A stretch of 64,000 nt of DNA from Basidiobolus meristosporus CBS 931.73 (Eukaryota > Basidiobolomycota > Basidiobolomycetes > Basidiobolales > Basidiobolaceae), in assembly GCA_002104905.1 (NCBI GenBank), contig MCFE01000274.1:41866-105865 (forward strand), in the 5' to 3' direction. Below are positions 1-64,000 of this stretch, piece by piece. Positions within the stretch are counted from its first letter, which is position 1. The number at the start of each line of letters is the position of its first letter. A model generated the notes under the pieces. The model had not been told where the DNA came from. It saw only the letters and a list, made by a program, of their open reading frames with translations, and did not search any database. Position numbers and translations under genes: made by a program.

Positions 1-462
1 TCTGGTGAATGACAGGATCTTGGATTTCCAATCAATACTCGGATTGTGGTAGCTCAACCATGAGCTTCCAAGCACAATAGGATAGTGTGGTGAGTTGATG
101 ATGTTGAAGGCAATTCTTTCTTGGTGGGCAGTACTGGACAGCTGGAGTAAGCATGTTTCATGGGTAACGGCACCAGAGGAGAGTGATCTTCCATCAATAA
201 CTTCTACTTGGACTGGACAGGATTTCAAGGTAACAGGAATAGAGTGCTTCTGGACAAAGGCTTGGTCAATGAAACAGGATGAAGCACCGGAATCAATCAG
301 GGCTAGGGCTGGGACAGGACTGGAGTCAGGGATCTGGATTTTGACAGGCATTCTCAAGGACTGGATAGATTTTGTGGCAAAGGAAGATTCTTGGATATGC
401 TGGATTTTCATGGGTGGGTCCAGTTGCAAGCCTGTCAGTGCAACTGGACATTGGAGTTTCCC
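1..462 (-). CDS. Ty3/gypsy pol, protease start (runs off the window)
   Basis: This is the start of the pol polyprotein of an LTR retrotransposon, cut by the left window edge. It encodes a retropepsin-like aspartic protease that would process Gag-Pol. The frame is open from just after a TGA at 477-475 to base 1. It contains the active-site signature ALIDSGASSCFID and, further on, the PIVLGSSWLSYHNPSIDW block typical of gypsy proteases (RVP_2 type). It lies one base back (-1) relative to the gag frame and has no start codon of its own. A slippery heptamer at 456-462 in the gag/pro overlap would allow expression by frameshifting. The piece seen has no stop, so this part is not visibly decayed. 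Reverse transcriptase and integrase would lie to the left, outside the window. Confidence 0.85.
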
Positions 463-1367
463 AACAGATCTGGATCAGGTTGGTTGCTGGAGGACTGCAT
501 CAGCTTGAAGCTGGACTTCTTGTTGGGGCAGGACTTGGCAAAGTGACCTGGTTGGCCACAGTATAGACAGAGGTTGGCTTGTTGACGTCTGGACTTTTCA
601 CTCTTTGATAGTTTCCTGTATTTGGCACTATCAATCTGCATAGGATCTTCTGGAGTGACTTGGGGAGCAGGAGGAGCTGGGGTTGCAACAGGAATGTGTC
701 TTTGACGATTCTTTTGCTTCTTCTGGAATAGTCTGTTATCACACCGGATTGCTTGGTGCATAGCTTCAACCAATGTATCTGGATCTGGGAGTGTGAGTAG
801 CAGATCACAAACCTCATCATTAAGGCCATCTTGGAATTGGCTTATCAAGGCTGCTTGACCCCAGGAGCTGAGGTCACTGGAGAGTTGTCGGAATTCTGAG
901 GCATAGACTGATGCTGGTTTGTTTCCTTGCTTGAGGGTCTTGATCTTGTTGGCAGCAGTTCTGGCTTGGTCAAGGTTACCAAATGTTAGCTCCATTTCAG
1001 TGAGAAAGGCTTGGTAGTCTCTGAGTAGGGGAGAGTTGGTCTCCACTAATGGGGAGAACCACTTGAGAGCTGTACCAGTAAGCAGGTTGGAGATGAAACC
1101 AACTTTGGCCTGGTCAGTGGGGTACCGGTTGGGCTGGAGTGCAAGATTGTTCTTCACCATATTGATGAAGCCACGGAATTCATTCTGAGAGCCATTGAAC
1201 TTGGTAGCAGGAGTATACTTGGGTTCTTGGTAGACTGGGACATGGCTAGTTTGCTGGGCACTTTGGTTCTGGAACTGAGCAAGAGTGTTTCTGAGGTCTG
1301 CATGGTTTTGCTGCAGTTGGGTAAAGGCAGCCATGAGCTGGGCAAAGTTCAGCTCTAGGTTGGACAT
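435..1367 (-). CDS. gag: Ty3/gypsy Gag (capsid/nucleocapsid) protein
   Basis: Gag protein of the same element, about 310 aa from the ATG at 1367 (a non-ATG reading extends ten codons further up). The middle of the protein is a Retrotrans_gag-type capsid region (for example AALISQFQDGLNDEVCDLLL). Near the C-terminus is a CCHC zinc knuckle, CLYCGQPGHFAKSC, which binds RNA in the assembled particle. The N-terminus is glutamine-rich and probably coiled. The stop lies about 20 codons beyond the knuckle, after the frameshift heptamer, as in elements that make Gag-Pol by -1 slippage. The ORF is intact, so the element may be fairly young. Confidence 0.9.
   Translation of the reverse strand: MSNLELNFAQLMAAFTQLQQNHADLRNTLAQFQNQSAQQTSHVPVYQEPKYTPATKFNGSQNEFRGFINMVKNNLALQPNRYPTDQAKVGFISNLLTGTALKWFSPLVETNSPLLRDYQAFLTEMELTFGNLDQARTAANKIKTLKQGNKPASVYASEFRQLSSDLSSWGQAALISQFQDGLNDEVCDLLLTLPDPDTLVEAMHQAIRCDNRLFQKKQKNRQRHIPVATPAPPAPQVTPEDPMQIDSAKYRKLSKSEKSRRQQANLCLYCGQPGHFAKSCPNKKSSFKLMQSSSNQPDPDLLGNSNVQLH
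456..462 (-). promoter_or_regulatory. Putative -1 ribosomal frameshift site, GGGAAAC
   Basis: On the minus strand the Gag frame reads TTG GGA AAC. That is the X XXY YYZ arrangement (G GGA AAC) needed for simultaneous P- and A-site slippage. Slipping one base back gives GGG AAA CTC, which continues in the protease frame. The site lies about 20 nt upstream of the Gag stop. I did not identify a definite downstream pseudoknot. A perfect heptamer in the right phase inside a short gag/pro overlap is strong circumstantial evidence. Confidence 0.7.
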
Positions 1368-1499
1368 GGTAGCAGAGGAAGGCGGATGAACTTGCAAGGA
1401 ATACTGGAATATACTAAACTAGGTTGTGGGTTTGTAAAGCCACTAGTATGTCAAGAATACAACTATTGAGCCACAATCCCCAACTTAAATAAGTTAGCG

Positions 1500-2355
1500 T
1501 CACTTCAGAAGGTACTGGTTTCAACGTCCTTTGATAGAGTATTGTACTAAAGCTTCCAATACTGTAACAACTGTAAACTCCACCAGCAGGGTAATAAAGT
1601 GAATGCAGCTTTGACCAATAGTTTTACAAAGATAAAGTATCTTTGCCTTTATAGGACAAGACTAGGGAAAGATGATGGGTGATACTTACGGTGAGTATTC
1701 CTTTTACAAGTTTTCTTCAAACTTTGGGCAGAAGGCAGGGATCCACAGGTAAGTCAGGAGAGTCTGATAAAACTGTTATGAATAGACACAAGGCAGGAGG
1801 AAAAGCTAGGCACGGCAGGAAAGGACTTAGGTGTGGACCATCAAGGCAAGGCAGGATTCAAGGCAAGGCTGTTTATTCAAGACCTGTGTTTATCAGACTG
1901 AGGAATACTTAAGGGGGGATAGGACTATATATATACTTTTTGGCTATACTGATGCCGAGAGATATTAGCTAATACTAATGGGGTTGTGGGGTGAGGCACA
2001 GCAATGGTGCTGGGGATAATGACATAGATGACACGGCACTGAGACAGGATGGGGAAATGGATTGGGTCACCTGATCATGTGACTAAGTCATGTGACCTGG
2101 TATTTCCATATATGGTACTGGACTATAAAAAATACGATGGAAAGCTTCCATGGAATGTTCCATTGTGTAACAATGGTTTGGAATGGTCAGGAACTTTCTG
2201 GAAGGTGGTAGAAGGTTCCGGAAGGAATCTCTTAGAAATTGAGCTGGGAAGCTGAAACTTGGCATGGGTGTTCATGGTTGTCATGTGATCATGACAGAAT
2301 ACCTCTTCATCATGGGACTCAAATTCTGTGATGGCCCTTTGACAGGATCATCACA
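1500..2355 (-). repeat. Ty3/gypsy 5' LTR and leader (inner edge unresolved)
   Basis: Read on the minus strand, this region begins TGTGATGATCCTGTCAAAGG at 2355, a TG-start typical of an LTR. It holds a TATA-like run (TATATATA, 1926-1935), then an AATAAA signal at 1877-1872, then leads to gag at 1367. The inner LTR boundary and the tRNA primer site could not be fixed by eye; the LTR may end anywhere from about 1,850 to 1,500. A diverged copy of the outer LTR end occurs at 3951-4010 in the opposite orientation. The partner 3' LTR is outside the window. Confidence 0.55.
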
Positions 2356-2399
2356 ATTATTTTCATATGGTTAGCTATTTCTAATACAGCTTGAACTTC

Positions 2400-3660
2400 T
2401 GCCTTGTGGTACTGAAATGATTACCTATGAGATTCTTCTGTGCATTGGTTCAGGCGGTGTTATGGCTGTAGAGTTTTCTGGAGCAAAAAGCTCTCATTGT
2501 CTAACTCTAATTCAATCCTGACTGTTGGAAAGCATTGACTTGGGTTCATGACTTCATCTGATGTAGTTATTTTGTGAATATGTTGCACTTTCATCAAGCA
2601 ACATGTCCCTGGACCTTATCAGCTTCAGTTCTTTGGATTTATTGAGCATGTATGCCTTATTCACCTTGTAATAGCCCAAATATATGCATTTTGCACCTTT
2701 TGATTCAAACTTTGACTGATATTGGGGCAGTTTCTTGGCATATATTGTTCCACCAGATATTGTTGAGTTCTCTGAGCTTGGTTTGTATCAAGACCATGCC
2801 TTAAGTAGATTATAGAAAAGTACTCTGCTGTAACTCCTACTGGTAAGTTATATAGCTGTGTCAACTGCTTCTGCCCAAAAGTCATACTTTTGATGATGGA
2901 TCTTATATCTTGCCATATTGGTTATTGATTTAGTTGCATATTTGAATACTGCATTTTGTGGTGTAGAGCATGGTGAAGTGGTCTCTTGCATTGTCACAGA
3001 GTTTTTGAGAAGTCAATGAAAAATTGTGAGTTATCATCTTCATCTTTGTGTGAGAGTATTTAATTGATATTCTCACCACTCTCCCTCTCCACCTAGCTTC
3101 AAACTCCATACGCCTTGACCAAGCTACCCACTTCTCTTCTATTAACTAGACCAATGTGCACCTTGTGTTATCAGCAACAAATTTGACTAAATATGACTTT
3201 CCACCTGAGCATGAATTTTCATATTTATGCATCAATCAGAGAAATTAAATCAAATTCTGTTTTGCATTGATTGAGCCATACCTCTTCAATGATTGGCTGG
3301 CTTGTTTTTCATATATTCAGGCTTCAAAGTGCTCCACATCAGCTGGGGGATTAGTTTTACTGTGGAAATTAGCTAGTATCTTATTGCTTTGCTCAAATTA
3401 TCATGATTTATATGACCAAATCTCCTGTGCCAAAGCATAGGTGTGCCTTAACTTTAGTTACCTATATCAGCATCTACATATGATGGAGCATATGCTCACT
3501 GGATATACTTGGGACTCTGATACCCTAAGCAATATGGTCACAATTTTGATCAGTGATCCTTCATATAAAACTGCCACATATTAACTGAGTCCTTCTGCTG
3601 TGGCCCTGATTACAAATGGTAGGTACTTGCCTATTTCTGGCTCATAGAATACTTCATTGA
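2400..3660 (-). pseudogene. Degenerate Ty1/copia pol: GAG-pre-integrase and integrase
   Basis: A decayed minus-strand copia polyprotein fragment with many stops and frameshifts. Around 3425-3370 it still encodes LWHRRFGHINHDNLSKAI, the GAG_pre-integrase HH...CC zinc-binding block. Just upstream is NEVFYEPEIGKYLPFVIRA, a copia-type segment preceding it. At 2640-2480 the sequence matches the linker between integrase and reverse transcriptase seen again at 53,750-53,870 (LLDE/LFDE followed by a serine-rich stretch). The reverse transcriptase is missing; the fragment ends where the gypsy LTR starts at 2355. It probably belongs to the same element as the gag relic and LTR at 7,700-8,803. Confidence 0.7.
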
Positions 3661-3950
3661 AAGTAAGTGTGCAGCTTTAAGCAACCTCATGTCTTAGATA
3701 CTAGATATGTGGGTAAATATTCCAAGTAAATCCCAATAGGAAGTTTAGTTAGAATTCTTTCAGATTTATAGGCAACAACACAAATGTCCATGTTAGGAAA
3801 ATACTTAGGTGCAATTACAATGCTTACAACATCCAGAACATGCAGTTGCTTAAAGTTGCCTAAATAGTCCCAGAATGTGCACACATGTTGTTGGGATCTC
3901 ACTTGGCATATTCAGCATGCTGGTCTTACTGTGATCCCCTATGAGAAATA

Positions 3951-4010
3951 ATCATGATGATCTTGTCAAAAGGCGGTCACAAGATTCAAGTCCCATGACT
4001 AAGAGGTATT
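3951..4010 (+). repeat. Fragment of gypsy LTR outer end, inverted relative to 2355
   Basis: About 60 bases starting ATGATGATCTTGTCAAAAGG match, with substitutions, the first 60 bases of the gypsy LTR read from 2355 on the minus strand, including a shared AAGAGGTATT. Similarity fades after about 4010. It looks like a short LTR remnant in plus orientation. I saw no partner or target duplication. Confidence 0.45.
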
Positions 4011-4379
4011 GATCCTGTCAGGATGCTGTCCAAAGACCATTGAGAAACAATTGCACCCCTGATTTCACAAAAACCTAGTCAAAATTTTTCATCACGGCCA
4101 AACATATGTGACTTGTGATTAGTTCTCTGCCAACTGTCTCACTTTCTGATCCAGGACACTCAATCACCTCCTACATTAGTGTACATTGATTGGCTATTGC
4201 CTCTTTTTGATACTCCTTACTTTCTCACTTAACTAATTCTCTTACTTTTCATGCATACCAATAGATTTGTTTCCATTGAAACCTCAGTTGTTTCTCAATT
4301 GCCAATTGTATTGACCTATGCAAGTCCCAATACCCAACACTAATATTAACCTCAACCCCATATGCAACAAGTAACTGCA

Positions 4380-6129
4380 TTAAAATCCACCACTTAATAA
4401 GTATTTCTGCTCTAAAGCCCTTTTCCCATGATATTGCCAGAGCCCTGCAGCTTTATGCCATTGCTCATTCACTGGTCCCCATACATCCTGGTCTTCAGCC
4501 AGCACTCTAAGGACTAGCACTTCATATGTCGGTCTTTGCAATAGATTCCTGCAATATTCAAGTGCATTTTCTTGATCACTGCTCTTAAGGGAATGCTGCA
4601 ACCTCATGGTGTGCCTATTAATGTTCCAAAATTCCACTGTAGGCTTTTTGATAGTCTTCTGAGTTCCTGATGTTGTTGCTTTGTCTGTTAGTGGGATCTC
4701 CACTCTGTCTACAATGGAGGGCATGGAAGCAATGGTACACAAACTGCTTTTCTCTGCAAACTCATCTACCTCACTGGAGTGTACCTCTACTGGCTGTACT
4801 TCCAACAGCCAAGAAATCAACCAATGTCTTGTGGGTAGTTCTTCTTGGCTATGATGAGATTTGGCCTGCTCTGGGCTAACAGCATTAATTGGTGAGAACT
4901 GCAGCTTTTTTCTCACGCTTCACTGTCTCTGTCCAAGGTAGACCTTTTCCTCTTTACCTTTACCATTACCACTGCCAAGTCTTTCACTACTACTGGGAGT
5001 GAGCGCTTCTTGTATTGTACTGTGTTTTCTCCTTGATGAATGAAGCATTGGTGTATCTGTTTTTGCCTGCTTTTCCCTTGCTAGCACTTTTGTGGCAACC
5101 TGACATTTGATTGCTGCTTGTCTGGAACTTTGAGCCCTGCTTGTGATATGGTCCTGAGAAAGCCACTTATCTTTATCACTGTTGAGTCCTTCACTGTTAA
5201 TGTGGCCAAGTGCTTTTTGTGCTCATCTACATTTTTGCCTTGCTAAATGCTGCACTGATGCATTTGTTTCTGCCTGCCTGTCCCCTACTGACACTCTTCT
5301 AGCTAACTGCTGTTTCTTTGATACTTGTTTGGAGCTTTCAGCCTTGCTTGCAAAAGCTCTTGAGGAAGTTGCTGATTTTTAGCTGTGTACCCTTGTTCTT
5401 CTGCCTTAGATAGTCTCTGCTATTCTTGTTTTACTTTCTTGACATACCATTGCTGATCCAAGATTGGTTTGCTTACTTGAATCTAGGATAACCCTCATGG
5501 GTCAGGTCAAGCATATTCTGCTTGGCCTTGAGTTCCTGATGGTCCCATGTTATGTTGTCCTTGGTATGATGCCATCCTAGACTTCTAACAGCCACCTGAA
5601 TACTAGCCCACTCTTCTTCATTGCACCTACCAATTTCATGGATCTTCAATGTCTTTTGACTCTTAGGCATGGGTACAAACACCACATCCTCTCTCTCCTA
5701 TGCTGTGATAGACTCTTTGGTTGGCATTATCTTTGGACACTGTTGCTGTGCTTCAAAGACTGTACAGTGTTCCTCTGCTGTTACATCAGGAAAAGGCTCA
5801 ATTGCTGACTGTGGCATTGAGCTACTTGAGTTCCTTCTTAGCACCAAAGATATTGTGTTCTCTACCTGGGTTATTGATTGCTTCACACATAATATCCACT
5901 CATCTAGTTTCAGCCCTATTATCAGATTACTCTGGGCCATTCCGTCTATCCTATTAGCCACTGCGCTTAATTGCCTCATTAATGCTTTGGTATGAGCTGA
6001 CAAGATGCTTGCTAATGCAGGTGGTGGTGATGTTATAATGGCCACTTGCTGGTCTTCAACCAAGGGTACTCTGTTTGCTACATTCTCATCTGCCTGAGCA
6101 TTATGGTCAGCTTGCAGATGGATTCTCAT
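4380..6129 (-). pseudogene. Unrecognised broken reading frames beside a DNA transposon
   Basis: Three minus-strand reading frames lie in a row: 6129-5698 (143 codons), 5685-5473 (70 codons) and 4916-4380 (178 codons). They may be parts of one gene broken by mutation or containing introns. Visible pieces include a hydrophilic helical region (LSAHTKALMRQLSAVANRID) and EEEWASIQVAVRSLGWHHTK. I do not recognise a family. They run divergently from the Tnp2-like transposase relic at 6303-7660, so they may be the second protein of that transposon, since CACTA-type elements often carry two genes. Function unknown. Confidence 0.35.
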
Positions 6130-6302
6130 TAAATATGTATTCTACCTGCATATCCTGCTGGTCTCTGATTCTCATCAACCTTAATCTACCACCTATCTTA
6201 CAGCATCAAAGCAGAAATCTGATAGTAGTCTTTCTGGTTTCTGGGCCTTAATCACTATCCAGCCTGGCCAGCTACCTTTATCCACTGCTGAATGAATATT
6301 GT

Positions 6303-7660
6303 ATGATTTCCAGCAGAACACTACTAAATGGCCATCATATCAGAGCTCATATTAATGTCTGCATTAGAGATACCCCAGCCATCAGCAAGATAGCTGGCTT
6401 TTCTGGGCACAATGGATGGTATTGCTGTCAAACATGTGAGATGCAGGGGATTTACTCCATAACTAACACTCATGATTATTATCCAAAACCAACACTAACA
6501 ACATCTTCTTCTCACTAAGATAATGTACCAAAGTCAGCATGTAATTGCAGCAAAGTTGGCAAGCTTTAAGTCATTGGCTGGAATATGGAATTAATTAGAA
6601 ACTGGAGATGCCAAAGATGGAAGGTATTTTTAGAGCAAAAGCTTTCCACTGGGAGCAATGCATTTGCTTATCAACAATATCCCTATTCTAATGACCTAGT
6701 TGTACATGGGGCATTTTAAGCTGAATGAGCCTTGTCAGATACCAGAGAAAATTGAAAAAATTGGCAAGATATTATGGAGTAACTGCTACCCAAAGTGCTT
6801 CTCATTGGCTCCAATCAAGATTCATATACATATGTAACAGTACAAATGCAAAGACTGGATGAACTGGATATATATTTATTCAAGTGGCCTTCTGAAGCCA
6901 TTTCAACCAAGTGTATATTGGATGCATTGGGAGTCATATGTGGACATTGTAGGAGTATTTATCCAAAAGCAGATCAGCAATGCCAACTTGTCACATCTAC
7001 AGCTTTTATGCAAGGAGTTTGTGACAGGATTTGAGCAGCTATATTACAAGCCTAAAGCTGAATGTGTAGATCTCTGCCACTACTGTATCCATTCTCTACT
7101 CCATCTTGCTTGGTGTGTGGACAATAGTGGGCCTTGTGTCCCCCTTTGGGAGTTTCCTATGGAGCAGATGCATGGGGAGATAGGAAGACAAGTCAAGTTG
7201 CAGGTACTACCATATCCCAATCTGATCAAGAACATTACCTTCAAGTCCATCATGGATGTGATGAGTTGGCACATAGAGGACAGCCAGAAGTGTTTGAAAA
7301 TGCTGAGGACAGATGTGCACATGGAGACACCTATACCTTTGGCATTGAGAAGCTAAGCAGCCCCAATGTGTGGGTAATCAGTTAAGTAATACAATGTTGG
7401 GTTAGGCTCAGCAAGCAACTAATTCTTATTAGGACAACTTTACCAAAGTATGCTGGGTTTCTCTTGGTCACAAGCCAATTTCTACATCATTTAATACAGA
7501 ATTCACATAAACAAGTGCCAGAGCACACCTATAAGGGGGATAGAATCCAGCAGGGAGAAGGAATATACCAGCTAGAAACCAAGAAGTTCTTTGCAGATAT
7601 TCAGGAGGTATTTATGGCAAAAGTTGTGGCAACCAAGCATGAAGCTCATAGTTTAGGCTG
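6303..7660 (+). pseudogene. CACTA/Plavaka-like (Tnp2-family) transposase relic
   Basis: A broken plus-strand transposase of the Tnp2/CACTA-like type found in fungal DNA transposons. The first block, CIRDTPAISKIAGFSGHNG followed by a CxxC pair, matches the conserved tnp2 core, in which a DTPA.RK..GF.SH motif precedes a zinc-binding cysteine pair. A later block (7080-7240) reads VPLWEFPMEQMHGEIGRQVK then PYPNLIKNI, matching the FxMERxxG ... PYxNLDK region near the end of these proteins. The pieces sit in different frames with stops between, so the gene is dead. It appears to have been inserted into the copia element whose gag lies to the right and whose pol lies to the left. Confidence 0.6.
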
Positions 7661-7699
7661 ACCAGGTAGGTAACTATTGCTTCATCACCAGTAGTTTTT

Positions 7700-8465
7700 A
7701 TGCCAACTGATTCCACTTCATTAACCATTATAGCACCTAAACATCACTTGAAGGTGTCTTCTAGTACCCTCCAGGCATTCTTTGCATTTTTGCACTTGTG
7801 CTTTGAATTTGCAATTTACCATTAGCATCAAGGCAAATGCAGTTGAAGGCACTTTGTGCACTCTTCTGGTACTTTAAGGCTACTTTTCTTACCCCTTCAG
7901 GAAGGTGTTCTTCTCCCATAGCCATATTCCAAAGACTTCATTCCTGTAACAGTTGTAAAAGTTTGTAATTCTTCCCAATATTCACCTAACCTAGCCACTT
8001 ACATCATTACCTACAAACCTTAGTGAATGCTGACCAAATTCCTTGTCAGGATTTATGTTGAATATTTTTCACCTGAAACAGCTGGTACACAGAGCATGAA
8101 AATTTTCAAAGTTGTCCATACTTTTTATGGCAGCTGAGCACAACATGTAAATATTTCTCAAGGCATTCCAGATATCCTTTGCTTTTTAGCTTCTGAGCAT
8201 TGAGCCCACAACCTGCCCAAGATGTTCAGGATCAGAAAGTTGAAGATGCTTGGCACATCTTTTTGGTTGCTAGGAGCCACTTCTCCTGCATTGTTGCAAG
8301 TGCATTCTCTAGCAGGAATATGGCAGTGTCCCAATTCCTCAGGCATTGTATTTATCTTGACCTTCTATATGTTTGCACTTGTATCCACCCTACTATTCTG
8401 CATTGTGAAGATTCTGGTAGTATCTGTAATAGGCATTGCAGAAGGTGATGGCTCAAGTTTCATCA
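7700..8465 (-). pseudogene. Ty1/copia Gag relic
   Basis: A degenerate minus-strand copia gag. Around 8175-8110 one frame reads AKDIWNALRNIYMLCSAA, resembling the WxxLxxxY core of the UBN2/copia gag polypeptide domain. Nearby is a 62-codon open stretch at 8346-8158 in another frame. Stops and frame changes occur throughout. It sits just inside the copia LTR at 8471-8803 (minus sense), the expected order LTR-gag. The rest of the element seems to continue left of the inserted DNA transposon. Confidence 0.5.
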
Positions 8466-8470
8466 CCTGC

Positions 8471-8803
8471 TGTGAGAGCCTTGGAGATATTGGAAGTAAT
8501 TAGGGGAACAAGCTAATTGGGAGGCTCTCACTCAATGATTTGTCAAAGACCAATGCATTACTTAGAGTCATAGATGGTATGGCCAAGATAAACACCCAAA
8601 GTGTGCTTTGGTAATTCTCCAGAGGATACATATAATGCTTGAGAGCTTTGGGCTACATATCAAGTATCAATACTCAGGGTTCTTAACAGTGTGATGAAAA
8701 CATCACAAGTAAAGCATGACAAATAACTTGGGTATTGAATAGTTAGGTTTATGAACTATGATCCAAATGACTAGGTTAATGGAGTATATAGGTGTATGAT
8801 ACA
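8471..8803 (-). repeat. Copia LTR (5' LTR of the left copia element)
   Basis: About 333 bp. Its ends match the copia LTRs at 49.6-54.3 kb: the start TGTGAGAGCCTTGGAGATAT parallels TGTAAGAGTCTTGGAGATAT at 51,611, and the end region (gatccaaatgactaggttaa) parallels gatctaagtgactaagttgg at 51,902. It is older and more diverged than the right-hand copies. The sense strand is minus, as in LTRs A to D. No target-site duplication is expected or seen across a single LTR of a full element. Confidence 0.6.
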
Positions 8804-9509
8804 AAATCCAGATAAGTCAGAGTCTCATTTGTTTTTGGTTAACCGCTTCCAATACCATTTAATAGTATTATGATAGCCATCTAGTGATATTACTGCATCC
8901 ATCACTGTTCAGAAGTATCTTGAGTTAGCACGAATCAAAACAACCCTGATATAAACTCAGAGGTTGAAGAAATGACTATTGGCACTGAATCCTACTTGGG
9001 AACATAGTTGTGCTGTATGGATAATATACATTTCGAGTCTGCATAATAGATCGGATGATGCCAGTGCAGCGTAGCATCACACACAGGGCAGTCTCAGCAA
9101 TTGATGCCACAATAAGCCATCCAACACATCCAACCGCACTAACCGGAAAGGATTGCCATCAGTCAGGGGAAAAGGAGGGAAAAGAACTCCAATTGGCGGT
9201 ATTCCAGAGGGACGAACACATGGTACCATGGGAATTTCATACCTGAGGTGGAGCAGTGATTAGGCAGTAGTATGGCAGAACACTCCCAGTAGTATGGCTA
9301 GACACTTGCATCCCAATACCATGGATGGTTTTTCGATGCCTTACCACGAATTCCCAATCAATGTGATATGTGTGGTGGGAATCAGGATCGAACGATCACC
9401 AATCACCATTACGTCACTGCCAGGCCACCTCCCCTAAGCGGTGGACAATTCGTAATGCTACTTAAGTCCGGCTGGGGAACGATTGATTTCTGGTAAGAAA
9501 CGACCTAAC
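8804..9509. other. Intergenic, upstream of the M3 peptidase gene
   Basis: This is the border between the left transposon block and the gene island. Base composition changes here: CG dinucleotides become frequent again. It must hold the peptidase promoter, but I see no clear TATA box. A short reading frame at 9055-9246 has no recognisable content and I do not call it a gene. Confidence 0.5.
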
Positions 9510-12292
9510 ATGCCGAACACTAGCACCAACAGCAGCGAGTTGTCCAAACTCAAGGTGGACCTCTCCCCCGAGGAGATCACCAAGCTCGCCCAGGAGATCG
9601 TCGAGCAAACCAAGAAGGTCCACGACGAAGTGGCCTCCCTCCCCGCGGAGCGGTGCAACTTCGAAAGCGTCTGCAAACGGTTGGCCTTGCTTGAAGGGTG
9701 GGCGGAAACCGAGGCCAGCAACTGCACCTTCCCCCAGTACGTGTTCACCGACAAAGCCGTGCGGGAGGCATCTAGCAACGCCACCGCCGAGATCGAGGTA
9801 AACCCGACCCCGTTACTTTTCTCCCACCGCCACCAACTCCCCGGCTAAACGTGGGCCACCTTTTGCCTCTGTGATATGTAGAAAGTGGACATCGAGGAGA
9901 GCATGCGCGAGGACCTTTACCAGGCGGTCCTCAACGCCAAGGCCAAGAAGGAGAAGCTCAACCCAGAGGAGCAACGCCTTCTGGACAAAATGGAGTTGGA
10001 CTTCAAGAGAAACGGGCTGGCCCTCCCCAAGGAGCAGAGAGACAAGCTGGCCGAGATCAAGAAGAGAATCTCGGAGCTGCGTATCGAGTTCCAGAAGAAC
10101 CTAAACGAGGACGACTCCAAGTTGGCCTTCACCGCCAAAGAACTCCAAGGGGTGAAACCCGAGTTTCTGGTAAGTCCCGGCAAGGCTTACGCTCGGCAAG
10201 GGCCCGACTTCTAACCGCGTACTCGTCGTTGTAGGAGGGACTTGAGAAGGTTGACCCGGTAGAGGCCGGGAAAGAGGAGCAGTACTACGTGTCTACCAAA
10301 TACCCCGATCTGTTCCCGGTGTTGAAGTACGCCGAGAACGACGAGGTTCGACACAAGATGGACACCCTGAACGCAACCAAATGCAAACCCAACGTTGCCA
10401 TATTGGAGGAGGTAAGAGAGGTCCCTTGGATGATCTAGATACGTGTGGTAACCGTGTGCGATTCTCCCACCTGCACGTTAGGTCATCGAGCTCCGCAAAC
10501 AGATGGCTGACATCATGGGGTACTCTGACTTCGCCTCGTTCCGATTGGAGGTGAAGATGGCCAAGGATTCGGCCACCGTGACCGAGTTCTTGGATGACTT
10601 GACCGCCAAGTTGAAGCCCATCGCCACCAAAGAGCTTGAAGAGCTCAAAAACGTCAAGAAGGTATTTCCCGGTGATAGCTACCGCTTAACATCTTTGAAG
10701 AGTAACCCATCCCACCCAGGCCGAGAAAGAAGCCCACAACCAAGCTTACGATGGCTCCTTCCATAGCTACGACTACTCCTACTACGATCGTATCCAGGTC
10801 GAAAGAGACTTCCAAGTAGACGAATCGGAGATCCAGAAGTACTTCCCAGTGGATCACGTAGTCAAAGGTTACATCCGCAGCATGATCGGCATGGGACTTG
10901 CAATAACACATTCCTCCCGATCTAGTGGTGTTCGATCTCTACCAGGAAGTGCTGGCCGTCAAGTTCGTCGAGGTTCCTGATGCCAAGGTTTGGCACAGCG
11001 ACGTGAAGATGTACAAAGTGTTAGGTAAGGCGGGTGGATCCGTTGGTTGAGCTCGGCGGGGACTAAGCGCGGATTTGATGTAGATGCCAAGACAAACGAG
11101 TTGATGGGTAGCTTCTATCTGGATCTTCATCCAAGGTATGTCGGTGTTTGGCAAACCGTCTCCATCGGGTTTCTAACGTCCCTCGTCAACAGAGAAGGCA
11201 AGTATAACCACGCCGCTTGCTTCCCACTGAACCCTGGATATGAGACTGAGGACGGACAGCGTCAGATGCCGGTCGCCGCCATGGTTGCCAACTTCACCAA
11301 ACCGTAAATATCCCCATCATCATTGTACACTGAACCCTACAGCATCGCTCACCCAATGTGACCCAGCACTGCCACTCGTCCTTCGCTGTTGCGCCACTCG
11401 GAGGCAGTTACTTATCTTCACGAGCTTGGCCATGTGATGCACAACATGTGTGCCAAGACCCAGTTCGCCCGTTTCCACGGCACAAGTGTCGAGGGAGATT
11501 TCGTAGAGGCACCCTCTCAGGTAAGGAATCTCGCCATGGTCACCGTATTGGATCCCAACTAACCAGCGTTACCGACCAAACCGGGATGGCGAACAGATGC
11601 TTGAGAACGTAAGTTGTGCGGAACTTGATGTCGTGGGCCCAACTCTAACCGAGTCTCTATTCGCAGTGGTGCTGGGAGACTGATGTATTGAAGCGGTTGT
11701 CTTCCCACCATGAAACCAAGGAGCCCATCGGGCAGGAGCTGATTGACAGGATGCTGGCGGCCAAGAATCACAACGCCGGCCTGTTCAACCTTCGACAGAT
11801 CTTCTTCGGCAAGTTCGACATGATCTGCCACACCTCCAAAGGTAGGTCGATGATTTGGTGAATGCTTGGTGCCGAGCTGACCGAGTGATTGATCTAGACA
11901 AGATTGACACCACCAAGTTGTGGAACGAGTTGAAACCCGAGATTTCTCTCGTCCCAGCCAATCCTGATGGATATCCAGCCGCCTCCTACGCCCACATCAT
12001 TGCCGGCTACGAAGCTGGCTACTATGTAAGCGATTCCCATGAGCAATCACATGCTTCCTCTCTTGATTGACCACTTGTGCAATTGCAGGGCTATCTGTAC
12101 TCGCTCGTGTTCTCCACCGATATGTTCTACACTCGCTTCAAGAAGGAGGGACTCTTCGCCTCCAAGGCTGGCTTGGAGTATCGCAGCAAGATCCTTCAGC
12201 CTGGAGGCTCCCGTGACGCCCAGGATATGTTGCTCGACTTCATTGGTAGAAAATTCAACCAAGAAGCCTTCTTGAAATCCATCGGCTTATAA
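9510..12292 (+). CDS. PRD1: M3 metallopeptidase (thimet oligopeptidase/saccharolysin type)
   Basis: A zinc oligopeptidase that cleaves short peptides in the cytosol or mitochondrial intermembrane space, 671 aa in the assembled model, the usual family length. Exons: 9510-9797, 9882-10169, 10235-10411, 10482-10661, 10720-10867, 10926-11024, 11084-11135, 11193-11303, 11367-11520, 11597-11608, 11667-11841, 11898-12025, 12089-12292; all junctions are GT-AG and keep phase. Hallmarks are [10 protein letters not shown] then EGKYNHAA, the zinc site [19 protein letters not shown] (HExxH) across exon 9, and the GYEAGYYGYLYS block split by the last intron. Exon 10 is only 12 nt and codes Met-Leu-Glu-Asn of the conserved SQMLENWCWE segment. 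The start ATG is the first in frame after an upstream non-ATG extension. Confidence 0.93.
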
Positions 12293-12324
12293 ATAGTTTA
12301 TTTAATCAAATTAATAAATCAACT

Positions 12325-12334
12325 CCCCCCCCCA
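12325..12334 (+). repeat. Poly-C tract
   Basis: A run of about nine to ten C just after the M3 peptidase stop. Similar C-runs lie after the START gene (about 13674-13684) and upstream of the Num1-like gene (about 15863-15872). They are homopolymers of unknown role, prone to sequencing error. Confidence 0.6.
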
Positions 12335-12531
12335 TTTCACGTGATCCATGAACCAGATAGTCCCTTGGCATACATACATACCCGATGGTACGGACCATCA
12401 TCCTCGAGTGATCCACATCAGCCGATCGGCCCGATGGATCTTCGTCACGGGTAGTCAGGATGGGAACCTTTTTAAATGGATTCCCAGCGGGAATTTTGGG
12501 CAGAATCCCTTCTTGTATCCACCCAGTCAAC

Positions 12532-13605
12532 ATGTCACACATCGAAGCAGCAAACCAAGCCATCGAAAAAATCAAGCAGTTCGGCAACTCTCTTGATGGC
12601 TGGACCTTCCACTCCGAGAACAAGGGTATCAAAATCTACACCCAAGAGAAAGAGAAGGGCGCCATGCCGGCTGTTCGCGGCGAAGGCATCCTCGAAGGAT
12701 ACTCCGTTCACCAGATCGCAGCGGTTGCCGAGTCCATCGGTTGCAGGCCTTTGTGTAAGTAGCCTCCCGCTTTACCCCCGAGACACCTCCCCGGGTTTTA
12801 GTAACCAGATGTGTATTCTTTAGGGGACGGAAGATTCGGTGGGGCTGAGAGAATCGAATTCTTGGAGGATACCACTTTCGTCTTCTGGAACCTGAACAAG
12901 GGAACCTGGCCTGTTTCGTGAGTGGTCTATTCGGTTGGGAATGTGTCAGTTTCTCCGGACTTACCCTCACCCTCCTCCTTTTCACCTCTAGGGATCGCGA
13001 CCTTTGCGGTGTCTGCAAATACGAAACCTCTCCCGAAGGTGTCTATTACAGCGGTCTTACTTCCGTGGTGGACTCCCGTGTTCCCGAGAAGAAGGGGGCC
13101 GTCAGAGCCGATTTGCATATTGGCGGTTGGATCATCCAGAAAGAAGGGGAGAACTCGGTCAAAGCCACATACATCATCGATATCGATCTTAAAGGTAACA
13201 CACACACCACCTCCTCGGGACAGCATTGGCCGGTACTCATTCCTCCTTCCCCTAGGCTCCATCCCCGGACCTATTGTCCGCAAAGTGAGTGTCGATACAC
13301 CCTTGTGCGTCGCTTACGTCTTCGATTTCCTCAAGAAGTATGGCAACCCACCCTACTTGACCGGCCTCAAGGGTCACATCGAGAAAGAGAACTTCGTGCC
13401 CAAGGAAGGAAAATACGAAATCCAGGTGAAATCCGCCACATGCAAGGAACTCACCGTGGTTGTAGATAGCGAGAAAATGTACCCCAAGGGATGGAACATC
13501 CGCGTGTCACCCGAAACCGGGGCAGTGGTGGAGATTTCAGACAAGTTGGCCCATGTGAAATTCCTGGAGGATCAAGAGTATACCTTGACCGTTACCAGAA
13601 AGTAG
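12532..13605 (+). CDS. START-domain lipid-binding protein
   Basis: A 289-aa protein with a START (StAR-related lipid transfer) fold, which binds a lipid in a hydrophobic cavity. Exons: 12532-12754, 12824-12917, 12992-13194, 13256-13605. Family features are RPLWDGRFGGAERIEFLEDT just after the first intron, then GTWPVSDRDL and a C-terminal helix ending DFLKKYG. After the START domain comes about 85 residues of predicted beta structure (EIQVKSATCKELTVVVDSEK) that I do not recognise. There is no signal peptide or membrane segment, so it is probably cytosolic. It starts only 240 bp after the M3 peptidase on the same strand. The lipid bound cannot be told from sequence. Confidence 0.85.
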
Positions 13606-13876
13606 AGCCACCCTGGTGGTCTTTTGAAGTGAATTTTGTGGCATTGAATGCTCGTGCATAGAGCTCATGAGCAACCCCCCCCCCTCTCACCACCATTTCG
13701 AGCATTAAACTTTTTTCGTGAACATGACGTCAATTCGGTCGAGCGTTTGGTTTATTGGAGATAAGGATGACGATGGAAGGGAGTCTAACGGGTTAGCCAG
13801 ATATCTATATTTTGGAATGTTGGGATCACATGTACAAGCACAAAGATGGAAGGGAAATCTACAAGGACATCCAATC

Positions 13877-14581
13877 TTAGCAAGCCAAGTCCTCCAGGGT
13901 CAGGATGAATTCGAACTCCTCCTTTTTCACCGGTTGTACGGAGAGTCGGCCTCTGTTGATGAGCGCCATCTGCGATAGCTCTGCAGCTTTGTAGCTTTGC
14001 AGTTCCTTGAGTGATATGAACCTTTTTAGAGTTCTCGCATACTTCACGTCGACCATATACCATTTGGGCTTCTCTGGGTCGGATTTTGGATCGTAGTAAG
14101 GATGCTTGGGATCAAAAGCCGTGTGGTCCACGTGACCCCCCTTGACTATTGTTGCTAGACCAGCTATTCCGGGAGTCTTGCAGTTGCTGTGATAGAAGAG
14201 CACACGATCACCAACCTTCATCTGATCTCGAAGAATGTTCCGCGCCTCGTAGTTCCGCACACCTTCCCAGCTTGAAGTCTGTTCGGGGCAGGCCTGTAAA
14301 TCGTCGATGCTGAATTTAACATCAATCCCCTTGACTAGTCGTGAGTTGGGCTCGGCCTTCATAAGCCAATATCTACACTCAGGCGTCTGGGTCGTCCCGT
14401 CTGTAGTTGGGCCATCAGCTGGGTTTGAGGACTCGAGTTTTTTGGTCCGGGTTCGTTTGGCCGGCTTTTCCTCCCCAGAGTTGCTTCTTTTCAAGCCAGA
14501 AGAAGCCAAAGGTTGGGTTTTTAAGGGCTGGCTTTGTTGGCGGCGAGTGGAGCGTCTTGGTAGCTCTTCATCAATCGACAT
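13877..14581 (-). CDS. EVE-domain protein, THYN1-like
   Basis: A 234-aa single-exon protein. The N-terminal 65 residues are basic and low in complexity (ARTKKLESS-type stretches), suggesting nuclear location. The rest is an EVE domain: YWLMKAEPNSRLVKG, then SSWEGVRNYEARNILRDQMK, VGDRVLFYHSNCK, and KWYMVDVKYARTLKRFISL. The EVE fold is related to PUA/YTH domains and is thought to bind modified bases in DNA or RNA; the animal member is THYN1 (thymocyte nuclear protein 1). It shares a divergent promoter of about 260 bp with the SH3-like gene to its right, and its 3' end converges on the START gene. Confidence 0.9.
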   Translation of the reverse strand: MSIDEELPRRSTRRQQSQPLKTQPLASSGLKRSNSGEEKPAKRTRTKKLESSNPADGPTTDGTTQTPECRYWLMKAEPNSRLVKGIDVKFSIDDLQACPEQTSSWEGVRNYEARNILRDQMKVGDRVLFYHSNCKTPGIAGLATIVKGGHVDHTAFDPKHPYYDPKSDPEKPKWYMVDVKYARTLKRFISLKELQSYKAAELSQMALINRGRLSVQPVKKEEFEFILTLEDLAC

Positions 14582-14843
14582 GATAGTAATCGGATAGGAA
14601 ACGTGGATCCACTCACAAGAAATACATACTTGTTTGTTTTCATCAAGTCAACCAATCGCATCCATTGACCAATCGTATCAAGGAGCTCAAACAAAGTCAC
14701 ATTCTAAAAAGGTCAAAATCGATGGCGGTGCACGTCGTTTGACAATGCAAGAGGACATGAAGCAAGGTTTGAGGTCTCTACACTTCATAAAGAGGTAAGG
14801 TTCGGTCACATCCTTCCTGATTTTAGAATTTAGAGCAAAGACA

Positions 14844-15293
14844 ATGCCCTGGTGCTTTTGTGCCAACGACCCGAAGGAGGACTCACTGATGCAAGGCCGA
14901 GGCATCTTCGTAGCGTTGCGCAATTTCCCCTCGGACCAAGAGAAGCAGAAAAGCTCATTTAGCAAGAATTCTCCACTATGCTTCTCCAAAGGCGACAGGA
15001 TCCAATTGGTCGAGAATCATGGCAAGTACATGGTGGGCTATGTCGAGAGCGACCCGTCCAAGACACTGGGGTGGTTTCCCAGTGATGCACTGGAATTTAT
15101 CAGTCAGAACAACCCTTTAGCGAACCCAATGAGTGCCGGCAAGCTTCAGGGTCACTATCTTAACGAGATTGTTGTAGAGCCGCTATCGCTAGAGATGTTC
15201 CGGTTCGACTTCAAGGCGGGTTCGGGGGGAAAGGAGGAGGCCAGATGTAACGAGGCTCCACCATGTATACCCGCCAAAGTCCTAATGCAGTAA
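14844..15293 (+). CDS. Small SH3-like protein
   Basis: A 149-aa single-exon reading frame starting MPWCFCANDPKE. Residues about 21-85 look like an SH3 domain: an opening ALRNFPSD, a central LCFSKGDRIQLVE (the L.f..GD.I.v strand), a YMVGYV strand, and LGWFPSDALEF closing the fold like the usual GWFPS..V. SH3 domains bind proline-rich peptides in signalling and actin proteins. The first strand carries a longer loop than normal. The C-terminus has no recognised domain. It is expressed divergently from the EVE gene. Confidence 0.65.
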   Translation: MPWCFCANDPKEDSLMQGRGIFVALRNFPSDQEKQKSSFSKNSPLCFSKGDRIQLVENHGKYMVGYVESDPSKTLGWFPSDALEFISQNNPLANPMSAGKLQGHYLNEIVVEPLSLEMFRFDFKAGSGGKEEARCNEAPPCIPAKVLMQ

Positions 15294-16219
15294 AGACTTA
15301 TGTAACTAATGTAATATATTTCCAACCATTCTTCTAGGAAGTCGCTTTATATTCGGTATTCTAAAAATAAACAGTCTTGCATGCTCCTCTTATTGGTGAT
15401 CAATTGCAATTTGGTTTGTGCTACACCGTTGATATGAACTGTTGTACATTTTAACTATTGGATACGTTGTTTCTCACCCTGCGACAAGGTGTGGGTTGGA
15501 GGTTGGTAGCTCGTGGCTCGAGGTGGAGGAAACTTTAATTGCCAGATCTCGATCGCCTTGACTGGGGTGATATCACATTACATTGCTTCATAAGAGGGAT
15601 TGCAAGCTCGTGTGGACAATTCATTTCTGCCAGGCATATGCACTGATGTTGCTTCGGCCAGACAGACACTCCGGATGTATTAAGGTAGAGGCAATGGGGG
15701 AGGTGACACAGGCCAAGCAGGAGGTGATCCTTAAAAGTCTTAATTTCTGGCTCGACGGTTCAAATTAGCCCATTTACTAGTCAACTGAATTGGAGAAAGC
15801 ATAATTAAACCACACTCACCATTCTCCAACCGTCATCTCATCATCCCCTTCCCTACTGAACAACCCCCCCCCCAGAAAAATCTGCGCTACATTCCACACA
15901 GTAGTGCAGTAATGCGTGGAACCGGTAAAAAATCTTAGGGTGAATGTCGATTTCGTTATATCTCGTCTCTTGTTCGTTTCGTCAGCTCCAAACCATCCTT
16001 TCTCTCTCGTTTGCCAGGTCCCCAATTTACCCCTCCCTTCCAGATATTCACCTCAGCTGAGCTGAGCTGAATCCTTGAGATTTCCACTTTACCCATTTCC
16101 ACCCACGGTTGCAGAAATCCCCTCCCCACACCCAACCCCTAGTCTACCGGTTAGCCTTATACTGCTCCGACGCTTCTTTACCTAGTGTTGGTTAGTCCAG
16201 AGTATTTCGCATCTTTGCA
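15294..16219. other. Intergenic, upstream of the Num1-like gene
   Basis: Holds the 3' flank of the SH3-like gene (several AATAAA-like signals near 15,320-15,370), a poly-C run at about 15863-15872, and a pyrimidine-rich promoter-like region at 15,980-16,200 with repeated GAGCT units (tcagctgagctgagctgaat, 16053-16072). A 61-codon frame at 15583 has no recognisable content. Confidence 0.5.
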
Positions 16220-19200
16220 ATGCTTCAACCGGACACTCCATTCATCAATCTGGAGCCGTGCACACCACGGGAGTTTTCCGACTCTGATGACGAGCTGTCG
16301 GAGTCCGGACAAAGCTTCGAGATGGAGCTGACCGAGTTCCCAGGTTACTCGGAGGTTTCCTCCAGTCAAAATACCCCGCAACCTTCAGTCAAGCGATTCC
16401 GAAGCTTTTCGGCCAGTAAGCTGGCCATACCAGTCAAGTTCTCCGCAGAGGCCCAGATCCGAGAGCTGGAGGCCAAGCTGGTGGAGAAAGAGAACGAGGT
16501 GTTGTTGGCGGCGGATATCGGCCAGGTCTTATTGAAAGAGATCGATAGCTTAAAACATAAAGTGGCCGCCTACGAGCATAGCAAGCCCGCTGACGATCTT
16601 AGCCAGGAAATCGAAATCAACAACACTGAAACGGTGCAGAAGCTTCGTTCGTTTCGTGTGGAGGCGGAGATATATACCTCCTCCTTCAAGGAAAAAACCC
16701 CCAAGATCCCTGGAAGTCCTTACACCCCTGGGCGTCGAATGGATCGCTCGGGAACTCCAGGTCTATTGCCCATCAACGAAAATGACCCTGATCTGACGGT
16801 GCTTCCACCCTCAGCATTGTTGCCTAGCAAGAATAGCACCAGCACGTTGCATAGTGAGATTAGCAAAGCGGTTGAGTCCGGAGAGAACCTGATGAAGCTC
16901 TCGAGGCAACTGCAGACCAAGCTGCTCGATGCCGAAAGGGAATCGCTCAATCTCGCTGAACGATGCTCTGAACAGGACCGCCAAATTGCCGCATTGAAGA
17001 TCCAGGTAGCTCGTGGCGCTGAGAATGAAGGTAAGCGATGGAATTCCTCGGATTTCCAAAATGGTCGGGATAATTTAGATTTTGCCTTTTTATAGCCAAA
17101 TCCCAGGAGAATACCTGGAATCTAGAACTCCAAAATCAAGAGCTTCAAACCCAGGTGGATGAGCTGGAGCAGGTGGTACAGAAAGTGACCAGTGATCAGG
17201 GGAGACTTCAGGAGTCGCTTCTGGTAGCTCGGGAAACGATCGATCAGCTAAATCTCAAAGAAGAGAAGCTGAACCAAACTCTGGAACGAACCAAAACTCG
17301 CCACGAGCAGGAGATCATCGGGATTCGAAAGATGATCGGTAATCTCCAACGAGAAAAGGCGGAGCTCAGCAAAAAGAATGAGGAACTCAAACTTGAACTC
17401 TCCGGAAGAACTCAAAGAGCAGGTGGAAGACCATTGGGTGGCTCTACGCCCATTCTTGAGCCCGCCGCTTCTGGCATAGACTCTCCATTCGAACTATCTG
17501 ACGCATTTGAGCTCCCTCCTGCCCGCTCGCCGTCCCCCTCTCCATTTTCTGCCCCTTCCAGTGGTCAGACACTTCAGGTCGAGACATTGACCGGATCCTT
17601 AGGGCATGCCCATAGAACCATTGCCAACCTTCGATCCTCCCTCCACCGCGAGAAAATCGAGAAGATGGAAATGAAGAAGATGCTGGTTGAATCGCAGGAG
17701 ACGGTAGAGGCGTTGCAGAGCGAGTTCATGTGGGAGAGTGAGGATATGGATAAGGTCATGAAGAACGTTCATCGATCAGTCAGAAAGAAGATGCGTCGAA
17801 GGAAGACTCACATGCGCCAAGTGGTCACGAAATCTGAGCTTTTCGGTGATGATGTTGAAGTGGTCGTTGGAAGTCCGGAAGATATACTGAAGGACAGAGC
17901 CGATCTTAGTGAAGGGTCGAGTCCCTCCACAGAAGAGGACTTGTCGGAGTTCTCTATGGATTCCGGAGCAGAGAAGGTTTCTGATAATGAACATCGCCAA
18001 TCAAGCGACTCCCCGCGGACACCCGTACCTAATAGATCAACCACTCCAACTGGTAGTCCTCCAGGTACCATGAAAAAATGGACACCTTCTCGAAACCCCT
18101 TAGCCAGACGCTCTACTCTAAATCCCATGCCCAGCCGCGACTTGCTCAACGAGCTGACAATGTTTGACCGCCAGCCAAAGATCGAGGAGGGCTCGGAAAA
18201 GGTGGACATAAGCACCCAGACTACCGAGGCTACAGATGGGCATGAGAGCCATGACCAAGGGGTTCAAGTTGAGCTATTGGATTTAGAAACCACACGCGGC
18301 TTATGTACTGAGTGTGGCTCAACAGTCGATATCATCTATCTCCTATCTTCTAAAGTCGCCGAAGCATCTGCAGTCCTGAGCACGCCTGAAGATCAAGAGG
18401 ATAATCTGTCGACTCCGGAATCCTTCAAACCAGACAGTGCTGCTCCGTCCATGGTCAGCGAAACCCAAGCCTCTACAATACCTCAGAGTATTGTAGATCA
18501 ACCACTTTTTGAGAATGAGGAGCTAGACCGCGAAATTGAAAGCAGCAAGGTGGCGTCGTCTGAACCTCAAGCAAACGAGAGTCGAGCGGGCACATGTACC
18601 CTCGAGATGAACAGCGATGTGCTTGAAGTGCCTGTCGCTGCTGAACTTGAAGAAAATCGCCAAACCATCAATACGGATAGCTTGGAAGTTCAACAGAACG
18701 AAGATGCTTCAGCTAACATTTCCAGTGCCCCTCAGACAACTGGAGAAAAGGATCTCACTGAGCACTCCAAAGGCCAAAGCCCAAATGTCAGTAACCTCCC
18801 TGGGCCCTCACAGAGCACCCGTAAGTCCATTTGCTTTTGCTAGTACGAGATCCACAATATTGATTTGACCAGTCCCCTTCTTAGACGCAATGGCCAACGT
18901 GGAGGCTGAAAGCGATGCGGAAGCAAAACGCATCCCTACCCGCCCGCTCATGTGGACCGATAGCCCAAAGGTGCGCAAGTCCATTGAAAGCGATCGACAG
19001 GCTTTCTATCCATCCGAGACGGACTTGGAAAGCAGTCAAAGTGCCGAGGTTGAAGACAAAGAGGTGGAAACCACACCGACAAAAGAGCGCCACGTCGCTG
19101 CTAGAATATCAGCGGTGAAGCCCCGTACCAGTGTCGAGAAGCCAACACTTTCCTCGCCGCTTTCCCGGGAGAACAGTCTGAACCAGTCGATGGTTGACAG

Positions 19201-20731
19201 TGAGCTGGACGATAGCGATATCCCTGATCACGCCCTTCACAGGATCTCCCCCCGGATCTCCGCCGTCAAATCCCGTCCATCCCAAGACATCATTCGCGCG
19301 GCCATGGACAAGTATGGAAGCCCACTCAAATCGTCTGGCACCGGGACTGATATCGAGAGCGAAGAAGACCCCGTTGCCATCCAGTTTTCGGAGGTCGCCA
19401 CGCAGGTCTCCGGAAACAGTGACTCGGAAGCGCCACTGCAATGCGACGTAGGCACGCAGACGGATGACATCAGCAAGCTGCATGTTCTTCCTGAATCTAA
19501 CGGCGGGGTATTTTATTCACCACTGCGCCCGACAACCCCACCTCCCCCTGGACTGATTGCGCGCTCCTTGAGTCCAGTTAGAGTGGATCGATCTTCGCTG
19601 AGAATAGCTGACGAGGTGGACCTTGGAAAGAATCCTGAGGTCTACCACCAGGCAGCCAACCACAGGAGACCACCCATTCCAGTGGCCATGCTCTTCGGGG
19701 GAACACCCACTCCCCGGGGGGCATCTCAATCCAGAACGCTGAGTCACAGACGCCATTCGGATGGAGAATCGGAAGCGGTGATATCGGAGAGTAGCACGAA
19801 GCGGTACCAGACTGTCACGTCGTATCCCGGGAGAAGAACGAAGGAAACCGCCCCCTCGTTCGGTTCGCCAACGGTCTGGCCCAGTCGGCCATTCTCAGCC
19901 ATTACCCCCAGAGGAATGGACACGTTCTCCTCCTCAATCACCGACTCCAGCTTCACTGCAGATGAGGAAAGCTGGGGAGACCAGCGTCGTACCTTCTCGG
20001 CAGACCCGGCAATCATCCATGCCATCACCCAGGCCATGATCGGCAATTTCATGTGGAAGTACACCCGGCGAGTGATCGGGGGCGGGATTAGCGAGAAGAA
20101 GCACATGCGGTACTTCTGGATCCACCCTTATGCGAAGACCATCAACTGGAGTACAGAGCAGCCAGGCCCCGACCGGGTCGTCAACCGAGTCGGTAGCAAA
20201 TCCAAGTCGGCCTATATCCGATCCATCCGCGTGGTGCAGGATACCGGATCCACCACGGACCTGACCAGCACCGAGTTCAGTCTGGTCATCCAAACGGCGA
20301 CCAGGGAGCTGAAGATCAAGGCACTGAAGCGCGAGAAGCACGATATCTGGCTTCTGGCCCTGACCTATCTGCAAAGTCGTCAGACCATGTCCCCCTCAAT
20401 CACCCAGAAAAGTCTCCAGAGTCCACAATTAGGCGAGGCCGACCCGGAGAAAACCCCGCAGAGAAGAACCCTCCTGTCGGTCGCCTCTACGGTGCAAAGC
20501 AACTTGTCGCCATTAACTCGCAGTGTCTCCAAGAAGCATAGTCTCGGGAGATTGTTCAAGAAGCCCAGCAAGTCCACGCTCGCCTCACCAATCCCTGACG
20601 TCCGTAAGCTAGAGGAGGAGGAGGATGGCCAGGATCTCGAAATGAACGAGGATGTTCGAAAGTGTTGCCACGGTAAACACGACATCGGCAAACTGGATGC
20701 CAAGTCCACACTCGGCAGCCACATAATCTAG
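16220..20731 (+). CDS. Num1/Mcp5-like cortical anchor with C-terminal PH domain
   Basis: A 1,460-aa protein in three exons (16220-17030, 17096-18820, 18885-20731; all GT-AG, phase 1). The first part holds coiled coils (residues about 70-130, 210-420 and 460-520) between serine/proline-rich linkers. Near the C-terminus, coded at about 20,010-20,380, is an Mcp5-type PH domain (PF12814 type): ITQAMIGNFMWKYTRRVI, then KHMRYFWIHPYAKTINWS and the final helix KREKHDIWLLALTYLQSR. Num1 (yeast), ApsA (Aspergillus) and Mcp5 (fission yeast) use this domain to bind plasma-membrane phosphoinositide and anchor dynein and mitochondria for nuclear and spindle movement. The middle also has short repeated STQT-like motifs (DISTQTTE, VATQVSG, VGTQTDD) resembling dynein light-chain binding sites. 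Confidence 0.85.
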
Positions 20732-21172
20732 ATAGGGGGCTCCCGCCGATGGGCACGGCTCCGCCCGACGAACGTCCCATAGACGGGACAAGCAACCGGA
20801 CTTCCCTTCCAAGCTCCACATCTACTGTAACATATAATTGACACCACCCAAATAATATCCCTGATATGCACCAAAATACCGTTTGATCCTCGGGATGGTG
20901 AACACAAACCCATTTTGCCCCTTCTAATTTCCCCAGTTTCCCTAGTTTATTTCTAAAGTATTTCTGATTAAAGATATCCAAACTTTCATGGCCAAGAGGT
21001 CGTGTGGTAGAGCGGGTGGCGGGTGCAGTGCAATCTAATTGGGTGAACGAGCACATGAACCCACATACGCTTCCTTGGAACCGGGTTTTTTATGAATCAT
21101 TAGTCAAAAAGAAAATGGTCTATTTACAGGAGGGAGGGTGCTAAGGAAAGGGTGGCAATGGATACTGGGAGA
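20732..21172. other. Convergent 3' intergenic region
   Basis: Lies between the stops of the Num1-like gene (plus) and STE11 (minus). Only 3' flanking sequence is expected. I see no further gene, and a minus frame crossing it is a shadow of the Num1-like exon. Confidence 0.5.
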
Positions 21173-24100
21173 TTAGCATGCGGTGTTCGCGTTTCGCACA
21201 AACGGGTGGTTCAGAAGCTCCTCGGCGGTAGGTCGAAGACTCAATTCACTAAGGGAGTTGGTTAGGTTACGCTGCTGGGTACCAAAGGCCACTCAAGACT
21301 TACATCTCAAACGTCTTCTTCAGGAAATCCTTGGCCTCGTCCGATATATTCTCCGGAACATCCGGGGCGATGTTTCTCCCGATCTGCGCGGAGAACCCGG
21401 TCAATGGATTGTGGTGGTGAGCATCGGGATGAATCGAAGTGAAACTTACTTGGAAGATGGCTTGCATCTGGGATGAGGCCGGAAACGGGTGCTCCCCTGT
21501 GAACATCTCTATAACTAAGCATCCAAGACTCCTTGAAGTAGATTAGCACTGCATCCGGTCCATGCTTGTTACGGCTACTTTACCAGATGTCTGCCTTCTT
21601 AGTATAGTGCGTATTCTTCACAACCTCTGGAGACATCCAAAACACTGACCCTGCGAGGTGGGGTTAGGCCCGAGCATGGCTTGATGTGTGGTGAAGTTAG
21701 CATTCGCTTACCCTGAAGGGAGGCTCGAGCATTTGGCACAGGAGCGTTGATATCCGCTAGTGAGGATTGTCAGCGAAGCTAGAAAGCAACTATACAAACT
21801 GCCGAGCTTACATGCTTCAGTCTTCTTGGAGATCCCGAAATCGGAGATTTTAACACATCCTTTGTTGTCCACCAGAATATTCCCCCCCTTGATGTCTATT
21901 GAATCGGTGTAAGTTCAACGTCCGGGCCGAGCAAATCTCCCTGCATACCTCTATGGATGATGCCTCTGCCATGAAGGTAATTCAAGCCCATCAGTATCTG
22001 TCGAACAAACGAGCGGACCAGAGTCTCTTCAAAGGCATTGCCGAATTTCTCAAGCAAGGCTGCCACCGATCCGCCAGGCACGTACTCTAGGAAAATGTTG
22101 AGGTGCTCCTCATCCATCTGAGAGCCTATTTGAGCAGTATACTTGATTAGGGTTTTGCGGGGGTGGCACGTGTCGAGCGTTTCAACTTGCCTAGGTATCT
22201 GACGATGTTTGGGTGTTTCAAATCTTTAAGCAGAGATATCTCGTGTTGCAGAGCCTCCAACTGTAAAAGATTCGCTATTAGTCGTCGCAAGAGAAACATC
22301 AATGATGGGTGTTTACCATGGTAATCTTTCTCTCTTCATTTCCGCCATCGTTTTTCGGGAGCTCGACCTGTTTGACAGCCATCAATTCACCGCTAAACGG
22401 ATTGAGACCGAGATAGACATTGCCAAATGAACCGGTTCCGATAAGTGCGCCACGGATCCACTTGTCAGGGTAACCTGGTCAGAAGTTAGGAACACGCACA
22501 CTACTCGAGCACGAGTCCAGACCTTACCTTTGGAGCTAAACGGGCTAGCGGGTTTTTCATCGATGGGAGGAACTGCCGACTCCACCACGGGCGCCTCATC
22601 GATACTGGTGGTGCTCTTTGTTTCTTCCTTGGCAAGCGTTTCTTCAACTTCGTTGCTGAGTTGTGTTGGTATGCCAGATTGTCGGAGTTTTGCCTTCGAG
22701 TAGCGGACCTTTCCATCGTACACCTCCAGCATATGACTCTCGTGTTCTGGGAAGAATTTGCCCAGATTCATGGAAATCAGCTCCGATGGTGGTCTTTCCC
22801 CAAAGATCTTTCTTAGCTTCGTGTGTGTATTGTTGGTGGGCGGTCTTTCGCCAAAGAAATTCTCTAATTTGCGGATGGTGTGCTTCAGAGTACCCTGTCT
22901 CTTGAAGTCATCGTGGCGTAGCGGTTGATGGATCTTGCGCAAGATAAGTCGCTCACGTTCCGGTCGATCCGGGCTTTTACAAATGGCCATCAACTCCTGG
23001 TCAGTCACGATCCGGGCTAGAAATCAGCATCAGTGAATAATGCAAGAACCTCAGCACCATGTGTAACAATGTACCACCAACCTGCACCTGTGTCACTAAA
23101 TACGGTGAAAATGGTGTACTTCTCGGTATCGTCGACGATGTTGAACTTATGCAGTATTTTGGCCATGATCCCTGAGGCCTCATGGACATCTTGCAAATTG
23201 ACTACTCGCGTCTGACCATCATCACCAAATACACGCACACAATGCTAGCCATTTCCGAGTTCAATCACGGTTTTGCTTACAAGTCAATGATTCGGCCAAC
23301 TTACCTGTTTTACTGCATCGACTGACATGACATCCGTGCTGGCGAAGGTCTGCTTAATTATTGCTAAGCGGGCAATACTTGGGCTGCAATAAGCGGTTCT
23401 TCACTTACCTTATTGCTATATACACTCGGGCTAATACTAGAGGCGTATGTGTCGGTCTCGGATCTTTTACCTTCAGGAGCAAACTGGACCGTTTTCGCTT
23501 CGTTCTTTCTCGGTGGGCCTACACCTGGGGCCCTTTCTTCAGGAAGGTCTTCTTTTTGGTACTTCTCAGGCGCAGTGTCTCCAATCAGAATTAAGCCGTC
23601 CCTCATCCCATGATTATACGTGTTGGATTTGTCCTAATGCAAGAGCCCATGAGTCCCGCTGAAATGCGATCCCGCTAGCAAACCTAGAGGGACTTACTGC
23701 CTCGGCTTCAGAAGTACCATTGGTCCAAAGTTTTTTGAGACCTCTAATGGCAGTCAATATTCTAACCCTTTCTCCTACTGTGTTGATATGAAGCTCTTTG
23801 AGAGTTTCGTGACTGAGATCTAAAAGAGCCTCGCCATTGATATCGTTTTCTGAGGAAAGGAGCTAGCGTAAGTCTGACTGGCTGACTGAGTGCAATCGTG
23901 TGCACATAGTAGGTACCTGAAAAGATCTGCTTGTATTGGCCAAGGTTATTGTCATGGAGCCATTCGGCTACCTGGCTTTCAGTCCAGTGCGAAACTTTTT
24001 CTCGAAGCGCGGGTTGATTGAACGATACGAAGGAGGGGGATATGCTGACAGGAAAGTCAGAGGTTTTCAATAGTGCGGGCGAGAGAATAGGCTCAAGCAT
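21173..24100 (-). CDS. STE11: MAPKKK of the STE11 family (SAM-RA-kinase)
   Basis: A protein kinase at the head of a MAP kinase cascade (pheromone, filamentation and osmotic responses in fungi), 698 aa in 15 exons. Coding blocks in order: 24100-23917, 23849-23698, 23633-23409, 23349-23305, 23244-23082, 23016-22528, 22474-22317, 22260-22191, 22125-21949, 21895-21812, 21756-21712, 21650-21584, 21531-21450, 21383-21304, 21248-21173. N-terminal SAM domain ([20 protein letters not shown]), a Ras-association domain ([18 protein letters not shown]), a regulatory linker with a repeated FGERPP motif, then the kinase: [11 protein letters not shown] loop, AVKQ lysine, [16 protein letters not shown] catalytic loop, DFGIS, and MSPEVV. 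The intron after 22191 uses a GC donor. The domain order is that of Ste11, Ste50 partner and substrate of Ste20. Confidence 0.93.
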
Positions 24101-24644
24101 TCTAAGAATCTAGGTCAAGGAAGTTGGTTGAATGTCACACAGCGAAACCCTCGAAGTAGGTTGGCTTGTGTATGCACCGATATGGGTGATCGTACTGTAA
24201 AGGGAATGATTTGCTAGAAAGATTTGCCTTGAAATTCAATCATGAAAATCGCCAAGCAAATAGGAAGGTGAGGTCAGAGAGGCATATTTGAATCGGATGG
24301 CTACACAATAACCTCAACGCTGATTGAGAGCATAATGGGAATGCTACACTGTGGCTGTACAATGGCTGGAGAACCCATGGCCCTGCTCGAGCTACGATGT
24401 TTGAAAGTGCCCGAGACAAACATCAGATGGATTGTTGGCCAGGGATTTATGCAACGGGGAGTTTGACCAAGTTGTCTCGTGCAGCATTACTCTACATCAA
24501 GCGAGGCTCCATTTATTGCGGAAAATACATGCTGAAATGCACTAGTGATGGATAGTGATGGATAGCTGTAAAGATACATGCTGAAATATACTAATGATGG
24601 AAAGCCGTTATGCCGCAGCCGTTATGTCGAAATACACTGCGAAT
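24101..24644. other. Intergenic with a short imperfect direct repeat
   Basis: Contains the STE11 upstream region and, at about 24521-24600, two imperfect copies of a roughly 50-bp unit starting atacatgctgaaat and containing an actartgatgga core, plus a smaller gttatg repeat (24606-24630). No gene seen. Confidence 0.55.
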
Positions 24645-27600
24645 TTAAATATCAAAACTTAGAGTGACATCACCGGCTTTCAGCTGAAGGCACCGATTGG
24701 AAACCCAGGCCAGTTCGTAAGTGATGTTGTCAAGATTCATGTCAGCGGGCAACACGACGTTGAAGGACTTGGATGGCTTATGTGAGGAGAGCATTGAGCC
24801 AATGCCGTTTCCGCTGGAATGCCCGGACCCTAGGGTTTCGGCCAGCATGCTGAGGAAGCCAACGCTAGGATGCCACAAGAATATGTACGACTCCTCCCGA
24901 GAATATCCCGCAATATATTTGCCATCATTCGAGATAGAGATCACCGTCACCGGGCGGGTGAACCCTTCCAAGACCTGCCAGCGGGTGGCGGTCCGCAGGT
25001 CATAGATCACTATGACCCCTTCGTTGGTTCCCACGGCAAACTTCTGTGAGTCGCCATGAAAAGCCACCGAAGGATACGTCTTGACAATTTCATGGAGCCC
25101 TGCCGTCCCTTCCTTAAGCAAAGCCTTGCGCATCTTGGGATCTCTTGGGTCCAGGGACTTGATAATGGCCTCGGTCAGCCGTGGGATGTAAAGCAGTAGG
25201 ATGTGAGGTTTCTTGTTAACTGCAAGAGAGATAAGCTTCAGGTAGGAATTCCTGTCCTTGGCTTCCTTCAACTGGAGCAGATCGGTTATCATCGTCGATG
25301 TGAATAGCTTGGGATTGGCAGTAGCGATTCGCAGTATGGACACCTTGATTAACCTGGATGCGGTGGGACTAGGATCATACAGCAGCGTGATCAGCGTGCG
25401 AAGCACTGCTGAGCCGTTCAAATGCGGTTCCCAGGTCGAGAAACCTCGGGAGATGAGCTCAATGGCAGCCAGTCGATAGGAGATTCTCGTGTCATCATTG
25501 AGCAAGAGAGTAAGGGATAGCGCGACGTTCTTGCGAACTCTGGATGGCAACATGTTCGGTGACTCCGATCCAATCACCCCCAGAATGATGGCCGACCGTG
25601 CCATCTTCTGGATATTCGACTTTTCGCTTGTAATGGAGACTGGCAACAAGGACTCCCAGTGCTCAACAACCGATTTGATCTCGTGGCTGGACATGCGATG
25701 CAGCACCGAAATGAACAAGGATCGGGCGGCCTGCTGCACATCCACCAAGGTGTCCTGCCAATATTTGGCAAGGAAGGACAATGAAGGTGACGAGTAATCT
25801 CTTCCCACGAAGTCGGGCAAGCCACTTCCGAACTGAGCAATCATATTGCTGAGCTCATCACTGCTGACTAAGTAATACAGGGTCAGAGGCCGCACAGTCG
25901 CATCGTCAAGCACTTAATACAATACCTTTGTGCGGGAGGATAAGCTTCACCAAGGACATAAGTCCGAGCAGGAGCGAGGATGTCAAGGTCGACGAAATGC
26001 ATAATTTGGCTCTATCGGTAGACTCCTGAGGAGCTAGGATCGAAAGATTCCCGTTGGCTCTAAGACAGAAAGTAAATATCTCCCTTCACGATGTGTGCCA
26101 GAATCGATAGAAACAAACCCTTTCAAACCGTACGCCATGGTCTTTCGCGGGAAGATCAATTTAGCATCCAAAAGCTGGTCGAATGTCTCATCAACCGAGG
26201 GGGTCAGCAGAGAAGCGAAGACCGATTTCACGAAATCGATGTCGGCAGGGTGATCGGGCACGTAGTCCGAGGTGCCAGCCTGAGTCGCATAGGTCCGCAT
26301 GGTGTCCGATTTGGCAATACTGCCATGAGCCGAGTTGGGCAATGCGTAGTAGTTATCAGAAATCAAGCGTTTGATGTTAATCGACACCGTGGTGATCTGG
26401 GAAATGCCGTTCGTTCCGCAGTAGATCGGGGCGAGAGAGATCGTCTTTTTGTTCATGTCAACCTCTCTGAAGCAGTTGCTGTTGATCACACTTGATTCCA
26501 GCCCCTTTGAATCTGGCGCATCGGCCTGTGTTTTCTCGTATTCAACGAAGCGAGAAGCCTCCTTGTTGTAGACCCACTCAAAGGACTGGCCGTCTTCGTA
26601 GGAGATGCAGACGTAGTCCTCGCCACTCCTCCACTTGAATCCCCGGATCTGGTGCGGATATCCTTCAAAACAGTGGACATAAGCCCCGTCGCTCAATGAA
26701 ACAACTGAGATCGAATTGTCCTTGGCGATAACAAACACCGATCGCTGAAGTATCCATCCAGTCTCTTCAGGTGGTTGAAGCACACGCAGAATCTCCCGAG
26801 AATGGTTGCGATAAGCGTAGATCAACTGGAATGTGTGCAAATCCCAGAGGCACACCAATCCGTCGTGGCCGCCCGACACGAGCCACGTGATCCCCTCGTG
26901 TAAGGTATTCATCCTTGGTGAAAATAGACAGGTCACTCTCCCCACATGACCATGCAGTTTGTGAATATGCTCAGTGTCCACCGAACTTGGATCCGCGAAG
27001 GCATCAGAGAGCCCAACCAAATAGATCTCACCGCTCTCAAAGCCACGAACAAAGTAATCAAAGCCGGCTATAATTCCGCAGGTGACTTGGTGATCCTTCA
27101 ACTCCCCGGGCCACAGGTTGGTGAGGCAGACATCTATTGCAGAGCACTAAGTATTTGTGAGCAACCAACCCTACGCTAAGAACTTACCGATTTCAGGCGA
27201 TTGGGGTTCGCTGGCCTCCAGTGTAATGTCATCTAGCAAATTCCATGCACAGAACTTCTGTGTATGCGCTGCATTAAACAGACCCAGCATAAAGGAGCTT
27301 GGCTTCTTGTGCAAAATACACATTTTCCCCTTCGATCCCTCGTTGTGTGTGTAGGTGCTCACGGCCAGTGCGCTACAACCAAAGAATAAGCTTGAGGTAG
27401 CCTTGTGATGAAACAGGTAAACCAACCTCGTAGACTCTGTGAATGATTCCGAAGACTGTATGTGAGATAGGATTTCAGCTAGATCGAATTGTGTAGCCAA
27501 CCCAGCCTAACAGCCTGTAGATTAGTCACCGTTGTGCATTTGAAGAATTCAGGTCAGTAATCTTACTTCAGTCCACAGCATAATCCTTTCGCCAGACAGA

Positions 27601-28778
27601 AAATCCCCCTTGCACCATGACTGCCCTTCCGGGGCAGGAACGGTGGCTATCTCATTGAACCGATTCATGGAAATCATCAAAACCTTCAAATGCTGTAAGT
27701 GACTGAAGTCAATCGCCAGAATCGTGGCGTATTACCTGAGCTGTTCGACGAGAAATAACGAGAACCAGACGCTCATCGTGCTCACTGGCCTCCATACTGA
27801 GTGCTCTCGACCCAATGGAATAAGTGGATATCAGCCGTAAATCTTCCGAGGCGTTTAAGGCGTTTGAGGACGCCGACCATAACTCCAGCTGTCCATCGAA
27901 CGTACTGATCGCAAAGGTATAGGTGTTCGGGGCTAGGTTAAGGTGTTCGTGTTGAATAATAAGAATAGATGTAGATGCAGCCATCAGACTAGTTACTTGA
28001 TTCATATAGCGGAATGCAAGAAACCCAGTTGCTATGGGTCCAACACCTCAGGATCTAAGAAACCGGGTCTTATTCATCAAAGAGCTCCACTGAAATTTTG
28101 TTGGTCATGTATACCCACCTCAAGAGAGGCTGCGTCCAGGATGTACACGCTATTCGATCTTCCAGAGCATACTATATACTGGCGAGGGCTCGAGCACTGA
28201 TGTTTTCCGTTCCATTCGAACGCGTAAGTGCGGGGCTGTATTATACACTATCATCTAAAACCGTACCTTCTCGGCTTTTGGAAATACCACCATGTTACTC
28301 ATTTTTCCATCAAACGATTTGCTTGCGCTCTGAAGGCAACGGCCGTCTGTGAGGCTCCATTTCATGATCTCTCTAGGGGACCTATCAGTTCATCGACAAG
28401 TACACAGAGGCGATAGGCTTTACTAACCCATCCTCTGACATGCTGAGCAAAACCTGCTCACGTCCTTCCACGTCATTCTCGATCTGAAGGAAATCTAGAC
28501 TGGTCACTGGGGCTTTGTGGCCGATTAAATATGCTTTGTATTTGAGCTAAGAGCGAACGTAGCGGTGAGAGTCTGAAGCATCGAAGGAGATCTACGTAGC
28601 GAAGCAAACTTACGCTGAGTTCTTGGTTGGAGGCTGAGTTGTTCAGAGAATATATCCAGATCCGACCGTCTCGATGTCCAGAGACTAGATTATCTCCATC
28701 GCAAGCTATCACCTCTATGAAGGAATCAGGCACTTTGTTCCATTGAGCCAAATGAACAGACAATGCGGCAGAGGCCAT
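24645..28778 (-). CDS. WDR7/rabconnectin-3 beta-like WD-repeat protein
   Basis: A 1,158-aa protein in 12 exons: 28778-28614, 28546-28428, 28381-28267, 28178-28119, 28054-27997, 27932-27736, 27692-27567, 27506-27427, 27372-27188, 27133-26119, 26059-25926, 25867-24645. The N-terminal half holds WD repeats (for example LVSGHRDGRIWIYSL, WLVSGGHDGLVCLWDLHT), followed by the conserved AYGLKGANGNLSILAP joint formed by splicing, then a helical repeat region. The C-terminal repeats include GYSREESYIFLW and ELAWVSNRCLQL. WDR7 partners DMXL/Rav1-type proteins and promotes assembly and acidification by the V-ATPase. The exon 11/12 intron (25925-25868) removes an in-frame stop, and the frame after it starts VSSDELSNMIAQ. 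Confidence 0.85.
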
Positions 28779-29580
28779 AACGACAACAACGCTCAGTCGA
28801 GGTGTTTTTTGAAGTAATTACTTGGGATTAACCAAAATAGGGTAATAGAACTAAGGGATTCTTGGAAGTTTGTTACGAAATATGGCTTTCAAGCCTAAAA
28901 TATGAATTTGGTAAGTGGGTACTACCACCACTGGGACTCGATGCGAAGAAGTATAATGGCGCGATTTAATGTTACTTATTATATTCATTTACTGGGTGGC
29001 AAGCATTAATTTAAGTCACGTTGACATTCTTAAGGTTGATCTCACTCTACCCATATGATATGCCATATGTTTAAACACACAAAAATATATACACGAAGAG
29101 CTTAGCGTAGAGGGTGGCTTTTTATCCTGTTGTGACTTATTTTTAAATGTCTCCGTTGGCCCTCATTCACCTGGCATCTGTGCATGGGATCGCTAGTGTT
29201 CACCTATTCGTTCATTTGATATCTTTCACGCCGTTTCACTTCGTATAGTCGATGATTTGGTGGGGATCTAGTGAACAGTCTACTTGATCCAAGATGGTTT
29301 ATTGTACGGTTTATTGTACGTATACAGCCTACAGTGAAGGCAGGGGTTGGCTTCACAAGTATTTTTCCAAGCATTCTGATATTAGTAAAATCAGTAATGG
29401 CACATGGAATAATCTGGAATAATTTCGAGTGAAGTTATGCATTTTGATTCAATTTAGCAAACTTTTCACAACATTGATTTTCTTTTTTTCTGGGAAATAT
29501 GTGAGCTTGTTTATAGAGTGCCGTTTTGCAATAAGCACTTTGCTGTCATTCCTACAACTACCTCCTAGCATCTACATAAT
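28779..29580. other. Divergent promoter region (WDR7-like / GPN1)
   Basis: About 800 bp of AT-rich sequence shared by the starts of the WDR7-like gene (minus) and GPN1 (plus). It holds a small direct duplication of ggtttattgtac (29297-29321). No gene seen; a non-ATG frame from 29429 only extends into GPN1 exon 1. Confidence 0.5.
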
Positions 29581-30747
29581 ATGGCTGAAACCACTGGTCA
29601 AAACAAGACACCCACAGTCGTACTGTGCATTGGTATGGCTGGATCTGGCAAGACAACCTTTATGCAGGTCGGTGTTATGTGCACAACTGGTGCATCTCTC
29701 AGCGTTACTAACTCTTCCACTTCAGAGAGTCAATGCCCACTTGCATTCGGAGAAAAAGTCCCCTTACGTAATCAATCTGGACCCAGCAGTCAGTCACTTG
29801 CCTTTCACCGCCAACATAGACATTCGGGAAACTGTAAACTACAAAGAAGTCATGAAACAGTAAGAGACGGTCGGCCCTTCCGTTCCACAAACAAGGCAGA
29901 TCTTACCCTTTCGCTTATGTAGATACAACCTTGGACCCAACGGTGGAATTCTTACTGCTTTGAATCTGTTTACCACCAAGTTTGATCAAGTCCTAAACTT
30001 TGTGGAGAAGCGTTCCTCCTCTACCGAGTAAGATAGCCTTCAACCCCTTGCGATCATTTCGACCCCCAAATAACCCCGCTGTTTCTAGCTATGTTGTAGT
30101 CGATACTCCTGGACAAATCGAAATCTTTACCTGGTCCGCTTCTGGCGCCATTATCACCGACACTTTGGCCGCCACCTACCCAGCCGTGGTTGCTTATATT
30201 ATAGATACACCAAGAACCACCAGCCCAGCTACTTTCATGTCCAACATGCTCTATGCATGCAGGTGCGACATTAATTTCATCACTTCACGAAGAGTGACCG
30301 TTTCTAACGAAAATTTATTCCAGTATTCTGTACAAGACGAAGCTACCATTCATTCTCGTGTTCAACAAGACTGATGTCGTATCTCATGAATTTGCCGTTC
30401 AATGGATGACCGACTTCGAGGTATTCCAGCAAGCCTTGGCCAAGGACTCGAGCTACATGTCTTCTCTCATGAACTCGATGAGCCTCATGTTGGATGAATT
30501 TTACCAACATTTGCGTGTCGTGGGCGTGTCTGCAGTGACCGGGGCTGGAATGGACGACTTCTTCAAGGCGGTTGACGAAGCCAAGGTGGAATACGAGAAG
30601 GACTATAAGCCCGAGATCGAAAGGTTGATCAAGGAGAAGCAGGCCAAAGAGGAGGCTCGCAAGCAAGAGCAACTCAGCAAATTGATGAAGGACATGAAGG
30701 TCTCAAAGGGCAAGGAGGTTGACATCACACGACAAGAGCAGGAATAA
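29581..30747 (+). CDS. GPN1: GPN-loop GTPase 1, RNA polymerase II assembly/import factor
   Basis: A small GTPase needed for cytoplasmic assembly and nuclear import of RNA polymerase II (yeast Npa3). 307 aa in five exons: 29581-29667, 29726-29859, 29923-30027, 30089-30262, 30324-30747, all GT-AG and in phase. The P-loop is [12 protein letters not shown] at residues 18-29, interrupted right after by intron 1. The LDPAV switch region follows, then the family-defining Gly-Pro-Asn loop (YNLGPNGGI, residues 75-83), the G3 motif [11 protein letters not shown], and the NKTD nucleotide-base motif. The C-terminal lysine/glutamate-rich coiled coil ends at RQEQE. It is shorter than the usual 370-390 aa because the long acidic tail is missing or very short. 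Confidence 0.93.
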
Positions 30748-31077
30748 GTAGATTTCTTGGTTCATTATGATTAGATTATTAGTAAATGAGGATTGTGTAA
30801 ATAAACGAACAGATCTGATTCAATCTTTAATCTCGCTTCGCCCGCTCTCAACGAGTGGAGAATCCTGTTGAGTGATTTTGGGCGGCAAACAAGGAATCAT
30901 TTTTTTCAACTAGCGCTGCGGGGAAATCAATGGGTATCATTGGTGGCTCATTGACAGTCAAATTTGATTGTCCACGGCCACTTAAATATTTTGAATGAAC
31001 TCTGAAATCTCGTAGAAGATTTTTATCTTTCAGGAATCCTTATCTGGGAGCAACATTCACCTTGCATTACGGTACTA
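30748..31077. other. Intergenic between GPN1 and SUV3
   Basis: About 330 bp with the GPN1 3' flank (AATAAA-like aataaacga at 30798) and the SUV3 promoter. No recognisable elements beyond that. Confidence 0.5.
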
Positions 31078-33285
31078 ATGTTATCGTTGGGCAGATTCCG
31101 TTCAAATGGCCTCTTGAACACTTGGTCGGCCTTGAGCCACCGGGCCGTATCGAAGCCTAAGCTCCTTCTGAGGAATCAGTTCCACCAAAGCGCAAGAACC
31201 CTCGAGGAGAGCCCTATTGTCCCTGCAACTCTCAAACAGCCAATCAAGAAGGCTTTCCCAAAGGTAAAAAGAGTTTTCACCGCACAAAATGTGTCCTCCA
31301 ATCCTTCTGGGCCGGGCGCCCTCTCCAAGAACGCCGCGGACGATGTGCCGATCCCTCCCAACAAGATCCAATACAAAGGCAAAGTTACCCGGCCTATTGC
31401 CCTGCAAATTCTCCGATCACGACTGGCCCATTTGCAATCGGATCCGAAGTTTTTGAAGCACTGCGAAGACCTTGGAATCACCGCCGATGTGTTCAAGCAA
31501 ACCAGCGTCTATTTTGCTCAGGCGGTGTTGCGTGGCCAAGTCCCAAGGTGCACAGCGCAGGACCTGCTCCCCATCATCTCCGAGGAAGGCCAGGAAGGGG
31601 TGGATCGCTTCCTGTCTTCGGCCTTCTTCACCTACATCGAGGAAAACCTGTCGGACGAGAACCTGGAAACCCTCAACTCTCTCCGGGAAATCACTGATCT
31701 GAGATATCCAGGCGAATGGTATCCTGCTGCCAGATCGATGCAGCGCAAGATCATCATGCATGTAGGACCAACCAACTCCGGTAAAACCTACAACGCCTTA
31801 AAGCGCCTGGAGGAATGCGATAGTGGTGTCTACTGCGGCCCACTTCGTCTCTTGGCCCTGGAGATTTTCGAAAGAATGAACAAGAAAGGCAAGCAGTGCA
31901 ACCTGGTAACTGGGGAGGAGCAGCGCATCATCTGTGATGAGGCACCGCTCATCAGTTCCACGGTGGAAATGGTTAATTTGAAGAAGCGTGTAAAGGTTGC
32001 CGTGGTGGATGAAATCCAAATGATCGCCGACAAGGATCGTGGATGGGCCTGGACACAGGCGGTATTGGGCTTGCAGGCGGAAGAAATCCATTTGTGCGGT
32101 GAGCCCTCTATCGTTCCACTTGTCAGCGAAATCTGCGCAAATTTGAATGAGGAGGTGGAGGTTAGAAAGTATGACCGTCTGAGCTCGCTGAAAATCCTCT
32201 CCCATTCCCTGAACTCCTCATTCAAAAACATTCGCAAGGGGGACTGTGTCGTCACTTTCTCCAGAAAGAATATCTTCGCCGTCAAAAAGGCTATCGAGCA
32301 AGAAACCAAGCTCAAGTGTGCAGTGATTTATGGCAGTCTGCCCCCCGAGACCCGTTCTGAGCAGGCCAAGCTCTTCAACGACGCCAATAGTGGATACGAC
32401 GTGCTTGTTGCTAGCGATGCCATCGGCATGGGTTTGAATCTCAACATCCGTCGTGTGGTGTTCGAAACTCTACTCAAGTTCAACGGGATTGCCATGAGAC
32501 CAGTGAGCTTGTCGCAAATCAAGCAGATCGCTGGGCGCGCTGGACGATTTGGTACTGCTTATGACGTCGGTGAGGTAACCACTCTGGATCACTTTGATCT
32601 CAAGATCTTGCATCGTGCCATGAAAACCTCTCTCCCTACTGTTCAGCATGCTGGCCTTCAAGCCAACGTCAACGTTGTTGAGATGTTTGCGTACCAATTC
32701 CCGGATGACTCCTTCTCCTCGCTTCTCAGTAAATTCGAAGATCTTGCCAAGGTCGACGGCCGTTACTTCTTGTGCAACTTCAACAACCAAAAGCGTATTG
32801 CTGACCTGATTGATGAGTTGCCGATGTCCATCCAAGAGCGTTACCAATTCGTGACCGCACCTGCCAATATCAAGGACCCAGTTGTCTCCAAGAGTTTGTT
32901 GCAATTCGCAACTGATTTCAGCGACGGCGCTATCAGTCCATTGGATATGCATATCAATCTTCCTTCCAAAGCGCCCAAAAGCATGGCTGAGCTCAAAAAC
33001 CTGGAGGCCTATCACCGTGTTATCTTGCTCTACATGTGGCTCAGTTACCGCTTCCCCGACATTTTCAATTCGAGCGATTCCGCACGTCAGCTCAAGACTA
33101 CATGTGAAGGCCTGATCAACGAGAGTCTCAGAAACATGCACTTCGCCCGCAAAGCGCCACCCCGCCACAAGAAGGAGAATGACATTTTAGGATTTAACGA
33201 GACATTCCCTACCAAGGACCTGTTGTTTGATCGCTCCACAGATCCGAACCTCATCCCCGTGAGTCCAGCAGACAAAATGAAATAG
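31078..33285 (+). CDS. SUV3: Mitochondrial ATP-dependent RNA helicase SUV3
   Basis: A 735-aa single-exon protein, the RNA helicase of the mitochondrial degradosome, which unwinds RNA for 3'-5' decay and intron turnover. The first 40 residues are basic and hydroxylated without acids (RFRSNGLLNTWSALSHRAVS), a likely mitochondrial presequence. Walker A is HVGPTNSGKTYNAL around residue 230. The DEIQM box (Walker B, the Suv3-type DEIQ) is near residue 311. Later come VVTFSRKNIFAVKKAIE, SDAIGMGLNLNI and QIAGRAGRFG (motifs IV to VI). The C-terminus has the SUV3_C-like region. The partner exonuclease is not in this window. Confidence 0.95.
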   Translation: MLSLGRFRSNGLLNTWSALSHRAVSKPKLLLRNQFHQSARTLEESPIVPATLKQPIKKAFPKVKRVFTAQNVSSNPSGPGALSKNAADDVPIPPNKIQYKGKVTRPIALQILRSRLAHLQSDPKFLKHCEDLGITADVFKQTSVYFAQAVLRGQVPRCTAQDLLPIISEEGQEGVDRFLSSAFFTYIEENLSDENLETLNSLREITDLRYPGEWYPAARSMQRKIIMHVGPTNSGKTYNALKRLEECDSGVYCGPLRLLALEIFERMNKKGKQCNLVTGEEQRIICDEAPLISSTVEMVNLKKRVKVAVVDEIQMIADKDRGWAWTQAVLGLQAEEIHLCGEPSIVPLVSEICANLNEEVEVRKYDRLSSLKILSHSLNSSFKNIRKGDCVVTFSRKNIFAVKKAIEQETKLKCAVIYGSLPPETRSEQAKLFNDANSGYDVLVASDAIGMGLNLNIRRVVFETLLKFNGIAMRPVSLSQIKQIAGRAGRFGTAYDVGEVTTLDHFDLKILHRAMKTSLPTVQHAGLQANVNVVEMFAYQFPDDSFSSLLSKFEDLAKVDGRYFLCNFNNQKRIADLIDELPMSIQERYQFVTAPANIKDPVVSKSLLQFATDFSDGAISPLDMHINLPSKAPKSMAELKNLEAYHRVILLYMWLSYRFPDIFNSSDSARQLKTTCEGLINESLRNMHFARKAPPRHKKENDILGFNETFPTKDLLFDRSTDPNLIPVSPADKMK

Positions 33286-33585
33286 ACCAATAGAGACGCT
33301 CATTCCCTATAGCTTAATTTCACCCCATTCCAGCCTACACACATTCTATTCATGATTGTATTATACAACTTCTTTTCTTTATAAACTGGTAATCGCTGCG
33401 GCAATTCAGTCAACAGTCACTATGTAATAATGACCAAGTAATCTATGCATAAATGCTCAATTCCCATATCTATCCCCACATCAAGATGATTTTCCGCCTA
33501 ATACCAAGATGGAAAAATTGCTTCTAAAATCGAGCCAGAAGATCTAGTCCTATGGGTGTTTGGCATATTCATTTATGGGGACTTC
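33286..33585. other. Intergenic, SUV3 to TOK1-like gene
   Basis: About 300 bp of AT-rich flank. The true start of the channel gene may lie in here if an N-terminal intron exists; I could not find a convincing earlier ATG. Confidence 0.4.
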
Positions 33586-35599
33586 ATGGTGGTTTTCGTA
33601 TTTGAGCATTCAATCTTCAACCTAATTGCTCTTTTTGTCAGTCAAGCCCATAGAGGAATGCTTCAAGCGTTTCATATACAACAGGCTCGCAACCAACGGT
33701 CTCAGAAACTACTGATACTCGGAGCCCTACTACCTATCTCTATACTTACCTCCATAGCACCACTCATTACTCCGCTACTGCTGCAACTTGATGAAACTTC
33801 GGAAACCGGCACTACTCCTTACACTTCTTCTAAAGGTTATCCCAGCTTCTTTCTGTTTCCAAGATATGCTTGTTCATGTGTCTTTGTTTTCTATACAGAA
33901 ATCTTTGCGTTACTCGGAGTTGGTCTAGTAGGCAATGTGCTTGCCAATGTAGCACTCCACATACGGTTCTCCGAAAATTACATCACCTTCGCAACTGCAA
34001 TTTCAATCGCAGGAACACTACTCAATGGTAAATCGAGCACTGAAACGTGTATTGTCGTTGGCCCGAATTCTCAAATCCCCATTTTCCTTTCTAGCTGTGG
34101 TCTCTTTGATATCGATTGGATTAACAGTTCACAAGCATCAATCGACCCCCGGTCTACTCTTCTCCGGGGAATTTATTGTGCTTTGTATTGTCTCTTTCTT
34201 GGATTGTCTGATAGCCAGCCTGCTTATATGGGATTGGTGTCGTACACAGAATTTTGAGCTAGAAGGTATGGTACACAAAATATACGGCTGTCCGCTCAGT
34301 GTACTAGTTGCTTACTTTCTCGCTCCCTCGTTCAGGAAAAGGAATTACAAACCGTCACCAAACGTTGGTTTATTCGGTCACAGTCACATCGTCGTGGGCG
34401 TTTGTTGGAGGCCTAGTTTTTAGTCTGATGCAAAAATGGTCATATTTGAGTGCGCTATTTTTCAGTCTTGGTAGAGTGAATCGTTTTTTCATGGAAGGAA
34501 CTGATGTTAATCTAGTTATCCGTTAGTCACCATTACGACCATTGGATTTGGTAACCAAGTACCGCAAACTACATTGACCCGGGTGTTGGTCATGATTTAT
34601 GCCTTTGTTGGAATCGTATGCATCGGTTTTATGTTTGCAGTAGTAAGGCTTACAGTCAAGGAGTCAGTTCAGGCCAAATGTACCCTTAAGGTGGCACAAT
34701 ATCGCGAACAGCGGAGACGAGAGCACGAAATCGAAAATGCCCAACATCGCCCACTTTCACTATCGATCTCCGAATTGGCGCGCACTTTGGCATTGCAGCC
34801 ATTTGAAAATTGGGACGATGTTAGAAAAAAACAAATCCACGAAGAGCAGGATGAGATTGGTAGACTGCGAAGATACGCCTTGATCAATGCCTTGGTCTTC
34901 TGGTAAGTGGTTCCCTTGGGTTGCTTGGATTTTCCGGTGAGTTGACCCAGTTGGTAGGATTATCGGCAGCACTATTTTCTACTTCACTGAGCAGCAGTGG
35001 AGTTATTTCGAGTCACTCTATTTTTGTTTCATCGCCTTTCGAACCATTGGTACGTATAGCAATTTTCATCCCGGTCTGGACTGATTCTCAAGTGGACTCT
35101 AGGTTATGGAGATTTCGTGCCTACGTCTCCTTTTGGTCAGGCGATATTTGTTTTTTATGTCTTTTTTGGTGTTGGTACGGTGACATATCTGGTCTCTGTG
35201 GTTACCGAGGACTTTTCCAAGCGGCTGAAGCATCACGTGATCAACGTAGAGCGCAAACGCAAGATAGACGAGACAATCTCCAGTGGCCCGTGTGCTGCCG
35301 AAGATTCCGATCACAGACAACTTACATCAGAGCAGGTCAAGGAAATTGTTAAAGTAGCAAAAAAGCTGGAGAGGAATATGCAGAGAATTATCAAGCGAGG
35401 AAACAACCAAATGAATAACGGAGCAATCCGCCGTAGAGCTAGCTTTAGTGTGAACGAGGATGGAAGCAGCAGCTCGGGTGTTCGAACCAGCGGACCAAAG
35501 CCAGAATGGGCTTTGATGTCAAGCTATCATGAGAAATTCAACCGAATCATTGCCGTTGTTCAAAATCATCTAATCAACGAAGGCTTTGCTGCTACTTGA
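33586..35599 (+). CDS. TOK1-type outward-rectifier potassium channel
   Basis: A plasma-membrane K+ channel with eight predicted membrane segments and two pore loops, the arrangement unique to fungal TOK channels. Model: 33586-33835, 33899-34027, 34095-34265, 34336-34470, 34527-34902, 34958-35049, 35103-35599; 549 aa, all GT-AG. Membrane segments include LLILGALLPISILTSIAPLI, IFALLGVGLVGNVLANVAL and FIVLCIVSFLDCLIASLLIW. Pore 1 is SLVTITTIGFGNQVPQ, assembled across an intron; pore 2 is AFRTIGYGDFVPT, with its GYG split by another intron. The cytosolic linker between segments 6 and 7 is long and charged. The start is uncertain: ATG 33586 is used, but 33658 is also possible. Confidence 0.88.
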
Positions 35600-35909
35600 A
35601 TGATCTGGTTCTCAATGTAGATATACCATGTATCATATCTTGGTGCTGTATCTTTATGGCATCCCCCATTGTAATTTAACTCCTCTTTTCCCTAATTAAA
35701 CTAATTGTCTTCAGAAGCATACATAAATGGATGACCTCATATATCAACGTTGATGCAAGTATCTTAAATTGATTGTTTAAAAGAGCTCTGCAATTTTCGC
35801 CAACACTTACCCATGAATGTGTGAATATTTTGTCAAGATAGTTGCTATTAGCATAAAGTCAAAAGGCTTATCCTTGCTCATCCACACCCATTAGTCAAAC
35901 TCGTCATAC
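35600..35909. other. Intergenic, upstream of the RdRP gene
   Basis: About 310 bp, AT-rich, with a stretch of T/A-rich promoter-like sequence. No gene or clear element seen. Confidence 0.5.
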
Positions 35910-38900
35910 ATGGATCGCTCACAAAGATACCAAAAGCCTAGAGAAGGCTATGGCTCGCATCGAGGAACCGGCACATACCGCTTCGAGGAAAAACGAACTC
36001 CACCAGCCTCTGCAACAAAAGACAGATACGTTTTACCGTTCCAATCCATCGACGAGTTAAGAAACCAGCCGAAGCTTCGCATCAATCTCCGTAACGTTTC
36101 TTTTTCAGCCACCGCGACTGAGGTGAAACAACTTTTCTCGCAATTTGGTCAAGTAGCGGTCTGCTCCCTGGATAAGGACGAGTACACTGAGCGTCCGCTA
36201 GGGACTGGTCAAGTGACGTTCATTCCTCCACCCGGGAACTTGCTCTTTCTATCTAGACCGTTGATACTTCACCGGAGAGCGCTGCAGCTCGAATTTCCGG
36301 AGAAGTCGAACTCCAAAAAGCCACCAAGCAACGAGGCCTTTGAAGCAAAGCTTCTGCAATTCGGCTCACTAGTAAGGCCGAAGGAATACCTCGTAGGGTG
36401 GGAAGTGACGGAGGACATCAATTTAAGCATCGACTATAGGATAAGAACGATCAATCTACAGTTCGGCACCCATGGCCGGGTATACAAATTAACGTCAAAC
36501 TTCAAAGAGGTGGAGCACGAGATTGCGGTGCAAAGCGACGAGCGTCAGCTCACCTTGATCATGGCGTTCAAATATCCACCGCGATTCTGGATCAAAGACG
36601 AGAATCATGTTAGTAAGGATCGGTTTCATTGGAGCTCCAACGACTGCTGGAAACGCATCACACGACTCCAAATGGGGCCAGCCCCCGTGAGGAAAGGACC
36701 TCTTACAATCTACTATTCAGACGAAGAGGTGCAGTTGGGGAACTGGAGAATCTATCGGCTCCACTTCCATGCTGATGTCAATAGCTGGATGAGATACCGA
36801 TTGGCTCAGTTTATCAGCAAGGCCACCAGATACAACTTGATCCGAAGAAACAGCATCTACAGCACCATGGAGATCTCGCCCAAGGGCAAATACCCGCGTC
36901 CACGCATAGACATCACCTCGCTTCCATTCGAGCTTCAATACATGGTCGAATGCCTGCTCTCTCATGATATCCTCAACGAGTACTGTGTCACCCAGGGGCT
37001 GGTCGATCTATTACTGAGCCTAGCGCCTAATGTATCGCTGACCATACTGAAGCTGATGAATGGACTCAAAGAGCCCGTATACGATGCTGTGGAATTCATC
37101 CAAGCCCGAGCCCTTGAGTACGATCGGATCTATCGCGCACCGGAAGCGACGGCCGCCCATACGACCTTGATACGCAAGGTGAGCGTGAGTCCGTCGAAGG
37201 TTTACATTGAACCGCCGAGCATAGAGACATCCAACCGAGTCATCCGCCATTTTTCGAAAGAAAAGGACAATTTCCTTCGGGTCAACTTCACTGAGGAGGG
37301 CCTGCTCAAGATCGGAGTAAACACCGTCACGTTGGGCCAGGTGTACAATCGGCTTTACAATGTTTTGCTTCATGGGCTCACCATTGGCAACAAGCATTAC
37401 GAGTTTCTGGCCTTCTCGTCCAGCCAGCTGCGTGAGCACGGATGTTGGTTTTTCGCCTCGACCGAGAATGTAACCGCCCATTCGATTCGTCACTGGATGG
37501 GGGACTTCCGATCCATCAAGAACATTGCCAAATACGCGTCTCGAATGGGGCAATGTTTCTCCAGCACCCGAGCTATCGCTACGCAACCTGTGAAGGACAT
37601 CCAAATGATACCGGATATCATTCGGAATGGATACACCTTCTCCGATGGCGTTGGCAAGATTTCCCCGTCTCTGGCCAAGAACATCTCCAGAATACTCGAC
37701 TTGGAGCCAGTCCCCTCTGCCTTTCAATTTCGTCTTGGTGGCAGCAAGGGAGTGCTTGCATTGTCCCCCTACATGCGTGGGGATCAGGTGCATATAAGGC
37801 CCAGCCAGGTGAAATTCGAGTCGGACCACAACATCCTTGAAATCGTCAAAGTAGCCACTTACATCCCGTGCTACCTCAATCGGCAGATCATCACATTGCT
37901 ATCCACTCTAGGCGTCCCGGACACTGTATTCCTGGATCTGCAGCAACAAATGATTAAGCAGCTCAGCACCATGTCGACGAGTGACGCAATGGCCATCAAG
38001 GTATTGACGCAAAACGCAGATGAGTACGGGATCACCCGTAGAATGGTCGAACTTATCCGGGCAGGCCACCGTATGCGACAAGATCCTTATCTGGTGAATT
38101 TGCTCAAACTTTTCCAGATCTCACTGCTGAAGGACGTCAAACAGAGGGCGCGCATCCATGTTCCCAAGGGATGCCTTCTTATGGGTGTGCTGGATGATAC
38201 CTTGAGTCTTCGAGAAAACCAAATTTTCCTGCAGTACACAGACCCGGAAAACCCAACGGAGCGAAGGGTTGTGGAAGGCCCGTGTATCGTTACTCGGAAT
38301 CCGTGCTTCCACCCTGGGGATGTCCGTGTGGTCGAAGCAGTCAATGTCAAGGCTCTAGCTCACCTATACAACTGCGTGGCATTCTCTGCACTTGGCTTCC
38401 GGGACGTTCCCAACCAGTGCAGCGGCGGTGACCTTGATGGAGACTTTTACACGTACCGCAGCTCGCTCGTCTATTCTGTAAACTCGGCTAACCTCTGTTT
38501 CTTAGGGTAATCTGGGACCAGGAGCTTATACCGCCAACCAGAAACTATCCTCCAATGGAATATGACCCACCGGTTCCAGTGAAGGTGGATGAAGTGAACA
38601 TGGATCATGTCAAGAAATTCTTTGTCAACTACATAGCCAGCGATAACCTGGGTCTAATAGCAAACGCCCATCTGGTTCATTCAGACCGCCACCCCGATGG
38701 CGCGTTTAATGGGATTTGCTTACGACTAGCGCAGTTGAATTCGCTCGCTGTTGATTTCCCAAAAACCGGGGTGCCCGCAGAATTCGAGCCGGGCCTGAGG
38801 GCCAAGGAGTATCCGGACTTTATGGAGAAGCCGGAAGGGATCCTGACTTACAAATCGACCAAAGTTCAAGGGAAGATGTATCGCTCCATAGTCACTCACG

Positions 38901-39568
38901 AATTCGTCGTGTCAAAAGAGGCAAACTTCGACGAGCGTTTGCTGGTCCCGGGATTCGAGATATATCTGAAGGATGCTAGATACCACAAGGCGAGCTATGA
39001 TGTGGCATTGTTTGGCATCCTCAGACTCTTTGGGATTCCAACCGAATACGAGGTTATCAGCGGGTTTATGGATAAGTGGGTTATGCTTCTAGGACGTAAG
39101 AAACACAGCGTACGGGAACGGGTTTTGGATTCCTACATGGCGGTGCGCTCCACGTTCGTAAAGCAGTTTGAGGAGGAATTTTACGACAAGACGACCGGGC
39201 TGATCCCCAAGAGCGCCCACGAGGCTATTTACAAAAAAGCGTCCGCATGGTACTACACCACATACCATCCGAACGAAGGGAATCAAAATCCCACCATGCC
39301 TACCTTCTACTCCTTCCCCTGGGTGGTAGACAAATACTTGAACGATATCCTACGAAATCGCCACCGTTTAGCATTGGCTGAAGCTGGAGCGGCGCCTCTT
39401 GCTACCTCGATGCCTCGTCAAGCCGTCGTGGGGACAGACGAGGCGATATTGGGAACCAGTAGGACTGATGAGACAGCTGACGCCGGCAGTAGCTTCCCAC
39501 GGCCCAAAATCTTTGATATCAACGACGAAGACGATGATATGGCCGAGTTTGCCCAGGATTTCCTATGA
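35910..39568 (+). CDS. RNA-dependent RNA polymerase (eukaryotic RNAi type)
   Basis: A cellular RdRP (PF05183 type) that copies single-stranded RNA into double-stranded RNA for small-RNA silencing. 1,201 aa in two exons (35910-38452, 38506-39568). Residues about 55-125 form an RRM-like fold (LRINLRNVSFSATATEVKQL, then a GTGQVTFIPPP strand), as in several fungal and plant RdRPs. The catalytic core has FSDGVGKIS, GSKGVLALSPYM, HIRPSQVKFES, the CLLMGVLDDTLSLRENQIF block, CIVTRNPCFHPGDVR, and the active-site loop CSGGDLDGDFYTVIWD with the DxDGD aspartates at 841, 843 and 845. The single 53-nt intron falls four codons after the last aspartate. The presence of this gene implies a working RNAi pathway able to act on the flanking transposons. 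Confidence 0.95.
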
Positions 39569-41046
39569 GCGCACGGCAAACAACGCATCTCGGTAGAACA
39601 TGATTTAGCAGCAAGGATAAATTGGGAGATATGGTAATATCGCACGCTCAATTCACCTGGAAAAGAAAGCCTATAATAGGAAACACCAAGCTCGAAGTTA
39701 AAGTCGACATGAAGCCACTCAACAAAAGCTCAGATAAGCCAGGTCGCTAAACATTAGTAATTCCGCGCGGAAAGCCAATCATATCGCACCACCCAACTCA
39801 TTCCTCTCAAAAGGAGAGTCGATAAGCCAATTCCATGCTAGTGACACACCAAAACGGATATAAATAATGTTGAGTAGCCATAAATAACTGGACGACACGA
39901 TGCACCAATAGATCTGCCATTCAGATAAAGTTGTGGCTATGTTTCAATTGAGCCAAGTTAAAGTTTGCGACCATTCTGGTACCCAGAAAAGCCCAGTCCA
40001 TAACAAGCCAGTCTTATTTGGAAACAATGTGTTAAACATATCATCCTCCTGCAAAACTTAAACTAGGTTAGTCTTTGCAATGGTTGAGTGCCCGGGAAAA
40101 ATTACCCCCGAGATTCCATATAGTGGGTTTGGGCTTTCTGGATGATTCCATGATTATTCATATAGCTGTGCTACCTTAATCTCGAAATCTCCCATTCATC
40201 AAACTGTGTTACGTCAATCGTCCAATCGATATGGCACCAGCGAACATCAATCATAGGTATGTCTTGCCTTTTTTGGGCTCAAAGCCTAGCTGGCTTGCGG
40301 TGAGGGGAAGGGAAGAGGGGAGCAAGGAGGTGGAAGAGTATATCCCAAGAGAGACCACGTAGACCGCCCAAGGTGGTCGCGAACCAAAATTCCTGATCAC
40401 CAATTCCCATTCCCGCTCCCGTCCCCGTTCCCATTGCCTTTCCAATCCCCATCCCCAAACGGTGCGTTTCTCGGCAATAATGCTCCCCGTTCCGTCGAAT
40501 TCACCGAGAATGCAGAAATCGGCAAAAGATTTCGGTGCCTTGTATATATTTATATACTAGCCTACCAATCCTTGCGGGAGCTAATCACCGCATCTTCAGA
40601 GGCTTCGCCAAGATGTCCCAAATTGGGGGCTTTCATTGGATAAGGTTGGTGATTGTGTCATTTCCAATGTAAATTGAATTCCATACTGAGCCAGTCAATT
40701 ATATCGATGTTATCCGTAGCATTCCGCACTACAAATCACGCATGAAAGGGATTCACGGTTTTTCCGGCAATAAGCTGCATCCAGGATGGGTTGCTTTAGG
40801 AAAAATCCACCTGATAAAATTATTACCGGATTTATTTGAGTTTCTGAGCGTTAAACTTGAATTTGTAATACATATCATCTTTGGCTCTCGTCCAATGGAT
40901 GCCACCAGCCTAAATTTACTCCCCTATAAATACCTTGGCCGACTCCACCCTGAAGTTAAACCCTCTGACGTTCCAAGCTTCTTGTGGTCGACTTTCTTGT
41001 CGTATCCTGTATATTCTTCATCCTGACATTTTAATCCTACCTGACT
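39569..41046. other. Long intergenic region upstream of the WOPR gene
   Basis: Nearly 1.5 kb with no convincing gene. It contains a degenerate hexamer tract (units such as ttccca, ttcccg and ctcccg, about 40407-40445) and ends in a well-formed core promoter for the WOPR gene. Long upstream regions are common for fungal morphological regulators and probably carry many transcription-factor sites, which cannot be named here. Confidence 0.5.
40925..40930 (+). promoter_or_regulatory. TATA box of the WOPR-family gene
   Basis: The sequence cccctataaataccttgg holds TATAAA at 40925-40930, 117 nt upstream of the start codon at 41047. It is followed by pyrimidine-rich sequence with several possible start sites. 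The position and consensus fit a regulated TATA promoter. Confidence 0.55.
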
Positions 41047-41919
41047 ATGGAAACGTACTACGGCTACATCGAATCAGTCCACGACGCCTTGCTCATTTTC
41101 GAGGCATGTCGTTTGGGCTACCTGCACCGAGTCCAGCGTCGTCTCAGTGAGAAGGAAAGACAACGCATTCGCTCGGGTTCGGTCTTCGTGTGGGAGGAGG
41201 AGGAGTCCGGCATGCGTCGCTGGACTGACGGTCGTACCTGGTCCCCATCCCGGGTCCATGGCAGCTTCCTTACCTATCGCGAGCTAGACAACAAGAGAAA
41301 GCCTGTCAAGGCCAACGACACTCCCTCGCCAACCTTGTCGTGCAACGATCCAGATTTCGATAGTCGCTCACACAACTCGCACCATTCCGACGATTTCCAA
41401 TACAAGGACAACGGAATGATCAAGCAATCTTTATCGGTCACCACCGCCAACAATCGCAAGCTCCATTTAATATGCTATTTCAACAAGGAACATGTCTTCA
41501 CTGGCAACCTGAAGCTCCCCTCCCAAGACAACTCTTTGAGCCAAATCGTCATCCCTAAGGGGGTCTATCCTGATATGTCCAATGAGCTCTACTCCGGTCA
41601 CATGGATGCCCGTGTTAGTAAGCCACGTGAAGAGCACGTCAAAGCCGAGCGCTTCTCCCCATACGGCCGCGCACAAAGAGGATTCCCCGCTGCTGCCAAC
41701 ACTGCCGCTTATGACCATTGCCGGCTACCAAGCCCCGCCAACTCGGAACAATCCCACCGCGGGTTCGAGTTGGCCCCACTGGGAATTTCCAATCAGTGTG
41801 CACCCTCTTACAACCTCCCACCACCTTCCATGCCTTTCCAAGACATTAGCCTGGACCGTATACCGTTCAACGAGGATCGCCGTCAACTAGCCGTTCTCAC
41901 CACGGTCCTCTCCTTGTAA
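41047..41919 (+). CDS. Gti1/Pac2 (WOPR) family transcription regulator
   Basis: A 290-aa single-exon DNA-binding protein of the WOPR family, which includes Wor1 (Candida white-opaque switch), Ryp1 (Histoplasma), Sge1 (Fusarium) and Gti1/Pac2 (fission yeast). The WOPR domain has two halves. The first (residues 1-80) reads YYGYIESVHDALLIFEACR, IRSGSVFVWEEEESGMRRW and DGRTWSPSRVHGSFLTYREL. The second (about 120-160) reads MIKQSLSVTTANNRKLHLIC then YFNKEHV. The linker between and the tail are serine/proline-rich. These proteins control morphological and developmental programmes; which one here cannot be told. A TATA promoter lies just upstream. Confidence 0.95.
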   Translation: METYYGYIESVHDALLIFEACRLGYLHRVQRRLSEKERQRIRSGSVFVWEEEESGMRRWTDGRTWSPSRVHGSFLTYRELDNKRKPVKANDTPSPTLSCNDPDFDSRSHNSHHSDDFQYKDNGMIKQSLSVTTANNRKLHLICYFNKEHVFTGNLKLPSQDNSLSQIVIPKGVYPDMSNELYSGHMDARVSKPREEHVKAERFSPYGRAQRGFPAAANTAAYDHCRLPSPANSEQSHRGFELAPLGISNQCAPSYNLPPPSMPFQDISLDRIPFNEDRRQLAVLTTVLSL

Positions 41920-42764
41920 CAACGGGTGTGGAGCCGAACCAATTATAGATAAGGGTCGGGAGAGCATGTTTGAAACGAAGAATCTCCACCTGGGCTTTTA
42001 CAAGCCTCTCGTTAATATTTACTTTATTGTAATTCATATTAGAAAGCACTTGAATATATGTCTGGAGCGTGCAGTGTACTTTTTGTAAATAAAATAGCTG
42101 ACCATTCTCAAAAGAATCTCGGGGTTGATTGCACAAAAGAAGCACAGGGTTGGTTGTTCAAAAGAAGCTCGGGGCTGATTGGAGCGTGCAGTGTACTCTT
42201 TGTCAATAACATGGCTGACCATTCTCAAAAGAAGCTCGGGTTGATTGCAAGGCCTCGACCACAGCTGCTCGAGTCTAATGCTAAATAAGGTTAACGAAGA
42301 AAAACCGTCTTTCCCATCCCACCCAATTCGTCGAATCTTATTTGAGAAAGGGAGATTCTTCTCAAACAACTCTATGCTCTTTTGGTCGAAGAAATCACCC
42401 ATTTGGTGGTCCATTTGAAACCATAACCTTGTCGAAAGGGAACTAATGCGGTGGCTAACGATCAACACCCCCATGGGGGTTATCTGATTCTTTGCTCTCC
42501 CCCTAGTCCACGTTGTTTCTTATGTGATGAACATTTCTCCTTTATTCCCGAAAAATTGGATTCTAATCGAATGCTCAAATTCCCATTCTGGTCATTTTTT
42601 GGTAAAATAGCCTCGGTCGGAGTAATAGCGGACTGGTGGCGGATCAATTGCCGGTCAGCTACACTCTGAAGCTCATCCGATTGGGCCGGTCGTCAGCCAA
42701 TAAATCGAAATATAATAATAGCAAGGTTTAGTGGATGTGGTTTCGTTTGGAACAGACTACGCTG
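41920..42764. other. Intergenic with a tandem repeat
   Basis: Holds the repeat pair at 42062-42247 and otherwise AT-rich 3' flanking sequence of the two convergent genes. Reading frames in both strands here are short and without recognisable content. Confidence 0.5.
42062..42247. repeat. Two-copy tandem repeat, period about 117 bp
   Basis: A 70-bp unit starting tggagcgtgcagtgtact (first copy from 42063) recurs from 42179 with about 90% identity, including gctgaccattctcaaaagaa. Between the copies are shorter echoes of its end (ttcaaaagaagctcggggct). It could be a small minisatellite or a remnant of a mobile element. No coding sense. Confidence 0.65.
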
Positions 42765-43992
42765 TCAGTTTCCTACGCTATTCGCATCCTTACTCTCTGC
42801 TAATAGGTCTATCGTCTTGGACGAGCGCCCGTTGGCGATGTACTGGGCCTTTTGCAAGTGAATCAAGGACATGTCGTGGACTGGGATTTTGGCTGTGAAG
42901 TATATGGTCCCGGAGTCTTTCAGATACACTGGTGATTAGTCGGCATCCCCAAGATTTTCGTCAAGACCACTATACCTGGCGTGGTGGCGGTCGTGCTCTG
43001 CTCATTGCTAGATATGGTCAATTCTCCTTGGAAACTGTACGAAAACTCCTCTTCCCAAGACGTTTCTCCATCGCCGTGCAAGTGGATTTCTCTAGACTCT
43101 TTCTCGATCCGGTTGCGGCTAGACGCCAATTCGGTTTTTACTTGTTCATTAGAGTCAGTTCACGTTAAGGCTTACCTGATCGTGAAACCAGTTACGATAC
43201 GCTTAGGCGGCGGGCTGTGTTATCATCTTGATTAATATTGTAAATTCTCTAACATTTACGTTTAGAGAATTCATAATCACCCGGAGATCTGGTTTACTTT
43301 ATACTTCACGATGTTCAGTGGTAGCCCGTAAGTGGATTTGACCGTGGGGGTCGCTACAAAAAGCACTTCTTCTAGGATCTTGTCTTTGTAACCCGGTGGT
43401 TAGTCCAAGACGCCTGGTCAAACGTAGTCGACAAGAGTTCTTACCTTCGAGCGCAGTCTGATCCTGCTCGATATTTGGCCCAAACTTGATGGTCTGGTAG
43501 CGGTACGGGAGGAACCAGGACTGATTACGCCCGTATATCTGGTATGCTGTATGGCCGGTATAGGCGATTGCAGAGACACCAATCACCAGACCCAAGATGC
43601 TGAAGGTGTTGGATACGTTGGCGGAGGGGCCTGTAGCGCTGAGAAAGGTCTTAATGGCAAGATCAATTGGTGTACTGAAGAGAAATGGCTCTTACAACGC
43701 TCGTTGTTGAGATGGTCTGGTAAATGATCTGATGAGACTGGGTCGTTGTGTGGCCAAGGAGACTCCACCACGGCTTCGGACAAGACTAAAAATGCCGCGC
43801 ATGTTCAGCAAAATAAATCAACACTTTCTTTCTCCGTAGCTTCGACCTGTCTTGTGGTTTGTCGAAGACGAGGTTGGGTGTAGAGCTTTGTGGCTGGGGT
43901 AAGGTTCTAGTGATAGATCGATCCAAGTCATACAATACGTACAAAATCCCATTGACGTAACCAAAGCACGGATTCATGGATTTACTCAGCAT
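42765..43992 (-). CDS. Unrecognised single-pass membrane protein, 8 exons
   Basis: A gene pieced together from splice signals: 43992-43957, 43906-43847, 43785-43696, 43649-43445, 43383-43298, 43248-43196, 43118-42976, 42928-42765. All introns are GT-AG, all phases fit, and the product is 278 aa. The N-terminus is basic and acid-free (TQPRLRQTTRQ), like a mitochondrial presequence. A hydrophobic helix follows (FSILGLVIGVSAIAYTGHTA). After it lie a beta-rich region (KILEEVLFVATPTVKSTYGL), a charged stretch (SREIHLHGDGETSWEEEF) and a C-terminus with GTIYFTAKIPVHDMSLIHL. The topology (presequence, one membrane helix, folded C-terminal domain) recalls mitochondrial inner-membrane proteins such as Tim21 or Coa1, but I see no diagnostic motif. 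The first two exons are the least certain. Confidence 0.6.
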
Positions 43993-44335
43993 TCTGACAA
44001 ATTACTGCCAAGAGGATCTGAATGTGGGTAATGGCCGAAAATATCGGACTCTCGAAAAACATCGAGGTGAACGATGGTTCGCGAGGGATTTCGCTTATCT
44101 TGAAAAATCTACACCCTTCAATTACACCAAATGTCAATAAAACCTACCATCTTATCACCTTGTCTATTTCCTAGTATAACGTGCGTCCAAATAACATTTG
44201 GGCTATTTCTGACGTACCAAGAAACATTTGCGCGTTGCACCTCATTCAACTTTGTTCCAAGGAACCGATCCCCATATTTTGCCCTTCAGAGTCAATTCAT
44301 TTAGCCACCTAGGACAGTGAATACACCCACGCAGA
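43993..44335. other. Divergent promoter region of VPS74
   Basis: About 340 bp between the start of the 8-exon gene (minus) and VPS74 (plus). No specific element recognised. Confidence 0.5.
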
Positions 44336-45465
44336 ATGACCTCAAACGGTGGTTTACAACGTCGTCGTGTCGGTGGAAGTGCCCAGAAAATGGAGGACCA
44401 TCTTCCAGAGGAGTCGAACTCCCAATTTTCGAGTAGGTCACAGCAAGACAGCCCCAATAATTCCCCCAAAAGCGCAAAGGAGTTCGACAGACTCTCCCCG
44501 ACACTCACGCTTATGGAAGAGGTGCTGTTGCTTGGCCTGAAAGATAAGCAGGTAGATGAGTATTTTCACCCTAGAAACATGTCGAGTGCGAAGGCATCTC
44601 GCCTCTCAGATCTTTAATCGTCCTTTTTTAAGGGGTATCTGTCTTTCTGGAATGACAATATAAGCTACGCCTTGCGTGGCTGCATCATGTTGGAATTGGC
44701 GCTGAGAAACCGAATCGCGGTGGTCAAGGATGCCACTTATAGTTACACCCGGCTGAGTGATAGATGCGTGGAGCTGATAGATTCCAGCCTGACCGGAGAG
44801 GTTCTGCTGGACGAAGCCATCAAGCTTATGAAAGCTACACAGGAGCGGTTGAGTGTGAGCAACTGGATCGACTATATGAGCGGTGAGTTCAACTTCCTTT
44901 ATTTCCTACCAAGTTCGCATCACTTATACGTGTCGGCTCAGGCGAGACTTGGAACTTGACCAAAGTGGGATACCAGCTGAAGCAAGTCCGTGAGAGGCTC
45001 GCCAAGGGTTTGGTAGATAAGGGGGTTTTGCGTACCGAAAAGCGAAGCTTCCTAATCTTTGACATGGCCACTCACCCGGTAAGTGACGCAGCTACCAAGA
45101 ACGAGATTTTGAAAAGAGTCACCTCCACACTACTGTTGACCTCCGACAATGCCTTGACTACCACTCTCTTGGAGAACCCGGATGAGAGCTTCAAGCCTGT
45201 TCTACAGCTACGCACCATTTTACTCATATGCAGTGCTTATGCTGCCAACGTATTGGAAAATGCGCTGTGGAACATGGACCTCGAGGAAAGAGAGAAGTGC
45301 TTTGATAAAGTGGAAGGGTTCTATAGAATGTTTGGGGTGTGGCCGGTCGTCGCCAGTGCCAAGGGCTATCTGGATAATTGTGAGAGAGCCGGCTCTTCCA
45401 AGGGTTCGCTTGAAGTAATTGCCGCTGTGTTGGATGTGATGAGTAGAATGGATAGCTTGCTGTGA
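44336..45465 (+). CDS. VPS74: GOLPH3/Vps74, Golgi PI4P-binding glycosyltransferase adaptor
   Basis: A peripheral Golgi protein that binds phosphatidylinositol-4-phosphate and the cytosolic tails of glycosyltransferases, packing them into COPI vesicles to keep them in the Golgi. 329 aa, three exons: 44336-44551, 44633-44882, 44942-45465. The conserved core begins [20 protein letters not shown], assembled across intron 1, followed by [20 protein letters not shown] with the PI4P-contacting tryptophan and arginine. Next come [20 protein letters not shown] and [19 protein letters not shown]. The N-terminal 55 residues are polar and disordered with an early arginine cluster (QRRRVGG), the typical tail-binding segment. 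Length and order match the family. Confidence 0.95.
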
Positions 45466-45876
45466 TCAGAAGCAAACAGTCAGCTCCTCTCTCGCCCCCT
45501 CCTCCTCCCCTCCCCCTCCTCCTCCCCCTCCCCCTCCCCTCACTTCCTCGCTCTCTCCTTTCGAATCCATGTTTTCCTAGCATACAGCTTTGTATTTGAG
45601 AAGTTTTCCATTTATTTAATATCTACCAGGCTTGTAGTAGTGCAGAGCAGATTCGTGGTTCAATTTAGACTTGTTCGTTAGTTTTGAATCATGTTTGGTA
45701 AACACTCGATACTTTGGCTTGTTCAGCATGTATGTGCGAAAGAATAAAACGTGTTAATATTTATTCGCGCTTGCAGGGCCTAGTGAATGTATCCATATAA
45801 TTCCCACTGGCGCCCTCTTTCTCTCAACGAGTACCTTGTATGGGATTGTTTATTTGTATACAGTGAGTGAGGCAAG
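45466..45876. other. Intergenic between VPS74 and OST4
   Basis: About 410 bp between two convergent genes. It contains the CT-rich tract listed separately and AT-rich 3' flank. No gene seen. Confidence 0.5.
45485..45560 (+). repeat. CT/CCT-rich microsatellite
   Basis: A pyrimidine tract built of cctcct and ccctcc units, just after the VPS74 stop codon. It is probably in the 3' untranslated region; such tracts mutate by slippage. Confidence 0.8.
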
Positions 45877-46002
45877 TTACTCGAGTTTCTTGGCTTTGGT
45901 CTCCTTGGAATTCACAGAAATCAAGTGATAGACGATGATGAACGCCAACAGGGTTACGCCGAGCCCGTTAACAATGTAGGTGAGAGTTACGTCGGAAAGC
46001 AT
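45877..46002 (-). CDS. OST4: OST4, tiny subunit of oligosaccharyltransferase
   Basis: A 41-aa protein, starting MLSDVTLTYIVNGLGVTLLA and ending VNSKETKAKKLE. It has a short lumenal N-terminus, one membrane helix (about residues 10-28) with the family's VYH motif at its cytosolic end, and a polar tail. The human protein (37 aa) and the yeast protein (36 aa) have the same plan: M-x-[ST]-D, a helix with a central LGV or similar, then YH. OST4 sits in the ER membrane and holds the catalytic Stt3 subunit to Ost3/Ost6 in the N-glycosylation complex. On the minus strand a good intron (GTATGT at 46080 to CTAG at 46023) lies 20 nt upstream, probably in the 5' leader. Confidence 0.88.
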   Translation of the reverse strand: MLSDVTLTYIVNGLGVTLLAFIIVYHLISVNSKETKAKKLE

Positions 46003-46495
46003 GTTTGTTATGGCCAGAGAATCTAGGAGATTACGGTTGGGTTAAATAGTACATTGAACTCTACTCGAGAGCATACATACTTGTCGCTTGCTATGTTTCG
46101 TCGATATGGGCAGTGTAAGCGAGATGAAGTAGGAAACTCTGTTCAACCTGACACTAGTGGTAAGCCTCTACTGGAACAATGCATCCACGACGTGCCTTTT
46201 GATTGAATATTATTCGTATCAAAGGCTGTCTGGTTTTGGGCGAATCAGATCAGGCTATTGGTTTTTCGGTCAGCAACCTCATCGATGCATGCTCACAAAA
46301 GAATTCACACGAAGAGTTCAAAAAAACAACCGGAGTTGGATTAACCATGATGATTAGCTATCATCGCAAATGGAGTAATTATTGATTTTTGATTGGAGTA
46401 TGTACGTATCGGGAGAAATGGTGGTGTGGTGAAAATCAATGCATCAAGTCGAGTGAGTATAAATTACATGTAATGGTTGTCAAAAGAAGGGGATA
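46003..46495. other. Intergenic, OST4 upstream region and PPR 3' flank
   Basis: Holds the proposed OST4 leader intron (46023-46080) and AT-rich sequence. A 66-codon plus-strand frame at 46157 has no recognisable content. Confidence 0.5.
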
Positions 46496-48481
46496 TTAGG
46501 ACGCGCTTTCTCGGGTTTGTATGCGGTTCTGGTGGCGGCTGGCGAGCCTCTGCGCTTCGTTCGTTAATTTCGTCAGCTTGTACGGAATCTGTGAATAGTG
46601 GCTTCTCATTTCCTCGTGGAGTTCTACCACCTGGACGAAGTTTCTTGTCTGAAAGCATTTCTCCATTAGCATACGATATGTATCTAGCTTGGGAGCTAGG
46701 CCCTCCTTCCGCATCTCCTGGTAGGTGGCCAACGAGGCCTCTAAATGGTCACTGGTTACTAAAGCGCGGATAAGCCCATGGTAAGTAATCGCGTCTGGTG
46801 CGGTCTCTGAAGATTTCATTTGGCCGTAGAGCTCCATAACTGCATCGACGTCAGAGTTCCACGAATAGGCGTTGATGAGGGTGTTGTAGGTGATGACGTT
46901 GGGTGCGATGTTTCGCGCTAGCATCTGTTGGAAAATGTCTGAAGCCTGCTTCAGATCGGCGTTCTTAACATGGGCATGGATCAATGAGGAGTAGGTGACC
47001 ACAGTGGGGGTGAGTCCGTTATCCAGCATTTGTTGGTAGAGTCTCATGACTTCCGAGGTGTTTGAGTGTTTGGCATATGCGTTGATTAGGCTGTTATAGG
47101 TCACCACGGTGGGTCGGACCTTGGTGATTGACATGTCTTCAAAGATCTGGAGCGCCTGGGCAGTGTCCAGATTCTTTACGCATCCATTGATGAGGCTGTT
47201 GTACGTGGAGGCAGATGGGACCTGCCTCTGTGATTTCATCGTGTTGTACATCTCCAGGGCTTTGTCCAGATAGGAGCTTTTGAGAAAACCATGAATAAGA
47301 TTGCAATATGTGGACGAGTCTGGCTCTATCTTGCGGATGAGCATGTGCTCATAGATGGTCAAGGCAGTCTCCATGTCGCGACGCTTCACGTGTGCATCGA
47401 TCAAGGTATTGTAGGTGATGACATTTGGCTTCACTTCAGATTCGCACATCTTTCGGTAAATCTCCATTGCTTTCTCCAATTTGTTCTGCCTGAGGTACAT
47501 GTTGATCAGGTTGGTGGCACTTATAACGTCCAACAGTATGTCCCGATTGGCCATCTCTTTCCGTAGCTCGGCTGCTCTTTCCATGTCAGAGGCCTTCACA
47601 AAGCCATCGATCAGCATGGTGTAAATCACCTCGTTGGCTGGAATCCCTTTTGCTTCCATGTCTTGGAAAATTCGCATAGCGCACTCCATACTTGAGTGTT
47701 TGATGTGCCCTTCGATCAGGATGCCAAAGGTAAACTTGTCAGGGCTTATCTGAGCCTTGACCATGTCTTCGTATATCTGGTTCATGAGGGCGAAATCACC
47801 GTGTTTGGCGCATATCTTCAGCAGCGAGTTGTATGTTATAAGGTTTGGTCGAATATTGTGACTCAGCATTTCCTTGAAGATTCGAAGAGCCTCGGCCGAG
47901 GAGACATTCCCGTATACACCCATGAGTTCACTGTACGCAACCGTATCGGGTTGGATGTTTCTGTCTTTCATTTGTTGGAAAACAGCCGCGGCCTGTTTGA
48001 CCAGGCCTATCTTTCCATAGTAAGAGAGTAGGGCACCGTATTCCCTGGAGGTTTTGAACACTGTATCCATCTGGAGCATGCAGTCGATGATTCTATCGCA
48101 CCTTTGACGGGTCTTCTCCTTCAGATCTCTGAAGCCGCTTGTTAGGCGCAAAAGCTTGGCAAACTGTTCTGACGATATCGTGACGCCCTGTTGATTTTTG
48201 ATGAGCGCCTCGAAGGTCTTCCAAGCCAATTCCTTGTCTCTGGCCTGAAGAGCAGCGTCTAGAGTACTCAATAGATCTCCCTCCTGACACTGGATACTGA
48301 ACGCTTCATTTTCTTGTAAAGCATATGACGGCGAATGCAGCTGGTATGTGCGAGTAAGTAACGGTCGATATGGGGATAGACTTCTGAAGCCGGAGAGGCG
48401 CACAGCGGTAACCCGGCTATGGAGATTACCGGTGGGCGACAGACGGATGGAAGTAACCAGGAATTTCCCAAGCTTCAGCAT
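46496..48481 (-). CDS. Pentatricopeptide-repeat (PPR) protein, probably mitochondrial
   Basis: A 661-aa single-exon protein. The first 45 residues are rich in Arg/Ser with no acids (SIRLSPTGNLHSRVTAVRLS), a likely mitochondrial presequence. From about residue 150 to 640 there are about 14 almost uninterrupted 35-residue PPR motifs, such as VITYNTLIDAHVKRRDMETA and VVTYNSLINAYAKHSNTSEV. PPR arrays bind single-stranded RNA one base per repeat; in fungal mitochondria they act in transcript stability, processing and translation. The regular, P-class, plant-like repeats allow an attempt at the target base code (see findings). There are no extra catalytic domains (no DYW, SMR or PRORP). Confidence 0.95.
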   Translation of the reverse strand: MLKLGKFLVTSIRLSPTGNLHSRVTAVRLSGFRSLSPYRPLLTRTYQLHSPSYALQENEAFSIQCQEGDLLSTLDAALQARDKELAWKTFEALIKNQQGVTISSEQFAKLLRLTSGFRDLKEKTRQRCDRIIDCMLQMDTVFKTSREYGALLSYYGKIGLVKQAAAVFQQMKDRNIQPDTVAYSELMGVYGNVSSAEALRIFKEMLSHNIRPNLITYNSLLKICAKHGDFALMNQIYEDMVKAQISPDKFTFGILIEGHIKHSSMECAMRIFQDMEAKGIPANEVIYTMLIDGFVKASDMERAAELRKEMANRDILLDVISATNLINMYLRQNKLEKAMEIYRKMCESEVKPNVITYNTLIDAHVKRRDMETALTIYEHMLIRKIEPDSSTYCNLIHGFLKSSYLDKALEMYNTMKSQRQVPSASTYNSLINGCVKNLDTAQALQIFEDMSITKVRPTVVTYNSLINAYAKHSNTSEVMRLYQQMLDNGLTPTVVTYSSLIHAHVKNADLKQASDIFQQMLARNIAPNVITYNTLINAYSWNSDVDAVMELYGQMKSSETAPDAITYHGLIRALVTSDHLEASLATYQEMRKEGLAPKLDTYRMLMEKCFQTRNFVQVVELHEEMRSHYSQIPYKLTKLTNEAQRLASRHQNRIQTRESAS

Positions 48482-49599
48482 ATTGGCGAAAGGAAAGTAA
48501 AACGCTTTTCAAATTATATGCAAATCAATTGGTATTAATACATCACCATTCATTAGCCTATGAAATAAAGAAATAATTTCACGAAGATGAAAGTAAAATT
48601 TTAACTTTCCCCATTTGCAGTGTGGCCCCGCACATCACTTTCCCCAGCTATTTATCGAACAAATATTCGCAGCGGACTGCCAACCGTTCAGCAATATTAT
48701 CCTTATTTGTTGGAATACAAGTCCTTGTTTAACTTTAACCAAATAAGTTGTGGTTTTGTTGGTAGAGAAGAATGATCTGTACGCAGCCTTACTGTTGGAA
48801 ACATTTACTTAAAGTTTGCAGTTAGCTGGTTGTTAGAATTCACTCTCAACAGCAACAACCTTGTAAAATTCACCCACTCTGCAAATAACCAGTCTAACGC
48901 CTAATTGTTATCATTGATATGCGTTCCGCATTTATTTACTTAGAATCAATCCTTTCGTATACATAGATAACAAATGTTCTGCAATCTTTCTGACTCCCTT
49001 GGTGGATCCCACAACTTGTACACTACCTCCTGAGTCCATTCGCATCACACTCTTTGCAGCTCATCTACGTAATTTACACCAAACTGTAAATTATACAGTA
49101 GACTTGTTCCATTGTGCCATTGATCATAGTGCCAGATAGCGCTCCATATTTTGCTATTAATTGGGTAAATTAGGGTCATATGCTGGTCAATTTTATTCCC
49201 AATCTGGCACTGCATGGCATGGTCCAGCACTATCCGCCATGCTATAGCACTCTGTGACACTACGATCAACTGGAATGATGACTCATGTCCAGTTTTTATG
49301 GCAAATCTTGTAAATATTCGGTTTACACATAAGCCAAGCCTATACCTTGAGGTCTACTTTGCCTATTACTAGGTTATAAAGCATTTACTTAGGATTTGCT
49401 TTGAAAGATACTGGCTCATTCTTACAGTAAGTGCAGGCCTGGAAGTTATCAATGTTTCAAGTGCATCTATAAGCCCTCAAACTTTGTACACAGCTTTCGG
49501 GTACTTTCTGTAACGCATATATGCCATTAGCTTTACAAAGTTTCCCTAAATGTATAAATACCTTTTTGAGCTCATTCATCATATAATTGTTGAGAATAT
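48482..49599. other. Border of gene island and right transposon block
   Basis: AT-rich sequence with no gene I can support. A 74-codon minus frame at 49269-49045 has a weakly gag-like composition (SKIWSAIWHYDQW), but I do not call it. Similarity to copia LTR sequence begins at about 49,600. Confidence 0.4.
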
Positions 49600-49937
49600 C
49601 TTGCGATAAGAGTTTTGGAGATATTGGAAGTGATTGGGACAACAAGTAAATTATGTGGTTCTCACTTAATGACTTACTGAATGTAAAGATAGTATTTATA
49701 CTTTTACATGTTCTTGGCTGGACAAACATGTAGAATATGCTTAGGAAGGTTTGAAGAATATGCATGCAAAGTTTGGGGGGTTTTTGGACAACTTATCCAA
49801 ATTTCATGTTTGGGTACCTGATGTTATGGTGAAAATATTCTAAGTAAGTCCTGGCTAAGAGTTTACTCAGAGTTTTCTTGGAGCTGTAGGTAATAATCTA
49901 AATGACTAAGTTGAGTTAATATTTAGGTGTAACTACA
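49600..49937 (-). repeat. Copia LTR A (3' LTR of an older copia copy)
   Basis: A copy of the copia LTR with edges TTGCGATAAGAGTTTTGGAG and TGTAACTACA (plus-strand view). On the minus strand it has the GTATAAATAC-type TATA element seen in all copies. It is followed on the right by a purine tract and the end of a copia pol gene (49,945-50,840), so it looks like the 3' LTR of that element. Confidence 0.65.
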
Positions 49938-49988
49938 AAATATACAATGCTCCCACCCATATAAACACTCATGTTAATTAGCCCTAAT

Positions 49989-50337
49989 TGTTGCAATATT
50001 CTGAGCAGTATTGGAAGTGATGTGGAGAACTAGAGGATTTACATGTTATTCACTTGTAGATTTATTGATCAAAAGTATGGTATTTATACTTTTGATAGAG
50101 TAGAGAAAAAAAATGTGCAGAGTTTGTTAAGAAAGATCCCAAGAATATGTGTGCAAAGTTTGGGGTCTTTTGGGCGACTTTGAGAAAAATAATAATCTGG
50201 GTACCTGACAATTTGGTGAAAATATTCCAAGTAAATCCCGACAAGTAATCTGGTCAGGACAGAATGCTAATCACAGTATAAGATCTATGTGACTAAGTTA
50301 GCATGAATATTTTGGTGACAACTCAATAATTACAACA
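49989..50337 (-). repeat. Solo copia LTR B with CTAAT target duplication
   Basis: A 349-bp LTR from TGTTGCAATATTC to AATTACAACA, flanked on both sides by the same five bases CTAAT (49984-49988 and 50338-50342). The flanks join into the 3' end of an older copia copy. Because a single LTR has a perfect duplication, it is a solo LTR left by recombination. It is of the same subfamily as LTR F. Confidence 0.85.
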
Positions 50338-50342
50338 CTAAT

Positions 50343-50841
50343 TGTGATCTAAGATATTCATATTTGTTACTAGCTAATGGATTGATAAATATGTCTGCAA
50401 TCATTTCATCTGTATGACAGTAGACTAAGCTAGCTAAACTATTCTCTATAGCCTCCCATACAAAATGATGTCAAAAACCTATGTGCTAAGTCCTAGCTTG
50501 AAAAGTGGGATTTCTACTTGATTATCTTGAAATCTTGTATTAGGGGCTTTTTGACATACATACTAGTGTCTAAAAAGCTTTCCTAGTCACATTGCTACTT
50601 TTGTAGCTTCACAGGCTGCCATATACTCTGCTTCAGTAGTGAAAAGTTCCACAGTTAGTGCTTTCTTGAGCTCCATGAAATTGCTCCTTTGCAGTCAGGA
50701 AAGGTGAATCCTCTAGTGGATCTTCTGTCATGGAAGCTAGGTTATCAAATCAGCATCAGAGAATCCCAAAAATTCCTGTTCTAATTCTTATAGATGTACT
50801 TTGAATAAATAGCAGCAGCTCTGCTCAAGTTTTCAAAAATC
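50343..50841 (-). pseudogene. Copia RNase H fragment (older copy)
   Basis: Broken minus-strand copia pol end. It encodes recognisable RNase H pieces: FTTEAEYMAACEAT (the active-site S-T-[TA]-E-[AS]-E-Y region) and SNFMELKKALTVE, parallel to the better-preserved copy at 52,200-52,420. It is cut on the right by LTR C. Confidence 0.6.
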
Positions 50842-51176
50842 TGTTGTAAGAATCTTGGAGATATTGGAAGTGATTAAGAGAATCAGTAGATCATGAGGTT
50901 TTCACTTGCTGATATATTGAATGTAAAAGTAGTATTTATACTCTACATAGTACTGGCATAGAATATATGTAAAATATAGTAAGGAGGGTGCCAAAAATAT
51001 GTGTGCAAAGTTTGGGGCTGTTTGGAGAATTGGGAGAATACTGACCAAGATACTTGTTGGGATAAACCTAGTATATTTTCACTAAAACATCAGGTTCCCA
51101 GAATATTATAACTCTCAAAGACTTGTAGGTAAAGTACCAAGCAACCAAGCTAGAAGAATAGTCAAGTGGAATTATG
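50842..51176 (-). repeat. Copia LTR C
   Basis: A 335-bp copy starting TGTTGTAAGAATCTTGGAGA. Its last bases are mutated (ATTATG for ATTACA). To the right (51,190-51,480) is a short piece of copia pol 3' end, as expected if C is the 3' LTR of yet another broken copy. Confidence 0.6.
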
Positions 51177-51501
51177 TATTTTTAGAACACTCCTACTCAA
51201 CCAATTGTGCATACTGACTAGTCCTCATTGTGACCTAAGACATTTATATTTGTCTCCAGCTAATGGGTTGGTAATTATGTTGGCAATCATTTCATCTGTA
51301 AGACTGTAAGCTAAGCCAACCAGCTCTTCTCTATAGCTTCACATATGAAATGATATATAATATCTATGAGCTTAGTTAAAGCAATAAATTTTGGATCTCT
51401 ACCTATATGTATGCATCCTTCATTATCTTGAGATTGTAGAAAAACTTGTATTTACACCTAAATTTTCACTTAGCTTAGTTGCTTAGATTATTGCTTTAGA
51501 G
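51177..51501 (-). pseudogene. Copia pol 3'-end remnant
   Basis: Minus-strand leftover of a copia pol 3' end with the same purine tract and tail (about 51,190-51,360) seen next to LTR D. It is truncated on the right at a TTAGG-joined LINE 3' end. Confidence 0.5.
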
Positions 51502-51608
51502 TTAGGAGGGAGATAGTTGCCAATAGATTATGACTTTATTTCAGTTGAAACAAAAAAGTCAGCACTGCTGTTGCAGCTTAGATACAGAGTGTGTAGCAGA
51601 GGGGAATT
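51502..51608 (-). mobile_element. Short 5'-truncated LINE remnant
   Basis: About 107 bp. It starts with TTAGGAGGGAGATAGTTGCC and continues actttatttcagttgaaac and cactgctgttgcagcttaga, matching the 3' end of LINE copies 2 and 3 including the last ORF2 codons. It is interrupted at 51609 by LTR D at the base position gaatt|tg. It shows that the LINE family once inserted here, again with TTAGG at its 3' edge. Confidence 0.7.
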
Positions 51609-51944
51609 TGTTGTAAGAGTCTTGGAGATATTAGAAGTGATTGGGAGGGCAAGTAGATTAAGTGGTTTTCACTTAATTATTTATTGAATGTAAGAGTAGT
51701 ATTTATACTTTTACATGGTCTTGGCATTACAAACACGTAGAATAGGTTAAGGAAGGTCCCAAGAACATGTGTGCAAAGTTTGGGACTGTTTGGACAACTT
51801 ATCTAACTTTCATGTTCTGAGTACCTGGTATTTTGGTGAAAATATTCTAAGTAAATCCTGACAAGAAATTTGATCAGTATTCTCTAGGATTTGAAGGTGA
51901 TGATCTAAGTGACTAAGTTGGGTGAATATTTAGGTTGAATTACA
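51609..51944 (-). repeat. Copia LTR D (3' LTR of the best-preserved copia)
   Basis: A 336-bp LTR, TGTTGTAAGAGTC to TTGAATTACA in plus view. The sense strand is minus: it has GTATAAATAC near its middle. Right next to it (51,945-51,975) is a purine-rich tract on the minus strand (GCTGAGCAGGAGTG), the likely polypurine tract priming plus-strand synthesis, followed by the RNase H end of the pol gene below. Confidence 0.75.
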
Positions 51945-51976
51945 GATTTCTACTACACTCCTGCTCAGCTAAATGT

Positions 51977-53868
51977 GCACATTGACTAGTCCTCATTTTG
52001 ACCTAAGATATTCATACTTGTCTCTAGTTAATGGTTTGGTAAATATATCTGCAATCATACCATCTGAAGGACAGTAAACTAAGCTAACTAAGTTACTCAC
52101 TATAGCTTCACATATGAAATGATGTCTCATATTTATGTGCTTAGTTCTAGCATGAAAGGTTGGATTTCTACATAATTGTTTACATCATTGATTATCTTGA
52201 AATAAAGTAATTAGTGTTTTTTGACATAGGCCTAAATCTGTAAAAAGCTTTCTTAACCACATTGCTTCTATTATAGCTTCACAGGTGGCTGTATACTCTG
52301 CCTCTGTGGTAGAAAGTGCTATGGTTGTTTGCTTTCTTGAATTCCATGAAATTGCTCCTTTACAGTGAAGAAAGGTGTATCCTGTGGTGGATCTTCTGTC
52401 TTCCAAGTTTTTCCCCAATCAGCATCAGAGTATCCCACAAGATCCTGTTCTGAACTCTTATAAGTGTATCTTGAGCAGATATCAGAAGTTCCTTTTAGGT
52501 ATCTAAAAATCAGCTTAACTGCTGCATACAATCAGATCCATAGTTCTGATTATGCTGGCTGACAACTCCCACTGAATATGAGATATCTGGATTGTTCAAA
52601 GCATGATATAAATCAGAATACCTACCATAGATTGATAAGGAAAGTCAGGGCTTTCAGATGGCACCTAGCTCTCTTGATTTGGCTGAGTTTTGACCAAGTT
52701 AGGGTTTGTCTCCATTAGGGTAGCTGCCAGTTTACAGTCTTCCATTTGGTACTTCTTTGGTATATCTTGAATATACTTGGATTGTCTTAGGTAATTGTCT
52801 GGGTACTTCTATCTATGGAGAACTTAATCCCTAAGTAGTAACTGAGTTCTCCTCAATTGGACATCTTGAACTCCTTAGATAGGCTGGATTTAGTCTCTTC
52901 CAATGTTGCTAGGTTATTGGTGGCTATAATAAGATCATCCAAATATTGAGCTAATAGAACTGGATTTGCTCTATCTGGCTTATAATATATACTATAGTCC
53001 GCATTACTCCTTTGGAAACTCAAAGATTCCAAAAAAGTATCTATCTTTCAATTCCAGGCACTTGGTGATTATTTGAGACCATAAAGAGACTTTTTAAGCT
53101 TGCAGACCAAGTGGGGGTTATCATGGTCAACAAACCATCAGGCTGGTCCATATACATTTCCTCATCAGGTTCTTCATTTGAAATGCTGTTCTGTCATCCT
53201 TTTGATGAATAAAGAACTCATATCTAGCTGCAATAGCCAATATTAATCTGATGGAATTAAACCTGGCCACCAATGCAAATGTCTCAGTATAGTCAAGTCC
53301 TTTTGTTTGAGAGTATCCTTTGGCCACAACTCTTGCTTTCTATCTCTCAATTGTACCATCAGTCTTGTATTTTGACTTAACGACCCATCTGCATCCAATT
53401 GATTATTAATTGATTGGTAATTTGACCAAGTCCCAAGTTTGATTTTCAATCAGGGCCTGATATTCCTGAGTCATTTCAGATCTCCAAAACATTGTCTGAA
53501 GGCTATTTAGGGCCACTTTTACAGTCTGGGGCTCATCAATATGGACTGAATAGGCATAGGCTAAGTTTGTACCCTCATTGATATTGTATTTGGGCTATTT
53601 CTTGTCCAATTGGATCTCCAGGCATCTAATACTGGAATGATCACTTCTGGGTTATTCCTGGGCACTGCATTAGGCTAAACCATGGTTATAGAGTCCTCTG
53701 GGGTGAAAGGATTTTGATTATTTTGCTCAGATTCAATCCTGACAATTGGTGGACTTTTGATCAGATTTCTTTCATCATCTGAAGTCATTTTTTGTGAAAA
53801 TTTTGAATTTTCATCAAACAAGACATCCCTGTACTTGATAAGACTCTTGGCTTTGGTATTGTAGAGTC
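51977..53868 (-). pseudogene. Ty1/copia pol: reverse transcriptase and RNase H, broken
   Basis: The 3' two-thirds of a copia polyprotein with several frameshifts and stops. In order on the minus strand: integrase/RT linker (53,870-53,500); reverse transcriptase start with GCRWVVKSKYKTDGTIERYK then AKGYSQTKGLDYTETFALVA (53,400-53,250); a poorly kept middle, with the YADD region not visible by eye; then RNase H with LVGYSDADWG (about 52,440) and ALSTTEAEYTATCEAIIEA (52,320-52,265). 5' parts (gag, protease, integrase) are missing; the fragment is cut on the right by a LINE 3' end. Dead copy. Confidence 0.8.
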
Positions 53869-53916
53869 TTAGGAGAGGAAAGTCACCAAGTGGTGAAATC
53901 TTGATTTACCTATGAC
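53869..53916 (-). mobile_element. LINE 3' end fragment, split by a solo LTR
   Basis: TTAGGAGAGGAAAGTCACCA opens the fragment, followed by agtggtgaaatcttgattt: the same G-rich junction and TCACC/GGTGA stem-loop as the intact LINEs. A copia solo LTR (F) is inserted 16 bases further. The remainder of this older LINE copy may continue to about 54,578, but I cannot align its interior. Confidence 0.6.
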
Positions 53917-54264
53917 TGTTGTAATTATTGAATTGTCACCTAAATACTCATGCTAACTTAGTCACATAGATTTTATTCTGTGATTAGCATTTTGTCCTGA
54001 CTAGATTTCTTGTTGGGATTTACTTGGAATATTTTCACTAAATTGTCAGGTACCCAGATTATTTTTTTCTCAAAGTTGTCCAAAAGACCCCGAACTTTGC
54101 ACACTTATTCTTGGGACCTTCCTTAACAGACTCTACACGTTTGTTTCCTCTACTTTATCAAAATTATAAATACCATACTTTTGATCAATAAATCTACAAG
54201 TGAATAACATGTAAATCCTCTAGTACTCCACATCACTTCCAATACTCCTCAGAATTTTGCAACA
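53917..54264 (+). repeat. Solo copia LTR F with ATGAC target duplication
   Basis: A 348-bp LTR in plus orientation, from TGTTGTAATTATTG to TTTTGCAACA, with ATAAATACC as the TATA region. It is flanked by identical ATGAC at 53912-53916 and 54265-54269. It is the inverse of LTR B and the same subfamily. It is inserted in an old LINE 3' region. Confidence 0.88.
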
Positions 54265-54578
54265 ATGACAAGTATCTAAAGAAGTCAAGTTAATCTGAAG
54301 CTATTACTAGAAAGCTAGGTCTAAGAGATATCTTCCTGGTAAGCCAGGTCTGAGAGTTGAGAGGCTGAGTGGTACTATATTTGCTAGTTAGCTAGGTCTG
54401 AGAGAGGTTTCCTGGAAAGCCAGGCCTGAGAAGGGGGAATCTGAATATATCTGAGGTCAGTTGTACTGGTTTGCGGTAGCTGAATTGTGGCTGTAATGGC
54501 CAGAGGACTGAGGGGACTGAGGGGAATTTCTTGGCAATCACTGGCCAGATTAACTAGGCAAATCTGACCAATTAGCAC
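54265..54578. other. Unaligned repeat-rich stretch left of the LINE array
   Basis: Contains three or four imperfect copies of a unit with gctaggtctgagag and cctggaaagccagg (54,305-54,430), then a CpG-poor region. A 64-codon minus frame covers 54578-54384. It is possibly the interior or leader of a decayed LINE copy, but nothing diagnostic remains. Confidence 0.45.
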
Positions 54579-54795
54579 TTAGGGGGGATGATCATCACCA
54601 AAGGGTGAAATCTTTATTTAAATAATAAATAAAGAAGCCAAGTTTGAATATGAATATCTGAGATGCAGGAAGCCTACAAGATAAACTTGGACTTTGCTGT
54701 ATCCCAAATATCCTCAATATCAAAGTCTAGAGGAGAGTGTAGCAAGACTGCTTGTTCACTGTAGTATTTCTTGAGGAAGTTTGTGACTTGAAGGG
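54579..54795 (-). mobile_element. LINE copy 0: 5'-truncated 217-bp remnant
   Basis: This piece has the LINE 3' end (TTAGGGGGGATGATCATCAC, stem-loop, taaataaagatttcacc on the minus strand) and the last 35 or so codons of ORF2 (TNFLKKYYSEQAVLLHSPLD, stop at 54674). The ORF2 tail differs from copies 1 and 2, so it is a distinct subfamily. The 5' side is cut exactly where copy 1's TTAGGGG junction begins, as for a truncated element later capped by another. Confidence 0.7.
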
Positions 54796-54883
54796 TTAGG
54801 GGAGGGAAAGTCACCAAGTTGGTGAAATCTTTATTTGAGTTAAGAACTAATCTAAGTACAAATAAAGAAGCCAATTAAGAGGT

Positions 54884-57733
54884 CTAGAACCTCTCTAATA
54901 AGTAATCCAATTTATGTTTTGTTTCATCTCTAATGTTTGTTTCAATAAAGTGAAGCTCATCAGAGGTAAATATAAAATTCAGGGGTTTTGGGGGAAGTAC
55001 AAATTGTAGATGTTTCTGATCAATATAATCCAAGACTGGAACCCAGCCTGGAATTAGGTGTAGTAGGAAAGGTGTGTGGACTTGTAAGTAGCTCTGCCAC
55101 ATTGATCTTAGATGGTCCTGAGCCAGTAGTCTTGGTTTCTCAGCTTTTTGAAGTTTTGAAGCAAGCTCTGTTACTACAGCAGAGCCAACCAGGGTGTGCC
55201 AGCAAGAAGATCTCAGGGAGGAGTTAGATTGAAGCCATTGTTTGATGGAGGGGTTATGTGATTTCTGAAGTTTGACTAGGAAGGAAGCACAGAGATAGAT
55301 CATTTGGATTTGGTATGGGTAGAACCCAAAAACTCCATTAGTTGCATGGATATAGGGAGATACTGGAAGATAAGGTACCAAGGATCTGATACACTGATGG
55401 AGAAATTTATCCAGGCGGTGAAGTTCTCTGGAGGTTAGGGGTATAATGTGGAGACCAAATTCAAGTACCGGCAGTACATACTGCTTCAGAAGTATAGGGA
55501 TCTTTTGAATTGGAGTGTCTGGAGTGACTACTACCAGAAGCTTTTTGAGAGCCTGTTGGGCAAGACGGATCCTATTATTCAGGTGGAGCTTTGAGTCAAT
55601 CCCATGTTGACAAAACGGCAGACCTAGATATATTGCAGTTTGTTGTGGCAGAATGCTAGTGTTCTGTATAGTTGTAGTGCACCCAATTGGGACTGTCTTG
55701 GAAATTGAGAGTGAGAGGTTGTTGGCAGCCAAGTACTTCTCAATGATGGCAGTGTCTGCTATGGGCTTAGGAGTAGCAATCTTGATATCATCCGCATAGA
55801 GAGTTAGTAGTGGATAGGGAGAGTCTGGTGAGGGGCCTTTTGGAAATAAAGGAAAGTCGTGTAGGAATATCACAAATAGTAAGGGACCTAGTACAGATCC
55901 TTGGACTACTCCATTTGGAACCTCATAAGTCTCTGATGTACAACTTGGATGCAAAATTTTGGCTGAGTTCTCACAAAATAGAGAACGTACAAGAAGGGTC
56001 ATTGGTAGTGTGGTAACTGCTAATAGCTTTCTCCAAAGCAGAGCTCTGTCCACAGAGTCAAAGGCTTTAGTAATGTCAAACAGAATGGTTGGCAATGAGA
56101 ATTGAAGTGAATGATCATGGCTTAGCACTACAGCCATATCCAAGGAGAGTTTAGGCAAGAATCCAAACTGGGAAGGATGGAATGGATATAGTTGAGATTG
56201 CAAGGATCTTGCTATTATAAGCTCAAATATTTTCCGGCAGGTTGGTAGGAGCAAAACTGGCTGGTAAGAACCTGGGAGTGAGTGTTTCCCCTTCCCTTTG
56301 TATAAGGGTATAACATTTGCCTGTGACCAGGCCTTTGGGGTAGTCAATTGTTGGGCACAGATAGAGTAGAATGGGAGAAGTAAGTGACTCATTTTGGAGT
56401 AGCACACCCGGAGTAGATCGTAGGTAATCAAGTCATGTCCAGGTGCAGTATTTGCAGGAAGCTTCTTTAAAATTTTCTCCAGAAGCTTTGCTGAAACCAA
56501 AATTGGAGATGTTGGACTGCTAGATATGTTACCAGTATGGTAGAAAGGAGGAGTGGGATGCACAGTTGAATCAAAGAATATAGGGGCCAGTTTGTCTGGT
56601 GATGGTATACTCCTTGCTTGGGGTCTCATGGCTTTGTATACTCTTGATATAGACCTTGTGGTGGCATTCATATTTACTAAGGGCAAGGTATCCATGATAT
56701 GAGCCCATAATCTAGTATGCTCAGTGATCTGTAGTGACTTGGAGTAGGAGATTGCGCTTTCCAGGAGGTTCTGTGTTTTTGGGTTAGGGAAACATAGGTA
56801 GCTGGAATTTAAGGCAGAAATGATGGATTTCCATTTAAGTTGGTTTGCAGATGGCTTTTGGTAGGACTTGGTGGGCAGGGCCAGACAGCCAGTGATTATG
56901 ATGAAATGCTGGTAAAATAGCCATAATGCATTTACATCATCACAAATCCATGCAGGTAAGCTGGGAAATGCATATTCTGTAAGCAAGGATAGGTAGTTGG
57001 CAAAGTCCTGTGTCTGTGATACTGAAGCTTTGGCTGGCAGGATTGTAAATGGCTGAAGAAGGGTGCCAATTGGTAGGGTTTTTCTGGCAGAAATGATAAT
57101 ATGTATTGGCTTGTGATCAGATTTCTCTAGTGAACCACAGCTGATATCCTCTGGAATGCTTGTAACCTGGTGGATGTACTGTAAGGCAGCAGGAGTAGCT
57201 GTTACCCAGTCAACACAACGTTGAGCTTGCTGAGTGTTTACAGTGACCAGATGGTTTTGTTGGAGGAACTTTGTAAAGTGCTCCTCTTGGGTTCCAAGTC
57301 TGGATGAAATAGTGGTGATATTTTCAGGGTGGGGAATATTTATATCTCCCACTACCATACAAGGGATTGATGAGCTGTTAATGAATTCTGATGTGGCCAA
57401 GAAAATTGCCAGTGTTATGGAGTTAGACAGAGATGGAGGGAGATAGATAATAATGGCTACTATAGTTGGAAGTGTTAGAGCATAGCAGTAATATCCATAG
57501 ATGATGGATACATTTGCTGAGGGTGCAAGCTTAGAAGATGAAAGAGCAACAAGTGCCATTGAGTGAGCTGGGAATTTTGGGTGAGCAGATGAATATGCAT
57601 TCAGTCTAGAGGGAAGTTTTGGCAACTTAACATCAATTAGTAGGATCAAGGAATATTCCTTTTTCAGTAAGTTTTCTAATTCAGCTACAGTTGGAGTGAT
57701 GGAGTTGAAGTTGAGTAAGAGTATGTTCTGTAG
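54884..57733 (-). CDS. LINE copy 1 ORF2: endonuclease and reverse transcriptase
   Basis: An open frame of 949 codons following directly on the ORF1 stop (TGA 57736-57734) in the same frame. It would nick target DNA and reverse-transcribe the element RNA. The N-terminal third is an APE-type endonuclease: the NFNSI start, LIDVKLP, VVGDINIPHPEN and the SDHKPIHI catalytic end. Then comes the reverse transcriptase: VIPLYKGKGKHSLPGSYQPV, QFGFLPKLSLDMAVV, DITKAFDSVDRALLW, PNGVVQGSVLGPLLF and the catalytic LYADDIKI. The C-terminal 200 residues match copies 2 and 3. I see no RNase H domain and no CCHC knuckle. The first ATG lies deep in the endonuclease, so the start must come from readthrough or reinitiation. 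Confidence 0.9.
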   Translation of the reverse strand, partial: LQNILLLNFNSITPTVAELENLLKKEYSLILLIDVKLPKLPSRLNAYSSAHPKFPAHSMALVALSSSKLAPSANVSIIYGYYCYALTLPTIVAIIIYLPPSLSNSITLAIFLATSEFINSSSIPCMVVGDINIPHPENITTISSRLGTQEEHFTKFLQQNHLVTVNTQQAQRCVDWVTATPAALQYIHQVTSIPEDISCGSLEKSDHKPIHIIISARKTLPIGTLLQPFTILPAKASVSQTQDFANYLSLLTEYAFPSLPAWICDDVNALWLFYQHFIIITGCLALPTKSYQKPSANQLKWKSIISALNSSYLCFPNPKTQNLLESAISYSKSLQITEHTRLWAHIMDTLPLVNMNATTRSISRVYKAMRPQARSIPSPDKLAPIFFDSTVHPTPPFYHTGNISSSPTSPILVSAKLLEKILKKLPANTAPGHDLITYDLLRVCYSKMSHLLLPFYSICAQQLTTPKAWSQANVIPLYKGKGKHSLPGSYQPVLLLPTCRKIFELIIARSLQSQLYPFHPSQFGFLPKLSLDMAVVLSHDHSLQFSLPTILFDITKAFDSVDRALLWRKLLAVTTLPMTLLVRSLFCENSAKILHPSCTSETYEVPNGVVQGSVLGPLLFVIFLHDFPLFPKGPSPDSPYPLLTLYADDIKIATPKPIADTAIIEKYLAANNLSLSISKTVPIGCTTTIQNTSILPQQTAIYLGLPFCQHGIDSKLHLNNRIRLAQQALKKLLVVVTPDTPIQKIPILLKQYVLPVLEFGLHIIPLTSRELHRLDKFLHQCIRSLVPYLPVSPYIHATNGVFGFYPYQIQMIYLCASFLVKLQKSHNPSIKQWLQSNSSLRSSCWHTLVGSAVVTELASKLQKAEKPRLLAQDHLRSMWQSYLQVHTPFLLHLIPGWVPVLDYIDQKHLQFVLPPKPLNFIFTSDELHFIETNIRDETKHKLDYLLERF

Positions 57734-57736
57734 TCA
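57731..57736 (-). promoter_or_regulatory. Putative stop-codon readthrough site TGA CTA (copy 1)
   Basis: ORF1 ends TCT GCC TGA and the next codons, CTA CAG AAC, are the start of the endonuclease in the same frame. UGA followed by CUA is the best known efficient readthrough context (used in fungi to extend peroxisomal isoforms of glycolytic enzymes). The same GCC TGA CTA is found in LINE copy 2. It is proposed to produce an ORF1-ORF2 fusion protein at low level. Confidence 0.65.
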
Positions 57737-59050
57737 GGCAGACTCTGAGGTTGCCTGTTCCTGCTGAAACTCTTGCACTGCCCTTTGTAAATTTCCAGAA
57801 TTATTCCACAACTCTTCAAATGGAGCTTGCGTAATGTCTTTCAGGATTCTAATTGCTTCCTCTTTCAAGAAGTAGGCCACATCATAGGTTGGAGCCTGTT
57901 TCTTAATGGCAGCAAAGAGAGCCATAATTGCCATGTGAGCTGGGGGCTTGTTGAATATTCCTGGCTCAGTGTCCATTGACTCTGGTGGAATGATTGTGAA
58001 TTTGGTAGGCACCCAGTTTAGATTTTTTGCCAGATACTTAGTCAATGCAGTGGAGAAGTTTCTGTCTACAATCATTTCTAGGATCTTTCCTCTTCTCCAA
58101 GCTAGGTTAACAATTTTGAAGTGTCAATATTTAGAGAGCGGAATGTATGTCTGATGTTTGATATAGTAGTCCATGGAACATTGGCAAAGTATAGCAAGGA
58201 CCAATTCTGGAGCTGAGGTAAGTTTGCTGGAGGCTTATAGGTAGACTTCCTGGCCGGTTGTGTGGTAGGCTTTAGTGTTTCCAAGGTAGCAAGTTGTGGT
58301 TGAGACTTTTTGGAATTACGTATGACTTTGGAAAGAATTCTGCCAGCAACTGTGTCAGGAATGTTAGTACTCATTGATGGTGCAGGGCCTGGCTCCTGGT
58401 ACTGCTTTTGTAGAATACTTGAGTATGTCTCTTTTTGTTTTCCTTTATCCAATGTGCTATGCCTTGGAATGGGATTTTGGGGAATAGAGACTTCAGGTAT
58501 CAACTCTGGGGTCTGGGGATTGTCCAACATTGTTGCTTGAGCTTCCAGCTTTTCCTCTAAGATTTGAACTCTCTGCTTAAGCTCATCATTTGATGCTATA
58601 AGTGTTGCATTGTTTGGAGCCAGGTCAGGTGTTGAGTTATGAAGGCAGGTTGAGCAGCGTTCTAACTCCTTTGTTTGGTCATCCAACTTTTCATCTAAGG
58701 TTTGAACCCTAAATTTGAGTGCACCATTTGAGGTTAGAAGCTCCAAGTTATCAGCCTGCAACTTCTTTAGATCCCTAAATATCTCAAATATCTGTGCCTG
58801 CAAGTCTTTAGCAGTGATATTTCTGATGGGTACTATTTCCTCTAGGAGTTCTTCTTGAGCCAGGTGAGCATTGGGACTTGAGCACTCTACTGAAGGAGTT
58901 GCTGGAATTTCCTCAATGTCTGACAAAACTCCTTCACTTGCAGCATCAGTTGTATGATTATCCTGAGTAGCAGCAACAACCTCAAGTTCACAAGGACCAG
59001 TTAAAGTAAAACATCTCTTGGGTGGGACTATCTCAAGAGGCTTAGGTGGG
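57734..59050 (-). pseudogene. LINE copy 1 ORF1, one-base deletion
   Basis: The RNA-binding ORF1 protein of copy 1, in two frames: 59050-58102 and about 58123-57734. The first part has leucine-rich coiled coils (LQAQIFEIFRDLKKLQADNL, VQTLDEKLDDQTKELE, RVQILEEKLEAQATML). Then comes a proline-rich linker and a conserved block, KPPANLPQLQNWSLLYFANV, followed after the break by LAWRRGKILEMIVDRNFSTA and a C-terminal PPAHMAIMALFAAIKKQAPT. Comparison with copy 2 shows one base lost near 58,124, which shifts the frame into a TAG. No zinc knuckle. The fold of the conserved block may be RRM-like. No ATG at the 5' junction. Confidence 0.75.
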
Positions 59051-59114
59051 TTAGGGGGGGAGACAGTCACCAACAGGTGAAATCTTTATTTCAGTTGAAA
59101 CAAAGAAGCCAGTG

Positions 59115-61884
59115 CTACTGTTGTAGCTTTGATACAAGAGTGTGTAGCTGAGGGGAATTTGTAGGTAAGTTAATAAGAAGTGATGATAGTTCTTCAGTGC
59201 TCAAGACACTGTTCAGTGGGAAGGGGGGTAGCAAGAGAGGTAAGAATGACTTGTGAACAACATTAATGAGGGGAATGTGATAAGGATTGATATTCATCAT
59301 AAAGGGAGTGTGCTGCTGCAGATATTGCTGCCAAAGGTCTGTCAAGTACTTCAGGTAGGCCAGCTTGGGTTTTTCTGACTGCAGAATAAATTCAGCAAAC
59401 TTCTTGACTTCAGGATCTCCAAGTATAGTTCTCCAGCAGGAGCCAGGTGTTGTGTGGTGTGTTCTCTTCCAGGCCTTAATCAGTGGGTTGTTGCAGTTGT
59501 GAAGTCTGAGGTATAATCTGGTTCTAAGGTAGAGAAGTCTGATCTTATAGGGCATAAACCCAAAAGCACCAAGAATAGCATGTCTGTAGGGGCATTCAGG
59601 CAAATGAGGCACCAAGGAGGTAATGCACCATACTGCAAACTTGTCAAGCTTAGTGCAGTCTCTAGAAGTAAGAGAGAGAAGTGGTAAGCCAAATTCCAGG
59701 ACAGGGAAGACAAACTGCTTGAGTAGAAGGAGGCAGCTGGGAGCTGAAGTTGTAGGAGGAGTAACAGCCAGTAGCTTGTGGAGTGCCTGTCTTGCCAGGA
59801 TAATTCTCTTCTTCAGGTGTGCTCCAGAGTCTAGTCCAGTAGGAAGGAAAGGAAAGCCAAGATATGTAGCAGAAACCTGAGCAGGTAGAGTGGAGTTCTC
59901 CAAGTTGATGGGAGAGCCCAAAGGTACTGTCTTTGCAATGGAAAGCTGGAGATTATTCTTCTGCAGATACTGGTGGATGGTCTGGGAGTCTTGTTGCACA
60001 TTGGAGGAGGATATTCTGATGTCATCAGCAAAGAGAGTAACCAGGCAGTCAGCTGAGAGTCTTGGGAAATCATTCAGGAAGATGGCAAACAGTATAGGAC
60101 CAAGCACAGAGCCTTGAACCACTCCATTAGGAACTGAGAACACAGCTGATTGCTCACTTGGGTGCAGAATTCTTGCTTGTGGATCCAGAAACAGAGACCT
60201 GACAAGGAGGGTGAGAGAGGTACTGGAGAAGCATTGCAACTTGGACCAAAGCAGATTTCTGTCAACTGAATCAAAGGCCTTAGTAATATCAAACAGAACT
60301 GAGGGATACTTGCACTGGAGAGAGTGATCTTGGCTAAGTATGACTGCATATTCCAAGGAGAGGCCAGGAACAAAGCCAAACTGTGCAGGATGAAACTTGA
60401 GGGAGTCAGAGTAGAGCTCCTGAGCAAGCAGAAGCTCAAACACCTTTCTGCAGGTGGGCAGCAGAGATATTGGCCTGTAGGAGCTAGGATCCAGGTGCTT
60501 TCCTTTACCCTTGTACAGTGGCAGAACATTTGCAAAGGACCATTCCTCAGGAGTAGAAAGCTGGGCTGAGCATTGCTGAAACAGTGGAAGCAGAAGTGCA
60601 GACATGGCCTTGGTACTAGTCTTCAGAAGCTCATAGGAGATTGTGTCCACACCTGGAGCAGTAGAGTTGGGAAGCCTCTTGAGCACATTATGGATTCTCC
60701 TTTGATCAAGTGCAAGTGGGATGGGCAGAGTCTTGAAGTCAGGATGAAAGTCAGGAGTTGAGTACTGCTTTGTAGAGAAGAAGATGTTAGCCAACTGTTC
60801 TGTTGAAGGTAACTTCCTGGAAGAGGGCCTCATTGCCCTGTAGCAGTCTTGATACTGTTCTTGTTATAGAGTTGGAAGATTGCAGAGGCAAGGAACTCAT
60901 AATATGATCCCAGAGCTGAGTATGCAGAGTGTGGTGAATTGCCTTGGAGTGGTGTATGCTGTCAGGAGGAGTTTCTCTGTTTTTGGGTTAGGGAAACTCA
61001 GGTAGCTTTGTTGCAGGGCTGAAACAATGGATTCCCATTTTCTTGAGGTAACAGCAGTAGTCTTGCATGGCAGTGAGAGGGAGGCAGACACCAGAATCAG
61101 ATGCTTCACAAAGAGCCAGGCATAGTTGAGATCAATCTGGCAGAGAAAGTAGCAAACTGGCAAGCTTCAAGTAGTTCCCAAAGTCTTTCTTCTGATTCTT
61201 GGTAGCTTTGTGGGTGAGCACAGTAAGTTTTGGCAGCTTCTTCTTCACAACTGGTTGCATAGAAAGGGACCAGGCTGGGTGGTCAGAGGCTCTCAAGGAT
61301 CCTAGCTCAGCTCCAGAGAATTGCTTAACTTCATTCACAAAGTAGAGGGCAGCAGCAGAAGGGCAGATCCAGTCAACACATCTTTTCTCAGATTGAGCAC
61401 CTAGTGCTAGCAGATGGCTTTCTCTCAGGAAGTTCAGTAGGAATGTAGACCTTGGCTTCATTCTTGCAGTCAGAGTAGTCTTGTTCTCAGGATGGGGAAT
61501 GTTGAGATCTCCAAGCAAGATAACAGGTGTCTGATATAGATTGCTGGTATTGCTGAACTTTCTGGCATATAACTTGCACTTCCTGAAGGAGAGACTTGGA
61601 GGCAGATAGCAGAGCACCAGACTGATAGTTGGCAACTGGAGAGCAGCACAGTAAGGGGAGTAAAGAGGAACACAGAGCTGAGGAGTATTGATGGTAGAAG
61701 AGATGAAGCAGATAGAGGAGGTATTCTTTGTTCTAGGAGTAGAAAAGCAATATAGATTAGTCAAAAGTATAGAGGGTAGCTGGACATCAATCAAACACAG
61801 GAGGGAAAATCTTGAAAGAAGTCTCTCTAGAGTTGGTCTTGATGGCTGTATGCTGTTGCAGTTAAGCAACAGAACTTCAGGTAG
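59115..61884 (-). pseudogene. LINE copy 2 ORF2, frameshifted
   Basis: Endonuclease and reverse transcriptase of copy 2. 61884-61132 encodes the endonuclease (LIDVQLPSILL, LLGDLNIPHPENKT). Then at least three frame changes fall between about 61,165 and 60,835. The reverse transcriptase is open from 60833 to 59115: VLPLYKGKGKHLDPSSYRPI, QFGFVPGLSLEYAVIL, DITKAFDSVDRNLLW, VVQGSVLGPILFAIFL and the catalytic LFADDIRI (Phe for Tyr in the YxDD motif, a common variant). Inactive as a whole, though the RT half is intact and nearly identical to copy 3. Confidence 0.88.
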
Positions 61885-61887
61885 TCA
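61882..61887 (-). promoter_or_regulatory. Putative stop-codon readthrough site TGA CTA (copy 2)
   Basis: As in copy 1, ORF1 ends TCT GCC TGA and the endonuclease begins CTA CCT GAA in the same frame, with no ATG near. The stop and three-base context are identical between two copies whose proteins have diverged widely, which argues for selection on the readthrough context. Confidence 0.65.
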
Positions 61888-62699
61888 GGCAGAGGTTGTA
61901 GCTTCTTCAGAGGCAGCATTGACAATGTGACCTGCAGAGTCCCAGAGCTCTTCAAATGGTGCATCACTTAAGTCAGCAAGGAGGGAAATGGCATGGTTCT
62001 TGAGGAAGTATGCCACATCATAGGAGGGGGCTTGTCTCTTGATGGCAGCAAAGAAAGACAGAATGGCAACATGGGCTGGAGGCTTGTTGAACAGTAGAGA
62101 GTCAGAGGATTCAGATTCTTCAGGCACTATCTTGAAGTCAGTTTTCAGCCAGTTAAGGTTCTTCTCCACAAAGGCAACAAATGGGTCAGCAATGTTTTGG
62201 TCTAGGATAACCTCCAGAATCTTCCCTTTTCTCCAGGCCAGGTTGACAATTCTTGAGAGCTGAATATTGCATGCCTTGAGTGCTTTCCTGATGTTGGAAA
62301 TGGGAGTCCAGGGAACTTGCTTCAAGTACACCACAGTCCAGGTAGAAGCTGGTGGTAGGTTTGCTGGGGGCTTGTAAGTCCTTCTGTGTGGCAATGGAGC
62401 TGCAGTAGTCAGATTGGAGTCCACATTCTCAGTAGAGGGTTTTCTTGATGTGTCTTGCTGAATGGTACTGGAGCTGGATGTGCTGATAATTCTTGCTAGA
62501 ACCTTGCCTGCATAAGTCTGAGGTATAGCTGAGGTGACTGTAGAGGTGGTGGCAGCTGGTGCAGGTGGAGAGGCAGAAACTGAAGCAGGAACTGAGGTCA
62601 CCTGGGAGAAGACAGTAGAAGCAGGTTTTCTGGGAGGAACAGAGTTCACTATCCAGTTGTTCTGTAAAACACTGGAGTAGCTTTCTGTGGAACAGAATC
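61885..62699 (-). CDS. LINE copy 2 ORF1 (5'-truncated, otherwise open)
   Basis: About 270 codons of ORF1 read without a break to the TGA at 61887. The open frame continues upstream through the TTAGGG junction into the 3' end of copy 3, but without an ATG. It has a Ser/Pro/Thr/Ala-rich linker (SVPASVSASPPAPAATTSTV), then the conserved domain YKPPANLPPASTWTVVYLKQ, LAWRKGKILEVILDQNIADP and PPAHVAILSFFAAIKRQAPS. It is likely to bind element RNA. The N-terminal coiled coil of copy 1 is absent. Confidence 0.75.
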
Positions 62700-64000
62700 T
62701 TAGGGTTAGGGGGGGGAGACAGTCACCAACAGGTGAAATCTTTATTTCAGTTGAAACAAAGAAGCCAGCACTACTGTTGTAGCATTGATACAAGAGTGTG
62801 TAGCTGAGGGGAATTTGTAGGTAAGTTAATAAGAAGTGATGATAGTTCTTCAGTGCTCAAGACACTGTTCAGTGGGAAGGGGGGTAGCAAGAGAGGTAAG
62901 AATGACTTGTGAACAACATTAATGAGGGGAATGTGATAAGGATTGATATTCATCATAAAGGGAGTGTGCTGCTGCAGATATTGCTGCCAAAGGTCTGTCA
63001 AGTACTTCAGGTAGGCCAGCTTGGGTTTTTCTGACTGCAGAATAAATTCAGCAAACTTCTTGACTTCAGGATCTCCAAGTATAGTTCTCCAGCAGGAGCC
63101 AGGTGTTATGTGGTGTGTTCTCTTCCAGGCCTTAATCAGTGGGTTGTTGCAGTTGTGAAGTCTGAGGTATAATCTGGTTCTAAGGTACAGAAGTCTGATC
63201 TTATAGGGCATAAACCCAAAAGCACCAAGAATAGCATGTCTGTAGGGGCATTCAGGCAAATGAGGCACCAAGGAGGTAATGCACCATACTGCAAACTTGT
63301 CAAGCTTAGTGCAGTCTCTAGAAGTAAGAGAGAGAAGTGGTAAGCCAAATTCCAGGACAGGGAAGACAAACTGCTTGAGTAGAAGAAGGCAGCTGGGAGC
63401 TGAAGTTGTAGGAGGAGTAACAGCCAGTAGCTTGTGGAGTGCCTGTCTTGCCAGGATAATTCTCTTCTTCAGGTGTGCTCCAGAGTCTAGTCCAGTAGGA
63501 AGGAAAGGAAAGCCAAGATATGTAGCAGAAACCTGAGCAGGTAGAGTGGAGTTCTCCAAGTTGATGGGAGAGCCCAAAGGTACTGTCTTTGCAATGGAAA
63601 GCTGGAGATTATTCTTCTGCAGATACTGGTGGATGGTCTGGGAGTCTTGTTGCACATTGGAGGAGGATATTCTGATGTCATCAGCAAATAGAGTAACCAG
63701 GCAGTCAGCTGAGAGTCTTGGGAAATCATTCAGGAAGATGGCAAACAGTATAGGACCAAGCACAGAGCCTTGAACCACTCCATTAGGAACTGAGAACACA
63801 GCTGATTGCTCACTTGGGTGCAGAATTCTTGCTTGTGGATCCAGAAACAGAGACCTGACAAGGAGGGTGAGAGAGGTACTGGAGAAGCATTGCAACTTGG
63901 ACCAAAGCAGATTTCTGTCAACTGAATCAAAGGCCTTAGTAATATCAAACAGAACAGAGGGATTCTTGCTCTGGAGAGAGTGATCTTGGCTAAGTATGAC
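62700..64000 (-). mobile_element. LINE copy 3 (3' part, runs off the window)
   Basis: The 3' end of a third copy, joined to copy 2 by CTTAGGGTTAGGGGGGGGAG. The 1.3 kb present is almost identical to 59051-60350, with only a handful of single-base differences (for example at 63,107, 63,187 and 63,687), so the two copies are of very recent common origin. Confidence 0.9.
62771..64000 (-). CDS. LINE copy 3 ORF2, reverse transcriptase (partial)
   Basis: An open frame from the right window edge to a stop at 62771, about 409 codons. It begins inside the RT finger region (VILSQDHSLQSKNPSVLFDI), carries LFADDIRI and ends VSMLQQ. No break is seen, unlike copy 2, so this may be part of an intact element. 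The endonuclease and ORF1 lie beyond the window. Confidence 0.9.
   Translation of the reverse strand, partial: VILSQDHSLQSKNPSVLFDITKAFDSVDRNLLWSKLQCFSSTSLTLLVRSLFLDPQARILHPSEQSAVFSVPNGVVQGSVLGPILFAIFLNDFPRLSADCLVTLFADDIRISSSNVQQDSQTIHQYLQKNNLQLSIAKTVPLGSPINLENSTLPAQVSATYLGFPFLPTGLDSGAHLKKRIILARQALHKLLAVTPPTTSAPSCLLLLKQFVFPVLEFGLPLLSLTSRDCTKLDKFAVWCITSLVPHLPECPYRHAILGAFGFMPYKIRLLYLRTRLYLRLHNCNNPLIKAWKRTHHITPGSCWRTILGDPEVKKFAEFILQSEKPKLAYLKYLTDLWQQYLQQHTPFMMNINPYHIPLINVVHKSFLPLLLPPFPLNSVLSTEELSSLLINLPTNSPQLHTLVSMLQQ

Follow-up and report, generated by a model that had tools for sequence, protein, structure and literature searches.

The window, that is, the whole stretch of 64,000 nucleotides analysed here, carries in its right part a series of retroelements lying on the minus strand. 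The first of these is an old, degenerate 3' end of LINE family A (51502..51617) with the joint TTAGGAGGG, assigned by its sequence and by positions 51534-51617, which resemble the 3' end of family A. It is followed by the 3' end of a SINE (family D, 53869..53916; SINE positions 479-516 align by BLAST with 53879-53916) with the joint TTAGGAGAGG. This SINE is interrupted by inserted repeat DNA of no assigned strand (53917..54264), which is probably LTR-like and partly similar to other repeats of the genome and of the window. The remainder of the SINE (54265..54577; SINE positions 171-483, 90% identity) is cut at its 5' side by the next junction. From 54579 on the elements abut directly. A 217 bp element of a third family, family C (54579..54795), recognised from the sequence and likewise 5'-truncated, has the joint TTAGGGGGGATGATCATCACC. 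Next to it lies a copy of LINE family B (54796..59041), delimited by its 3' joint GGGTTAGGGG and its open frames and truncated in ORF1. The telomeric joint TTAGGTGGGTTA (59042..59053, plus strand) stands ahead of the G-run of the first copy of LINE family A (59051..62699), which is identified by open frames and profile matches, is 5'-truncated and has its coding frame in pieces. The joint TTAGGGTTA (62700..62708, plus strand), a full 9-nt seed, precedes the G8 of a second family-A copy (62706..64000, identified by sequence and similarity), within which the contig (C507, 105,865 bases) ends at position 64000.

An earlier note on this DNA had described six LINE 3' ends that all meet TTAGG on the plus strand. 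The contacts are indeed there, with TTAGG starting at 51502, 53869, 54579, 54796, 59051 (also 59042) and 62706 (also 62700), but not all of the elements are LINEs. The assignment of 53869 to a LINE was rejected, this being the interrupted SINE-like element of about 516 bp, and 54579 belongs to the third family. TTAGG occurs 55 times on the plus strand of the window and is expected in a 13-nt stretch with a probability of about 0.02, even when the higher density in 50-64 kb is used; consequently, contacts at six of six ends are not due to chance. The order of the array, with 3' ends to the left and 5' ends to the right, was found as described before, and so was truncation at the following junction, which affects the SINE, the family-C element, LINE B and the first copy of LINE A.

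The family-B copy contains an open frame of 949 aa (ORF2, 54884..57733) with a reverse transcriptase (RVT_1, E 6.9e-18; alignment) and, upstream of it, the endonuclease motifs GDINIPH and SDHKP, found by eye. The endonuclease glutamate is apparently replaced by D in a putative LIDVKL motif, which was assigned by eye by comparison with L1. ORF1 (58102..59041, open frame continuing to 59085) has lost its 5' end; it is presumably gag-like and matched no Pfam family above the cut-off. In the first family-A copy, the piece 59115-60863 matches RVT_1 at 1.4e-25, and the piece 61132-61884 matches Exo_endo_phos_2 at 9.9e-5, under the Pfam cut-off. All five members scanned contain RVT_1, as expected of non-LTR elements, and among solved structures the nearest relative of the reverse transcriptase is L1 ORF2p. 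The match to an APE-type endonuclease (Exo_endo_phos_2) is weak and was obtained for two of the five scanned proteins (best 3e-6); a search of solved structures with the endonuclease piece gave nothing at E 1. Structure predictions for ORF2 from five sequences were set aside at a mean pLDDT of 38.9.

The element called SINE here is a candidate SINE that looks tRNA-like, is found in arrays together with the LINEs and has the 3' hairpin sequence and the C-tail in common with them. A B-box-like sequence, judged by the general box consensus, GGTTCAAATC, is present in all 27 copies treated as full-length; ARAGORN detected no tRNA in the SINE. The fold of the family-A 3' end leaves the C-tail free (z -4.47), and the SINE 3' fold by itself is weak (z -1.12).

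The genome of 89 Mb contains 1554 element 3' ends, set against 1268 matches, some of them counted twice, of TTAGG within 14 nt of a 3' end; most of the 3' ends lie next to TTAGG. The host is placed by a SUV3-like helicase, for which Calcarisporiella thermophila gave the best named match (59%). On 11 contigs of 169-345 kb, all 38 3'-end motifs lie at most 22.2 kb from the contig end that their 5' side faces, and 28 of the 30 family-A copies with known contig size lie at most 12 kb from the end they face. The 5' side thereby points to the near end in 38 of 38 motifs and 28 of 30 copies. The two exceptions (on C558 and C726) are situated far from the faced end in repeat-rich DNA; their 5' sides, read for 5.5 and 3.6 kb, both enter other repeats. 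Contig ends serve here as a stand-in for chromosome ends: of 19 right ends read, namely C507 and 18 others selected for bearing LINEs, 13 terminate in (TTAGGG)n. The strand ratio of 1429:125 was rejected as a proof of polarity, as the contigs bearing telomeres are largely of one orientation (7428 to 81).

The attachment of the elements to chromosome ends, which the earlier note had predicted, is thus strongly supported by their confinement to ends with a fixed polarity. The telomere expected to the right was found elsewhere in the genome, at the TTAGGG-capped ends, but not on C507; this contig stops inside a LINE and cannot itself be traced to a telomere. Among the 42 matches listed, for which 40 of 872 candidates were scored, no identical copy of its last junction is present elsewhere; C318 has the one other match that extends across the junction (87% identity), and the remaining listed matches cover a single side. 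The note had also named a telomere repeat other than TTAGGG, or mostly internal copies with ordinary target-site duplications and the same CCCTAA tail, as grounds against its reading. The repeat of this genome is TTAGGG and, as far as the tests go, the copies are placed close to ends and the joints vary in length. Telomerase_RBD was detected above cut-off in two pieces, one of them with an in-frame TAG, representing a telomerase gene fragment.

The length of the joints was determined at 93 distinct junctions, taken from LINE-bearing ends and from loci that had been picked for resembling family A; 111 were collected and 15 duplicates, two without a G-run and one near a locus edge were dropped. 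The telomere sequence measures at least 3 nt in 83 junctions, at least 9 in 17 and at least 10 in six. Genome-wide, 110 of the 653 family-A copies have a joint of at least 9 nt and 28 of these 110 one of at least 10 nt. This last fraction, 25%, is about that of one chance base, and consequently the templated part ends at 9 nt. An earlier drop is present as well, since only 23 of 41 joints survive from 7 to 8 nt. Nine-nucleotide joints were found in both LINE A (five, with two longer; n=43) and the SINE (six, with three longer; n=31); in family B none of 13 joints reaches 9 nt. In 9 of the 653 family-A copies the inner side carries at least three exact repeats, a count that demands exact repeats and misses tracts of variant ones. 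On the 13 telomere-capped contigs, the joint of the outermost copy is at most 9 nt long in 12 cases and 19 nt in one, and the terminal telomere tracts measure 151-231 bp at ten ends and 47-99 bp at three. Real telomere tracts are seldom found at the joint, an observation that is new here. The proposal that a TTAGGG 3' end primes reverse transcription agrees with polarity and end attachment, but an established telomere as the primer does not agree with joints mostly of 9 nt or less. TTAGG as a fixed part of the element was likewise rejected, as the joint length varies. In 10 of the 93 joints the telomere sequence is shorter than 3 nt, and hence the seed is not obligatory. The six joints above 9 nt, with a maximum of 41 nt, would not be produced by one round of telomerase.

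At their start the joints overlap with the element they interrupt. For the 46 usable junctions (24 of the 93 without a continuing copy, 12 at SINE 5' ends and 11 poorly anchored were left out) the mean overlap is 2.07 nt and 61% have at least 2 nt, values somewhat inflated by taking the longest match across several copies. The simulated overlap has a mean of 0.76 nt with 19% at 2 nt or more, and the best of 5000 null samples reached 1.48 and 48%. A limit of 9 nt together with about 2 nt of microhomology is what one would expect if a 9-10-nt CUAACCCUAA-like template were copied once. The G-run following the joint has a different modal length in each family (7 in A, 4 in B, 5 in D) and the joint limit is similar in LINE A and the SINE, suggesting that the C-run belongs to the element and the seed does not.

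Taken together, we consider it reasonably probable that LINEs A and B, telomere-attaching non-LTR elements, and a SINE sharing their 3' end use telomerase-seeded end-priming in an early-branching fungus that possesses a telomerase gene. The element RNA would terminate in a hairpin (UUUCACC-loop-GGUGA) followed by the C-run. The exposed chromosome end could be any sequence, in many cases that of the preceding element's 5' end, and its 3'-OH would be extended by a single copy of the telomere template, complete or partial and no longer than TTAGGGTTAG. The seed would most likely be added in one round by the host telomerase, aligned via a few nucleotides of microhomology. The terminal TTAG/GGG would then pair with the C-run in this RNA and prime reverse transcription outward, and the cDNA would become the new chromosome end, either to enter another cycle or to be capped by a telomerase tract no longer than about 230 bp. 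End-priming instead of nicking is suggested by these data, and telomerase appears to be the source of the seed. More tentatively, telomerase may begin to heal the exposed end and pause after the first template copy, and the LINE or SINE particle may take over the 3' end before telomerase can go on, which would amount to telomerase-primed retrotransposition.

The seed could also be copied from a short telomere-complementary tail of the element RNA itself (about UAACCCUAA), aligned by microhomology on the exposed end. In that case the LINE would do the work of telomerase in a single shot, and template jumping could generate the head-to-tail copies. The RNA of SART1 reportedly has such a telomere-like 3' tail. 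A fixed RNA tail would account equally well for the right-anchored joint, the 9-nt limit and the microhomology; four of the seven usable joints of exactly 9 nt have zero overlap with the element, as though the entire tail had been copied, and 17 of the 27 full-length SINEs lead via just TTA into the following G-run, an outcome that template jumping would produce. However, the full 9-nt tail is present in the DNA of just 110 of the 653 family-A copies, so that most could not transmit it, and the similar limit in LINE A and SINE would need the same tail on unrelated transcripts. We regard this origin of the seed as rather unlikely.

With an endonuclease domain in the elements nicking may occur, and to that extent the domain counts against end-priming. 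The elements might insert at nicks in existing telomere tracts, as TRAS/SART do, after which trimming or renewed cutting would have shortened the inner tract below target size; the APE-type matches, obtained for two of the five proteins scanned as well as for the second copy in the window, and the polarity of the TTAGGG strand would suit this. Yet inner tracts of at least three exact repeats in only 9 of 653 copies stand against terminal tracts of mostly 151-231 bp, the joint of the outermost copy does not exceed 9 nt in 12 of 13 cases, and trimming predicts neither the 9-nt step nor the microhomology, which makes this route improbable. It is more improbable still that these are ordinary subtelomeric repeats, spread by break-induced replication and gathered by assembly breaks, with TTAGGG as the element 3' end. 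Contigs do break at repeats, the orientation counts are biased so that the strand ratio alone proves nothing, and 15 of 111 junctions are duplicates. Nevertheless, thirteen contig ends have real telomere tracts past the array, the 60-nt flanks are distinct and the break points differ across the 93 junctions, and a joint below 3 nt in 10 of 93 cases and otherwise of variable length is not a fixed element part.

Several known systems stand close to the present one. Athena and the fungal Coprina, endonuclease-deficient Penelope-like elements, are said to form truncated head-to-tail copies with short telomere stretches between them, and end-priming has reportedly been proposed for them. Penelope-like elements belong to a different reverse transcriptase family and are not known to have an APE domain, and in this they appear to differ from the elements here with RVT_1 and an APE-type match. 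HeT-A/TART and Zepp share with the present elements a polarity of outward growth. Flies are not known to have telomerase repeats; in contrast to the telomerase-less host of HeT-A/TART/TAHRE, the present genome has Telomerase_RBD pieces and (TTAGGG)n ends. TRAS/SART have a specific endonuclease and insert within long tracts, with many repeats on both sides, whereas at least three exact inner repeats were found here in 9 of 653 copies. TRAS/SART (Bombyx), Zepp (Chlorella) and HeT-A/TART/TAHRE (Drosophila) are telomere-associated retrotransposons, and the cited excerpt describes neither a one-template seed nor a telomeric SINE for them (PMC10088271).

According to the cited excerpt, MoTeR1 and MoTeR2 of Magnaporthe oryzae lie head-to-tail at telomeres with their 5' ends facing the chromosome end, include 5'-truncated copies and are separated from each other by half a unit to over 20 units of (TTAGGG)n; a putative restriction-enzyme-like endonuclease is described, TTCGGG(TTTGGG)n stands at one end, and the partner element probably uses the MoTeR1 enzyme (PMC7367193). 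The arrangement, 5' truncation, intervening telomere sequence and partner element are as in that excerpt; the elements here differ from it in their APE-type match, in joints that mostly stop at about 1.5 repeats and in an apparently tRNA-like candidate SINE as partner. FoTeRs of Fusarium oxysporum are described, in the portion cited, as non-LTR elements of chromosome ends that are flanked on either side by telomeric motifs, a likeness to the present elements, but with about 3-8 TAACCC copies on the 3' side (PMC12857005), whereas three or more are present in 9 of 653 family-A copies. CNL1 of Cryptococcus neoformans also forms subtelomeric arrays with truncated copies; unlike the elements here, it is grouped in the cited text with R2 elements and MoTeR, and target duplications in a reporter gene are mentioned (PMC12810828). 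Judged by the APE-type match, the elements here do not appear to fall with MoTeR, FoTeR and CNL1, which are CRE/R2-like with a REL endonuclease and no APE. Among the open-licence papers searched, none showed a telomeric LINE or SINE of such a type in an early-branching fungus.

Telomerase and the reverse transcriptases of retrotransposons are related enzymes, and how the one came to replace the other at the ends of chromosomes, of which flies are an example, is an open question. Fungal telomere elements also include Penelope-like ones. If our reading is true, an APE-type LINE and its SINE partner would join the fungal telomere elements, which in the excerpts of the open-licence literature are otherwise MoTeR-like. 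The sampled joints would then represent about one telomerase-like template copy followed by attachment of the LINE, and the hand-over between telomerase and LINE would be directly testable in this fungus. Given how short the scrap of telomere sequence at the joint is, retrotransposition may be coupled with telomere synthesis in a single reaction.

All six TTAGG joints that the earlier note had placed at LINE 3′ ends were found where it had put them. At 53869 the joint stood but the element was not a LINE; it is a SINE-like element split by other repeat DNA. The family B copy of the array (54796–59041, minus strand) contains a 949-aa open ORF2 and an ORF1 cut at its 5′ side. Family A, which resembles it, is present in two copies on the same strand (59051–62699 and 62706–64000), the first with a broken coding frame. 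The family B ORF2 matches RVT_1 (Pfam, E 6.9e-18); Pfam found no endonuclease domain match in this ORF2 of the window, and its endonuclease motifs were recognized by eye only. The endonuclease piece of family A gave a weak Exo_endo_phos_2 match (9.9e-5), below the Pfam cut-off. Among five related proteins scanned, all five contain RVT_1 and two Exo_endo_phos_2 (best 3e-6). Four close relatives, none of them named, share 45–63% identity among the 7992 candidates scored from a database of 5.8 billion proteins. By eye, both families have the D of LIDVKL/LIDVQL at one endonuclease position (54884–57733 and 61132–61884, minus strand), where L1 has an E. Both LINE bodies contain the sequence GGGTTAGGG, which reads CCCTAACCC on the element strand (56781–56789 and 60985–60993); in family B it falls within the stretch encoding the conserved FPNPKT. 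It is also present near the 5′ end of the SINE-like element (its positions 27–35).

A SUV3-like helicase gene is located left of the array. Its best match with a name comes from Calcarisporiella thermophila (59% identity), ahead of Geosiphon, Paraglomus, and Mucorales; the host is therefore an early-branching fungus. The region adjoining the array (50000–54579) is AT-rich (36% G+C) with decayed repeats, parts of which resemble, by eye, a decayed Ty1/copia polyprotein with LTR-like repeats.

The SINE-like element, the third array member, comprises about 516 bp and shares its 3′ hairpin and C-tail with the LINEs. In the loci collected, 27 copies that reach from this hairpin as far as a 5′ end motif were counted as full-length; 11 more 3′ ends were set aside, having no 5′ end motif within 700 bp or running past the locus edge. 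A B-box-like GGTTCAAATC is present in all 27, and ARAGORN called no tRNA in the SINE copies. At one locus (C96:6400–13400) five SINEs stand in tandem at 526–534-bp spacing, with 3′ ends near locus positions 4258, 4783, 5311, 5845, and 6376 and successive copies separated by little beyond TTAGG or a single repeat; the exact 5′ end motif marks three of the five as full-length.

The genome searched comprises 89.0 Mb in 1311 contigs. The 3′-end motif of the elements occurs 1429 times forward and 125 times reverse, a ratio that is not evidence alone because telomere-bearing contigs mostly share one direction ((TTAGGG)4: 7428 forward, 81 reverse). Position was assessed on the first 100 motif places listed, of which 62 fall on contigs no longer than about 20 kb (including C95, its size assumed) that cannot test position. 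The other 38, on 11 contigs of 169–345 kb, are all at most 22.2 kb away from the end that their 5′ side faces (median 4.2 kb). Likewise, 28 of 30 family A copies on contigs of known size are no farther than 12 kb from that end, and the two exceptions (C558 and C726) are embedded in repeat-rich DNA. The elements thus map as the earlier note had expected of a LINE that attaches to chromosome ends. It had also predicted a telomere to the right of the array. The contig itself (C507, with the window at its bases 41866–105865) stops at the right end of the window; this end is one of 19 right ends read, selected for bearing LINEs, and the prediction held for 13 of these, which are closed by a telomere tract (at least 151–231 bp in ten and at least 47–99 bp in three), whereas six stop without one. 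Several contigs of 17–20 kb (C21–C110 and others) also end on the right in (TTAGGG)n. At about 24–37 per end, the 7428 (TTAGGG)4 matches suggest some 200–300 telomeric ends, high for 89 Mb; the surplus perhaps reflects different nuclei or separately assembled telomere reads. C291 (161 kb) carries an outward-facing LINE 3′ end near each terminus, at 2142 (reverse) and 156629 (forward), and is possibly a complete small chromosome.

The joint, meaning the telomeric stretch that precedes the G-run of the element, is short. Of 111 3′ ends, 15 duplicates, two without G-run, and one near an edge were dropped, which left 93 junctions whose 60-nt flanks are distinct. The joint measures 1–2 nt in 10, 3–9 nt in 77, and 11, 13, 19, 20, 25, and 41 nt in the remaining six. 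Step-wise survival is 0.56–0.91 from 3 to 9 nt, lowest from 7 to 8, and then 0.35 (6/17). The limit is comparable in LINE A and the SINE, and family B has no joint above 8 nt (13 junctions). On 12 of 13 telomere-capped contigs the joint of the outermost copy, the one with the best chance of being young, does not exceed 9 nt; on the other it measures 19 nt. Genome-wide, 110 of 653 family A 3′ ends have at least TTAGGGTTA plus GGG, 28 have one base beyond TTAGGGTTA, and nine have three or more exact repeats. A single chance base would by itself reduce 110 to roughly 28, and the copied part therefore stops at 9 nt. Such a fall is not expected if the joints were what is left of long tracts.

Homology guides where the joint starts. 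Another copy gives the continuation of the interrupted element at 69 junctions, 46 of them usable after exclusion of 12 SINE 5′ ends and 11 poorly anchored cases. The overlap between joint and interrupted element averages 2.07 nt versus 0.76 nt simulated, and reaches 2 nt or more in 61% versus 19%. Joints of exactly 9 nt show smaller overlaps (0, 0, 0, 0, 2, 2, 4). The commonest G-run is 7 in family A, 4 in family B, and 5 in the SINE. As the G-run is family-specific and the joint limit similar in LINE A and the SINE, we take each RNA's own C-tail to be the template of the G-run, and the seed, the telomere bases at the joint, to have a source common to the elements. In the predicted fold, the family A 3′ end forms two hairpins and leaves the C-tail free (z −4.47), and one hairpin is retained in the SINE (z −1.12).

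MoTeR elements are likewise arranged head-to-tail with 5′ ends outward, but the tracts separating them range from half a unit to more than 20, and their putative endonuclease is restriction-enzyme-like (PMC7367193). In one new MoTeR insertion, just one TTAGGG separated the element from the subtelomere, and no more than two repeats intervened at stable MoTeR ends (PMC7367193), so that short joints as such are already known there. FoTeR has about 3–8 TAACCC copies on its 3′ side (PMC12857005), and CNL1 is grouped with R2/MoTeR (PMC12810828). Other telomere elements are TRAS/SART, Zepp, GilM/GilT, Tx1, and Athena (PMC10088271). In mammals, telomerase adds interstitial telomere repeats at breaks, with microhomology (PMC2246262), and dysfunctional telomeres can receive L1 away from its usual endonuclease sites (PMC4700185). 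Our searches of the open-licence literature brought up no account of a seed one template long, of a SINE at telomeres, or of an APE-type LINE at the telomeres of a fungus.

We considered two sources for the seed. Most likely it is made by host telomerase: a Telomerase_RBD match above cut-off, in two pieces, one with a stop, shows that the genome has at least part of a telomerase gene. Alternatively, a tail on the element RNA could template the seed; we rank this source below telomerase. The position and polarity of the copies, the seed limit, and the homology are observed, whereas priming by chromosome ends and telomerase as the maker of the seed are inferences. With either source, an exposed chromosome 3′ end would be extended across one 9–10-nt telomere template, and its terminal G's would pair with the C-tail of a LINE or SINE RNA. 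The LINE enzyme would then copy outward until it drops off, which would account for the 5′ truncation. Directly after 17 of the 27 full-length SINEs comes TTA and then the next element's G-run; no full telomere is therefore needed between successive attachments.
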